From NCBI GenBank assembly GCA_023252215.1, contig JAHEXG010000009.1, forward strand, positions 1 to 33,722: a stretch of DNA of 33,722 bases, written 5' to 3'. This document shows, one piece after another, positions 1 through 33,722 of this stretch. Under the pieces are notes generated by a model. It had not been told where the DNA came from. It made no database searches and worked only from the letters and a program-made list of their open reading frames with translations. The DNA comes from Candidatus Altarchaeales archaeon. Lineage in GTDB: Archaea; Altiarchaeota; Altiarchaeia; IMC4; QMZM01. A program made the position numbers and the translations under genes. Position 1 is the stretch's first letter. Each line of letters opens with the position of its first letter.

Positions 1-346
1 AAGGATTTCTCCAAGAGACCGAGAAGCATATCCAGTAAAACAAGGATTGAAACTGTCCCAGTGAGGGACATGCGGGCTTCACCTGCAAAGACCGAGAAGC
101 ATATCCAGTAAAACAAGGATTGAAACATAAAGAAGACCAGAAGAAACCAGTAGATGAGCAGGGACCGAGAAGCATATCCAGTAAAACAAGGATTGAAACT
201 CCTCTGAAACATTCTTATACGTGTAGACAATGCTATGACCGAGAAGCATATCCAGTAAAACAAGGATTGAAACTCTGTTTTAGCGGGGTCTTGTCGACGC
301 CGCTCATGTGACCGAGAAGCATATCCAGTAAAACAAGGATTGAATT
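1..346 (+). CRISPR. CRISPR array, leader-distal end
   Basis: Five copies of a 37-bp repeat that begins GACCGAGAAGC and ends CAAGGATTGAAAC lie at 17-53, 90-126, 163-199, 237-273 and 310-346. Spacers are 36, 36, 37 and 36 bp (54-89, 127-162, 200-236, 274-309), and bases 1-16 are the end of another spacer cut by the window edge. The first four repeats are identical. The last has TT in place of the final AC, the usual decay of a leader-distal repeat. With the ATTGAAAC end on the right, this puts the leader to the left, outside the window, with transcription on the plus strand. The repeat 3' end is of the kind common in type I-A/I-B and III arrays. No cas gene is visible, so the subtype cannot be set. 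Confidence 0.97.
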
Positions 347-383
347 CCATTTTCTCCTTCAGAAAGCTCCAGTATAATAACGT

Positions 384-393
384 ATTTATAGTA
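384..393 (+). promoter_or_regulatory. TATA-like box before the first zinc-ribbon gene
   Basis: The stretch cgtatttatag lies about 55 nt upstream of the ATG at 444. The same cgtatttata core precedes the paralogous gene at 3213. This is a plausible archaeal TATA box, judged by eye only. Confidence 0.35.
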
Positions 394-443
394 GGTCTTA
401 GCATATAGTTAGATAACCTGGAGGGCCTTTTTAGGGCGTTTAT

Positions 444-806
444 ATGGCTGAGACTGTTTTCAAAGGGCGCGGAACTCTTATCTCAGGGGTATGTCCATGC
501 TGTCCTGAGGTGGTCAGCGTTTTTCTACGGGAGAACGAACCATACAGGAACAGCAGATGCAATTACTGCGGGGCAATGATACACGGCGACGGCATATCGG
601 GGATCGTCCGGGAGGGTCATTATGTCAGTCTTTTTTCTCCTATTGGGGGGAAGGTTTCTTTAAAAGGGTGCGCCGTCTGCCCGCCGGAGATAGCCGAATA
701 TGACAAAAAACGGCAGGAAGAGCTGCTGGAGATCAACAGCAGGCATATGCTTTTTGAGATCCCTCATCGCATATTGAGGATGACTAAGAGGGATTTGAAT
801 TGCTGA
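444..806 (+). CDS. small zinc-ribbon protein, long paralog (120 aa)
   Basis: Unrecognised family. Residues 1-60 carry a compact two-knuckle zinc ribbon, CPCC near residue 18 and CNYCG near residue 39, followed by a conserved-looking IHGDGIS...REGHY segment. The gene at 3213 encodes a 65-aa paralog with the same spacing: GTLISGVCP/GSLITGTCP, CNYCGAMIHGD/CIYCGAQIHGD and IVREGHY/IIREGHY. This copy has about 55 extra C-terminal residues with another CAVC pair and a charged helical segment. The ribbon probably binds zinc and could contact nucleic acid or a protein partner, but nothing in the sequence decides which. It ends 1 bp before the cytosine deaminase start, so the two are probably co-transcribed. 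No good Shine-Dalgarno sequence precedes the ATG. Confidence 0.75.
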   Translation: MAETVFKGRGTLISGVCPCCPEVVSVFLRENEPYRNSRCNYCGAMIHGDGISGIVREGHYVSLFSPIGGKVSLKGCAVCPPEIAEYDKKRQEELLEINSRHMLFEIPHRILRMTKRDLNC

Positions 807-807
807 T

Positions 808-1260
808 ATGGAAGTGATGGACCACGAAAAATACATGTTAGAAGCGATCAGGGAGGCAAGGAAAGGCCTCTCTGAGGGGGGCATACCCATAGGCGCGGTT
901 TTGGTAAAAGGCGGGAAGATCATTGGCCGGGGCCATAACTGCAGGGTGCAGGAGTCGTCTGCCGTATTGCATGCTGAGATGGATTGTTTGGAGGATGCCG
1001 GGAGGCTTGCTGCAAAAGATTATGCTGGTTGCACACTGTATTCCACTCTCTCTCCCTGCGACATGTGCAGCGGCGCAGTGCTTTTGTATAAGATACCGGT
1101 AGTCGTGATCGGGGAGAACAAGTCGTTCAAGGGTCCTGAGGCGTATCTTAGGAGGAGGGGGGTTAAACTGGTGAACTTGGACAGCGCGGAATGCAGAAAG
1201 CTCATGGCCGGTTACATAAAAGAGAAGCCTGCGCTTTGGAACGAGGACGTCGGTGAATGA
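808..1260 (+). CDS. cytosine deaminase, yeast Fcy1 type
   Basis: Predicted zinc-dependent cytosine deaminase (cytosine to uracil, pyrimidine salvage), cytoplasmic, of the CDA/deaminase fold and not the CodA amidohydrolase type. HAEMDC supplies the zinc His55 and catalytic Glu57, and TLSPCDMCSGA supplies zinc ligands Cys84 and Cys87. The match to yeast Fcy1 runs through the C-terminus: an IPxxVxGENxxFKG stretch, and a final W-x-EDVGE tail where yeast has WFEDIGE. The residues corresponding to the yeast substrate contacts (Asn in GRGHN, Phe in SFKG, Trp144 and Asp147) are all kept, so cytosine rather than a nucleoside or tRNA is the likely substrate. Length 150 aa against 158 in yeast. Start 808 is assigned, but the in-frame ATG at 817 has the better purine-rich leader (GGAAGTG). 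It sits 1 bp after the zinc-ribbon gene. Confidence 0.85.
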   Translation: MEVMDHEKYMLEAIREARKGLSEGGIPIGAVLVKGGKIIGRGHNCRVQESSAVLHAEMDCLEDAGRLAAKDYAGCTLYSTLSPCDMCSGAVLLYKIPVVVIGENKSFKGPEAYLRRRGVKLVNLDSAECRKLMAGYIKEKPALWNEDVGE

Positions 1261-1432
1261 AAAATAGTTTTTTAGTACCTAACTTTTCTTCCACATGCCT
1301 TCGGCAAACAATCACCCGGCAAATGTCAGTTCTATCTTCAGGTTTCGGCACCGTTAAATGTCTTTCAAGTCCTTGATTCGTTTTTTTGTTATTTGTGTTC
1401 ATTTAAATGAATCTTTTCAAATGAGAGTATAT

Positions 1433-1507
1433 AATTACACTTTCAGTAATCTGATATTTAAATTACAAATACAGTAATTATATGGTATAGTTACAATTAT
1501 TGTAACT
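1433..1507 (+). promoter_or_regulatory. three evenly spaced operator-like dyads before abiEi
   Basis: Three inverted repeats share the form (A)nTTAC-N7-GTAAn. They are attac/gtaat (arms 1434-1438 and 1446-1450), aattac/gtaatt (1461-1466 and 1474-1479) and agttac/gtaact (1489-1494 and 1502-1507). The third extends to a perfect dyad, agttacaattattgtaact. Their centres at 1442, 1470 and 1498 are exactly 28 bp apart. The TATA-like gatatttaaa (about 1453-1462) lies between dyads 1 and 2, and the abiEi ATG follows at 1518. AbiEi antitoxins are known to bind inverted repeats upstream of their own operon, so autoregulation is the natural reading. Confidence 0.7.
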
Positions 1508-1517
1508 TAATGGGAAC

Positions 1518-2234
1518 ATGAAAACAATCAATCGATATCTCCGCCTCTTTCTAATGAGAGGAGAGAAGGAGTTTGGCTATAGAGACCTGATGGACGTTTT
1601 CAAGGTCTCGGCGAACAACGCCAAGGTCATAGTTTCAAGGATGTCTGCGGCGGGCATGGCCAGAAGAGTAGGCAGGGACCGCTACGCATTATTGGATCCC
1701 TTTGGTTACATGATCCGTTCCGCCTATGGGAGGAACGTAATGAAGTACATGGAAGAGGTCTACGGCAAGGGTTATTATTTTACGGGGCCGAGCGCTCTTT
1801 CATTTTACGGACTTGTCTCAAGCGGGGAATACTACGTTTCCGTGGAAGATGCAACGGCAGTGGAAACATACGTTAAAGCAGCGCAAGTTAATGTCTTTGC
1901 ACTAAAGAGGCCGATAGAAGAAAAGAATTATAATAGGGAGGTTTTTGAGGGACTGGAGGCAAACGTCGCCCTGTCCGAGGTATCTTTGGCCGAGACATTG
2001 CTCCTGGGGCAGGATATTATCCAGTTCTATGGGATACCTGCGGTAGGGAGCTATCTGGAGAGGGGATATGACGTAAAAAAGCTTGTCCGTGCCGCAGGAG
2101 ACGCAGGTGTAAAGGATTACATGGACAAAATCCTTAAGGTCTACAAGAACAGAGGTTATAAAGTATCGTTTGTACCAAAAAGTTCGCCTGACAAAAAGGA
2201 GGAAGAATTCATCTCCGGAGGGATAAATGTATAG
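1518..2234 (+). CDS. abiEi: AbiEi-family antitoxin / transcriptional repressor
   Basis: Predicted antitoxin of a type IV AbiE toxin-antitoxin pair and autorepressor. Residues 1-60 form a winged helix-turn-helix (FKVSANNAKVIVSRMSAAGM as the recognition region, then a wing RRVGRDRYAL). Residues 80-170 carry the AbiEi-like segment beginning YYFTGPSALSFYGL. The 238-aa length fits the family. Its stop overlaps the start of the next gene by 8 bp, so translation is probably coupled. Three phased dyads lie immediately upstream and are likely its own binding sites. Assignment rests on the domain pattern plus the adjacent AbiEii-like nucleotidyltransferase. Confidence 0.75.
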   Translation: MKTINRYLRLFLMRGEKEFGYRDLMDVFKVSANNAKVIVSRMSAAGMARRVGRDRYALLDPFGYMIRSAYGRNVMKYMEEVYGKGYYFTGPSALSFYGLVSSGEYYVSVEDATAVETYVKAAQVNVFALKRPIEEKNYNREVFEGLEANVALSEVSLAETLLLGQDIIQFYGIPAVGSYLERGYDVKKLVRAAGDAGVKDYMDKILKVYKNRGYKVSFVPKSSPDKKEEEFISGGINV

Positions 2235-3075
2235 GCTTGCGGAAAAGATATCTGAGGAATGGATCGAAGAGGCTGCTGAGAAGACGGGTTATCCAAAACT
2301 ACAAGCAGAGTTCCTCGCGCATATGATGGACGCCGCCCAGTCCCTTTCCGCAATAGACCTTGTCCTAAAAGGGGGAACCGCCGTCCAGCAGGCAGTAAAA
2401 GAGCCTTACAGGCGGATCTCGATTGACCTGGACTACGACCTTGGCACAGAGATGTCCATTGAATCAGTTAAATCCCTGATGGATAAGCCGGCATACAAAG
2501 GAGGCGTTTACAATAGGTTCACGGGCACTCTCACATATTATCGGGCAGCACCGACGCATTACAAATCCGAGAAAAGGATCTTGGGAGAAAAGATCAACGC
2601 ACACCTGATAAAGATACAGATAAATACTCGGATAGTATCAAGAGAATATGATCAGGCTGTCTTCAACATGCTTCCGGGCATACTTGACGAATACGCCTTC
2701 AGGCAAAAGATGCTGTCCGTTGAGAGGCTTCTTGCAAACAAGATAGTGGTTTCAGCATGGTCTGAGAAGGTTAAAGTAGGTAGGGCGAGATACAAAGACC
2801 TTTATGACGTCGTCTCCTTAGTCAATTACCCTAAGAGGAAGCCGGACTATGAAAGAGTATCTGAAGAAGTCAGAAGAGACCTTCGCAGGCGGGGAAGCAA
2901 GTTATCAGTGAAGGAAGTCGTTTCCTCGTGCGCCGCCAACATTACACAACTAGAAGAGGATAATGCATTAGGATTCTATTCGTCCTACAAAGTCTCGGAA
3001 GAGGTATCAAAAAACATCCGGGACCTCGCCGAGACGACTATCAAAGCTTTGGAATCCCTCGGAATAGAAGAATAG
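2227..3075 (+). CDS. abiEii: AbiEii-family nucleotidyltransferase toxin
   Basis: Predicted toxin half of the AbiE pair, a nucleotidyltransferase-fold (DUF1814/AbiEii) protein of 282 aa. The signature glycine motif VLKGGTAV is at residues 46-53 and is followed by the metal-binding D-x-D in RRISIDLDYD (Asp67, Asp69). A later RYKDLYDVV segment corresponds to the conserved K-D helix of the family. AbiEii toxins are reported to be GTP-binding nucleotidyltransferases that arrest growth and can cause abortive phage infection. The key residues are present, so the copy looks active. It overlaps abiEi by 8 bp and ends 13 bp before a perfect 20-bp palindrome. Role in this host (phage defence or plasmid/island maintenance) is inferred from the family. 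Confidence 0.85.
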   Translation: MYRLAEKISEEWIEEAAEKTGYPKLQAEFLAHMMDAAQSLSAIDLVLKGGTAVQQAVKEPYRRISIDLDYDLGTEMSIESVKSLMDKPAYKGGVYNRFTGTLTYYRAAPTHYKSEKRILGEKINAHLIKIQINTRIVSREYDQAVFNMLPGILDEYAFRQKMLSVERLLANKIVVSAWSEKVKVGRARYKDLYDVVSLVNYPKRKPDYERVSEEVRRDLRRRGSKLSVKEVVSSCAANITQLEEDNALGFYSSYKVSEEVSKNIRDLAETTIKALESLGIEE

Positions 3076-3088
3076 TCGAGGTGATAAT

Positions 3089-3108
3089 AGTTGTAGTATA
3101 CTACAACT
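3089..3108. repeat. perfect 20-bp palindrome after abiEii
   Basis: The sequence agttgtagtatactacaact is its own reverse complement with no mismatch, starting 13 bp after the abiEii stop. Its AGTT...AACT ends resemble the outer bases of operator dyad 3 upstream of abiEi. It could be a second regulator site, a recombination site or a weak hairpin. There is no long T-tract directly after it, so an intrinsic terminator is less likely. Confidence 0.8.
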
Positions 3109-3149
3109 GGATCGAAAGGCGCATCCAATAAAATCTGCCTTGTTTTGCG

Positions 3150-3157
3150 TATTTATA
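3150..3157 (+). promoter_or_regulatory. TATA-like box before the second zinc-ribbon gene
   Basis: The sequence gcgtatttatattc lies about 60 nt upstream of the ATG at 3213. A strong ribosome-binding site, gggggagg, follows at about 3193-3200, which fixes the ATG at 3213 rather than the upstream in-frame start at 3183. Confidence 0.45.
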
Positions 3158-3212
3158 TTCGCTGTGTCCCATTTTTAATCTATTGTTTTTTTGGGGGAGG
3201 ATTTGGTACCGG

Positions 3213-3410
3213 ATGGCTAAGGTCGTTTTCGAAGGGGTCGGCTCGCTTATTACAGGTACGTGTCCCAGATGCCCTGAGAGGATCACAGTTCTCGTTAAGG
3301 AAGGGGAGAATCACAAGAACGGTAAGTGCATATACTGCGGCGCGCAAATACACGGGGACGCCATTTCCGAGATCATCAGGGAAGGCCATTATGAGGAGGT
3401 TGAGAATTAG
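3213..3410 (+). CDS. small zinc-ribbon protein, short paralog (65 aa)
   Basis: Minimal zinc ribbon with CPRCPE near residue 17 and CIYCGAQIHGD near residue 38, ending after IIREGHYEEVEN. It is a clear paralog of the N-terminal half of the protein at 444 and lacks its C-terminal extension. The start is moved in from the track's 3183, because a GGGGGAGG ribosome-binding site sits at the right distance only for the ATG at 3213 and the paralogy begins at that methionine (MAKVVFEGVGSL/MAETVFKGRGTL). The next gene begins 3 bp after the stop, suggesting an operon. Molecular role unknown; zinc binding is inferred from the four cysteines. Confidence 0.75.
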   Translation: MAKVVFEGVGSLITGTCPRCPERITVLVKEGENHKNGKCIYCGAQIHGDAISEIIREGHYEEVEN

Positions 3411-3413
3411 AGG

Positions 3414-3794
3414 ATGGATGGGAACGTTTTTACTATGGGGCTTCTTGCGCATCACGAGGGTCTAAGGGATAAACGGCTTTTTGAGCTTTTGGTTGACAGC
3501 ATAGTCGAGGATGAGGAGTTGTGCGAGGCCCATATGCATGTCAACGGCGACGAGGAGTTCCGGCTGGAATTGGAGGAGAACCTGGAGGAGGATGTGCGCA
3601 GCATACGCGTATCGGTTTATAGGCTGCTTAGCGAGGAACGCGTGCATTCTTCAGTTCATGCGGAGATGGATTACGAGCAAAGGGGTGGAGCGTATTATTT
3701 TGCAGAGGACGCTTCCCGGAAGATGACATTAGCAGACGTGTATTCCGAGATCATGGGCCTAGTCCGCAGGGTCGGGAAGGTCGAACTGGGATAG
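3414..3794 (+). CDS. hypothetical acidic protein (126 aa)
   Basis: I do not recognise this family. The protein is soluble and acidic, with a run of glutamates in EDEELCEAH and LELEENLEEDV and predicted alternating helix and strand. It contains several His and Cys residues (LLAHHEG, CEAHMHVNGDEE, SSVHAEMDYE) that could bind a metal. It starts 3 bp after the short zinc-ribbon gene and is most likely translated from the same message. A T7 run at 3797-3803 directly after the stop may end transcription. Confidence 0.6.
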   Translation: MDGNVFTMGLLAHHEGLRDKRLFELLVDSIVEDEELCEAHMHVNGDEEFRLELEENLEEDVRSIRVSVYRLLSEERVHSSVHAEMDYEQRGGAYYFAEDASRKMTLADVYSEIMGLVRRVGKVELG

Positions 3795-3796
3795 GT

Positions 3797-3803
3797 TTTT
3801 TTA
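3797..3803 (+). terminator. T-tract after the 126-aa gene
   Basis: A run of seven T begins 2 bp after the stop codon, with further T-rich sequence behind it. Archaeal RNA polymerase terminates at such tracts without needing a hairpin. A TATA-like ttatttatattt follows at about 3808-3818 and could start the next gene. Confidence 0.4.
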
Positions 3804-3896
3804 GTTTCTTATTTATATTTTCTAAACTAGAGGATATAATAGACATATTTTTTTTTGCAGGCCTTGCAGCGAATATATGCGTGGAGGGATTATAAT

Positions 3897-4238
3897 ATGG
3901 GTCTTGTGGACACGGCTAAATACATGCATAAAAGCAGCCTTGACTGCGTTCTGGGCATTCTTACAAGCGACGAATTCGCCGAGAAAGGAGAGCACATCGT
4001 CAGGGGCAGGAGCATTTTATCCAGCGTGGTAGGCCCTGCAAAAAAGAGATATCTGAGGACTGACCTGCAGAAGATCGTAGTTGACAGCGTTAGCGCGTTG
4101 CGTATTTGGGGGGATGAGGAGTACATCCGGGAGATGGAGGAAAAATACGCTGTGGACCTTGATGAGAGCATGTTGAGGGTCGTTCTGACCGAGTGCGGGA
4201 AGCAGTCGTTCCAGGAATACGAGAAAAGGGATATATAA
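3897..4238 (+). CDS. hypothetical protein (113 aa)
   Basis: Unrecognised. The ORF track begins at a TTG (3855), but the ATG at 3897 is preceded by GGAGG (about 3883-3887) at good spacing, so the shorter form is preferred. The product is a soluble, mostly helical protein beginning MGLVDTAKYMHKS, with a basic middle segment (GPAKKRYLRTDLQK) and an acidic C-terminal half (EEYIREMEEKYAVDLDES). No motif, membrane segment or cysteine pair gives a function. It is followed by a long T-rich terminator, and lysA approaches from the opposite strand. Confidence 0.55.
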   Translation: MGLVDTAKYMHKSSLDCVLGILTSDEFAEKGEHIVRGRSILSSVVGPAKKRYLRTDLQKIVVDSVSALRIWGDEEYIREMEEKYAVDLDESMLRVVLTECGKQSFQEYEKRDI

Positions 4239-4301
4239 ACTCAGAGCTCATAAGCGTCATCATATGTCCCCGCGGGAATCAGTTATGCTTTTTCTCATCA
4301 C

Positions 4302-4319
4302 TGTTTTTTTTTGTTTTTT
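4302..4319 (+). terminator. T-rich terminator between convergent genes
   Basis: A run of nine T followed by G and six T ends just before the lysA stop codon at 4321. It is well placed to stop plus-strand transcription from the 113-aa gene. No strong hairpin precedes it, which is normal for archaea. Confidence 0.5.
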
Positions 4320-4320
4320 C

Positions 4321-5577
4321 TTATAGGAGGTCTTTTGGTATCTTCTGGTATTTGTATTGGTCTTCCAGTTTTTCCCTTTCCCGTATCAGCTCGTATTTTC
4401 CGTTTGACCTGATCAATACTTCCGCCGGCAGGAGTCTTGCGTTGTATCTGCTGGCCATTGAGTAGCCGTATGCGCCGGCGTCCATTAATGCCAGTATGTC
4501 TCCTGGCATGGTTTTGGGCATGAGGCGGTCTTTTGCGAAGAGGTCTCCTGATTCGCAGATGTTGCCTGCTATGTCGTATTTTTCGGTCTTTTCTTCTTTT
4601 TCGCGGCCTATGTTTTCTATCCTGTGGTAGGCGTCGTACATTGCCGGGCGTATGAGGGTGTTGAATCCTGCGTCTGTGTTTATGAATTTCTTGTAGGGGG
4701 TCTCTTTTACAGTCTGCACTGTTGTGAGCAGCATGCCGGTATTTGCTACGAGGTATCTTCCGGGTTCCAGCCACAGCGCGGGCTCATAGTTAAGCTGCTT
4801 GTTCCATTTTTCCACGACCGGGACGATCGCAGATGCCAGGTCGTCTGGTTTTATGATTTTTTCTTCCTGGTAGGGTATGCCCAGTCCTCCGCCGAGGTCT
4901 ATGTATTCCAGTTTTAGGTTTAGGTCTTTTTTGAGCCTGAGCGCGAATTCCATGATTTTTTCGCATGCTTCAGTGAATGGGGCTGCTTCTTTTATCTGGG
5001 AGCCTATGTGCGTCTGTACGCCTGTTATTTTTATGTTGTCCAGGCCGTTTGCCGTCTTATAAGCAGTATATGCGGCGTCTCCTTCTATGTGTATTCCGAA
5101 TTTTGATTCTTTTAGGCCGGTCGCTATTTTTGCGTTGGTCTTGGGGTTTACGCCGGGGTTTATGCGGAAGGATATTTTCGCGGTTTTTTTCTTTTCTTCT
5201 GCGGTTTTTTGTATCTTTAAGAGGTCCGGGACCGAGTCTGCGTTTATGACTGCGTCTGCGTCGAGGGCCTGGGCTATTTCTTCTTTTGTCTTGGAATTGT
5301 TGGTGTATATTATGTCCCGTCCGGCGAGGCCTATTTTTTGGGCTGTGAGTAGTTCTCCTCCCGATACTACGTCTGCTCCGGCTCCTTCTTTTTTGAGTAT
5401 CGCGCATAGTGCGAGGCTTGCGTTGGCTTTGTAGGCGTATAATATTTTGACTTTGGAGTATCTTTTGCTGAATGCGGAATAAAAGGTCCTGTAGTTTTTT
5501 ATCAGCAGTTCTTCGCTGTAGACGTATACCGGGGTTCCATGCTCTTCTGCTATCTTTTTGAGTTGGGATGAGTCCAT
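4321..5577 (-). CDS. lysA: diaminopimelate decarboxylase
   Basis: Fold-type III PLP enzyme that decarboxylates meso-diaminopimelate to L-lysine, the last step of the DAP pathway, in the cytosol. The PLP lysine is Lys50 in KILYAYKANASLAL. The phosphate-binding loop is DLGGGLGIPY, followed by EPGRYLVANTG and the active-site CESGDLFAKDR. The length of 418 aa is normal for LysA. The gene stands alone on the minus strand; no other DAP-pathway gene is in view. No convincing Shine-Dalgarno sequence precedes the ATG, so a leaderless or short-leader message is possible. An ornithine/arginine decarboxylase of the same fold is less likely because of the CESGD motif and overall LysA-like order. Confidence 0.93.
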   Translation of the reverse strand: MDSSQLKKIAEEHGTPVYVYSEELLIKNYRTFYSAFSKRYSKVKILYAYKANASLALCAILKKEGAGADVVSGGELLTAQKIGLAGRDIIYTNNSKTKEEIAQALDADAVINADSVPDLLKIQKTAEEKKKTAKISFRINPGVNPKTNAKIATGLKESKFGIHIEGDAAYTAYKTANGLDNIKITGVQTHIGSQIKEAAPFTEACEKIMEFALRLKKDLNLKLEYIDLGGGLGIPYQEEKIIKPDDLASAIVPVVEKWNKQLNYEPALWLEPGRYLVANTGMLLTTVQTVKETPYKKFINTDAGFNTLIRPAMYDAYHRIENIGREKEEKTEKYDIAGNICESGDLFAKDRLMPKTMPGDILALMDAGAYGYSMASRYNARLLPAEVLIRSNGKYELIREREKLEDQYKYQKIPKDLL

Positions 5578-5707
5578 TTTATGAGGTGAATCCTTTTTTT
5601 TGCGCGTTTTTTATCTATTATTATTTGGCGGCTATATATCGCTCTTGGAGTGCATGTTTTTATAGTCCGGGGATAAATAAGATTAATGCCTTGATAGTTG
5701 TTTTATA

Positions 5708-5935
5708 ATGACAGAAAACGTAGAAGTCCTCCTGGAAGAATTGAGAAGAAGGAATGCCGAGAAGAGGAGGCAGGCTCTCTTGAAGGATCTGGCCGGAGCG
5801 GATGGGACAGACGGAGCCGGATCCGTAATAGGAGATAACAAGGGCAGTACGGGCAAAGAGACTGTGAAAGTGGTCGTGGCCCGGGGCCATAATGACTTGC
5901 ACGAGGTTGCTTCAAGGATAAAGGGGAAAAAATGA
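5708..5935 (+). CDS. small hypothetical protein upstream of DUF835 gene
   Basis: A 75-aa charged protein that I do not recognise. Residues 1-30 are a strongly basic and acidic helix (VEVLLEELRRRNAEKRRQALL), followed by a Gly/Asp-rich linker and a short C-terminal segment (VKVVVARGHNDLHEVASRI). Its stop overlaps the start of the DUF835 membrane protein in an ATGA junction, so the two are translationally coupled and likely act together. Reading-frame length, coupling and a TATA-like tttttatag about 48 nt upstream support a real gene. Confidence 0.6.
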   Translation: MTENVEVLLEELRRRNAEKRRQALLKDLAGADGTDGAGSVIGDNKGSTGKETVKVVVARGHNDLHEVASRIKGKK

Positions 5936-6828
5936 CGGGCATAGCTATCGCTTCTCTGATTACTCCGCAGGGTATGCATTATGAGTTGAGCGATGAATTG
6001 GTTCTTGGAATCGATCTATTGGCTGTCGTTATTTCTGTTTTGGCTTTGGTTTACTGGGTCAAGCTTTATCGCAAGCTTTATAAGTCCGACCGGCGGGAAA
6101 CCCAGGGATGGGCGTGGTTGTCTGCTGCGGTGCTGGGCATATTGTTCTTTAACATTTCCAGCATCTATATGTTGTTTTTGAATGAGCCGGTCTACGAGCT
6201 TATAAACATCGTCGGAAGGACCCTTATAGCAGTATCGATGACCGTAGGCGCGTATCTGCTTTATTCTCCCATGAAAAAGGGAGCGCTCTATAGGTTCGTC
6301 TCTGTGACCCCGGTCGCTGAAAAAGAGGGAGAGAAGACCAGCATCATGGAGAACGTTAGGAAGGGCCACAGTTATCTTGTGGAGGAGGAAAAGCCCAAAA
6401 AGGCTATCGGGGTCTTCGTGGACCTTGTTACTCACGGGTCGCAGGGCTTGTACATAACTCGCAGGTATCCGAAGGAGGTAAGAGAAGACTATAACTTGAA
6501 GGTTACGCCCATAATCTGGCTCAATCATGAGAAGACGGGAGAAGAGCATATTAATCCCACGGACATATCGGAGCTGTCGCATACCATTAAGGAATTCATC
6601 AAGAAGACCGGCGACGGCGTAGTGCTCATCGACGGCCTGGAGTACCTGATAACCCAGAACGAATACAAGGACATACTCAAATTCGTACAGTCCCTCAACG
6701 ACAGCATCGTAGTCAGCAGCTCCCGTCTCATAATCCCGGTCGACCCTTTCAGCCTGGATGCGCAGCAGTTACATCTCCTGAAAAGGGACCTGGAGGTCCT
6801 GAAAGACGGCAGCGGTAAGGTAGTCTGA
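5932..6828 (+). CDS. membrane protein with C-terminal DUF835 domain
   Basis: A 298-aa protein with three predicted membrane helices (about residues 22-46, 59-81 and 90-111) and a cytoplasmic domain from about residue 145. The domain has the archaeal DUF835 pattern: GVVLIDGLEYLITQNEY, then a helix, then SSSRLIIPVDPFSLD. The family has no assigned biochemical activity; the VLIDGLEYL strand recalls a degenerate P-loop-NTPase-like or signalling fold. In other archaea DUF835 is often joined to sensory or membrane modules, so a signal-transduction role is plausible. It starts within the stop of the 75-aa gene. Confidence 0.75.
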   Translation: MTGIAIASLITPQGMHYELSDELVLGIDLLAVVISVLALVYWVKLYRKLYKSDRRETQGWAWLSAAVLGILFFNISSIYMLFLNEPVYELINIVGRTLIAVSMTVGAYLLYSPMKKGALYRFVSVTPVAEKEGEKTSIMENVRKGHSYLVEEEKPKKAIGVFVDLVTHGSQGLYITRRYPKEVREDYNLKVTPIIWLNHEKTGEEHINPTDISELSHTIKEFIKKTGDGVVLIDGLEYLITQNEYKDILKFVQSLNDSIVVSSSRLIIPVDPFSLDAQQLHLLKRDLEVLKDGSGKVV

Positions 6829-6845
6829 TCCTTTTTTTGCATGAA

Positions 6846-7403
6846 ATGATCTCATTAGTTTATAGGTCCCGGCTTTATAGAGAACTCTTGGATAAGTATG
6901 TAAAGCCCGGAGACGTGGTGATAGAGATCGGCCCCCATGTGGGAAGCGCAACGAAGCTTTATTTTGGCAGGACGAAGTTGACTGTGGCAGTCGATATAGG
7001 CGTCCAGTCTGAGGCGGCTTTCAGGAAGTTGGGGGAAAATAGTTCTAACTTGTTTTTTTTAAGAGACGATGCCCGCAGCTTTGATGCGGTCAAGGCTGTT
7101 TTGGAGAAGACTCAGAGATGCGACGTTCTTGCCGTGGATTTGGGAGGGGGGCGTTTTGCGGATACGGTGTTCAAGGTATGGGCTGTGTGGTCCGGGGTTT
7201 TTCGTCCACGCGTTTCAGTGGTAAGGAATCGCAGCATCGCGGAATTCGTCCAGAAGGCAAAGGTCGAGGATGCTGCGCTTCTGGGGGAATTCCCTGACGA
7301 CGGCTGGCTGTCTATGTGGGGCAGGACCGTTCCTTCGCGCCTGAAAGAGCAGTTGGATGAATTCTCTTTTTGGGTCGATCCTTCGGGTATAAAAAAGGTT
7401 TGA
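6846..7403 (+). CDS. SAM-dependent methyltransferase-like protein
   Basis: Rossmann-fold protein of about 185 aa. The motif VVIEIGPHVGSAT matches methyltransferase motif I, TVAVDIGVQSE the acidic-loop motif II, and DVLAVDLGGGRF a motif IV-like strand. The track starts at a TTG inside a T-tract (6837); the in-frame ATG at 6846 (MISLVYRSRLYREL) is preferred. The substrate is not evident. The C-terminal half (RPRVSVVRNRSIAEF, GRTVPSRLKEQL) resembles small archaeal methyltransferases of unknown target. The gene starts 17 bp after the DUF835 gene and is convergent with the Lrp gene. Confidence 0.65.
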   Translation: MISLVYRSRLYRELLDKYVKPGDVVIEIGPHVGSATKLYFGRTKLTVAVDIGVQSEAAFRKLGENSSNLFFLRDDARSFDAVKAVLEKTQRCDVLAVDLGGGRFADTVFKVWAVWSGVFRPRVSVVRNRSIAEFVQKAKVEDAALLGEFPDDGWLSMWGRTVPSRLKEQLDEFSFWVDPSGIKKV

Positions 7404-7415
7404 ACCTGGGATATA

Positions 7416-7889
7416 TCATTTGTCTGAGTATATGTCCAGTGTTTCGAGTGTGCCTGTGTGTATGGTGTTCTCGTATTTTACTACGTCGTGTACCGGGTAT
7501 GCAGTGAAGTTCCAGTTCTCAAGTTTTGTCAGGAATTCTTCGAAGCCGACGTTTGCTTTCTTGTTGGGTACTACGACCTTGGAGATGACTTTTCCGTCGA
7601 ATGTCCGGAATACGTTCTGTACTTCGTCGAAGGATGCGAGTTTCGCAGCTATCTTCTTGGATTCGGCTGGCGGCGCGTCTATTATCACGTATCCCATTTG
7701 CAGGCCTAGTTCATGGGGGTGTAGCACTGCTGAGAACTTGTTTATTATCCCTTTTTCCACAAGGCGTTCGGCTCTTGTAAAAACTGTCGTATGCGGGATG
7801 CCCAGCGTCTTTCCAAGCTTTCTGAAGCTTAAGCGCGCATCTTCCTGCAGGTGTTTAATTATTTCCAGATCAAGTTTGTCAATCTTCAT
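7416..7889 (-). CDS. Lrp/AsnC-family transcriptional regulator
   Basis: Full-length 157-aa feast/famine regulator. Residues 1-60 are the DNA-binding domain (MKIDKLDLEIIKHLQEDAR, then LGIPHTTVFTRAERLVEKGII as the recognition region) and about 65-150 the RAM effector-binding domain. Such proteins bind DNA as dimers or octamers and respond to amino acids. A ribosome-binding site GAGGT (7899-7903 on the complement) fixes the start. It is divergent from the HisA-like gene across a 128-bp AT-rich region, so autoregulation or control of the neighbour is plausible. The effector cannot be read from sequence. Confidence 0.88.
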   Translation of the reverse strand: MKIDKLDLEIIKHLQEDARLSFRKLGKTLGIPHTTVFTRAERLVEKGIINKFSAVLHPHELGLQMGYVIIDAPPAESKKIAAKLASFDEVQNVFRTFDGKVISKVVVPNKKANVGFEEFLTKLENWNFTAYPVHDVVKYENTIHTGTLETLDIYSDK

Positions 7890-7983
7890 TTTTTCGTTAC
7901 CTCTTAAAATCAGATATTGGTATTTGATTAAGCAATTCCGATTTTTTGATATTTTCTGTATTGATTTAATTATTATTGTCTGT

Positions 7984-7993
7984 ATTTAAATAT
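7984..7993 (+). promoter_or_regulatory. TATA box giving a near-leaderless HisA-like message
   Basis: The box atttaaatat is centred about 29 nt before the ATG at 8018. An archaeal start site 25-27 nt downstream of the box would fall only a few bases before that ATG. This excludes the track's upstream TTG start at 7976, which lies before the promoter. Confidence 0.55.
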
Positions 7994-8017
7994 ATTTTTA
8001 TAGAATTCTCAAAGAAG

Positions 8018-8737
8018 ATGCAGATTGTACCTATAATAGACATAAAAGACGGGGTCGCGATAGAAGCCGCCCTGGGCAGACGGAACGAGTACCGGGAGCT
8101 GTCCAGCAGGTTATCCGATTCGAATGATCCTTTTAAGCTTTCATTGGTTTATGAGCGGCTCGGCTTTACCGAGGTATACGTAGCCGACCTTGACGGTATC
8201 TTGGACTCCAAGCCCAATTATGACATTTTGAGGGATATTTCCGAGAGGACCAATCTTTCGGTCATGGCCGACATCGGTGTCTGGTCTATGGAGGATGTCT
8301 TGAATCTGCCGAAGGTTAAGCCGGTCATAGCCACTGAGACTTTTACTTCCTTGAACGTTTTGGAGTTGCCCAAGGATTTTGTCTTAAGCCTGGATACCCG
8401 CGAAGGGGAGTTCCAGTCTGCTATGAACCTGCCTCTGAAGGATTTTATCAGGATTATCAGGGACAGCAAGAAGATTACTGAGGTGTTGTTGATCGATCTG
8501 GCCCGGGTGGGCGCTGCGAAGGGGCCGAATATTGAGTTGTGTATGCGGGTTGCTGGCGAGCTTTTGGGTAAGACGTTGTTGTATGGCGGCGGCGTGAGAA
8601 ATATGCGGGACATACAGATGCTCTACGAGGTGGGCATAGAGAAGGTGCTGGTTGGTTCTGCATTGCATTCGGGAGCCATACTCAGGGATATTTACAATGG
8701 GGTGATGAGGGAATCAAGTGATTCTCCTGCTCCCTGA
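8018..8737 (+). CDS. HisA-like TIM-barrel protein (proFAR isomerase-related)
   Basis: TIM-barrel protein of 239 aa in the HisA/HisF superfamily, of the type annotated as HisA-related in methanogens (COG1411-like). The N-terminal strand MQIVPIIDIKDGVAIEAALG keeps the HisA-like IPxIDIxxG start. The phosphate-binding ends are visible in the second half: LLYGGGVRNMRDI and KVLVGSALHSGAI. A true HisA normally has the lysine-rich GKVVRLxQG loop after the first strand, which is replaced here, and no his gene is nearby, so a role outside histidine synthesis is likely. The start at 8018 is chosen from the TATA spacing and the family N-terminus. Confidence 0.75.
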   Translation: MQIVPIIDIKDGVAIEAALGRRNEYRELSSRLSDSNDPFKLSLVYERLGFTEVYVADLDGILDSKPNYDILRDISERTNLSVMADIGVWSMEDVLNLPKVKPVIATETFTSLNVLELPKDFVLSLDTREGEFQSAMNLPLKDFIRIIRDSKKITEVLLIDLARVGAAKGPNIELCMRVAGELLGKTLLYGGGVRNMRDIQMLYEVGIEKVLVGSALHSGAILRDIYNGVMRESSDSPAP

Positions 8738-8753
8738 GGATATGCGACGGCTG

Positions 8754-8761
8754 TTTTTTTT
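8754..8761 (+). terminator. T8 tract after the HisA-like gene
   Basis: Eight T in a row lie 16 bp after the HisA-like stop, overlapping the 3' end of atpI on the other strand. This is a likely plus-strand terminator. Confidence 0.45.
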
Positions 8762-10808
8762 ATTCTTCAAGTTTTGTGTATGTTCTCTGTTCTTTGAATG
8801 GTATGAATTTTGCTCCGTCTGCTGCGTAGAACTTGGTGAACCACTCGTAGTAGTGTAGCCTTAGGCTGTGCAGGAAGACTATTATCGATTCCAGGGCGAT
8901 TATTCCTGCGGTTCCTGCGAGTATGACCAGGAACCAGATTATGCCGCCTGCGAAGGGTATGGTGATGAACAGTTTTGCCACTTCGAAGAGGGCTATGAAT
9001 AGGCCTCCGTGTACGAGGGCGAGCGCGAATATCCTGCTGTAGGATATGCTGTTTGACAGGAAATTTAGGCAGGTGTCGAATGCCTCGAATGCTCCTTCTC
9101 CGAGCAGGGCCGGCAGGTGGCCGATGTCCAGGTGGGGCAGGTGCTTTATCACTTCGGATAGTACTATCAGGAGGAGGGGGACTGGTATTAATAGTATGAC
9201 CAGTGGGAGGTTTGCTCCCCATAGGGCAAAATGCACCCAGAAGGTGTAGAAGAGGTAGACGAGGCCGTAGTAGAGCCATATCTTGGGCAGTGGCACTGCT
9301 ATTGCTGTCAGATATTTTTTCTCTCGGATTAGGTTTATGAATGCGAGTATCATGCCTGAGCCTATGTGTATTGCTCCTATGAGTACTGCGAGTTGTAGGA
9401 AGCTTATCGGGTTCTCCACCGGGTTTATCTGGGGCTTTATTTCTCCGCCTACGTTGTTTGTCAGAAGCGGCGTTAGGTGGAATCCGTTCAGGGTCTCTAT
9501 CTGGACTACTTCGCCCATGCCGAACATCTCTCCGTATACTAAGCCGAAGAACATGGAGAATATGCCGCAGACCAGTACTATGATCCCGAGGCTGCGTACG
9601 CCTTTTGCGCTTTTAGCTATTTTGACTGTTAAAAGTCCCAGTAGTGCGAGTATTAGGCCGTGTCCCAGGTCTCCGAACATCAGGCCGTATAGTAACGGGA
9701 AAGTAAGCGCCAGTATGGGCGTGGGGTCTAGTTCCTTGTATGCGGGCATGCCGAATGTCTCGACCAGTACTTCGAATGGCTGGAATACTCCGGGGTTGTC
9801 GAGTTTTGTCGGGATGATTTCTCCTTTTTTCGGTTTCATCACCTTGATTATCGCGTGGCCGTCTGAGGCTTCTTCTATCCGGGTTCGCAGATGGCTTAGT
9901 TTTTTGTCCGTGACCCATCCTTCCAGCATGTAGGCCCGCCTGGTTTTTGCAGTCATGGCAGAGGTTTCGGCTATGTCTTTTTCTATCTGGACGACCTCTT
10001 TTAGGGCTAATAGTTTTTCGGCATATTTCTTTTTGTCTTCTTCCATTCCTTTTTCAAGGCGTTTTTTCTCGGCTGATACGTCGTCTATCCTCTTTTTTAC
10101 GTCCTTCAGGGAGGAGGAGGCAGTTTCCTGGTCGATTACGAATCTGTCGAAGTTGTAGGCTCCCAGTATCTTGTCTATGTCCTGTTTGCAAGACTTTGGC
10201 GAGAGGAGCATCACGGATATCTTTTCGCCGTGATTCGACTCTTTTATGACGTGTTCTATGCCTTCTTTTTCCAGCGCATAAACTAGTTTGTCCAGTTCTT
10301 CCGGCGTTGTCTCCCCGGCTACCAGGTACAGGAAACGGGATTCTCCCAGCCATGAGACTTTTACGTTAAGCCGTGATAATGCTTCAAGTACGCGTTTTTT
10401 GGGTTCCAGCGTGGCTGCTTCTTCTCCGAGCCTGACAATGTCGTTTTCTTTTTTGATGACTGAGCGCTCTATCTCGGAGATGGATTCCTCGGCCCGCGCA
10501 AGTTGCCGGGACGAGTTATCGTCCTTCCAGGAGACCTTCTGGGGCTCATTTTTCAATGAGCCGAAGAAATTCCGGTCTTCGGAGATGCCCAAGACATCGA
10601 TCAGATAGTAGACCCTGCCCAGCAGTTCTGAGGATTTAGTGTGTGCTGGGTTATCTGTTGCCGGTTCGAGGTTCTTTATTTCTTCAGGCGTGTTCCTCAC
10701 GTCCAGTACCTGGACGCTGCCGAGCCTGGAGAACTCTCTTACTACGTCTTCGAGATACTGGTCTAGGACTATGACCCGGAGCTTGCTCATCCGCGCTGGT
10801 TTAAGCAT
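8760..10808 (-). CDS. atpI: A-type ATP synthase subunit I (a-subunit)
   Basis: Membrane stator subunit of the A1Ao ATP synthase that forms the ion half-channels against the K-ring. The 682-aa protein has a long cytoplasmic N-terminal half with coiled coils (about residues 100-140 and 232-285) and a C-terminal half with seven to eight membrane helices from about residue 365. Family landmarks are YGLMFGDLGHGL, EGAFEAFDTCLNFLS and NSISYSRIFALALVH, where Arg592 matches the essential channel arginine, and HSLRLHYYEWFTKFY near the end. It lies at the 3' end of the locus, after a CBS gene, whereas subunit I is usually near the 5' end next to H. An in-frame ATG at 10790 (MSKLRVIVLD) is an alternative start. 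Confidence 0.96.
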   Translation of the reverse strand: MLKPARMSKLRVIVLDQYLEDVVREFSRLGSVQVLDVRNTPEEIKNLEPATDNPAHTKSSELLGRVYYLIDVLGISEDRNFFGSLKNEPQKVSWKDDNSSRQLARAEESISEIERSVIKKENDIVRLGEEAATLEPKKRVLEALSRLNVKVSWLGESRFLYLVAGETTPEELDKLVYALEKEGIEHVIKESNHGEKISVMLLSPKSCKQDIDKILGAYNFDRFVIDQETASSSLKDVKKRIDDVSAEKKRLEKGMEEDKKKYAEKLLALKEVVQIEKDIAETSAMTAKTRRAYMLEGWVTDKKLSHLRTRIEEASDGHAIIKVMKPKKGEIIPTKLDNPGVFQPFEVLVETFGMPAYKELDPTPILALTFPLLYGLMFGDLGHGLILALLGLLTVKIAKSAKGVRSLGIIVLVCGIFSMFFGLVYGEMFGMGEVVQIETLNGFHLTPLLTNNVGGEIKPQINPVENPISFLQLAVLIGAIHIGSGMILAFINLIREKKYLTAIAVPLPKIWLYYGLVYLFYTFWVHFALWGANLPLVILLIPVPLLLIVLSEVIKHLPHLDIGHLPALLGEGAFEAFDTCLNFLSNSISYSRIFALALVHGGLFIALFEVAKLFITIPFAGGIIWFLVILAGTAGIIALESIIVFLHSLRLHYYEWFTKFYAADGAKFIPFKEQRTYTKLEE

Positions 10809-10812
10809 TTTT

Positions 10813-11229
10813 TTATTTGGTTTTTTTCTTCGGCTTGTCTATTATATTGTCTATTACGTAGGCTCGGAATATGTCGCTGTTGGAGATGATGCCTACCAGT
10901 TTGTCTCCGTCGGCGACCGGGAACCTGCGAACATGCGTCTTTTCCATGAGCTTTGCCGCGGCTATCACGTCCATCTGCTTGGTTATAGTCATCACGGGCT
11001 TGGTCATAACGTCTGCGACCTTCAGCGTCTTGGGGTCGGAGCCTCTGCCGATCACTGCCTGGATCACGTCCTTTCTTGTGATTATCCCGAAGCAGTCGTT
11101 GTCGTTGTTTTTCTTTACGATGATTGAGCTGACGTGTCTTTCGACCATAGTCTTCATGGCCTCTTCAACCGAGGCTGCTTCATCTATGGATATTACTCCC
11201 CTAGTCATAACGTCTTCTACTGTTGGCAT
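10813..11229 (-). CDS. two-CBS-domain protein inside the ATP synthase locus
   Basis: A 138-aa protein made almost entirely of a CBS pair: VEDVMTRGVISIDEAASVEEA with IITRKDV, then VADVMTKPVMTITKQMDVIAA with LVGIISNSDIF. CBS pairs commonly bind adenine nucleotides or SAM. It sits 10 bp after the 93-aa gene and only 4 bp before atpI, so it is almost certainly expressed with that subunit. An energy-status sensor acting on the ATP synthase is an attractive inference, but a housekeeping neighbour without functional link is also possible. No fused effector domain is present. Confidence 0.9.
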   Translation of the reverse strand: MPTVEDVMTRGVISIDEAASVEEAMKTMVERHVSSIIVKKNNDNDCFGIITRKDVIQAVIGRGSDPKTLKVADVMTKPVMTITKQMDVIAAAKLMEKTHVRRFPVADGDKLVGIISNSDIFRAYVIDNIIDKPKKKTK

Positions 11230-11239
11230 TTTGATCTTG

Positions 11240-11521
11240 TCACCTGTTTAATTTACGGCGGTCTGTGTACCATAGGCCTGTCCCGCCGGAACTGTCTATC
11301 TTGCGAACGCTTAATAGATCCTGAAGCTTTTGCATCATCGCTTCCTGGTCTTTTTCATTCAATTCTTCCGATTCCATCAGGATATCGCATACGGCAATGA
11401 ATGCTTTGTCGTTCTTGTACCTGTTCGAGTATTTCTCGCAGGCGCGTCTTATCTCGTCTGCGTCTCCTCTTTCCAGGGTATGCAACATATCCTTTATTAC
11501 GTAATGGCTTGAAAGTATCAT
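11240..11521 (-). CDS. hypothetical helical protein before CBS-atpI
   Basis: A 93-aa protein that I do not recognise. It is strongly helical and charged (VIKDMLHTLERGDADEIRRACEKYSNRY, then ELNEKDQEAMMQKLQDLL), reminiscent of a single TPR-like or four-helix unit, with a basic tail RKLNR. It opens the second transcription unit of the ATP synthase locus. Its ATG lies about 24 nt from a TTTAAATAA box, so its message is probably leaderless. Position 10 bp before the CBS gene suggests a shared task with the CBS protein and AtpI, for example assembly of the membrane sector, but that is inference. Confidence 0.65.
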   Translation of the reverse strand: MILSSHYVIKDMLHTLERGDADEIRRACEKYSNRYKNDKAFIAVCDILMESEELNEKDQEAMMQKLQDLLSVRKIDSSGGTGLWYTDRRKLNR

Positions 11522-11539
11522 TTTTGAAATTTAAATAAA

Positions 11540-11555
11540 TTATTTAAAAAAAAAA
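11540..11555 (-). terminator. T10 terminator overlapping a new promoter in the atp locus
   Basis: Read on the minus strand, a GC-rich segment after the atpK stop ends in ten T (complement of 11546-11555) that run directly into TTTAAATAA, a TATA-like box about 24 nt before the ATG at 11521. The site therefore probably stops the H-C-E-F-A-B-D-K message and starts the 93-aa/CBS/atpI message. Confidence 0.55.
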
Positions 11556-11592
11556 TCCGCCGTTCCGTCAGGGGGAGCGCAAGCCTTTTTTC

Positions 11593-11817
11593 TTATGCGC
11601 CTCCCACGACGAACAGCAATATTAACGATATCAACAGCCCGTAGATCGCGATAGCTTCTGCGAATGCGACGTATATCATCGTCTTACCGAATAGGTCGGG
11701 TTTTTCCGCGATTGCGCCGATGCTTGCGGATCCTGCTGCTGCGATTGCGTAACCTGCTCCTAGGCCGCTTAGGCCTATTGAAAGTGCTGCTCCGATTGCC
11801 ACCATTGGATCAACCAT
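11593..11817 (-). CDS. atpK: A-type ATP synthase subunit K (c-ring proteolipid)
   Basis: Two-helix proteolipid of 74 aa forming the rotating c-ring of the Ao sector. Helix 1 covers about residues 6-34 (IGLSGLGAGYAIAAAGSASIGA), a polar loop AEKPDLFGK follows, and helix 2 holds the ion-carrying Glu54 in YVAFAEAIAIYG. The Gln in helix 1 and Ser/Thr after the Glu that mark many sodium-binding rings are absent, which points to proton coupling; that is an inference. The gene has an exceptionally strong ribosome-binding site and a possible promoter of its own, fitting the multi-copy need for this subunit. Confidence 0.96.
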   Translation of the reverse strand: MVDPMVAIGAALSIGLSGLGAGYAIAAAGSASIGAIAEKPDLFGKTMIYVAFAEAIAIYGLLISLILLFVVGGA

Positions 11818-11827
11818 TTTTCTTCTT

Positions 11828-11835
11828 TCACCTCC
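11828..11835 (-). promoter_or_regulatory. strong ribosome-binding site of atpK
   Basis: On the minus strand GGAGGTGA lies ten bases before the atpK ATG. This is an extended match to the anti-Shine-Dalgarno sequence, better than for most genes in the window. Confidence 0.7.
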
Positions 11836-11860
11836 GTTAAGTTTATTATTGGAAAATAAA

Positions 11861-11869
11861 GTTTTTAAA
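11861..11869 (-). promoter_or_regulatory. possible internal promoter for atpK
   Basis: CTTTAAAAAC on the minus strand lies about 48 nt before the atpK start in the 57-bp gap after atpD. It could act as a TATA box that adds extra atpK transcripts. Judged by eye only. Confidence 0.35.
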
Positions 11870-11874
11870 GCGTT

Positions 11875-12519
11875 TTATTGCGCTTCGCGTTGTTTTTTTC
11901 GTTTTACCATTTTCAGGCGGAAGAAGCTTTCTCTTTCCATTTCTTCGAGCCTTGAGGTTATGTATCTTTTTGTTGCGCCTAGTCTTGGGATCATTATGTA
12001 TTCGAGGGAGTTGACCCGTCTTTTGGTCTTTTTTATCTCTTCTCCTAGCCTTCTGATCGTTTCCTCGGTTTCTGCAAGCCTTAATAGTTCCAGGTATGCT
12101 TTGTCGAATTTGTCCGATGCGTCGTATAGCTTGGATGAGGCGTATGCCGAGTCTCTTATTTTTTCCTCTGATTCGGCTTTGTGCTCTGCTACCTGTATCT
12201 GGGGTATGCGTACTCCCATGACGTTCTTTGAGGATATGCTGATTTCGCCTTTTGTAGGGGAGCTTTCGGCTATTGCTTCGACGTTGGCGGTTCCCATTAG
12301 GGCTTCTGCCTGTATCAGGTCGGGGTATGCCGTATTCAGGGTGGCCGAGAGGGCGGCTCTTGAGCCTTTGGCTTTGTCTACGACGCTGAAGAACTCGGTT
12401 ACCAGGGAGTCTCTTTTTTCTTTGAGCAGCTTGTGGCCTTTCTTGGCCAGCTTTATTTTCTTGTTCATTTCCAGGAGCTCCATCCGCGTGGGCGAAACTC
12501 CTTCGATGATCTCTGCCAT
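11875..12519 (-). CDS. atpD: A-type ATP synthase subunit D
   Basis: Central-stalk rotor subunit that links the A3B3 head to the c-ring. The 214-aa protein shows the family's N-terminal start (VSPTRMELLEMNKKIKLAKKGHKLLKEKRDSL), two long coiled-coil arms, and the C-terminal signature LEYIMIPRLGATKRYITSRLEEMERESFFRLKMVK. It lies 10 bp after atpB. Length and motifs are typical. Confidence 0.96.
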   Translation of the reverse strand: MAEIIEGVSPTRMELLEMNKKIKLAKKGHKLLKEKRDSLVTEFFSVVDKAKGSRAALSATLNTAYPDLIQAEALMGTANVEAIAESSPTKGEISISSKNVMGVRIPQIQVAEHKAESEEKIRDSAYASSKLYDASDKFDKAYLELLRLAETEETIRRLGEEIKKTKRRVNSLEYIMIPRLGATKRYITSRLEEMERESFFRLKMVKRKKQREAQ

Positions 12520-12529
12520 TTTTTATGTT

Positions 12530-13915
12530 TTACTCCTTTTTCCTGTTTTTGGGGTGGTATTTTTCTATCCACTTGGGGGATATTCTCTTCAGGTCCCTTT
12601 CGGGTATGACTGAGAGTAGGTCCCATCCGACCCCCAGCGTGTCCTGTATGCCGCGGTCTTCGTCTGCGTCCTGGTTTACGAACTCTGATTCGAATCGCTC
12701 TGAGAATTCCAGGAACTTCTGGTCTCTTTCTGTCAGCGCTTCTTCTCCGACGACTGCGACCAGGTCTCTTAGGTCGCGTCCTTCGGCGTATGCAGCGTAT
12801 ATCTGGTTGGATACGTCCTTGTGGTCTTCCCGTGTCTTGTTTGGTCCGATTCCCTGGTTCATCAAACGGGACAGGCACGGTAGAACGTCTATCGGCGGAT
12901 ATACGCCTTTCCTGTGTAGTTGCCTTGATAGAACTATTTGTCCTTCCGTAATGTAGCCTGTTAAGTCCGGGATGGGGTGAGTTATGTCGTCTCCCGGCAT
13001 GGTCAGGATGGGTATCTGGGTGATGGTTCCCTTCTTTCCTGCTATCCTTCCGGCTCGTTCGTAGCTCATGGAAAGGTCGGTGTATAAGTATCCTGGGTAT
13101 CCTCTTCTGCCCGGGACTTCTTCTCTTGCAGAGGATATTTCTCTTAGGGCTTCGCAGTAGTTGGTCATGTCCGTCAATATTACGAGGACGTTCATGCCTT
13201 TCTCGAATGCCAGATATTCGGCAGTCGTCAATGCAAGACGAGGCGTGATAATCCTTTCGATCGTGGGGTCGTCTGCGAGGTTTATGAAGGATACTATTCT
13301 TTCCAGTGCGCCTGTTCTTTCAAAGTCTTTCCTGAAGAACATCGCTTCTCCTGCGGTGATTCCCATGGCTGCGAATACGACCGCGAATTCCTCTTCTTTT
13401 CCGAGGACTTTTGCCTGTCTTGCGATCTGTGCTGCTAGTTCGTTGTGGGGGAGGCCTGCTCCTGAGAATATGGGCAGTTTCTGTCCTCTGACAAGCGTGT
13501 TCAGGGCGTCTATCGCGGAAACGCCTGTCTGGATGAATTCTCTTGGGAATTCTCTTGCAGCAGGGTTCATCGGGTATCCGTTGATGTCCAATCTGTCTTC
13601 TGGAACGACCGGGGGTAGACCGTCTTTGGGCCTGCCTGCTCCGTCGAAGATTCTTCCGAGCATGTCTACAGAGACTGCTATCTTCATGGTCTCTCCGAGG
13701 AATCTTGCCTTTGTATCTCTTGTGTCGAGGTTCGAGGTTCCTTCGAATACTTGTACGACTGCTTTGTCAAGCATCGCGTCAAGCACCTGGCCGGTCTTGC
13801 GTTCGCCTGAGCCGGTCTCTATTTCTACTACTTCATTGTACATGACGCCTTTTACTTTGTCTACGACCATCAGAGGTCCTGCGACTCCTATAATGCTTTT
13901 GTACTCCATGACCAT
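12530..13915 (-). CDS. atpB: A-type ATP synthase subunit B (non-catalytic)
   Basis: Non-catalytic subunit of the A3B3 head, 461 aa. It has the N-terminal beta-barrel ([17 protein letters not shown]) and the nucleotide-domain signatures [18 protein letters not shown], where the P-loop Lys is naturally replaced, [31 protein letters not shown], and [24 protein letters not shown]. The short gap to atpA (13 bp) and the motifs leave little doubt. In-frame ATG at the third residue is an alternative start. Confidence 0.97.
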
Positions 13916-13928
13916 TTTGATACCTCAA

Positions 13929-15668
13929 TTAACCTTTCAACTCCGCATCTATCTTTTTGAGCATAGTGCTATACTCTTCTTCGAATTTGTCTTCTGCGAC
14001 GTATTTCATCTTTGCGATGTTGTCTATGACAGAGACCTTTGATATTTCCTCGGGCTCCATTCCCTTGTCGACTGCAACCATGGCCTTTGCATAGAAGCTC
14101 AATATCGTCTTAAGCATCTTATACTGCTTCTTGGGCGAACAGTACGTGTCTATTTCGTTGAATGCGTTCTGCTGGAGGAAGTCTTCCCTCAGCATCCGTG
14201 CAACGTCTAACACAACTCTTTCCCTTGCAGGCAATGCGTCCGGGCCTACGAGCTGGACGATCTCCTCTAATTCCGATTCTTTCTGCAGGATGGTCATCGC
14301 TTCGACCCTCATCGACGGATATTCTTCGGCTACGTTCTTCCTGAACCAGTCGTTCAAGGAGTCGGTGTATAACGAATAAGACGTCAGCCAGTTGATTGAC
14401 GGGAAGTGCCGTCTGTCGGCGAGTTTCGCGTCGAGCGCCCAGAATACCTGTGTGACACGCAGCGTGTTCTGCGTGACGGGCTCCGAGAAGTCTCCGCCGG
14501 GAGGTGAAACTGCCCCGATTATCGAGGATGAAGACATCCGTCCGTCTTTTCCGAGGCATATTACTCGGCCGCTTCTTTCATAGAATTCCGCAAGCCTTGA
14601 CGCAAGATATGCCGGGTATCCTTCTTCGCCTGGCATCTCTTCCAGTCTTCCGGATATTTCTCTCATGGCTTCGGCCCATCTTGAGGTCGAATCTGCCATC
14701 AGCGCTGTGTTGTAGCCCATGTCCCTGTAGTATTCCGCAAGCGTAATACCGGTATACACCGACGCTTCTCTTGCAGCAACAGGCATGTTGGAGGTGTTGG
14801 CGATAAGCGATGTTCTCTCCATCAAAGGGAGGTTGTTTTTTGGGTCGAATAAGTGCGGGAATTCTTCCAATACTTCGGTCATCTCGTTTCCGCGTTCCCC
14901 GCATCCGACATAGATAATAACTTCGGCATCGACCCATTTGGCTAATTGGTGCTGCGAAACCGTCTTACCTGAACCGAACGGCCCGGGAATAGCGGCTGTC
15001 CCTCCTTTTGCGAGCGGGAAGAATGCGTCGAAAACCCTTTGCCCGGATATGAGCGGGATATTACATTCCAGTTTCTCCTTGAAAGGCCTGGGCCTTCTCA
15101 CGGGCCATACCTGCATGCTGGCTATGTTATACTTCTTTCCGTGGTCGTTCAGCACGCAGACAGTATCCTCGACCCTGAATTTTCCTTCCTCGATGCTCTC
15201 CACTGTTCCCTGCATCCCCGGAGGCACCATGACCTTGTTGGTTATGACCTTGGTCTCCGGAATGGTTCCGACAATGTCTCCTGCGACGAGTTTCTCGCCT
15301 ACTTTTACCTTGGGCGAAAAGTCCCATTTCTTGTCTTTGTCGATGGCAGGAACTGTCACGCCTTTTGTCAGATAGTCGCCTGCTTTTTTCTTGATGAGGT
15401 CAAGAGGCCTCTGTATCCCGTCATATATCGATTTAAGAACACCCGGTCCCAGCTCTACCGAAAGAGGCCTGCCGGTTCCCGCCACAGGCTCGTTGGGCTT
15501 TAGCCCCGAAGTCTCTTCATATACTTGAATAGAAGCAACATCAGCCCTCAACCGGATTATCTCCCCGATCAGGCCCTGGTCTCCTACCTTCACTACCTCA
15601 TGCATCCTATTTCCTCTCATTCCGTCGGCCTCGACTAGAGGACCTGCAACCCTAATGATTCGCGCCAT
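13929..15668 (-). CDS. atpA: A-type ATP synthase catalytic subunit A
   Basis: Catalytic subunit (EC 7.1.2.2) of the A1 head, 579 aa. The P-loop [17 protein letters not shown] is at residues 229-245, the catalytic glutamate is in [11 protein letters not shown], and [31 protein letters not shown] follows. The A-type-specific non-homologous bulge (residues about 110-190) is present. No intein interrupts the P-loop region, a place where some archaeal subunit A genes carry one. It follows atpF by 18 bp and precedes atpB by 13 bp. Confidence 0.98.
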
Positions 15669-15686
15669 TTTTTGATTATCACACCT

Positions 15687-15974
15687 TTATTTCTTTAATT
15701 CGAAACCTATAACGTCTTTTATCATTTTGGATACGAAATCCTGACCCGCACCGGACCTGTCGGGTATCTCGATTACGACCTTGTTAGCTTTGCGCAGCTT
15801 TGATATCTCCCTCTGCGCGCCGGCTGCGAGACTGGTGGACACAAGGATTATCTTGGCTTTGTCGCTTGCTTCGAGCAGGACACTGCCTACGGTATCTTTG
15901 TCTGCCACAAAAACATCCTTCAAACCCCCAAGGCGTAAACCGGTAACAGTCAGCCTGTCTGCCACAAGAAACAT
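15687..15974 (-). CDS. atpF: A-type ATP synthase subunit F
   Basis: Small Rossmann-like regulatory stalk subunit of 95 aa. It begins MFLVADRLTVTGLRLGGL and continues with FVADKDTVGSVLLEA and VVIEIPDRSGAGQDF, matching the archaeal F/V-type G-like family. It lies 1 bp after atpE. Confidence 0.9.
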   Translation of the reverse strand: MFLVADRLTVTGLRLGGLKDVFVADKDTVGSVLLEASDKAKIILVSTSLAAGAQREISKLRKANKVVIEIPDRSGAGQDFVSKMIKDVIGFELKK

Positions 15975-15975
15975 T

Positions 15976-16530
15976 TTAAACCTCTTTGAACAAGACCTTT
16001 ACTATCGCCGGCTTAAGGCTTAGGTCAAATCTTTTCATTATCGTATTTAATGTGTTGTCGACGCTGACGGTCCCGTCGCTGCTGCGTACTATCACTCCGA
16101 AGTCTCCGAGGTCTTCCAGTCTTGCGCCTTCGAACAGGTCGGCATACTGCTTGTCCGCGTAGATCACATGATCGGTTATCTGCTGGGAGCCGTTGTCTGC
16201 GAGCATTTTCATGCTCTTGGCTTTGTCTTTCTTGTTCTGGTCCAGTATAACGGTTTTTGCCCCTTCGAATGCGTTCTCCACCAGCGCGGTCCGGGTGGAG
16301 TCTATCTCTTTTTTGCGCTCCATGCGGGCGTCGGAGAGTATCCTTCGGGGGATAAAATCCAGTTCCTTGTTCCTCTCTTCTATCACTGCATCGTAGGCCT
16401 TTTCTGCGTCTTCTTTTATCTCGTTTCTTATCTCTGCTATCTTTTTGTCTGCTTCTTTTTCTAAGGCCTCTATTTCTTTTTCTCCCGTGCTCCTAATCTT
16501 TTTTTCGATTTTATCAAGATTTGCGGTCAT
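15976..16530 (-). CDS. atpE: A-type ATP synthase subunit E
   Basis: Peripheral-stalk subunit of 184 aa. The N-terminal half is a charged coiled coil (KIRSTGEKEIEALEKEADKKIAEIRNEIKED) that pairs with subunit H. The C-terminal globular domain (about 110-184) ends in the family-like RFDLSLKPAIVKVLFKEV. It starts inside the atpC stop (ATGA overlap). Confidence 0.93.
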   Translation of the reverse strand: MTANLDKIEKKIRSTGEKEIEALEKEADKKIAEIRNEIKEDAEKAYDAVIEERNKELDFIPRRILSDARMERKKEIDSTRTALVENAFEGAKTVILDQNKKDKAKSMKMLADNGSQQITDHVIYADKQYADLFEGARLEDLGDFGVIVRSSDGTVSVDNTLNTIMKRFDLSLKPAIVKVLFKEV

Positions 16531-17600
16531 GCTATCACCAGCTCTATGAACTCCTTGGGGTCTGATTTGTTGTCTAATGAAACTGCGATGTATCGTAGAT
16601 CCGTCAGCTCGTATTCTTTCAGTTTCAGGAAACCGAAGATGACCCCTATGTTGAACATGCTTTTCTTGAAGGTCTTTTTGTATTCTTCAAACAGGTATTT
16701 TCTGAAAGCGGTTTCAAAACTCAGGAGGGATGCGTTCTTTTCATAGGCCTTCAATGCCTCCGAGAGCATTCCGCCATAAGGAGTAGACGACAGCCCTGAG
16801 ACTATTTCATGAACGTCTTTGCCAGTTAGCATTTTAAGCTTGTCGCCCAGGCGGGAACTGACCGGGACCAGGAACTTATCGGCCTTGTAGCGGCCCTGTT
16901 TTGCGCGGAGCATGACCATTATGTTCGAAGTGTCTATTTCTTTTCCGATAAGCTCTTTTACGCATTCTGCGTCTTTGGCCGACAGTGTCTCGACTGCCGC
17001 CCACAGAGTCTGCAGATAATACTTATCCAGAAGGGACGATGCGTAGCCGGGTATTTTGAGTTCCTCAGCCGACAGGTTGTTAAGGAATCCGTATCTCGTC
17101 TTTTTCAAGAGGTCTATTACGTCGGCCTTGTTTTTGGCGTCTGCAACGCCTTTGAGGACGCTTTTCAGTTCAGAGCTTATCACTGGCGCATACACCGTAT
17201 AATCCAGGTTAAGGCTTTTACCGTCAAAGCCTCCTTCGAAACGGTTCAGGATCCTTTTCAATAGATAGGTTTCGTAGACAGCCAGAAAGGCGTCAAAGAA
17301 TTTCCGGGTCTTTTTAGGAGCTATCCTGCGGGACGTTTCCCCCAGGCGTATATAGTTGGATAACAGCAGGTCTTCCAGGGCGTTTATGTCCGTCTTCGAT
17401 ATCTTTCCCATCTCCTGCTTGTATGCGGTGTGCTCCAGGAACCCGATGTATTCTTCCAGGTTTTTTGCAGATGCAAGGGCTTTCAGGTCTTCGTCTTTCA
17501 GCATGAAGCTCTTCCAGGCCTTCACCCGCGTGTTAGGATAAGAATAGTCTACAGTATGCGTCAGTTCGCTCAATGGATTAGATGAACGTTGAAGGCCCAT
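16527..17600 (-). CDS. atpC: A-type ATP synthase subunit C
   Basis: Funnel-shaped subunit of 357 aa that couples the central stalk to the c-ring (equivalent to V-type d). Recognised by the N-terminal VDYSYPNTRVKAWKSFMLKDEDLKAL, the repeating helical bundle, and LVPVSSRLGDKLKMLTG in the second half. It follows atpH by 8 bp and overlaps atpE by 4 bp. Confidence 0.93.
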   Translation of the reverse strand: MGLQRSSNPLSELTHTVDYSYPNTRVKAWKSFMLKDEDLKALASAKNLEEYIGFLEHTAYKQEMGKISKTDINALEDLLLSNYIRLGETSRRIAPKKTRKFFDAFLAVYETYLLKRILNRFEGGFDGKSLNLDYTVYAPVISSELKSVLKGVADAKNKADVIDLLKKTRYGFLNNLSAEELKIPGYASSLLDKYYLQTLWAAVETLSAKDAECVKELIGKEIDTSNIMVMLRAKQGRYKADKFLVPVSSRLGDKLKMLTGKDVHEIVSGLSSTPYGGMLSEALKAYEKNASLLSFETAFRKYLFEEYKKTFKKSMFNIGVIFGFLKLKEYELTDLRYIAVSLDNKSDPKEFIELVIA

Positions 17601-17608
17601 TTTTCTGT

Positions 17609-17920
17609 TTATCTTATGTTCTTAAACTCGGAAACGATCAGCTCAACCGCAGCATCCATATTTTTTCCGGCCTCGGACTTAATCTTCTTTTTTTCGCCCT
17701 CGGTGCCCTTCGCTATTTCCAGCGCTTCTTTTTCCGCGCCTTCTTTAACCTTCTTTGCCTGCTTGTCCATGTAAGCGTTCGCTTCGGATACTTTTTCTGC
17801 TATGGCCTTCTCCCGGAGCATCTTTGCTTCGCTTATTTTTTTATCTGTTTTCAGCCGGGCCTTTTCAACATGATTTGCGACTTCTTCCTCGATTTTTTTG
17901 ATGTGCTCTAGTTCTTCCAT
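17609..17920 (-). CDS. atpH: A-type ATP synthase subunit H
   Basis: Peripheral-stalk coiled-coil subunit, 103 aa, first gene of the operon. Nearly the whole protein is a right-handed-type coiled coil rich in Lys, Glu and Ala (KIEEEVANHVEKARLKTDKKISEAKMLREKA...), as expected for AhaH. On the minus strand the start is preceded by AGGTGA and, about 45 nt upstream, by TATTTTTAAATAC, which probably serves as the TATA box. Confidence 0.85.
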   Translation of the reverse strand: MEELEHIKKIEEEVANHVEKARLKTDKKISEAKMLREKAIAEKVSEANAYMDKQAKKVKEGAEKEALEIAKGTEGEKKKIKSEAGKNMDAAVELIVSEFKNIR

Positions 17921-17959
17921 TTACTCACCTAAGGAATATATAAAATTTTATACTTTGTA

Positions 17960-17997
17960 TTTAAAAATAGAACATCATTTTCTTGGACAATGTTCTA
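17960..17997 (-). promoter_or_regulatory. atp operon promoter with adjacent inverted repeat
   Basis: On the plus strand tagaacat (17968-17975) and atgttcta (17990-17997) are perfect 8-bp inverted arms with a 14-bp spacer. On the minus strand they lie immediately upstream of a TTTTTAAATA box about 45 nt from the atpH start. The dyad is placed either to bind a regulator just upstream of the TATA box or, as RNA, to form a hairpin followed by five T that ends the secFD message. Confidence 0.5.
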
Positions 17998-18075
17998 AAT
18001 ATTGTGTTCCCATAATTTTACACTGCCGGCTAACAAATTTAGGATAGATACTGGCGAACCATACCAATAACATGA

Positions 18076-18092
18076 TTGGGATTAAGTCCCAA
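18076..18092. repeat. short inverted repeat between secD and atpH
   Basis: ttggga and tcccaa are perfect 6-bp arms around ttaag, 72 bp after the secD stop. A small 3'-UTR hairpin of the secFD transcript is the simplest reading. The rest of this 243-bp AT-rich gap holds only scattered TATA-like sequence and no credible gene. Confidence 0.45.
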
Positions 18093-18163
18093 AATATATC
18101 TAAAATATCGAACATTATTCAATATATTGGGGTTGCAATAATGATTACAAAGATAAGGATAGA

Positions 18164-19801
18164 TCACTCTTTATCCTTAAGCAACTCCTCAATGATCTTG
18201 GCATAAGCCGGCCGAGTTATAAACACGCCGATCAACACGCCAAGCATGGTAGTGAGAGCAAAGCCCTTGAGCATCCCCGCAACGAACGTCATAAGCGGAA
18301 GCATTACCGCAACGATCGTCGCAGCAGAGGTAAAGATAATGAAAAACGCCCTCCTGATCCTTTCAGCGACGCTGGCCGACTTCCGGGCCTGCCCTTTGGA
18401 GGCGAGGGTCTCGTCGGTTATGACTATCTGGTTGTCGACTCCGGTACCCACGGCCGCTATGATACCGGCTATAGCCGGCAGGTCTATTTCCCAGCCTATC
18501 ATCGCAGCAAGGCCTAGGACTATTATGATCTCGGAAAAGCCCGTGATTATGACTGGCGCGACTATGAAAAACTTGCGGTAGCGCAGGAATATGACCAGTG
18601 AAACGCTCAATACTCCGATGATGCCGGTAAGGAGGCTGTATCTTAGGAACTGCGCACCCAGGGATGCGGGGATAGTGGACTTGGAATCCACGTAAGCCTT
18701 CTCCGGGAGATTCCCTGACGTCAGCCACACCCTATTTTGCAGAATTTCTTTATCTGCTGCGTCCTGGCTGCTTGAGCCACCGGTTATCTGCGCAGAATAC
18801 ACGCAGTCTCCTTTGGTGTCGAAGTTGAGCCTCGGCGTGGTCTTTAGGCCGGTTACCTCCATTATCCAGGTATCTATGCTGCTGTTGCTTATATCGGTCC
18901 TTTGAGCATCTACGCCCAGGTCCTGGACCATGTTCTTCAAGCGTTCCGATATCTTGGATTCGTCTTCTGCGATTATGGTCTTTGTATAGCCCTTGCCAAG
19001 ATAGCTTCTGTAATCCGCGAGTGTCTGGTTATCGTCCCCCGCATATACTATTATAGGTATGCCTGAGCGGTTCTCTATGACTTTTCGCGCGCTGTCTCCA
19101 TAGTATATGTCCTTGCTGTTGTCCTGGCCTGCAGAAGTCGTATTGCCCATGAGGCCGTAAAGCTTGGAAGACATTAGAATCGTCGTATTCTGCGGCCGGT
19201 CTATGAACAGATCGACAGGCCGGTTCTTGGGATTGTCCGCACCGTAGAACTTGCCCTGCGCAACTCTCCCGAACCTGCATGCTCCGTCGGAATCCAATTT
19301 AAGGCCCACATACCAGCCATATCCTCCGTTGCCGGTAGAATACACGCCCGAACCCTGCGAGCTTAAGTCCACGCTTATCTCCGAACCCTGAACAGCAAGC
19401 TCGCCGTCTATCCGCTCCTCGAAATGTGCCTGCTGCTTCAGTATATCTTCTATCTTCTGTATATCCGTCATAGAAGCATTCGACAACTGTATAATAATAT
19501 ACTGATCCCCGTAGACGCTGACAGGTATGTCTTTTAATCCGAATTGATTAAGCCGGTTCTCAAGGACTCCTTTCTCGATAGTCATGACCTCAGAAGAAAC
19601 GTTATGCTCCAGCTTCAGCCAAAGCTCGGTCCCGCCCGCAAAGTCGATACCATAGGACAGGCCATTGCCCAGGCCCCAGCCGTTATCCTTGTTGCGATCG
19701 TTGAAGCTTATGACATTACATATGAGAAGTATAGAAAACAAGAGTGCAACTATCAACACCCACACCCTTATGCTCCTTGAAAGATTTTTGAGATGATCCA
19801 T
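18164..19801 (-). CDS. secD: protein-export membrane protein SecD
   Basis: Subunit of the SecDF RND-type complex that assists Sec protein export using the ion gradient. The 545-aa protein has one N-terminal helix (about 12-30), a large extracytoplasmic P1 domain starting with the signature GIDFAGGTELWLKLE, and five C-terminal helices. The fourth-helix motif AGIIAAVGTGVDNQIVITDE is the characteristic SecD D-Q-x-V-x-D segment. It lies 15 bp after secF, the usual archaeal order. Confidence 0.95.
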   Translation of the reverse strand: MDHLKNLSRSIRVWVLIVALLFSILLICNVISFNDRNKDNGWGLGNGLSYGIDFAGGTELWLKLEHNVSSEVMTIEKGVLENRLNQFGLKDIPVSVYGDQYIIIQLSNASMTDIQKIEDILKQQAHFEERIDGELAVQGSEISVDLSSQGSGVYSTGNGGYGWYVGLKLDSDGACRFGRVAQGKFYGADNPKNRPVDLFIDRPQNTTILMSSKLYGLMGNTTSAGQDNSKDIYYGDSARKVIENRSGIPIIVYAGDDNQTLADYRSYLGKGYTKTIIAEDESKISERLKNMVQDLGVDAQRTDISNSSIDTWIMEVTGLKTTPRLNFDTKGDCVYSAQITGGSSSQDAADKEILQNRVWLTSGNLPEKAYVDSKSTIPASLGAQFLRYSLLTGIIGVLSVSLVIFLRYRKFFIVAPVIITGFSEIIIVLGLAAMIGWEIDLPAIAGIIAAVGTGVDNQIVITDETLASKGQARKSASVAERIRRAFFIIFTSAATIVAVMLPLMTFVAGMLKGFALTTMLGVLIGVFITRPAYAKIIEELLKDKE

Positions 19802-19816
19802 GTTTTTTTTGAAAAA

Positions 19817-20938
19817 CTATCTTTTCCTGAACAAGCCTAATTTTCCGCCCTTCTCCTCCAGGTACCACTTCAATATCCCGGCATTCATAAACCAGGTACT
19901 GCAGACGTCGGCCATCAGACCTAGAAGCAGGACGGAAGCAATGCTTGTGAGAGCAGAAAGATGCGTGAACAGCTCAGACACTATGAGAACGACCAGCATC
20001 ACCACAAAAGTCGTACCGGTCATGGTCAAACCAGTCTTCACCGCCCCGTCAACCGCTTCGTTTATCTCACCCTTCCGCCGTTTAAGCATCCGGGTAGTAA
20101 GCAAAATATCCGTATCCACGGAATAACCCACCAACATGATCAACGCGACAAGCGACGCAGGCTCCATGACGATCCCCAAAAGGCTCATAAGACCGATAGA
20201 TATCACCGCATCGCATGACGCAGACAGCAGGACGGCTACTGACGGGACCACGTCCCTGAAAGCCAGCAATATGACCAAGACCATAAGGATGTAGCCGACG
20301 ATGGCGGCCTTTAATCCGTCGTTGCGCAATTTCTCCCCCAGCGTGGGCTGCATGGCGTTGACGTTGAGGTTCTTCTTTGACAACTGCACGGAAACATCCT
20401 CTTCCAGATAATACGTAAGGGCGCTGTCAAGCTCCGCCTTGTCCAGATCCAATGCAGTTATCGTAACAGTCTTGGACGCAGCATCATATTGAACGTCCAC
20501 ACCCTCTTTGAGCCTAGACGAGAGACGATCGCGCAGATTATCCGAAGGCTTCTGAGAGAGTACCGCAGAGGCCTCGTCGAACTCATGCAGAACACCGAAG
20601 TATTTTCCCAGGATACTGCTTAAGTTGCCGGCAGATATCACCGAAGTGGTGGATATGGAGACCTTGTTTTTTCCAGTCTCAAGATCTTTGCCCGAATAAA
20701 CCTTCAAGTCTTCCAGTTTCAAAGCAGAAAGATCGGACGACAGGCTCGCTACATCCTGGGGGCCCACGCTCTTATCAGTGGTCAGCTCTATAAGGGTTCC
20801 GCCTTTGAAGTCGATGCCTAAAGGCATTCCGTTGAAGTATATCACAAACAATGCCAGGACAGAGGCGACAATAGGTATGAGAATCAGTAATTTGTACGGG
20901 ACTTTCCGGGTAAGGTTGCTGTAGATGTTATCAAACAT
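19817..20938 (-). CDS. secF: protein-export membrane protein SecF
   Basis: Partner of SecD, 373 aa with six predicted membrane helices. Signatures are GMPLGIDFKGGTLIELTTD after helix 1 and LIMLVGYSVDTDILLTTRMLKRR in helix 4. It is the first gene of the secFD operon and has a clear ribosome-binding site, AGGAG five bases before the ATG. A TATA-like box lies about 49 nt upstream. Confidence 0.95.
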   Translation of the reverse strand: MFDNIYSNLTRKVPYKLLILIPIVASVLALFVIYFNGMPLGIDFKGGTLIELTTDKSVGPQDVASLSSDLSALKLEDLKVYSGKDLETGKNKVSISTTSVISAGNLSSILGKYFGVLHEFDEASAVLSQKPSDNLRDRLSSRLKEGVDVQYDAASKTVTITALDLDKAELDSALTYYLEEDVSVQLSKKNLNVNAMQPTLGEKLRNDGLKAAIVGYILMVLVILLAFRDVVPSVAVLLSASCDAVISIGLMSLLGIVMEPASLVALIMLVGYSVDTDILLTTRMLKRRKGEINEAVDGAVKTGLTMTGTTFVVMLVVLIVSELFTHLSALTSIASVLLLGLMADVCSTWFMNAGILKWYLEEKGGKLGLFRKR

Positions 20939-20981
20939 GTTATCTCCTGCTCAAAAAGATACTCTTGATTAGGATTTTCCA

Positions 20982-20993
20982 ATTTAAATATAA
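20982..20993 (-). promoter_or_regulatory. TATA box of the secFD operon
   Basis: On the minus strand TTATATTTAAATT lies about 49 nt before the secF ATG, leaving a leader of roughly 24 nt that holds the AGGAG ribosome-binding site. Confidence 0.5.
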
Positions 20994-21101
20994 CCACTCG
21001 CCTGAAAAAAAAGACAGGACAAAAAACCCGAAAAATGCCATGCCTTTTTTACTCTCACATTCTATAATAAATTATACAAACATAAGAGAGGAGACGAAAA
21101 A

Positions 21102-21644
21102 ATGGAACTACGAATCGGAGACGCGATGACCCGCGGAGTCATATACGCGACGCCTGCGGACAACATCCAGAGGATAGCGGAAATAATGAGAAAAAACGAC
21201 ATAGACTCCGTCATAGTAATGGAAAAAAGCAAAGGCGTAGGCATAGTCACAGACACAGACATAATAGGAAAGGTAGTGGCGCCGGGCAAAGACCCAAGGA
21301 CAACCCCGGTATCACAGATAATGACCTCGCCCCTGATAACCATCACCCCGGACAAAGACGTAGACAAAGCCGCCCGCATGATGCGCGACAAAAACGTCAA
21401 AAGGCTCGTAGTCATGCAGAACGCAAAAATAGTCGGCATCATATCGGAATTCGACCTGATAAAGATAGAACCGGCACTGCACATACTCATAAAAGAACAC
21501 AGCCAATGGGACATAGCCGACATACCGATGACCGCGGGAACGCCGGTATCGGGCATATGCGAGATATGCGGCGAATACTCGGAAAACCTGGGCACAGTCG
21601 ACGGAAGACTAGTATGCGAAGACTGCTTCAAAGAAGAAGGATAA
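21102..21644 (+). CDS. two-CBS-domain protein with C-terminal zinc ribbon
   Basis: A 180-aa soluble protein. Residues 1-125 are a CBS pair (GDAMTRGVIYATPADNIQRIAE...GIVTDTDIIGKV and VSQIMTSPLITITPDKDVDKAARM...IVGIISEFDLI). Residues 145-180 are a four-cysteine ribbon: GICEICGEYSENLG then LVCEDCFKE. CBS pairs usually sense adenine nucleotides; the ribbon may bind zinc and nucleic acid or a partner. A GAGGAG ribosome-binding site lies 8 nt before the ATG. The gene is divergent from secFD and precedes serS by 71 bp. Target unknown. Confidence 0.85.
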   Translation: MELRIGDAMTRGVIYATPADNIQRIAEIMRKNDIDSVIVMEKSKGVGIVTDTDIIGKVVAPGKDPRTTPVSQIMTSPLITITPDKDVDKAARMMRDKNVKRLVVMQNAKIVGIISEFDLIKIEPALHILIKEHSQWDIADIPMTAGTPVSGICEICGEYSENLGTVDGRLVCEDCFKEEG

Positions 21645-21682
21645 ACACAAAACAACCGCCATCGAATCCCACCTATTTCTTT

Positions 21683-21691
21683 TCTTTATAG
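21683..21691 (+). promoter_or_regulatory. TATA-like box of serS
   Basis: The sequence ttctttatag is centred about 29 nt before the serS ATG, which has no ribosome-binding site. This spacing fits a leaderless transcript. Confidence 0.4.
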
Positions 21692-21715
21692 TCCACTAAT
21701 AATTACCGACACACA

Positions 21716-23254
21716 ATGAAATTCTCCATGGACTGCGAGCTCACCATGAGCAAGAAACTGGAAGGGATAAACATAGAACTGCTGCTGAACAAATCGTTCG
21801 ACCTTCTGAACAAGGGCGCACCACCCGGTGCTGGTGCTTCCATTAAAAAGTCAAGAGTTTCCGGCGACAAGGTCTTTCTGACTATCGAGTCTGGCAGGTT
21901 CGTCAGGCCCCATGACGCAGTCTTCCGTTTGAAGAATTTCCTCAGCCAGCACCTTGGAAAAGAGCATCACATAGGTGTCAAAGAAATAAATGCTTCCCAC
22001 TATGAGATCGAGTTTGAACTAGACAAAGAGCCTTTAAAGGATTTCAGCTTAACATTTCAGACAATACCTCTCCTTAAAGAGCATATGAGAAGTATGGACT
22101 TTAAAGAAAAGACCTGCCATATGCACATGATAAATTTGTCAGAGGAATTCCTTAAAAACAATTACGTCGACCGCATGATCAGCTTAATCATTGACAAGAT
22201 CAACGCCCAGCACTACGAAGGAAAAGCAGAACACTGGGAACTCATGTGGGCGTCCCCCGAAAAAAAGAACGCATGGAACAAAGACCCCACGGTCGAGATG
22301 GAGAAGGCTAACTGGATAATGCACCGCGGCCGCGGGCAGTGGATATTCGGCCCGATGGCGACAAGGATCTTGAAGACCTTCGAATCGATAGTAATGGAAG
22401 AACTCGTCACCCCCGCAGGCTTTTCCGAGATGGTATTCCCGAAAGCCGAGACATGGGACATCTGGAAAAAATCCGGCCACGCAAAAAGCATATACGGAGA
22501 GATATATTACCTGTGCCAGCCCAAGACCCGGGACAAAGAATACTGGGAAGACGTGATCGACACCTACAAGATAACAGGCGAAGTGCCACTGCACCTCATC
22601 AAAGACAAAATAAAGGAACCGATCGGGGGCATCACATACGCGCAGTGCCCGGCATTCTGGCCCTTCCTCGACGGAAGGACCATCGCGGACGAAAGTTTGC
22701 CGCTGAAGGTATTTGACCGCTCGGGAACATCCATGCGATACGAATCAGGCGGCATACACGGGATCGAGCGCGTGGATGAGTTCCACCGCATAGAACTGGT
22801 CTGGTCAGGCTACCCGGAACAAGTCCGCGAAGTGCGCAAGAAGATCGTGGACTGCTACAAACACATATTCAACGACATACTCGACCTGGAATGGCGCATG
22901 GCCTGGGTCACCCCCTGGTTCATGGCACAGGAAGGACTGGTCGGAGTAAAAGACGAATCAGAGAAGCGCGACATTGGGACGATAGACTTCGAATCATACC
23001 TGCCATACCGAGGAACACGCAAGGAATCAGAGTGGCTGGAGTTCCAGAACGCGTCGAATAATGGGGATAAGTACACCAAGGGCTTCAACGTGAAGTCGCA
23101 GAAGGGGACGGAACTATGGAGCGGGTGTACGGGGATAGGGATGGAACGCTGGCTGGCGACGTTCACGGCGCAGAAGGGATTGGATATGGAGAAGTGGCCG
23201 AAAGAATTCCTAAAACGATTCGGAGAAATCCCAACAGAAATTAAATTTTTGTAA
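21716..23254 (+). CDS. serS: seryl-tRNA synthetase, type 2 (methanogen type)
   Basis: Charges tRNA-Ser with serine. This is the rare archaeal class II type in which zinc, not the usual fold alone, selects serine. The 512-aa protein has the type-2 N-terminal tRNA-binding domain (about 1-160, with LLNKGAPPGAGA and GRFVRPHDAVFRLK). The catalytic core holds the three zinc ligands in their family context: Cys311 in YAQCPAFWPF, Glu360 in DEFHRIEL and Cys471 in SGCTGIGMERW. The Cys-to-Glu spacing of 49 residues equals that I recall for the Methanosarcina barkeri enzyme. Motif 2 is in the ERVDEFHRIE region and motif 3 in GIGMERW. The full length is intact although fragments resembling its 3' end lie downstream. 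Confidence 0.93.
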   Translation: MKFSMDCELTMSKKLEGINIELLLNKSFDLLNKGAPPGAGASIKKSRVSGDKVFLTIESGRFVRPHDAVFRLKNFLSQHLGKEHHIGVKEINASHYEIEFELDKEPLKDFSLTFQTIPLLKEHMRSMDFKEKTCHMHMINLSEEFLKNNYVDRMISLIIDKINAQHYEGKAEHWELMWASPEKKNAWNKDPTVEMEKANWIMHRGRGQWIFGPMATRILKTFESIVMEELVTPAGFSEMVFPKAETWDIWKKSGHAKSIYGEIYYLCQPKTRDKEYWEDVIDTYKITGEVPLHLIKDKIKEPIGGITYAQCPAFWPFLDGRTIADESLPLKVFDRSGTSMRYESGGIHGIERVDEFHRIELVWSGYPEQVREVRKKIVDCYKHIFNDILDLEWRMAWVTPWFMAQEGLVGVKDESEKRDIGTIDFESYLPYRGTRKESEWLEFQNASNNGDKYTKGFNVKSQKGTELWSGCTGIGMERWLATFTAQKGLDMEKWPKEFLKRFGEIPTEIKFL

Positions 23255-23261
23255 TTCAGCA

Positions 23262-23292
23262 GTGAGGCCGAGTCATTAGACGAATGCCTCAC
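23262..23292. repeat. inverted repeat downstream of serS
   Basis: gtgaggc (23262-23268) and gcctcac (23286-23292) are perfect 7-bp arms with a 17-nt loop, starting 8 bp after the serS stop. It could be a 3'-end hairpin of the serS message. Confidence 0.45.
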
Positions 23293-23321
23293 ACGGTGCG
23301 AGCCGACGTTCGTCAGCTCTT

Positions 23322-23354
23322 GGGGAAGTGCCGACTAAAATTAAATTCTTATAA
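23322..23354 (+). pseudogene. relic of a second serS 3' end (fragment A)
   Basis: Read in frame this 33-bp stretch encodes GEVPTKIKFL and a stop. The last residues of serS are GEIPTEIKFL and a stop, exactly 100 bp upstream. Eight of ten residues and 25 of 33 bases agree, and most base differences are synonymous. It looks like the end of a diverged serS-like gene left in the intergenic space. Confidence 0.55.
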
Positions 23355-23356
23355 TG

Positions 23357-23794
23357 TTACTCTAAATACTCTTCCGGCGTCTTTATCCCGACCTCTTTTA
23401 CCTCGTCGTATTCCGAATCGTAGGTCAATAGTACGCTTCCGTACAGAAAGGAGGTTGCCAGGATCACGCTGTCCACGTATGAAAGGGTTTTTTGGTTCCG
23501 GGAGTACTGCGCCTTGAAGTATCCCGCGAGAATAGCAGTCTCAGGCGTTGTGTTCGCTACATAGAAGTTTTGGCGCATGAATAGAATGATCGTCGGTATC
23601 ATTTCCTCTTTTTTACTGCGTATGCAGACTGTGACTAGTTCCGAGAGGGTGCAGACGCTGACTACTGCTTTTAGTTCCTTGGAGACGATCTTTTCAAGGA
23701 GTACGCCGACGATGTCTTTTCCTTCTTCGGCAAAGAAATATTTCAGGAAAACGCAGGTATCAAGAAGAACCAAGTCTTCGCTTTTCCCGTCCAT
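23357..23794 (-). CDS. PIN-domain ribonuclease, VapC-like toxin
   Basis: Predicted metal-dependent RNase toxin of 145 aa. The PIN acidic residues are present: Asp12 in LVLLDTCVFLKYF, Glu52 in LSELV, Asp108 in YVDSVILATS and Asp126 in LLTYDSEYD. The track's longer start (23821) adds nine residues inside the upstream gene; the ATG at 23794 places the first strand at the normal PIN position. It overlaps the upstream partner gene by 35 bp, which supports a co-translated toxin-antitoxin pair. The two genes sit between two serS-like fragments. Substrate RNA unknown. Confidence 0.82.
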   Translation of the reverse strand: MDGKSEDLVLLDTCVFLKYFFAEEGKDIVGVLLEKIVSKELKAVVSVCTLSELVTVCIRSKKEEMIPTIILFMRQNFYVANTTPETAILAGYFKAQYSRNQKTLSYVDSVILATSFLYGSVLLTYDSEYDEVKEVGIKTPEEYLE

Positions 23795-23972
23795 AATCCT
23801 CCTCCCGCAGTTCTCTGACAACCGAGACTGCCTTTTTTTCGGATTTGAGAGCCCCTTCCAGTTCCTGAGGCTTTATCTTAGGCCTTGAGAGGACCCTTAT
23901 CTCTATGTTGCCCACGGTAAGCTGGTTCGCCCAAGGCTGCTTTAGGTCGATCAATCTCTCTGCCTTTTTCAT
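23760..23972 (-). CDS. probable antitoxin partner of the PIN toxin
   Basis: A 70-aa protein immediately upstream of, and overlapping, the PIN toxin gene. The first 30 residues (LIDLKQPWANQLTVGNIEIRVLSRP) recall the start of an ASCH domain (KQPWAxxLxxGxxxxExR), but the rest of such a domain is absent. The second half is a charged helix (LEGALKSEKKAVSVVRELREEDYGREKRR) like the toxin-binding tail of VapB proteins. Position and length support an antitoxin. An imperfect inverted pair agttc/gaact lies just upstream (23973-23996) and may be its operator. Confidence 0.55.
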   Translation of the reverse strand: MKKAERLIDLKQPWANQLTVGNIEIRVLSRPKIKPQELEGALKSEKKAVSVVRELREEDYGREKRRLGSS

Positions 23973-24030
23973 AGTTCTTATTTTGTTTTAGGAACTTATT
24001 AACGGCCTTAGGCCAAAGAGAGTGCCTCGG

Positions 24031-24105
24031 AGAATCGGTATGGAACGATGGCTTGCGAATTCTGCCAGGATAACTGAATGTGTAACGGGAGAAAAAAGTC
24101 AATGA
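24031..24105 (+). pseudogene. relic of serS motif 3 region (fragment B)
   Basis: Bases 24034-24057 encode IGMERWLA, identical to serS residues 474-481. Of 24 bases 20 match, and all four differences are at third codon positions (ATC/ATA, GGT/GGG, CGA/CGC, CTT/CTG). The frame then diverges and stops at 24105. Its third-position pattern indicates descent from a coding serS homolog. Together with fragment A it brackets the PIN toxin pair, in an order opposite to that within serS. Confidence 0.5.
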
Positions 24106-24758
24106 ACCTTCATACTATCATCGCCCAATACAACCTGCCCTTCCAGGTTACTCCAAAGAGCCATTATAGAGACAAGCGATCCGGGCTCTTTTTGATCCGT
24201 CATCAACTTCATAATATTCTTCTTGGTCATATTAACGGATTTTTCAACTGCCTCTTTAACACTGTTACCTTTTAGCAGGGATATAACTATCAGATTAGAC
24301 GGCTCCAGGAATAGTTTGGCAGTCTCATCCTTGAGGGGTTTAGCAAACCATGTTCCATCGATCCAGAAAGTAAAGGGGGATCGATAGCCGATAAAGCATC
24401 CGCCGCTTTTCGTACAGGATGCGCCAAGTGAGGCTCCGGCGTAACAGGCTCGTGCATATACTATCCGGTTGCTCAGCAACTCGTGATTTACGTTCTCTTC
24501 AACGAGGATCTCTTCTACATCGTCTATCTTGTCGCCGTAGATGCGATTAGAGTCCCCGTGGGCGTTAAAGAAGATAACCGTAGGATGCTTCTCAGAGACT
24601 ATGTCTTTAAAATTCTTCTTTGTCAGGCGAGGGTTAGCCAGATCCAAAACGTTAATGTCTTTTTTCTCGGCATATTCAATCACTTCGCCTGCATAATGAT
24701 ATAAGTAGTAAGTGGCATCATCGTATGCTGGCCGGGTGACCAAGAGGCACTTTTTCAA
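24099..24758 (-). CDS. caspase-like (clan CD) cysteine peptidase-fold protein
   Basis: A 219-aa protein with the His-Cys dyad pattern of caspase-like/CHAT/gingipain (clan CD) proteases. A hydrophobic strand ends in the catalytic-type His (VIFFNAHGDSN, His67). A second strand ends in the nucleophile-type Cys (RIVYARACYAGASLG, Cys105), and then CFIGYRSPFTFW forms the expected following strand. It begins with TTG (MKKCLLVTRPAYDD...), one base after the upstream gene's stop; there is no closer ATG. No signal peptide or membrane helix is seen, so it should act in the cytoplasm. It is the last gene of a three-gene operon with two small proteins. Proteolytic activity and targets are inferred; it could also be an inactive or non-peptidase relative. 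Confidence 0.7.
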   Translation of the reverse strand: MKKCLLVTRPAYDDATYYLYHYAGEVIEYAEKKDINVLDLANPRLTKKNFKDIVSEKHPTVIFFNAHGDSNRIYGDKIDDVEEILVEENVNHELLSNRIVYARACYAGASLGASCTKSGGCFIGYRSPFTFWIDGTWFAKPLKDETAKLFLEPSNLIVISLLKGNSVKEAVEKSVNMTKKNIMKLMTDQKEPGSLVSIMALWSNLEGQVVLGDDSMKVH

Positions 24759-24759
24759 A

Positions 24760-25014
24760 TTATTCGGCTAGGGTTTTGGAGAATTCACCGCTTGCAACAG
24801 CCCGGATAAACTTTAGTTGCATATCTATGAAGCTGCGGCCTATCTCATCCTCGGCTTCTACGTGCTTTTTCAGCTCCTGCTTTGTATAGACGCCCTTTCC
24901 GCCGACAGAAAACTTGTAATTCTGAGGGACGCTAACCTCCAGACGCCATAAAACAAGCTCCTTGATCTCATCATCAAGAATCTCTTTCTCCTGCTGTGTT
25001 CTCTCTTTATTCAT
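24760..25014 (-). CDS. small protein, middle gene of the caspase-like operon
   Basis: An 84-aa soluble protein without a function that I can name. After a charged N-terminal helix it shows VLWRLEVSVPQNYKFSVGGKGVYTKQELKKHVEAEDEIGRSFIDMQLKFIRAV: a strand with a glycine turn, then a helix-rich end. Its start overlaps the upstream gene's stop by 4 bp, and its own stop is 1 bp from the caspase-like start, so the three are tightly coupled. A regulator, adaptor or substrate of the caspase-like protein is the natural guess. Confidence 0.65.
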   Translation of the reverse strand: MNKERTQQEKEILDDEIKELVLWRLEVSVPQNYKFSVGGKGVYTKQELKKHVEAEDEIGRSFIDMQLKFIRAVASGEFSKTLAE

Positions 25015-25208
25015 ATTATTCCCACCAAAACAAGCTTATCAATGATCTTCCTGCCAAGCGAGGAATCATTCTTGACCTCGATCATTGCCGCATTCCAAGT
25101 AAAAGGCTTGCTATCGACAACAACAATGATATCATCGGCCCTGATACTTTCCGGGACATTTGCAAACACCCTCAGAAATTTAGCCCTCTTGTCCTCCATG
25201 TTAACCAT
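25011..25208 (-). CDS. small protein, first gene of the caspase-like operon
   Basis: A 65-aa protein with a compact alpha-beta pattern: KFLRVFANVPESIRADDIIVVVDSKPFTWNAAMIEVKNDSSLGRKIIDKLVLVGII. I have the impression that this TWNAAxxEVxNxTxLGxxIxxKL form recurs as small archaeal proteins of unknown function, but cannot verify it here. The start is either 25208 or the ATG at 25199; a TATA-like GCGTATTTATCC box about 25-30 nt upstream favours a leaderless message starting near the second. It overlaps the next gene by 4 bp. Confidence 0.65.
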   Translation of the reverse strand: MVNMEDKRAKFLRVFANVPESIRADDIIVVVDSKPFTWNAAMIEVKNDSSLGRKIIDKLVLVGII

Positions 25209-25241
25209 TTAGCGATAAATAGGATAAATACGCCTAGAAAG

Positions 25242-25256
25242 GATAATATATACACA
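25242..25256 (-). promoter_or_regulatory. TATA-like boxes of the caspase-like operon
   Basis: On the minus strand GTGTATATATTATCC (about 25242-25256) and GCGTATTTATCC (about 25222-25233) precede the first small gene by roughly 20-45 nt. Either could be the TATA box; they would set different start codons. Confidence 0.4.
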
Positions 25257-25345
25257 TAAAGGATTTATAAGACAGAACAGTTAGATACACCTATAACCCC
25301 CGTGGAAGGCGAATGCATAAATGGAGTGTGGGCTATGGAGCGGAT

Positions 25346-25372
25346 GCACCCGCCAACCGGGGGGGCGGATGC
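25346..25372 (-). terminator. GC-rich hairpin after the thioredoxin-like gene
   Basis: On the minus strand GCATCCGCC and GGCGGGTGC form a 9-bp stem with one G-U pair and a 9-nt loop, 12 nt after the stop at 25385. The G-U would be an A-C mismatch on the other strand, so the structure favours a minus-strand transcript. No T-tract follows directly, so it may protect the 3' end rather than terminate by itself. Confidence 0.4.
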
Positions 25373-25384
25373 TCTCAAAGGGCG

Positions 25385-25924
25385 TCACATCAGTTGTTTC
25401 CTGTTCTTGTATATCAGCGCGATCATTGCTATCGCTATCAATGCCGCGAATCCTAGGATTAGCGGATCTGCTGTTGCGGCTTTTGGTTCTGGTAGCGTCG
25501 TTGTCGTGGTTGTCGGGTGGGTTGCGAGGTAGTCTGCGAGTTTTTGGTCTGGGTCGCTGCATCCGTTTTTTATGCAGTCGTTGATGGCGTTTGTCACTGC
25601 TACGTCTGTGTCTCCTTTGGCGTATCCTTCGAACATCTGGTCTCCTATGAAGGTGCCTGGGACTCCTTCTGCTGTTTTGTTGTATGCTTTGGCCATTGCG
25701 GTGAATATCTGGTTATTTGTCTGGTTGTTGAATACTTCGAAACTTTTGACTGTTAGCTGCGGGTATGTGTTTTGCATTTCCTGTATGAATGGCTTCATTT
25801 CTTCGCAGTGTGGGCATCCCTGGCCCCAGAAGAAGTATGTTGTTATTGTTCCTTTTGCGGTTTCCTGTGCAGAACATGTTGCTGCCAGGGCAGATAATGC
25901 GATAAGGATCATTAGTTTTTTCAT
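25385..25924 (-). CDS. secreted, membrane-anchored thioredoxin-fold protein (CPHC)
   Basis: A 179-aa envelope protein: signal peptide (MKKLMILIALSALAATCSAQ), thioredoxin-like domain with active site FFWGQGCPHCEEMKPFI and cis-proline region GVPGTFIGD, a short Thr-rich linker (HPTTTTTTLPEP) and a C-terminal membrane helix (PLILGFAALIAIAMIALIY) with a basic tail. This places the CxxC domain outside the cell. It is a tandem paralog of the next gene upstream, which has the same FxVxxxQxNxQxF and DCxxxxCxxPxQKL segments. Likely role: thiol-disulfide exchange on exported or surface proteins. Last gene of the trio 27285-25385. Confidence 0.85.
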   Translation of the reverse strand: MKKLMILIALSALAATCSAQETAKGTITTYFFWGQGCPHCEEMKPFIQEMQNTYPQLTVKSFEVFNNQTNNQIFTAMAKAYNKTAEGVPGTFIGDQMFEGYAKGDTDVAVTNAINDCIKNGCSDPDQKLADYLATHPTTTTTTLPEPKAATADPLILGFAALIAIAMIALIYKNRKQLM

Positions 25925-25930
25925 TTGTTA

Positions 25931-26656
25931 TTATTGGGATTTCTTGATTAAATCTTCGGGTTTCCCGGGTTTCAAGGGTCTTCTGACTAGGAGCGCGGAT
26001 AGGGCTAATACTGCTACTGCGAGGGGTGCCAGTATTTGTGTGTTGTCTTTTTTCTCTGGCTGAGGGATGGTCGATGTTGTGGGATTTGTCGTGGTTGTGG
26101 TCTGGGCGGTAGTCGTAGTGGTCGTGGCGGTAGTCGTTGTCGTAGTAGTGGACGATGTGGTAGTGGTCGTGGTTGTTGTAGTTGTCGACGACGTGGTTGT
26201 CGTTTCCTGCGTGGTTGTCGATATCGTGTGATTGTTCTTGTATTCTTGGAGTTTTTGTCCGGGTGACGCGCATTTTTTCTCTGTGCAGTTTATTACTGCG
26301 CTTTCTATTCTTTGCTCGGTTATCCAGCTGTTGTATCCTTCTATCATGTAGTCGTCAACGAATATTGTCGGCGTGATTTTTGCTGTTTTCCCGTATGCTT
26401 CTGCCGTGTCGTAGAATAGCTGGCTGTTTTCCTGGCTTTTGCTTACTTCGAATTTTTTTAGGTCCAGTTGCGGATATTTTTTTTCCAGTGTTCCGATGAA
26501 TGGCTCTATTTCCTGGCAGTGTGCGCAGCCTATCTGCCAGAAGTAGTACATGGTCACGTTTTTGGGGGTGCTGTTCTGGTCGGTTTGTGCTGCGTTCACT
26601 GTGCAGATTAGCAGAACAAGTATGACTATTAGTGCCGGGGGAATTGTTTTTTTCAT
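25931..26656 (-). CDS. secreted thioredoxin-fold protein with long Thr stalk (CAHC)
   Basis: The track's start at 26782 is inside the upstream gene; the ATG at 26656 begins a proper signal peptide (MKKTIPPALIVILVLLICTVNA) and forms an ATGA overlap with the preceding stop. The 241-aa product has the active site YFWQIGCAHCQEIEPFI, cis-proline ITPTIFVDD, a second Cys pair (INCTEKKCASP), a roughly 57-residue Thr/Ser-rich stalk, and a C-terminal helix (APLAVAVLALSALLV) with a basic tail. The stalk would hold the thioredoxin domain away from the membrane, probably O-glycosylated. Paralog of the downstream gene. Confidence 0.85.
   Translation of the reverse strand: MKKTIPPALIVILVLLICTVNAAQTDQNSTPKNVTMYYFWQIGCAHCQEIEPFIGTLEKKYPQLDLKKFEVSKSQENSQLFYDTAEAYGKTAKITPTIFVDDYMIEGYNSWITEQRIESAVINCTEKKCASPGQKLQEYKNNHTISTTTQETTTTSSTTTTTTTTTTSSTTTTTTTATTTTTTAQTTTTTNPTTSTIPQPEKKDNTQILAPLAVAVLALSALLVRRPLKPGKPEDLIKKSQ
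26057..26227 (-). repeat. low-complexity Thr-codon tract (ACN repeat)
   Basis: On the minus strand the segment is nearly all ACN codons encoding the Thr stalk of the CAHC protein. It reads as GTN-rich sequence on the plus strand. The third bases vary, so it is held by selection for threonine rather than being a fresh microsatellite. Confidence 0.85.
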
Positions 26657-27285
26657 TTCTCTGGTGTTTGTTTCAGTTCGCATATATCGTATTCCGTGCA
26701 TGCTTCTCCGCCGCATGACGGGTAGCATTGGCAGATTTTGCCGTCTGATGTCGTGTTTGCGCATGCGGTTCCGTCGCTGCATTTATTGCATTTTGGATTT
26801 CCAAGGAAGCAGTTCAGGTATATTCCTTCGCCTGCTTTGCGGTCGCATCGGCATAGCGAGCCTTTTTTGTTTGTCTGACCGCAGACTGTCCCGTCGTAGC
26901 ACTTGGCGCATATCGTTCCTTTGGAGAGGTAGCAGGAGGAGTATTCTTCGTTGGATAATGGCATTATGCAGGTGCAGACAACGTCTGTTTCGTTCTCTTT
27001 GCCGGTCTGGCCGCATTCAAGGCCGTTCCTGCATTTGCTGCAGCCTTTGGAGGATGAGAGCGTGGTGGTAGTTGCGTGAGTGGTTCTCCGGCCGGTGGTG
27101 GATGATACTGTCCGGGTTTCATCTGACGCCTGGGTTGTTTCTACGTCCTGGGGCAGGGTTGTTGTCGTCTTAGCCTGCGTTTCCTGCGCCTGCGTGGTTG
27201 TAGTTACTCCTGTCTTTTCTCCGCCAAGGCACATGCAGAAAAGGAGCGATGTGAGCAATAGGAGGGGTATTATTCTTTTGTCCAT
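26653..27285 (-). CDS. Cys-rich surface lipoprotein with three CxKC repeats
   Basis: A 210-aa secreted protein. The N-terminus (MDKRIIPLLLLTSLLFCMCLGG) is a signal peptide with a probable lipoprotein cysteine. Residues about 22-80 are a Thr/Ser-rich stalk. Three tandem cysteine units follow: CSKCRNGLECGQT, CAKCYDGTVCGQT and CNKCSDGTACANT, each followed by a C-x-C (CTC, CRC, CQC), and a final CGGEACTEYDIC. The pattern is C-x-K-C-x-[DN]-G-x-x-C-[GA]-x-T. I do not recognise the domain; it could be disulfide-bonded or metal binding. Co-transcription with two thioredoxin-fold proteins suggests these are its oxidase or reductase partners. Confidence 0.8.
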   Translation of the reverse strand: MDKRIIPLLLLTSLLFCMCLGGEKTGVTTTTQAQETQAKTTTTLPQDVETTQASDETRTVSSTTGRRTTHATTTTLSSSKGCSKCRNGLECGQTGKENETDVVCTCIMPLSNEEYSSCYLSKGTICAKCYDGTVCGQTNKKGSLCRCDRKAGEGIYLNCFLGNPKCNKCSDGTACANTTSDGKICQCYPSCGGEACTEYDICELKQTPEK

Positions 27286-27384
27286 GGGTAAAGGATTGCA
27301 TTAAGCAATATAATATGAAATTTAGATATTATTTAGGCTTTGGAACCTTAATTAAATATTGTTAATAATCTAGGGTGGTTTCAA

Positions 27385-28560
27385 ATGGATGAAGAAGATA
27401 AGTTTGCTTTGATCGTTTTGGCGGTCTTGTTCTTTTATTTTGCGCCCTCTATCGTCCCTGAGACCGGTTATCGCTCTTTTAACCCGGTAGTGAATGGTTT
27501 TTTCCTGTTGCATTTCTATATATTGGAGTATTCCTTGGTTCTTGTGCCTGCTTTGTTCTTTGCCGGGGCGCTTGCTTCTTTTGTCTCCAAGGAGGAGCTT
27601 ACAAAACATCTCTCCGGCGGGAGGGAGGATTTTAGCGCTTACTTATGGTCTCTGTGGGCTGGTTTTCTGCTGTCCATTTATTCGTACACTCTCCTGCCGT
27701 TGTTTGCGGGAATACGCAAGCGGGGCGCAAAGCTTGGCCCTGCCATGTCTTTTTTGTACATGGCTTCTTCCGTGAACGTTCTTTCAATAGTCTTTGCAGG
27801 AGTGGTGCTTGGCTGGGATATAGCGCTTTTTGTGGCTTTGTTCGCAGTTCTTTCGGCGTATCTGATAGGGTTTTTCATGTCCGACCTCTTTAACGATGAA
27901 AGGACAAGGTACAGAGGCCTGTTCCAGTACCTGGACGACAAAAAGCAGAGGAGGGGTTTTCGGGAATTGGACAGTCTTCCCGCGCATGAGACGACGGGAG
28001 TTGTGTTATTGCTCTTTTCCCTGGCGGCGATGATAGCGGTTGCGGCCATGGGTTCCGACTGGATGCTTAAAGCCGGGGCCCTTTTGATCCTGGCAGGCGT
28101 GGTCTTATACCAGGTATGGACCGGCTACAGCAGAAATGAGATGGTCTACTGGGCCAATGAGACGTACATATTATTCATGTCGGTAATTCCCGTGCTGCTT
28201 GTGGCGATATTCATAGCAGGCATGTTCTCCTCAGCCGTGAGGGATAATTCCCTGGCGGATTACGTCAAAGGAAACAACGTATTCTCCAGCCTTGTTGCAG
28301 CCTTGCTGGGGGTGTCCATATATTTTCCTACTCTAATAGAGGTCCCGCTGGCAAAGATACTCCTGGACCTTGGAATGGATCGGGGCGCAGTGATTGCTTT
28401 CCTCCTGGCGGCTTACGTATTGTCTCCGTCCACGATGCTTTTTTTGAGGAGGATAATCGGCACGGAAAAGACCAGGGCTTATCTTATAATGGTCGTAATA
28501 TCGTGCACTCTTTCAGGGATAATATACGGGATAGTTACCGGCGTAATACGGCTGTATTAA
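27385..28560 (+). CDS. DUF318/ArsP-type permease (COG0701-like)
   Basis: A 391-aa integral membrane protein with about ten helices. The features fit the predicted permease family that includes ArsP: LVPALFFAGALASFVSKEEL near the start, KRGAKLGPAMSFLYMASSVNVLSI in the first repeat and SLVAALLGVSIYFPTLIEVPLAKILLDLGMDRGAVIAFLLAAYVLSP in the second. ArsP members export organoarsenicals; other members may move other thiol-reactive compounds. In many prokaryotes such permeases sit beside an ArsR regulator and a small thioredoxin-like protein, as here. Its stop codon is interlocked with that of the convergent thioredoxin gene (shared TTAA). Confidence 0.8.
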   Translation: MDEEDKFALIVLAVLFFYFAPSIVPETGYRSFNPVVNGFFLLHFYILEYSLVLVPALFFAGALASFVSKEELTKHLSGGREDFSAYLWSLWAGFLLSIYSYTLLPLFAGIRKRGAKLGPAMSFLYMASSVNVLSIVFAGVVLGWDIALFVALFAVLSAYLIGFFMSDLFNDERTRYRGLFQYLDDKKQRRGFRELDSLPAHETTGVVLLLFSLAAMIAVAAMGSDWMLKAGALLILAGVVLYQVWTGYSRNEMVYWANETYILFMSVIPVLLVAIFIAGMFSSAVRDNSLADYVKGNNVFSSLVAALLGVSIYFPTLIEVPLAKILLDLGMDRGAVIAFLLAAYVLSPSTMLFLRRIIGTEKTRAYLIMVVISCTLSGIIYGIVTGVIRLY

Positions 28561-28820
28561 GCCTCTTTCTGACAACCTGCTTTAAGGACTTTCTTTATTT
28601 CTTCGGCGTTCGGAACTCTTCCGGAGAATTTCACTTCACCGTCCACGACGAGCGCAGGCGTGGACATGACGCCGTATTCGATTATCTTGCCTATGTCAGT
28701 TATATGTTCTATCACTGCGTCTTTTAGTCCTAGTTCTTCGACGGCTTTCTTTACCGCGGCATCAAGCATGCGGCATTTGGGGCATCCGGTTCCCAGCACT
28801 TCTATTTTCATTTTTGTCAT
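28557..28820 (-). CDS. small thioredoxin-like redox protein (TM0996/MTH895 type)
   Basis: Compact cytoplasmic redox protein. The core MKIEVLGTGCPKCRMLDAAVKKAVEEL has the CPKC active site, and VMSTPALVVDGEVKFSGRVPNAEEI the cis-proline and C-terminal part of the redox-active disulfide protein family. The track's ORF runs upstream into arsG; the ATG at 28820 overlaps the arsG stop (ATGA) and is preferred, giving 87 aa. Last gene of the arsR-F-G operon, likely passing electrons to or from the CcdA-like membrane protein. Confidence 0.88.
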   Translation of the reverse strand: MTKMKIEVLGTGCPKCRMLDAAVKKAVEELGLKDAVIEHITDIGKIIEYGVMSTPALVVDGEVKFSGRVPNAEEIKKVLKAGCQKEA

Positions 28821-29542
28821 GCGAGTACTCCGATATTCTGGAGAGTATAGTAGGTTCCCGCTAGGATGAATATTAACGCAACTACCGTTCTGTTCCATTT
28901 CTCGAATGTCTGCAGCTTGTTCAATATGCTTCCCAGCTTGCTGACGCCGGACACTAATATGAACGAGAACACTATCACAGGAAGCCCTGTCGCGAACGCG
29001 AATACTGCGGGCACCATCAGCGCATCGCCGGTCTTTAATGCGAGCGGTATCAGCATTCCGAAATATAGGACGGCCGAAAAGGGGCAGAATGCGAGCGCAA
29101 ATATTACGCCCAACAGGTAGCCTCCCAGGTATCCCCTGTCCGCGAGGTCCTTTTTAATTTTTTCTGTTCCGGCAGGTATCCTAATAAAGTCTAGATTTAT
29201 TAATTCCAGCATGACCAGGCCGATGAAAACAAGCAGTGGACCGAGTATCTGTCCTCCGTATTCCTGCAAGAACAATGCTATGCCCTGCGTCTTCAGGCCC
29301 GCGTAGACGATGAGGCTTGCTATCGAAACATACGTCGTCATGAGGCCCATCGTATATAGAAAACCCACGAGCAGGGTATGACGGCTGTTCTCTATCCTCC
29401 GGGAAACATAAGCTATCGCAGTGATATTTGTCGCTAGAGGACAGGGACTGATAGCCATCATCAGGCCGATAAAAAAGGAAGCCAGGAGAGGAATGCTACT
29501 TGTTCCCATAGACTCCATGAAAGGCATCAGCTCGAAACTCAT
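28817..29542 (-). CDS. CcdA/DsbD-like membrane protein, ArsG family
   Basis: A 241-aa protein with six predicted helices of the LysE/DsbD superfamily. The two conserved Cys-Pro sites are ISPCPLATNITA in helix 1 and LAFCPFSAVLYFGMLIPLAL in helix 4. CcdA/DsbD proteins move electrons across the membrane through such cysteines; the ArsG branch is annotated as an efflux permease for aromatic arsenicals. The flanking ArsF-like and thioredoxin genes fit either reading. It overlaps both neighbours by 4 bp, so translation is coupled. Confidence 0.82.
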   Translation of the reverse strand: MSFELMPFMESMGTSSIPLLASFFIGLMMAISPCPLATNITAIAYVSRRIENSRHTLLVGFLYTMGLMTTYVSIASLIVYAGLKTQGIALFLQEYGGQILGPLLVFIGLVMLELINLDFIRIPAGTEKIKKDLADRGYLGGYLLGVIFALAFCPFSAVLYFGMLIPLALKTGDALMVPAVFAFATGLPVIVFSFILVSGVSKLGSILNKLQTFEKWNRTVVALIFILAGTYYTLQNIGVLA

Positions 29543-30018
29543 GTCAGATCCCCCGTAAGCCTCTTATCCAGAACGCCCTTCAGGTAGCTTAAGTACGCAG
29601 TCTCATTGTCTATCCGGTACCAGACCTTTACGTCTTCTTCTTTGTTGAATTTTCCGTTCACATAAGTACCTATCCAGAGAGAGGAACCCGTAACGCCGTA
29701 TTTCTCGGCGAGCGCCTTGTTCTCAGGCAGCTCGTAATTCACGTGCCCGAAGACCATCTTCCCGGATGCGAGTTCCCGCAGGTAATACCTGCTCATGGTT
29801 TGCTCTGCAAAATCCCCCACCGTCGTGCATGAAACGCACTGGTTTTTCCCGTGAAAGTGATAGACTTCCACTTTGACAGAAACATTATCGCCTGCCGCCG
29901 GCATAGTATTCATCAAAACGCCGTTCTTTGCATCGCCTGCCTCGGCATTGTTGCCTGCGCACCCGCAGCATAGCATTGCGCACAGGATCAATACAAAGAG
30001 GCATAAACAGTTTTTCAT
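29539..30018 (-). CDS. ArsF-family lipoprotein with CxxC
   Basis: A 159-aa exported protein. The signal ends in a lipoprotein box (AMLCCGCAGN). The mature part has a thioredoxin-like start VYHFHGKNQCVSCTTVGDFAEQTM with a CVSC pair, and the family-like GSSLWIGTYVNGKF and VWYRIDNETAYLSYLKGVL segments. It corresponds to proteins annotated as ArsF-family nitroreductase subunits. The name comes from a bacterial arsEFG operon; the biochemistry here is not established. It abuts arsR and overlaps arsG by 4 bp. A related lipoprotein with a Thr stalk lies upstream of arsR. Confidence 0.8.
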   Translation of the reverse strand: MKNCLCLFVLILCAMLCCGCAGNNAEAGDAKNGVLMNTMPAAGDNVSVKVEVYHFHGKNQCVSCTTVGDFAEQTMSRYYLRELASGKMVFGHVNYELPENKALAEKYGVTGSSLWIGTYVNGKFNKEEDVKVWYRIDNETAYLSYLKGVLDKRLTGDLT

Positions 30019-30291
30019 TTAAGTTCCCCTGATCTTCTTGGAAACGGACAGAAGCTCTTTTATCTTTTCGTCCGCGAGGAAATAGTATACGCTGAGGCCC
30101 TCCCTGCGGAATTTCACAAGCCCGGATTCATGCAGTATCTTCAGATGCGCGGAAACAGTAGGCTGGCTCTTGCCGGTATCGGGTATTATCTTGCACACGC
30201 ACATTTCCCCTTTGAGCAGCATTTCAACTATGAGAAGCCGGGTCGGATCTCCGAGAGCCTTGAACAATTTAGCCTGCTTTTCCGGGTTCAT
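30019..30291 (-). CDS. ArsR-family metalloregulator
   Basis: A 90-aa winged-helix repressor. The metal site GEMCVCKII (Cys31, Cys33) is at the alpha-3 position of the classical ArsR ELCVC motif, which senses As(III)/Sb(III). The recognition helix is GKSQPTVSAHLKILHESGLV, followed by the wing FRREGLSVYYFLAD. It heads the operon with the ArsF-like, ArsG-like and thioredoxin genes. Three TAGATA units directly upstream are candidate operator elements. Other thiophilic metals cannot be excluded. Confidence 0.9.
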   Translation of the reverse strand: MNPEKQAKLFKALGDPTRLLIVEMLLKGEMCVCKIIPDTGKSQPTVSAHLKILHESGLVKFRREGLSVYYFLADEKIKELLSVSKKIRGT

Positions 30292-30292
30292 A

Positions 30293-30316
30293 TAGATAAA
30301 TTTAGATATATAGATA
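30293..30316 (-). promoter_or_regulatory. AT-rich arsR promoter with three TAGATA units
   Basis: On the plus strand tagata begins at 30293, 30303 and 30311, immediately upstream of the arsR start, inside a very AT-rich TATA-like stretch. The ArsR dimer probably binds here and blocks its own promoter. Confidence 0.5.
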
Positions 30317-30328
30317 TATTAATAATTT

Positions 30329-30922
30329 TCAGGTCAGGTCCCCGCCCAGTCTCTTGTCTATCGCCTCTTTCAAGTAATCCATGTAATCACGTTTATTCCC
30401 GGTCTTGTACCACACGCCGATCTTCATCTCCTTGTAGAATTTGCCCTCTTTGTATGTGCCTATCCAAAGAGAGGAACTTTCAGGTCCGTATTTCCTCACT
30501 AGCTCCTTATTCTGTGGATCAAAATAGTTCGCCTTTTTGAATATCAGAGTCCCGGATGAGACTTCCTCCTGATAGTAGGTGTTTATCGTCTCCTCGGCTA
30601 GCTCCCCCACTTGGATGCAGTTTTCGCAGGGTGATATCGGGAAAAAGAAGACGACTTCAACTTTTAGAGGGGGAAAGGTAGTAGTCGTAGTTGATGTTGT
30701 CGTGGTCGTAGTTGTTGCCGGAAGAAGTGTCGTGGAGGTTGATGCCTGCTCCGGGGCCGTTGTGGAAGAGGACGTCGTCGTTGTAGATGAAGATGCGAAT
30801 GATATCTGCGGCTGCGTAACCGGAGGATCGGCCGTTTGTTCCTTCCGCTCAGCTCCGGAGTCTATGCATCCTGAGAACAGCAGGACAGCCGAAAAGAATA
30901 ACACAAAGAACTCTTTATTCAT
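30329..30922 (-). CDS. Thr-stalk lipoprotein with ArsF-like domain
   Basis: A 197-aa exported lipoprotein: signal with lipobox (LLFSGCIDSG), a linker rich in Thr and Ser (about residues 41-85), then a CxxC domain VEVVFFFPISPCENCIQVGELAEETI. The C-terminal part matches the other ArsF-like protein closely (SSLWIGTYKEGKF, VWYKTG, DYLKEAIDKRLGGDLT against YLKGVLDKRLTGDLT). This is therefore a paralog displayed on a stalk. It is upstream of arsR on the same strand and 107 bp divergent from uppP. Probably an extracellular redox or metal-binding partner of the ArsG-like membrane protein. Confidence 0.82.
   Translation of the reverse strand: MNKEFFVLFFSAVLLFSGCIDSGAERKEQTADPPVTQPQISFASSSTTTTSSSTTAPEQASTSTTLLPATTTTTTTSTTTTTFPPLKVEVVFFFPISPCENCIQVGELAEETINTYYQEEVSSGTLIFKKANYFDPQNKELVRKYGPESSSLWIGTYKEGKFYKEMKIGVWYKTGNKRDYMDYLKEAIDKRLGGDLT
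30668..30802 (-). repeat. Thr/Ser-codon tract in the stalk lipoprotein
   Basis: ACN/AGC-rich coding sequence on the minus strand encodes the stalk of the 197-aa lipoprotein. It is the second such tract in the window and mirrors the one at 26057-26227. Confidence 0.75.
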
Positions 30923-31029
30923 GTTGTTTTTTTCCCGCTATTGATTGGTATTTTCGCGAAATAAACCGAACGATACTGTTATTAAAGACGTATTTCTCAA
31001 TAAACTATTAACCTGCACTAATAGAGACT

Positions 31030-31836
31030 ATGGAAGATATCATCATCGCTATCATCCTGGGCATCATCGAAGGGATAACTGAATTCCTGCCGGTATCCTC
31101 TACAGGGCACCTCATACTCGCGAATAATTTTCTCGGATTCACCGGGGAGTTCGCCGATACCTTTGACATGGTCATACAATTCGGCGCCATCCTTTCAGTG
31201 ATCGTGTATTTTAGAGAAAAGCTATTCCCGTTCGGAAAAGGAAAGACCCCCGAAGAAAAGAGGGACGTGTGGAATCTGTGGAAAAAAACGGCGGTCGGCG
31301 TCATCCCTGCCATGATAGTAGGAATAACTTTTGGGAAACGCCTCCAAGAAGCCTTGTTCAACCCGTTCGTCGTAGCCGCTGCTCTTATCGTCGGAGGGAT
31401 CGCTTTATTAGTTATCGAAGGAAAGAAGAGGCCTACGCGCATCGATTCCTTCGCCTCGCTCACGTATAAGACGGCGTTTCTGATCGGCCTGATACAGTGT
31501 CTTGCATTCATTCCAGGGACTTCAAGGTCCGCCGCGACCATAATAGGCGCGATGCTTCTAGGGACGAGCAGAATTGCCGCCACCGAATACTCGTTCTATC
31601 TTGCTATTCCCACGTTAGCAGGAGCATCCGCGTATTCATTATACAAAAGCGGGGTCGCGCTTAGCGGAAATGAGCTACAGCTATTAGCCGTTGGGTTTGT
31701 CGTATCGTTCTTTGTCGCATGGGCGGTTATCGCGGTCTTCATGGACTATGTGTCAAAGAAGGACTTCAAGGCGTTCGGATATTACAGGATAATACTTGGA
31801 GTTATCGTTCTGGCATACTACGGGTTGATGAGTTAA
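31030..31836 (+). CDS. uppP: undecaprenyl-diphosphatase family (UppP/BacA)
   Basis: Membrane phosphatase of 268 aa with about eight helices that removes a phosphate from a polyprenyl diphosphate carrier. The catalytic motifs are IIEGITEFLPVSSTGHLIL (Glu14, Glu18, Ser23, His27) and AFIPGTSRSAATIIGAMLLG with the essential Arg. In archaea the substrate is presumably a dolichyl or other polyprenyl diphosphate used for glycan transfer, which would suit the Thr-rich surface proteins nearby; that link is inference. In bacteria the family also gives bacitracin tolerance. No clear ribosome-binding site is seen before the ATG. It is convergent with the metal ATPase. Confidence 0.93.
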   Translation: MEDIIIAIILGIIEGITEFLPVSSTGHLILANNFLGFTGEFADTFDMVIQFGAILSVIVYFREKLFPFGKGKTPEEKRDVWNLWKKTAVGVIPAMIVGITFGKRLQEALFNPFVVAAALIVGGIALLVIEGKKRPTRIDSFASLTYKTAFLIGLIQCLAFIPGTSRSAATIIGAMLLGTSRIAATEYSFYLAIPTLAGASAYSLYKSGVALSGNELQLLAVGFVVSFFVAWAVIAVFMDYVSKKDFKAFGYYRIILGVIVLAYYGLMS

Positions 31837-31857
31837 AAAGAATCCAGGCAGGCTTGC

Positions 31858-33722
31858 TTATCTTTTGAATCTAATCAGCAGCGCCGAGTTAACCATTACC
31901 GAGAAGCATCCTGCTTCCTGGAAGATTACTGCCAGCGCGGGCACAAAGAAGCCGGTTGCCGAAAGCGTAAAGCCCAGGATGTTGTAAGCCATTGAGAATA
32001 CGATGTTTCCTTTGATCGTGCGAAGCGTTCTACGGCTCAGGCGGATCATGTCCGCGACCTTTCCCACGTCGTTCGTCTTCAAAACGATGTCTGCTGCGCC
32101 TATTGAAACGTCGGTTCCGGAGCCCATCGCGATCGACACGTTGGCTGCGGAAAGGGCTGGAGCATCGTTTATGCCGTCTCCGACCATCGCAACCTTGTAC
32201 TGCTTCTTTAGCTCTTCAATTATCCTGACCTTGTCTTCGGGGAGGAGTTCGTATCTGACGTCCTCTATGCCAAGCTGCCTTCCCACGGCTTGCGTCGCAA
32301 GCATGTTGTCGCCCGATAACAGAACTATCTTTTTTATTCCCAGTTTTCGCAATTCCGTTATTCCTGCGCAGGCGTCGTCCTTCAATACGTCCGCAACCGA
32401 GATTACCCCCGCGACTTTTTTGTCTAATGCGACGGTCAGAAGAGTCTTTCCCTCAGTTCCTCTTTTTTCCAGTACGCTTTTTACCTCCCCGGATAAAGAT
32501 ATATTATAATCCTGAAGCAGCTTGTTATTCCCGACAAGCACTTCTTTTCCTTTGACTTTCGCCCATATGCCCTTGCCCGGGAACACTTTAAATGTTTCAG
32601 GGTCGAAGAGCGCTATCTTTCGCTTTTTTGCTTCCGCGATGATGCTCGTAGACATCGCGTGTTCCGAGAGTTTTTCTGCGCTCCCGGCATAGAAGATAAC
32701 ATCCTCGACGCTCACACCATCGAAGGACGCTACGTCTGTGACATCCGGCTTTCCGAACGTCAGGGTGCCGGTCTTGTCGAAGACAACGCAGTCGACCGCT
32801 GCTGCCGCTTCAAGGAATGTTCCCCCCTTTATCATGATGCCCTTGCGCGCGCCGTTGCCTATTCCGGCCACGACCGCTGCGGGGGTAGCCATGCTCAGAG
32901 CGCAGGGACATGCGACCAGTAGTACGGCCGCCATTTTGACAGGGTCTTTTGTGATTATGTAGACCAATAAGGAAAGAGTAAGGACCGTTGGTATGAAGAT
33001 CCGCGCGATTTTGTCGGCATATTTCTGGACTTCCGGTTTTTTGTTCTGCGCATCCTGCACCATTCGCACGACCCGGGCTAACGTAGTGTCCTCGCCCACC
33101 TTTGTCGCAGTCATCTCAAAAGCCCCCAGCTCGCATATCGTCCCGCCCATGACGGCGTCTCCGACTGTTTTTTCTACGGGAAGGCCTTCGCCGCTGATGG
33201 CAGACTCATTTACAGAGCCGGTCCCTTTAGTAATGACTCCGTCTACGGCTATGCTTTCCCCGCTCTTCACGAGCAGCGTGTCGCCGGTTTTAACCGCTTC
33301 CACCGGGACTTCTTCCTCGACGAATCCGCGCTTGATGCGTGCCTTTTTCGGCGCAAGCGCCATCAACTCGTCTACCGCGCTCTTCATCTTTACCAGGGTG
33401 AATACCTCAAGCGTTTCAATCCCCAGCATAATGATTATGACCGACCCCGCAGGAAAATACCTGCTTGTAAAAAGCCTTTCGAGATCAGGGCCAAGCCAAG
33501 ACGCCTCCACGGAATGCTCGGGAACCGAAAGGGCTGTTGCAATAGCGATGCCTATAAGTACTTCTGTTGTCAGCTGGCCCTTCAAAAGAGAGTTAAGCGC
33601 CCTGCTGTATATGGGCGCTGCGCCGATAAAGATCGCTACAAGCGCGGTATCTACTCCAAAAAGGGTGTCAAGGATATGAAACCAGCGTAACGTGAAAAGC
33701 AGCAGGACCGTACCGAATATAG
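31858..33722 (-). CDS. heavy-metal P1B-type ATPase, N-terminus outside window
   Basis: Metal-exporting or -importing P-type ATPase. The frame stays open to base 33722 with typical P1B sequence (FIGAAPIYSRALNSL), so the track's TTG start at 33585 is not real and the 5' end lies beyond the window. Present are the actuator loop SAISGEGLPVEK, the membrane metal site VACPCALSMATP, the phosphorylation site VFDKTGTLTFGKP and MVGDGINDAPALSAANVSIAMGSGTDV. The P1B HP motif reads SEHA instead of SEHP. The last helices read MAYNILGFTLSATGFFVPALA and FQEAGCFSVMVNSALLIRF, without the YN-MSS pair of Cu(I) pumps or the DxG of ZntA, so the metal is not assigned. Any N-terminal metal-binding domain would be off-window. 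Confidence 0.94.
   Translation of the reverse strand, partial: IFGTVLLLFTLRWFHILDTLFGVDTALVAIFIGAAPIYSRALNSLLKGQLTTEVLIGIAIATALSVPEHSVEASWLGPDLERLFTSRYFPAGSVIIIMLGIETLEVFTLVKMKSAVDELMALAPKKARIKRGFVEEEVPVEAVKTGDTLLVKSGESIAVDGVITKGTGSVNESAISGEGLPVEKTVGDAVMGGTICELGAFEMTATKVGEDTTLARVVRMVQDAQNKKPEVQKYADKIARIFIPTVLTLSLLVYIITKDPVKMAAVLLVACPCALSMATPAAVVAGIGNGARKGIMIKGGTFLEAAAAVDCVVFDKTGTLTFGKPDVTDVASFDGVSVEDVIFYAGSAEKLSEHAMSTSIIAEAKKRKIALFDPETFKVFPGKGIWAKVKGKEVLVGNNKLLQDYNISLSGEVKSVLEKRGTEGKTLLTVALDKKVAGVISVADVLKDDACAGITELRKLGIKKIVLLSGDNMLATQAVGRQLGIEDVRYELLPEDKVRIIEELKKQYKVAMVGDGINDAPALSAANVSIAMGSGTDVSIGAADIVLKTNDVGKVADMIRLSRRTLRTIKGNIVFSMAYNILGFTLSATGFFVPALAVIFQEAGCFSVMVNSALLIRFKR

Follow-up and report, generated by a model that had tools for sequence, protein, structure and literature searches.

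A putative autorepression operator of three tandem dyads at the promoter of an altiarchaeal abiE operon

The autorepression of AbiEi through repeats in its promoter has been established in Streptococcus agalactiae (PMC3985639), Mycobacterium tuberculosis (PMC7319586), and Streptococcus suis (PMC11062541). In the abiE promoter of S. agalactiae, AbiEi acts on the repeats IR1 and IR2, which cover the promoter and the start site (Dy et al. 2014, PMC3985639). They are two asymmetric 23-bp boxes in inverted orientation (23-3-23), with centres 26 bp apart and the core TGTTGCTTTTA-N27-TAAAAGCAACA, and AbiEi was modelled as one monomer per 23-bp box on a bacterial -35/-10 promoter (PMC3985639). The S. 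suis operator also consists of two boxes (PMC11062541), and the M. tuberculosis homologue Rv2827c binds four inverted repeats of 23 bp, which are separated by gaps of 13-4-13 bp and are occupied with graded affinities and negative cooperativity (Beck et al. 2020, PMC7319586). As published operators have either two boxes or four, multiple AbiEi sites as such are not new, and a sequence-only reading of the present DNA, which singled out a third site, has to be corrected on this point. The same reading took it as known that bacterial AbiEi binds paired repeats cooperatively; this holds for S. agalactiae according to later work as cited in PMC7319586, but binding was called non-cooperative in the first study (PMC3985639), and cooperativity is negative in M. 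tuberculosis. Studies of archaeal AbiE operators were not found in a search of the open-access literature, and, judged from that literature, the operator described below looks like the first one reported for an archaeal AbiE system.

The window, which is the whole 33.7-kb stretch of DNA that was analysed, contains two genes that overlap by 8 bp, a wHTH antitoxin gene in first place and a DUF1814/AbiEii nucleotidyltransferase gene in second place. The operon and its promoter are laid out as follows.

1434-1450, no strand: putative operator dyad 1, ATTACACTTTCAGTAAT, with its right half-site directly next to the BRE region in the predicted promoter
1454-1461, + strand: TATA-like box of archaeal type, ATATTTAA, between dyads 1 and 2 and identical at 8 of 8 positions in three homologous loci
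1462-1478, no strand: putative operator dyad 2, ATTACAAATACAGTAAT, between the TATA box and the predicted start
1482-1486, + strand: predicted transcription start, about 25-28 bp past the TATA box centre (archaeal TATA-to-start spacing)
1490-1506, no strand: putative operator dyad 3, GTTACAATTATTGTAAC, just 3' of the predicted start and degenerate in the homologous locus L005
1518-2234, + strand: abiEi (divergent, wHTH), assigned from PADLOC, a profile-profile match, and a structure model
2227-3075, + strand: putative abiEii-like nucleotidyltransferase toxin of 282 aa, assigned from Pfam AbiEii and PADLOC AbiEii

The second gene matched the Pfam AbiEii model at 3.2e-12 (47.3 bits, above the cut-off of 22.5) and the PADLOC AbiEii model at 8.6e-9, and by these matches it is clearly an AbiEii/DUF1814 nucleotidyltransferase. 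The first gene matched PADLOC AbiEi weakly (1.2e-5) and none of the Pfam AbiEi models, and the NCBIfam AbiEi model gave 1.1e-5 for the homologue L004 only, far below its cut-off. A profile of the window AbiEi and its two relatives matched a set of 15 archaeal AbiEi_1/AbiEi_4 proteins with E=5.7e-14 over 182 columns, which span the wHTH and the C-terminal domain of AbiEi, and these archaeal proteins in turn hit 6y8q, the solved structure of the abortive-infection protein AbiEi from S. agalactiae, at 6.6e-6. Since the profile match covers both domains and leads on to 6y8q, the first gene is, on sequence comparison, a divergent but genuine AbiEi. Its fairly confident AlphaFold model from seven sequences (pLDDT 83), which was used in place of a poor model from three sequences (pLDDT 62), contains the wHTH; with this model, Foldseek against the PDB gave short wHTH-type matches only, with no AbiEi structure among the best, no match at E<=0.001, and no full-length AbiEi. 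Relatives were not found among IMG/VR viruses. By homology, the locus is thus an abiE type IV toxin-antitoxin operon of an altiarchaeote, with predicted toxicity and neutralisation.

The motif TTAC-N7-GTAA occurs exactly three times in the whole window (1435-1449, 1463-1477, and 1491-1505), and the centres at 1442, 1470, and 1498 all lie inside the 84 bp 5' of the ORF that starts at 1518. The claim of the sequence-only reading that three dyads share the same half-site core and the same 7-bp spacer is therefore exact in the window. The symmetric core is even one base longer on each side, giving RTTAC-N7-GTAAY at 1434-1450, 1462-1478, and 1490-1506 with a period of 28/28 bp; within one dyad, the half-site centres are 12 bp apart, which is about one helical turn. 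The three occurrences compare with 0.35 expected in the window, and three copies anywhere were seen in one of 100 whole-window shuffles. Dinucleotide shuffling of the local 137 bp (20,000 trials) gave neither three TTAC-N7-GTAA copies nor an equally spaced triple (0/20,000 for each), and in 13 trials some 4-bp half-site dyad appeared at least three times. In the host genome (1.55 Mb), tandem dyads are confined to the abiE promoter. A chance origin of the triple is ruled out by the window counts, the local shuffles, and the genome-wide scan for tandem dyads. Single RTTAC-N7-GTAAY dyads occur four times elsewhere in the host genome versus three times for the reversed control pattern, indicating that these other single dyads are background. 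There was accordingly no sign of a wider AbiEi regulon in this genome.

Around the dyads, the promoter can be placed by its geometry. Archaeal transcription generally starts about 25-28 bp after the centre of the TATA box, so that ATATTTAA, whose function as a TATA box is proposed from archaeal promoter structure, would place the start near 1482-1486, and abiEi begins about 12 bp downstream of dyad 3. Two close homologues were found (L004 and L005), both in other genera and with protein identities of 54% and 46%; the close family thus comprises three loci in the collections searched, and one of the two relatives falls within the taxonomic family of the window's genome. Among 29 Altiarchaeota genomes, a close AbiEi is present in three, and tandem dyads are present in precisely these three, always directly 5' of abiEi; the reversed control pattern was found in tandem in none of the 29. 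The sequence-only reading had named absence of the dyads upstream of close homologues as one observation that would count against it, and both homologues carry phased dyads. L004 has three with a period of 27/27, and L005 has two at 28 and a degenerate third at 27, which overlaps the start codon of a gene whose leader is nearly gone. An exact 28-bp period, as had been claimed, is therefore a property of the window (28/28) but not a conserved constant, which is better given as 27-28 bp. In the 60 bp 5' of dyad 1, the loci are only 18-27% identical, while dyad 1 of the window is 71-76% identical to those of L004 and L005 and dyad 2 is 82-94% identical among the three loci, indicating that the conserved block starts at dyad 1. 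The repeated elements thus cover the abiEi promoter, with three dyads around the conserved TATA box that are kept in both homologues, and the earlier proposal that they straddle an abiE promoter is supported.

A genome of the same genus (G001) has the neighbouring genes and lacks abiE; between its deaminase and zinc-ribbon genes, unrelated small ORFs occupy the slot, indicating that operator and operon were gained or lost together. Accordingly, abiE is an accessory cassette here, which brings along its own putative operator. L005 also carries a second partial operator copy (L005:2451-3250, on G003:C23) with one full dyad, a TATA box, and half a dyad. It lies 974 bp upstream of the first copy, beyond a gene pair for a nucleotidyltransferase (Polbeta/NTP_transf_2) and a HEPN protein, so that the AbiEi of L005 might also control this adjoining toxin-antitoxin pair.

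The altiarchaeal locus resembles that of S. agalactiae in that repeated elements lie across the promoter and start of its own abiEi-abiEii operon, but the latter has two asymmetric 23-bp boxes on a bacterial promoter, whereas the window has three symmetric 17-bp dyads around an archaeal TATA box. The inverted 23-3-23 pair of asymmetric boxes is absent from this operator, in which 17-bp dyads, each symmetric in itself, follow one another at 27-28 bp. As at Rv2827c of M. tuberculosis, a DUF1814 toxin operon has more than two tandem AbiEi-type sites spread over its promoter, and we count stepwise occupancy, which is predicted for the three dyads, as a further likeness. Unlike the mycobacterial sites with their 13-4-13 gaps and graded affinities, the three dyads are equally spaced and have near-identical half-sites. 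What is new is the archaeal promoter setting and the compact symmetric dyads in tandem, which by their sequence suggest a dimer per site; the monomer on an asymmetric 23-bp box of characterised AbiEi does not predict such symmetric dyads.

The same half-site is common to other archaeal AbiEi promoters. Of 33 distant archaeal AbiEi-type starts, 11 have RTTAC-N7-GTAAY (at most one mismatch) nearby versus 0.9 expected from shuffles, a count that includes related subfamilies and thus overstates independence, although several distinct groups are represented. Examples are GTTACTATAATAGTAAC (L032), ATTACCTGAGAGGTAAT (L036), and ATTACCAATACAGTAAC (L044), and at these loci as well as at L033 and L058, the same half-site and the same N7 stand near the abiEi start. 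Most of these other promoters have one dyad versus the phased triple of the window, and three dyads in phase are the elaboration that this Altiarchaeota abiE family shows. The conserved half-site could thus provide a means of predicting AbiEi operators across archaea. Upstream of the AbiEi genes on plasmids of Thermococcus, Rhizorhabdus, and Halobacterium (L062-L064), RTTAC-N7-GTAAY was not seen by eye; the Thermococcus barophilus plasmid gene has a long inverted repeat instead. A further arrangement was observed in other archaea for AbiEi-like proteins of about 165 aa (L022-L025), which have two inverted 17-mers 5' of the start, such as GTTACAATAATATTAAC-N5-GTTAATATTGGTGTAAC in L024. Their outer half-sites are strong and their inner ones weak, which places them between the paired boxes of bacteria and the window dyads. 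Across 394 archaeal genomes, tandem dyads appeared in two further genomes. In G125, they belong to a coding repeat that overlaps the gene of a DEAD-box helicase; the pair of G245, from another archaeal family (L088:1501-1548, G245:C11), has a period of 31 with a TATA-like stretch between the dyads and precedes an unrelated wHTH regulator gene, indicating that the motif is not exclusive to AbiEi.

Taken together, the three dyads are very probably the autorepression operator of this archaeal abiE operon, with AbiEi as the predicted ligand. The wHTH of AbiEi would recognise RTTAC as its half-site. Given that every dyad is compact and two-fold symmetric, its half-sites being centred 12 bp apart, one dimer or symmetric pair of AbiEi would most likely occupy each dyad, and because N7 is constant inside the dyads while the gap between them varies, the dyad should be the recognition unit. 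Such symmetry favours a dimer over the one monomer per 23-bp box of the S. agalactiae model, and the symmetric dyads thus pose a testable challenge to that model of AbiEi DNA recognition. Dyads 1 and 2, which flank the TATA box, would block TFB/BRE contacts and the access of TBP, and dyad 3, covering the DNA just past the start site, would block the polymerase. The period of 27-28 bp corresponds to 2.6-2.7 helical turns, so that neighbouring dyads face different sides, as the sequence-only reading had calculated. With three such sites, repression could be graded or cooperative, the proteins sitting on successive faces of the helix; the stepwise or oligomeric repression and the DNA wrapping that the sequence-only reading envisaged are hypothetical.

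The G245 pair, with its tandem arrangement of the same dyad before an unrelated wHTH gene, raises the question of whether another host-encoded wHTH regulator binds these dyads, which would place abiE under external control. We consider this improbable: within Altiarchaeota, tandem dyads are restricted to the promoter of this AbiEi in the three genomes that encode it, isolated dyads in the rest of the host genome do not exceed the background, and the half-site is also present at promoters of distant archaeal AbiEi genes. A variant of the operator reading deserves more weight, although it too is unlikely: AbiEi might bind as independent monomers on half-sites or across neighbouring dyads (everted GTAAY/RTTAC), with the symmetry being secondary. 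The monomer-per-box model of S. agalactiae (PMC3985639) speaks for such binding, as do the outermost half-sites of adjacent dyads, which are about 40 bp apart versus 42 bp in S. agalactiae (counted from the printed sequence), but the spacer inside a dyad is always 7 bp, also in archaeal promoters with a single dyad, whereas the gap between dyads varies.

It is very improbable that the repeats act in RNA as 5'-leader hairpins, either as an attenuator or as a stability element. Dyad 3 can form a hairpin of 7-8 bp and folding of the full 96 nt gives z = -1.84, but this z is modest, the N7 centres of the other dyads are unpaired, the position of dyads 1 and 2 before or across the conserved TATA box would leave them mostly untranscribed, and L005 is nearly without a leader. 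We give equally little credence to the dyads being recombination or mobility sites of the accessory cassette: they are confined to the operon's 5' end with the promoter, instead of standing at both ends, and bracket a conserved TATA box, and no recombinase is evident among the neighbouring ORFs read. The variability of the abiE slot, which in G001 is empty of abiE at the same position, and the second partial operator copy of L005, which flanks the nucleotidyltransferase-HEPN pair, would fit such a role.

The spacing of the putative AbiEi operator recurs in a second family. In the same archaeal family, genes for wHTH-nucleotidyltransferase fusion proteins (L010, L012, and L015) are preceded by tandem TAACA-N4-TGTTA palindromes at 27-28 bp, with three copies in G008 and G010. 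The wHTH of the fusion family is homologous to that of AbiEi (hhalign E=6e-8 over 64 residues), but the palindrome and the C-terminal domain are different. That one register is used with two different palindromes suggests that wHTH arrays or the promoter, rather than chance, set the spacing, and may point to a structural rule governing how repressors are arrayed on archaeal promoters. Tentatively, one may go further and propose that one AbiEi dimer binds each palindrome, that three dimers in a fixed 27-28-bp register wind round the promoter on consecutive faces of the DNA, and that this register, which the second family reuses with its own palindrome, serves the wHTH autoregulators of Altiarchaeota as a common operator ruler and departs from the bacterial monomer-per-box mode; we regard this as possible but doubtful.

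The fusion gene is located after trpE where the upstream gene is seen (L010 and L015). In the host genome (G000:C48, L015/L026), it stands between trpE-like and trpG-like genes and is preceded by ATAACAAATTTGTTAT-type tandem palindromes with a 27-28-bp period, as also in L010, L012, and L029, and this type of palindrome was found nowhere else in the host genome. In G007, a tandem palindrome pair also follows trpE, at a contig end. The fusion protein is thus a candidate local autoregulator or regulator of the trp operon.

Two further observations concern the surroundings of the operon. At the contig edge, positions 11-346 of the window hold a CRISPR-like array with five copies of GACCGAGAAGCATATCCAGTAAAACAAGGATTGAAAC at a spacing of 73-74 bp, the 3' end of the last copy being degenerate. 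Two small zinc-ribbon-like genes at 444-806 and 3214-3410, which are paralogues (CPxCPE ... CxYCGAxIHGDxIS), flank the deaminase-abiE segment, and G001 has one such gene at the corresponding place.
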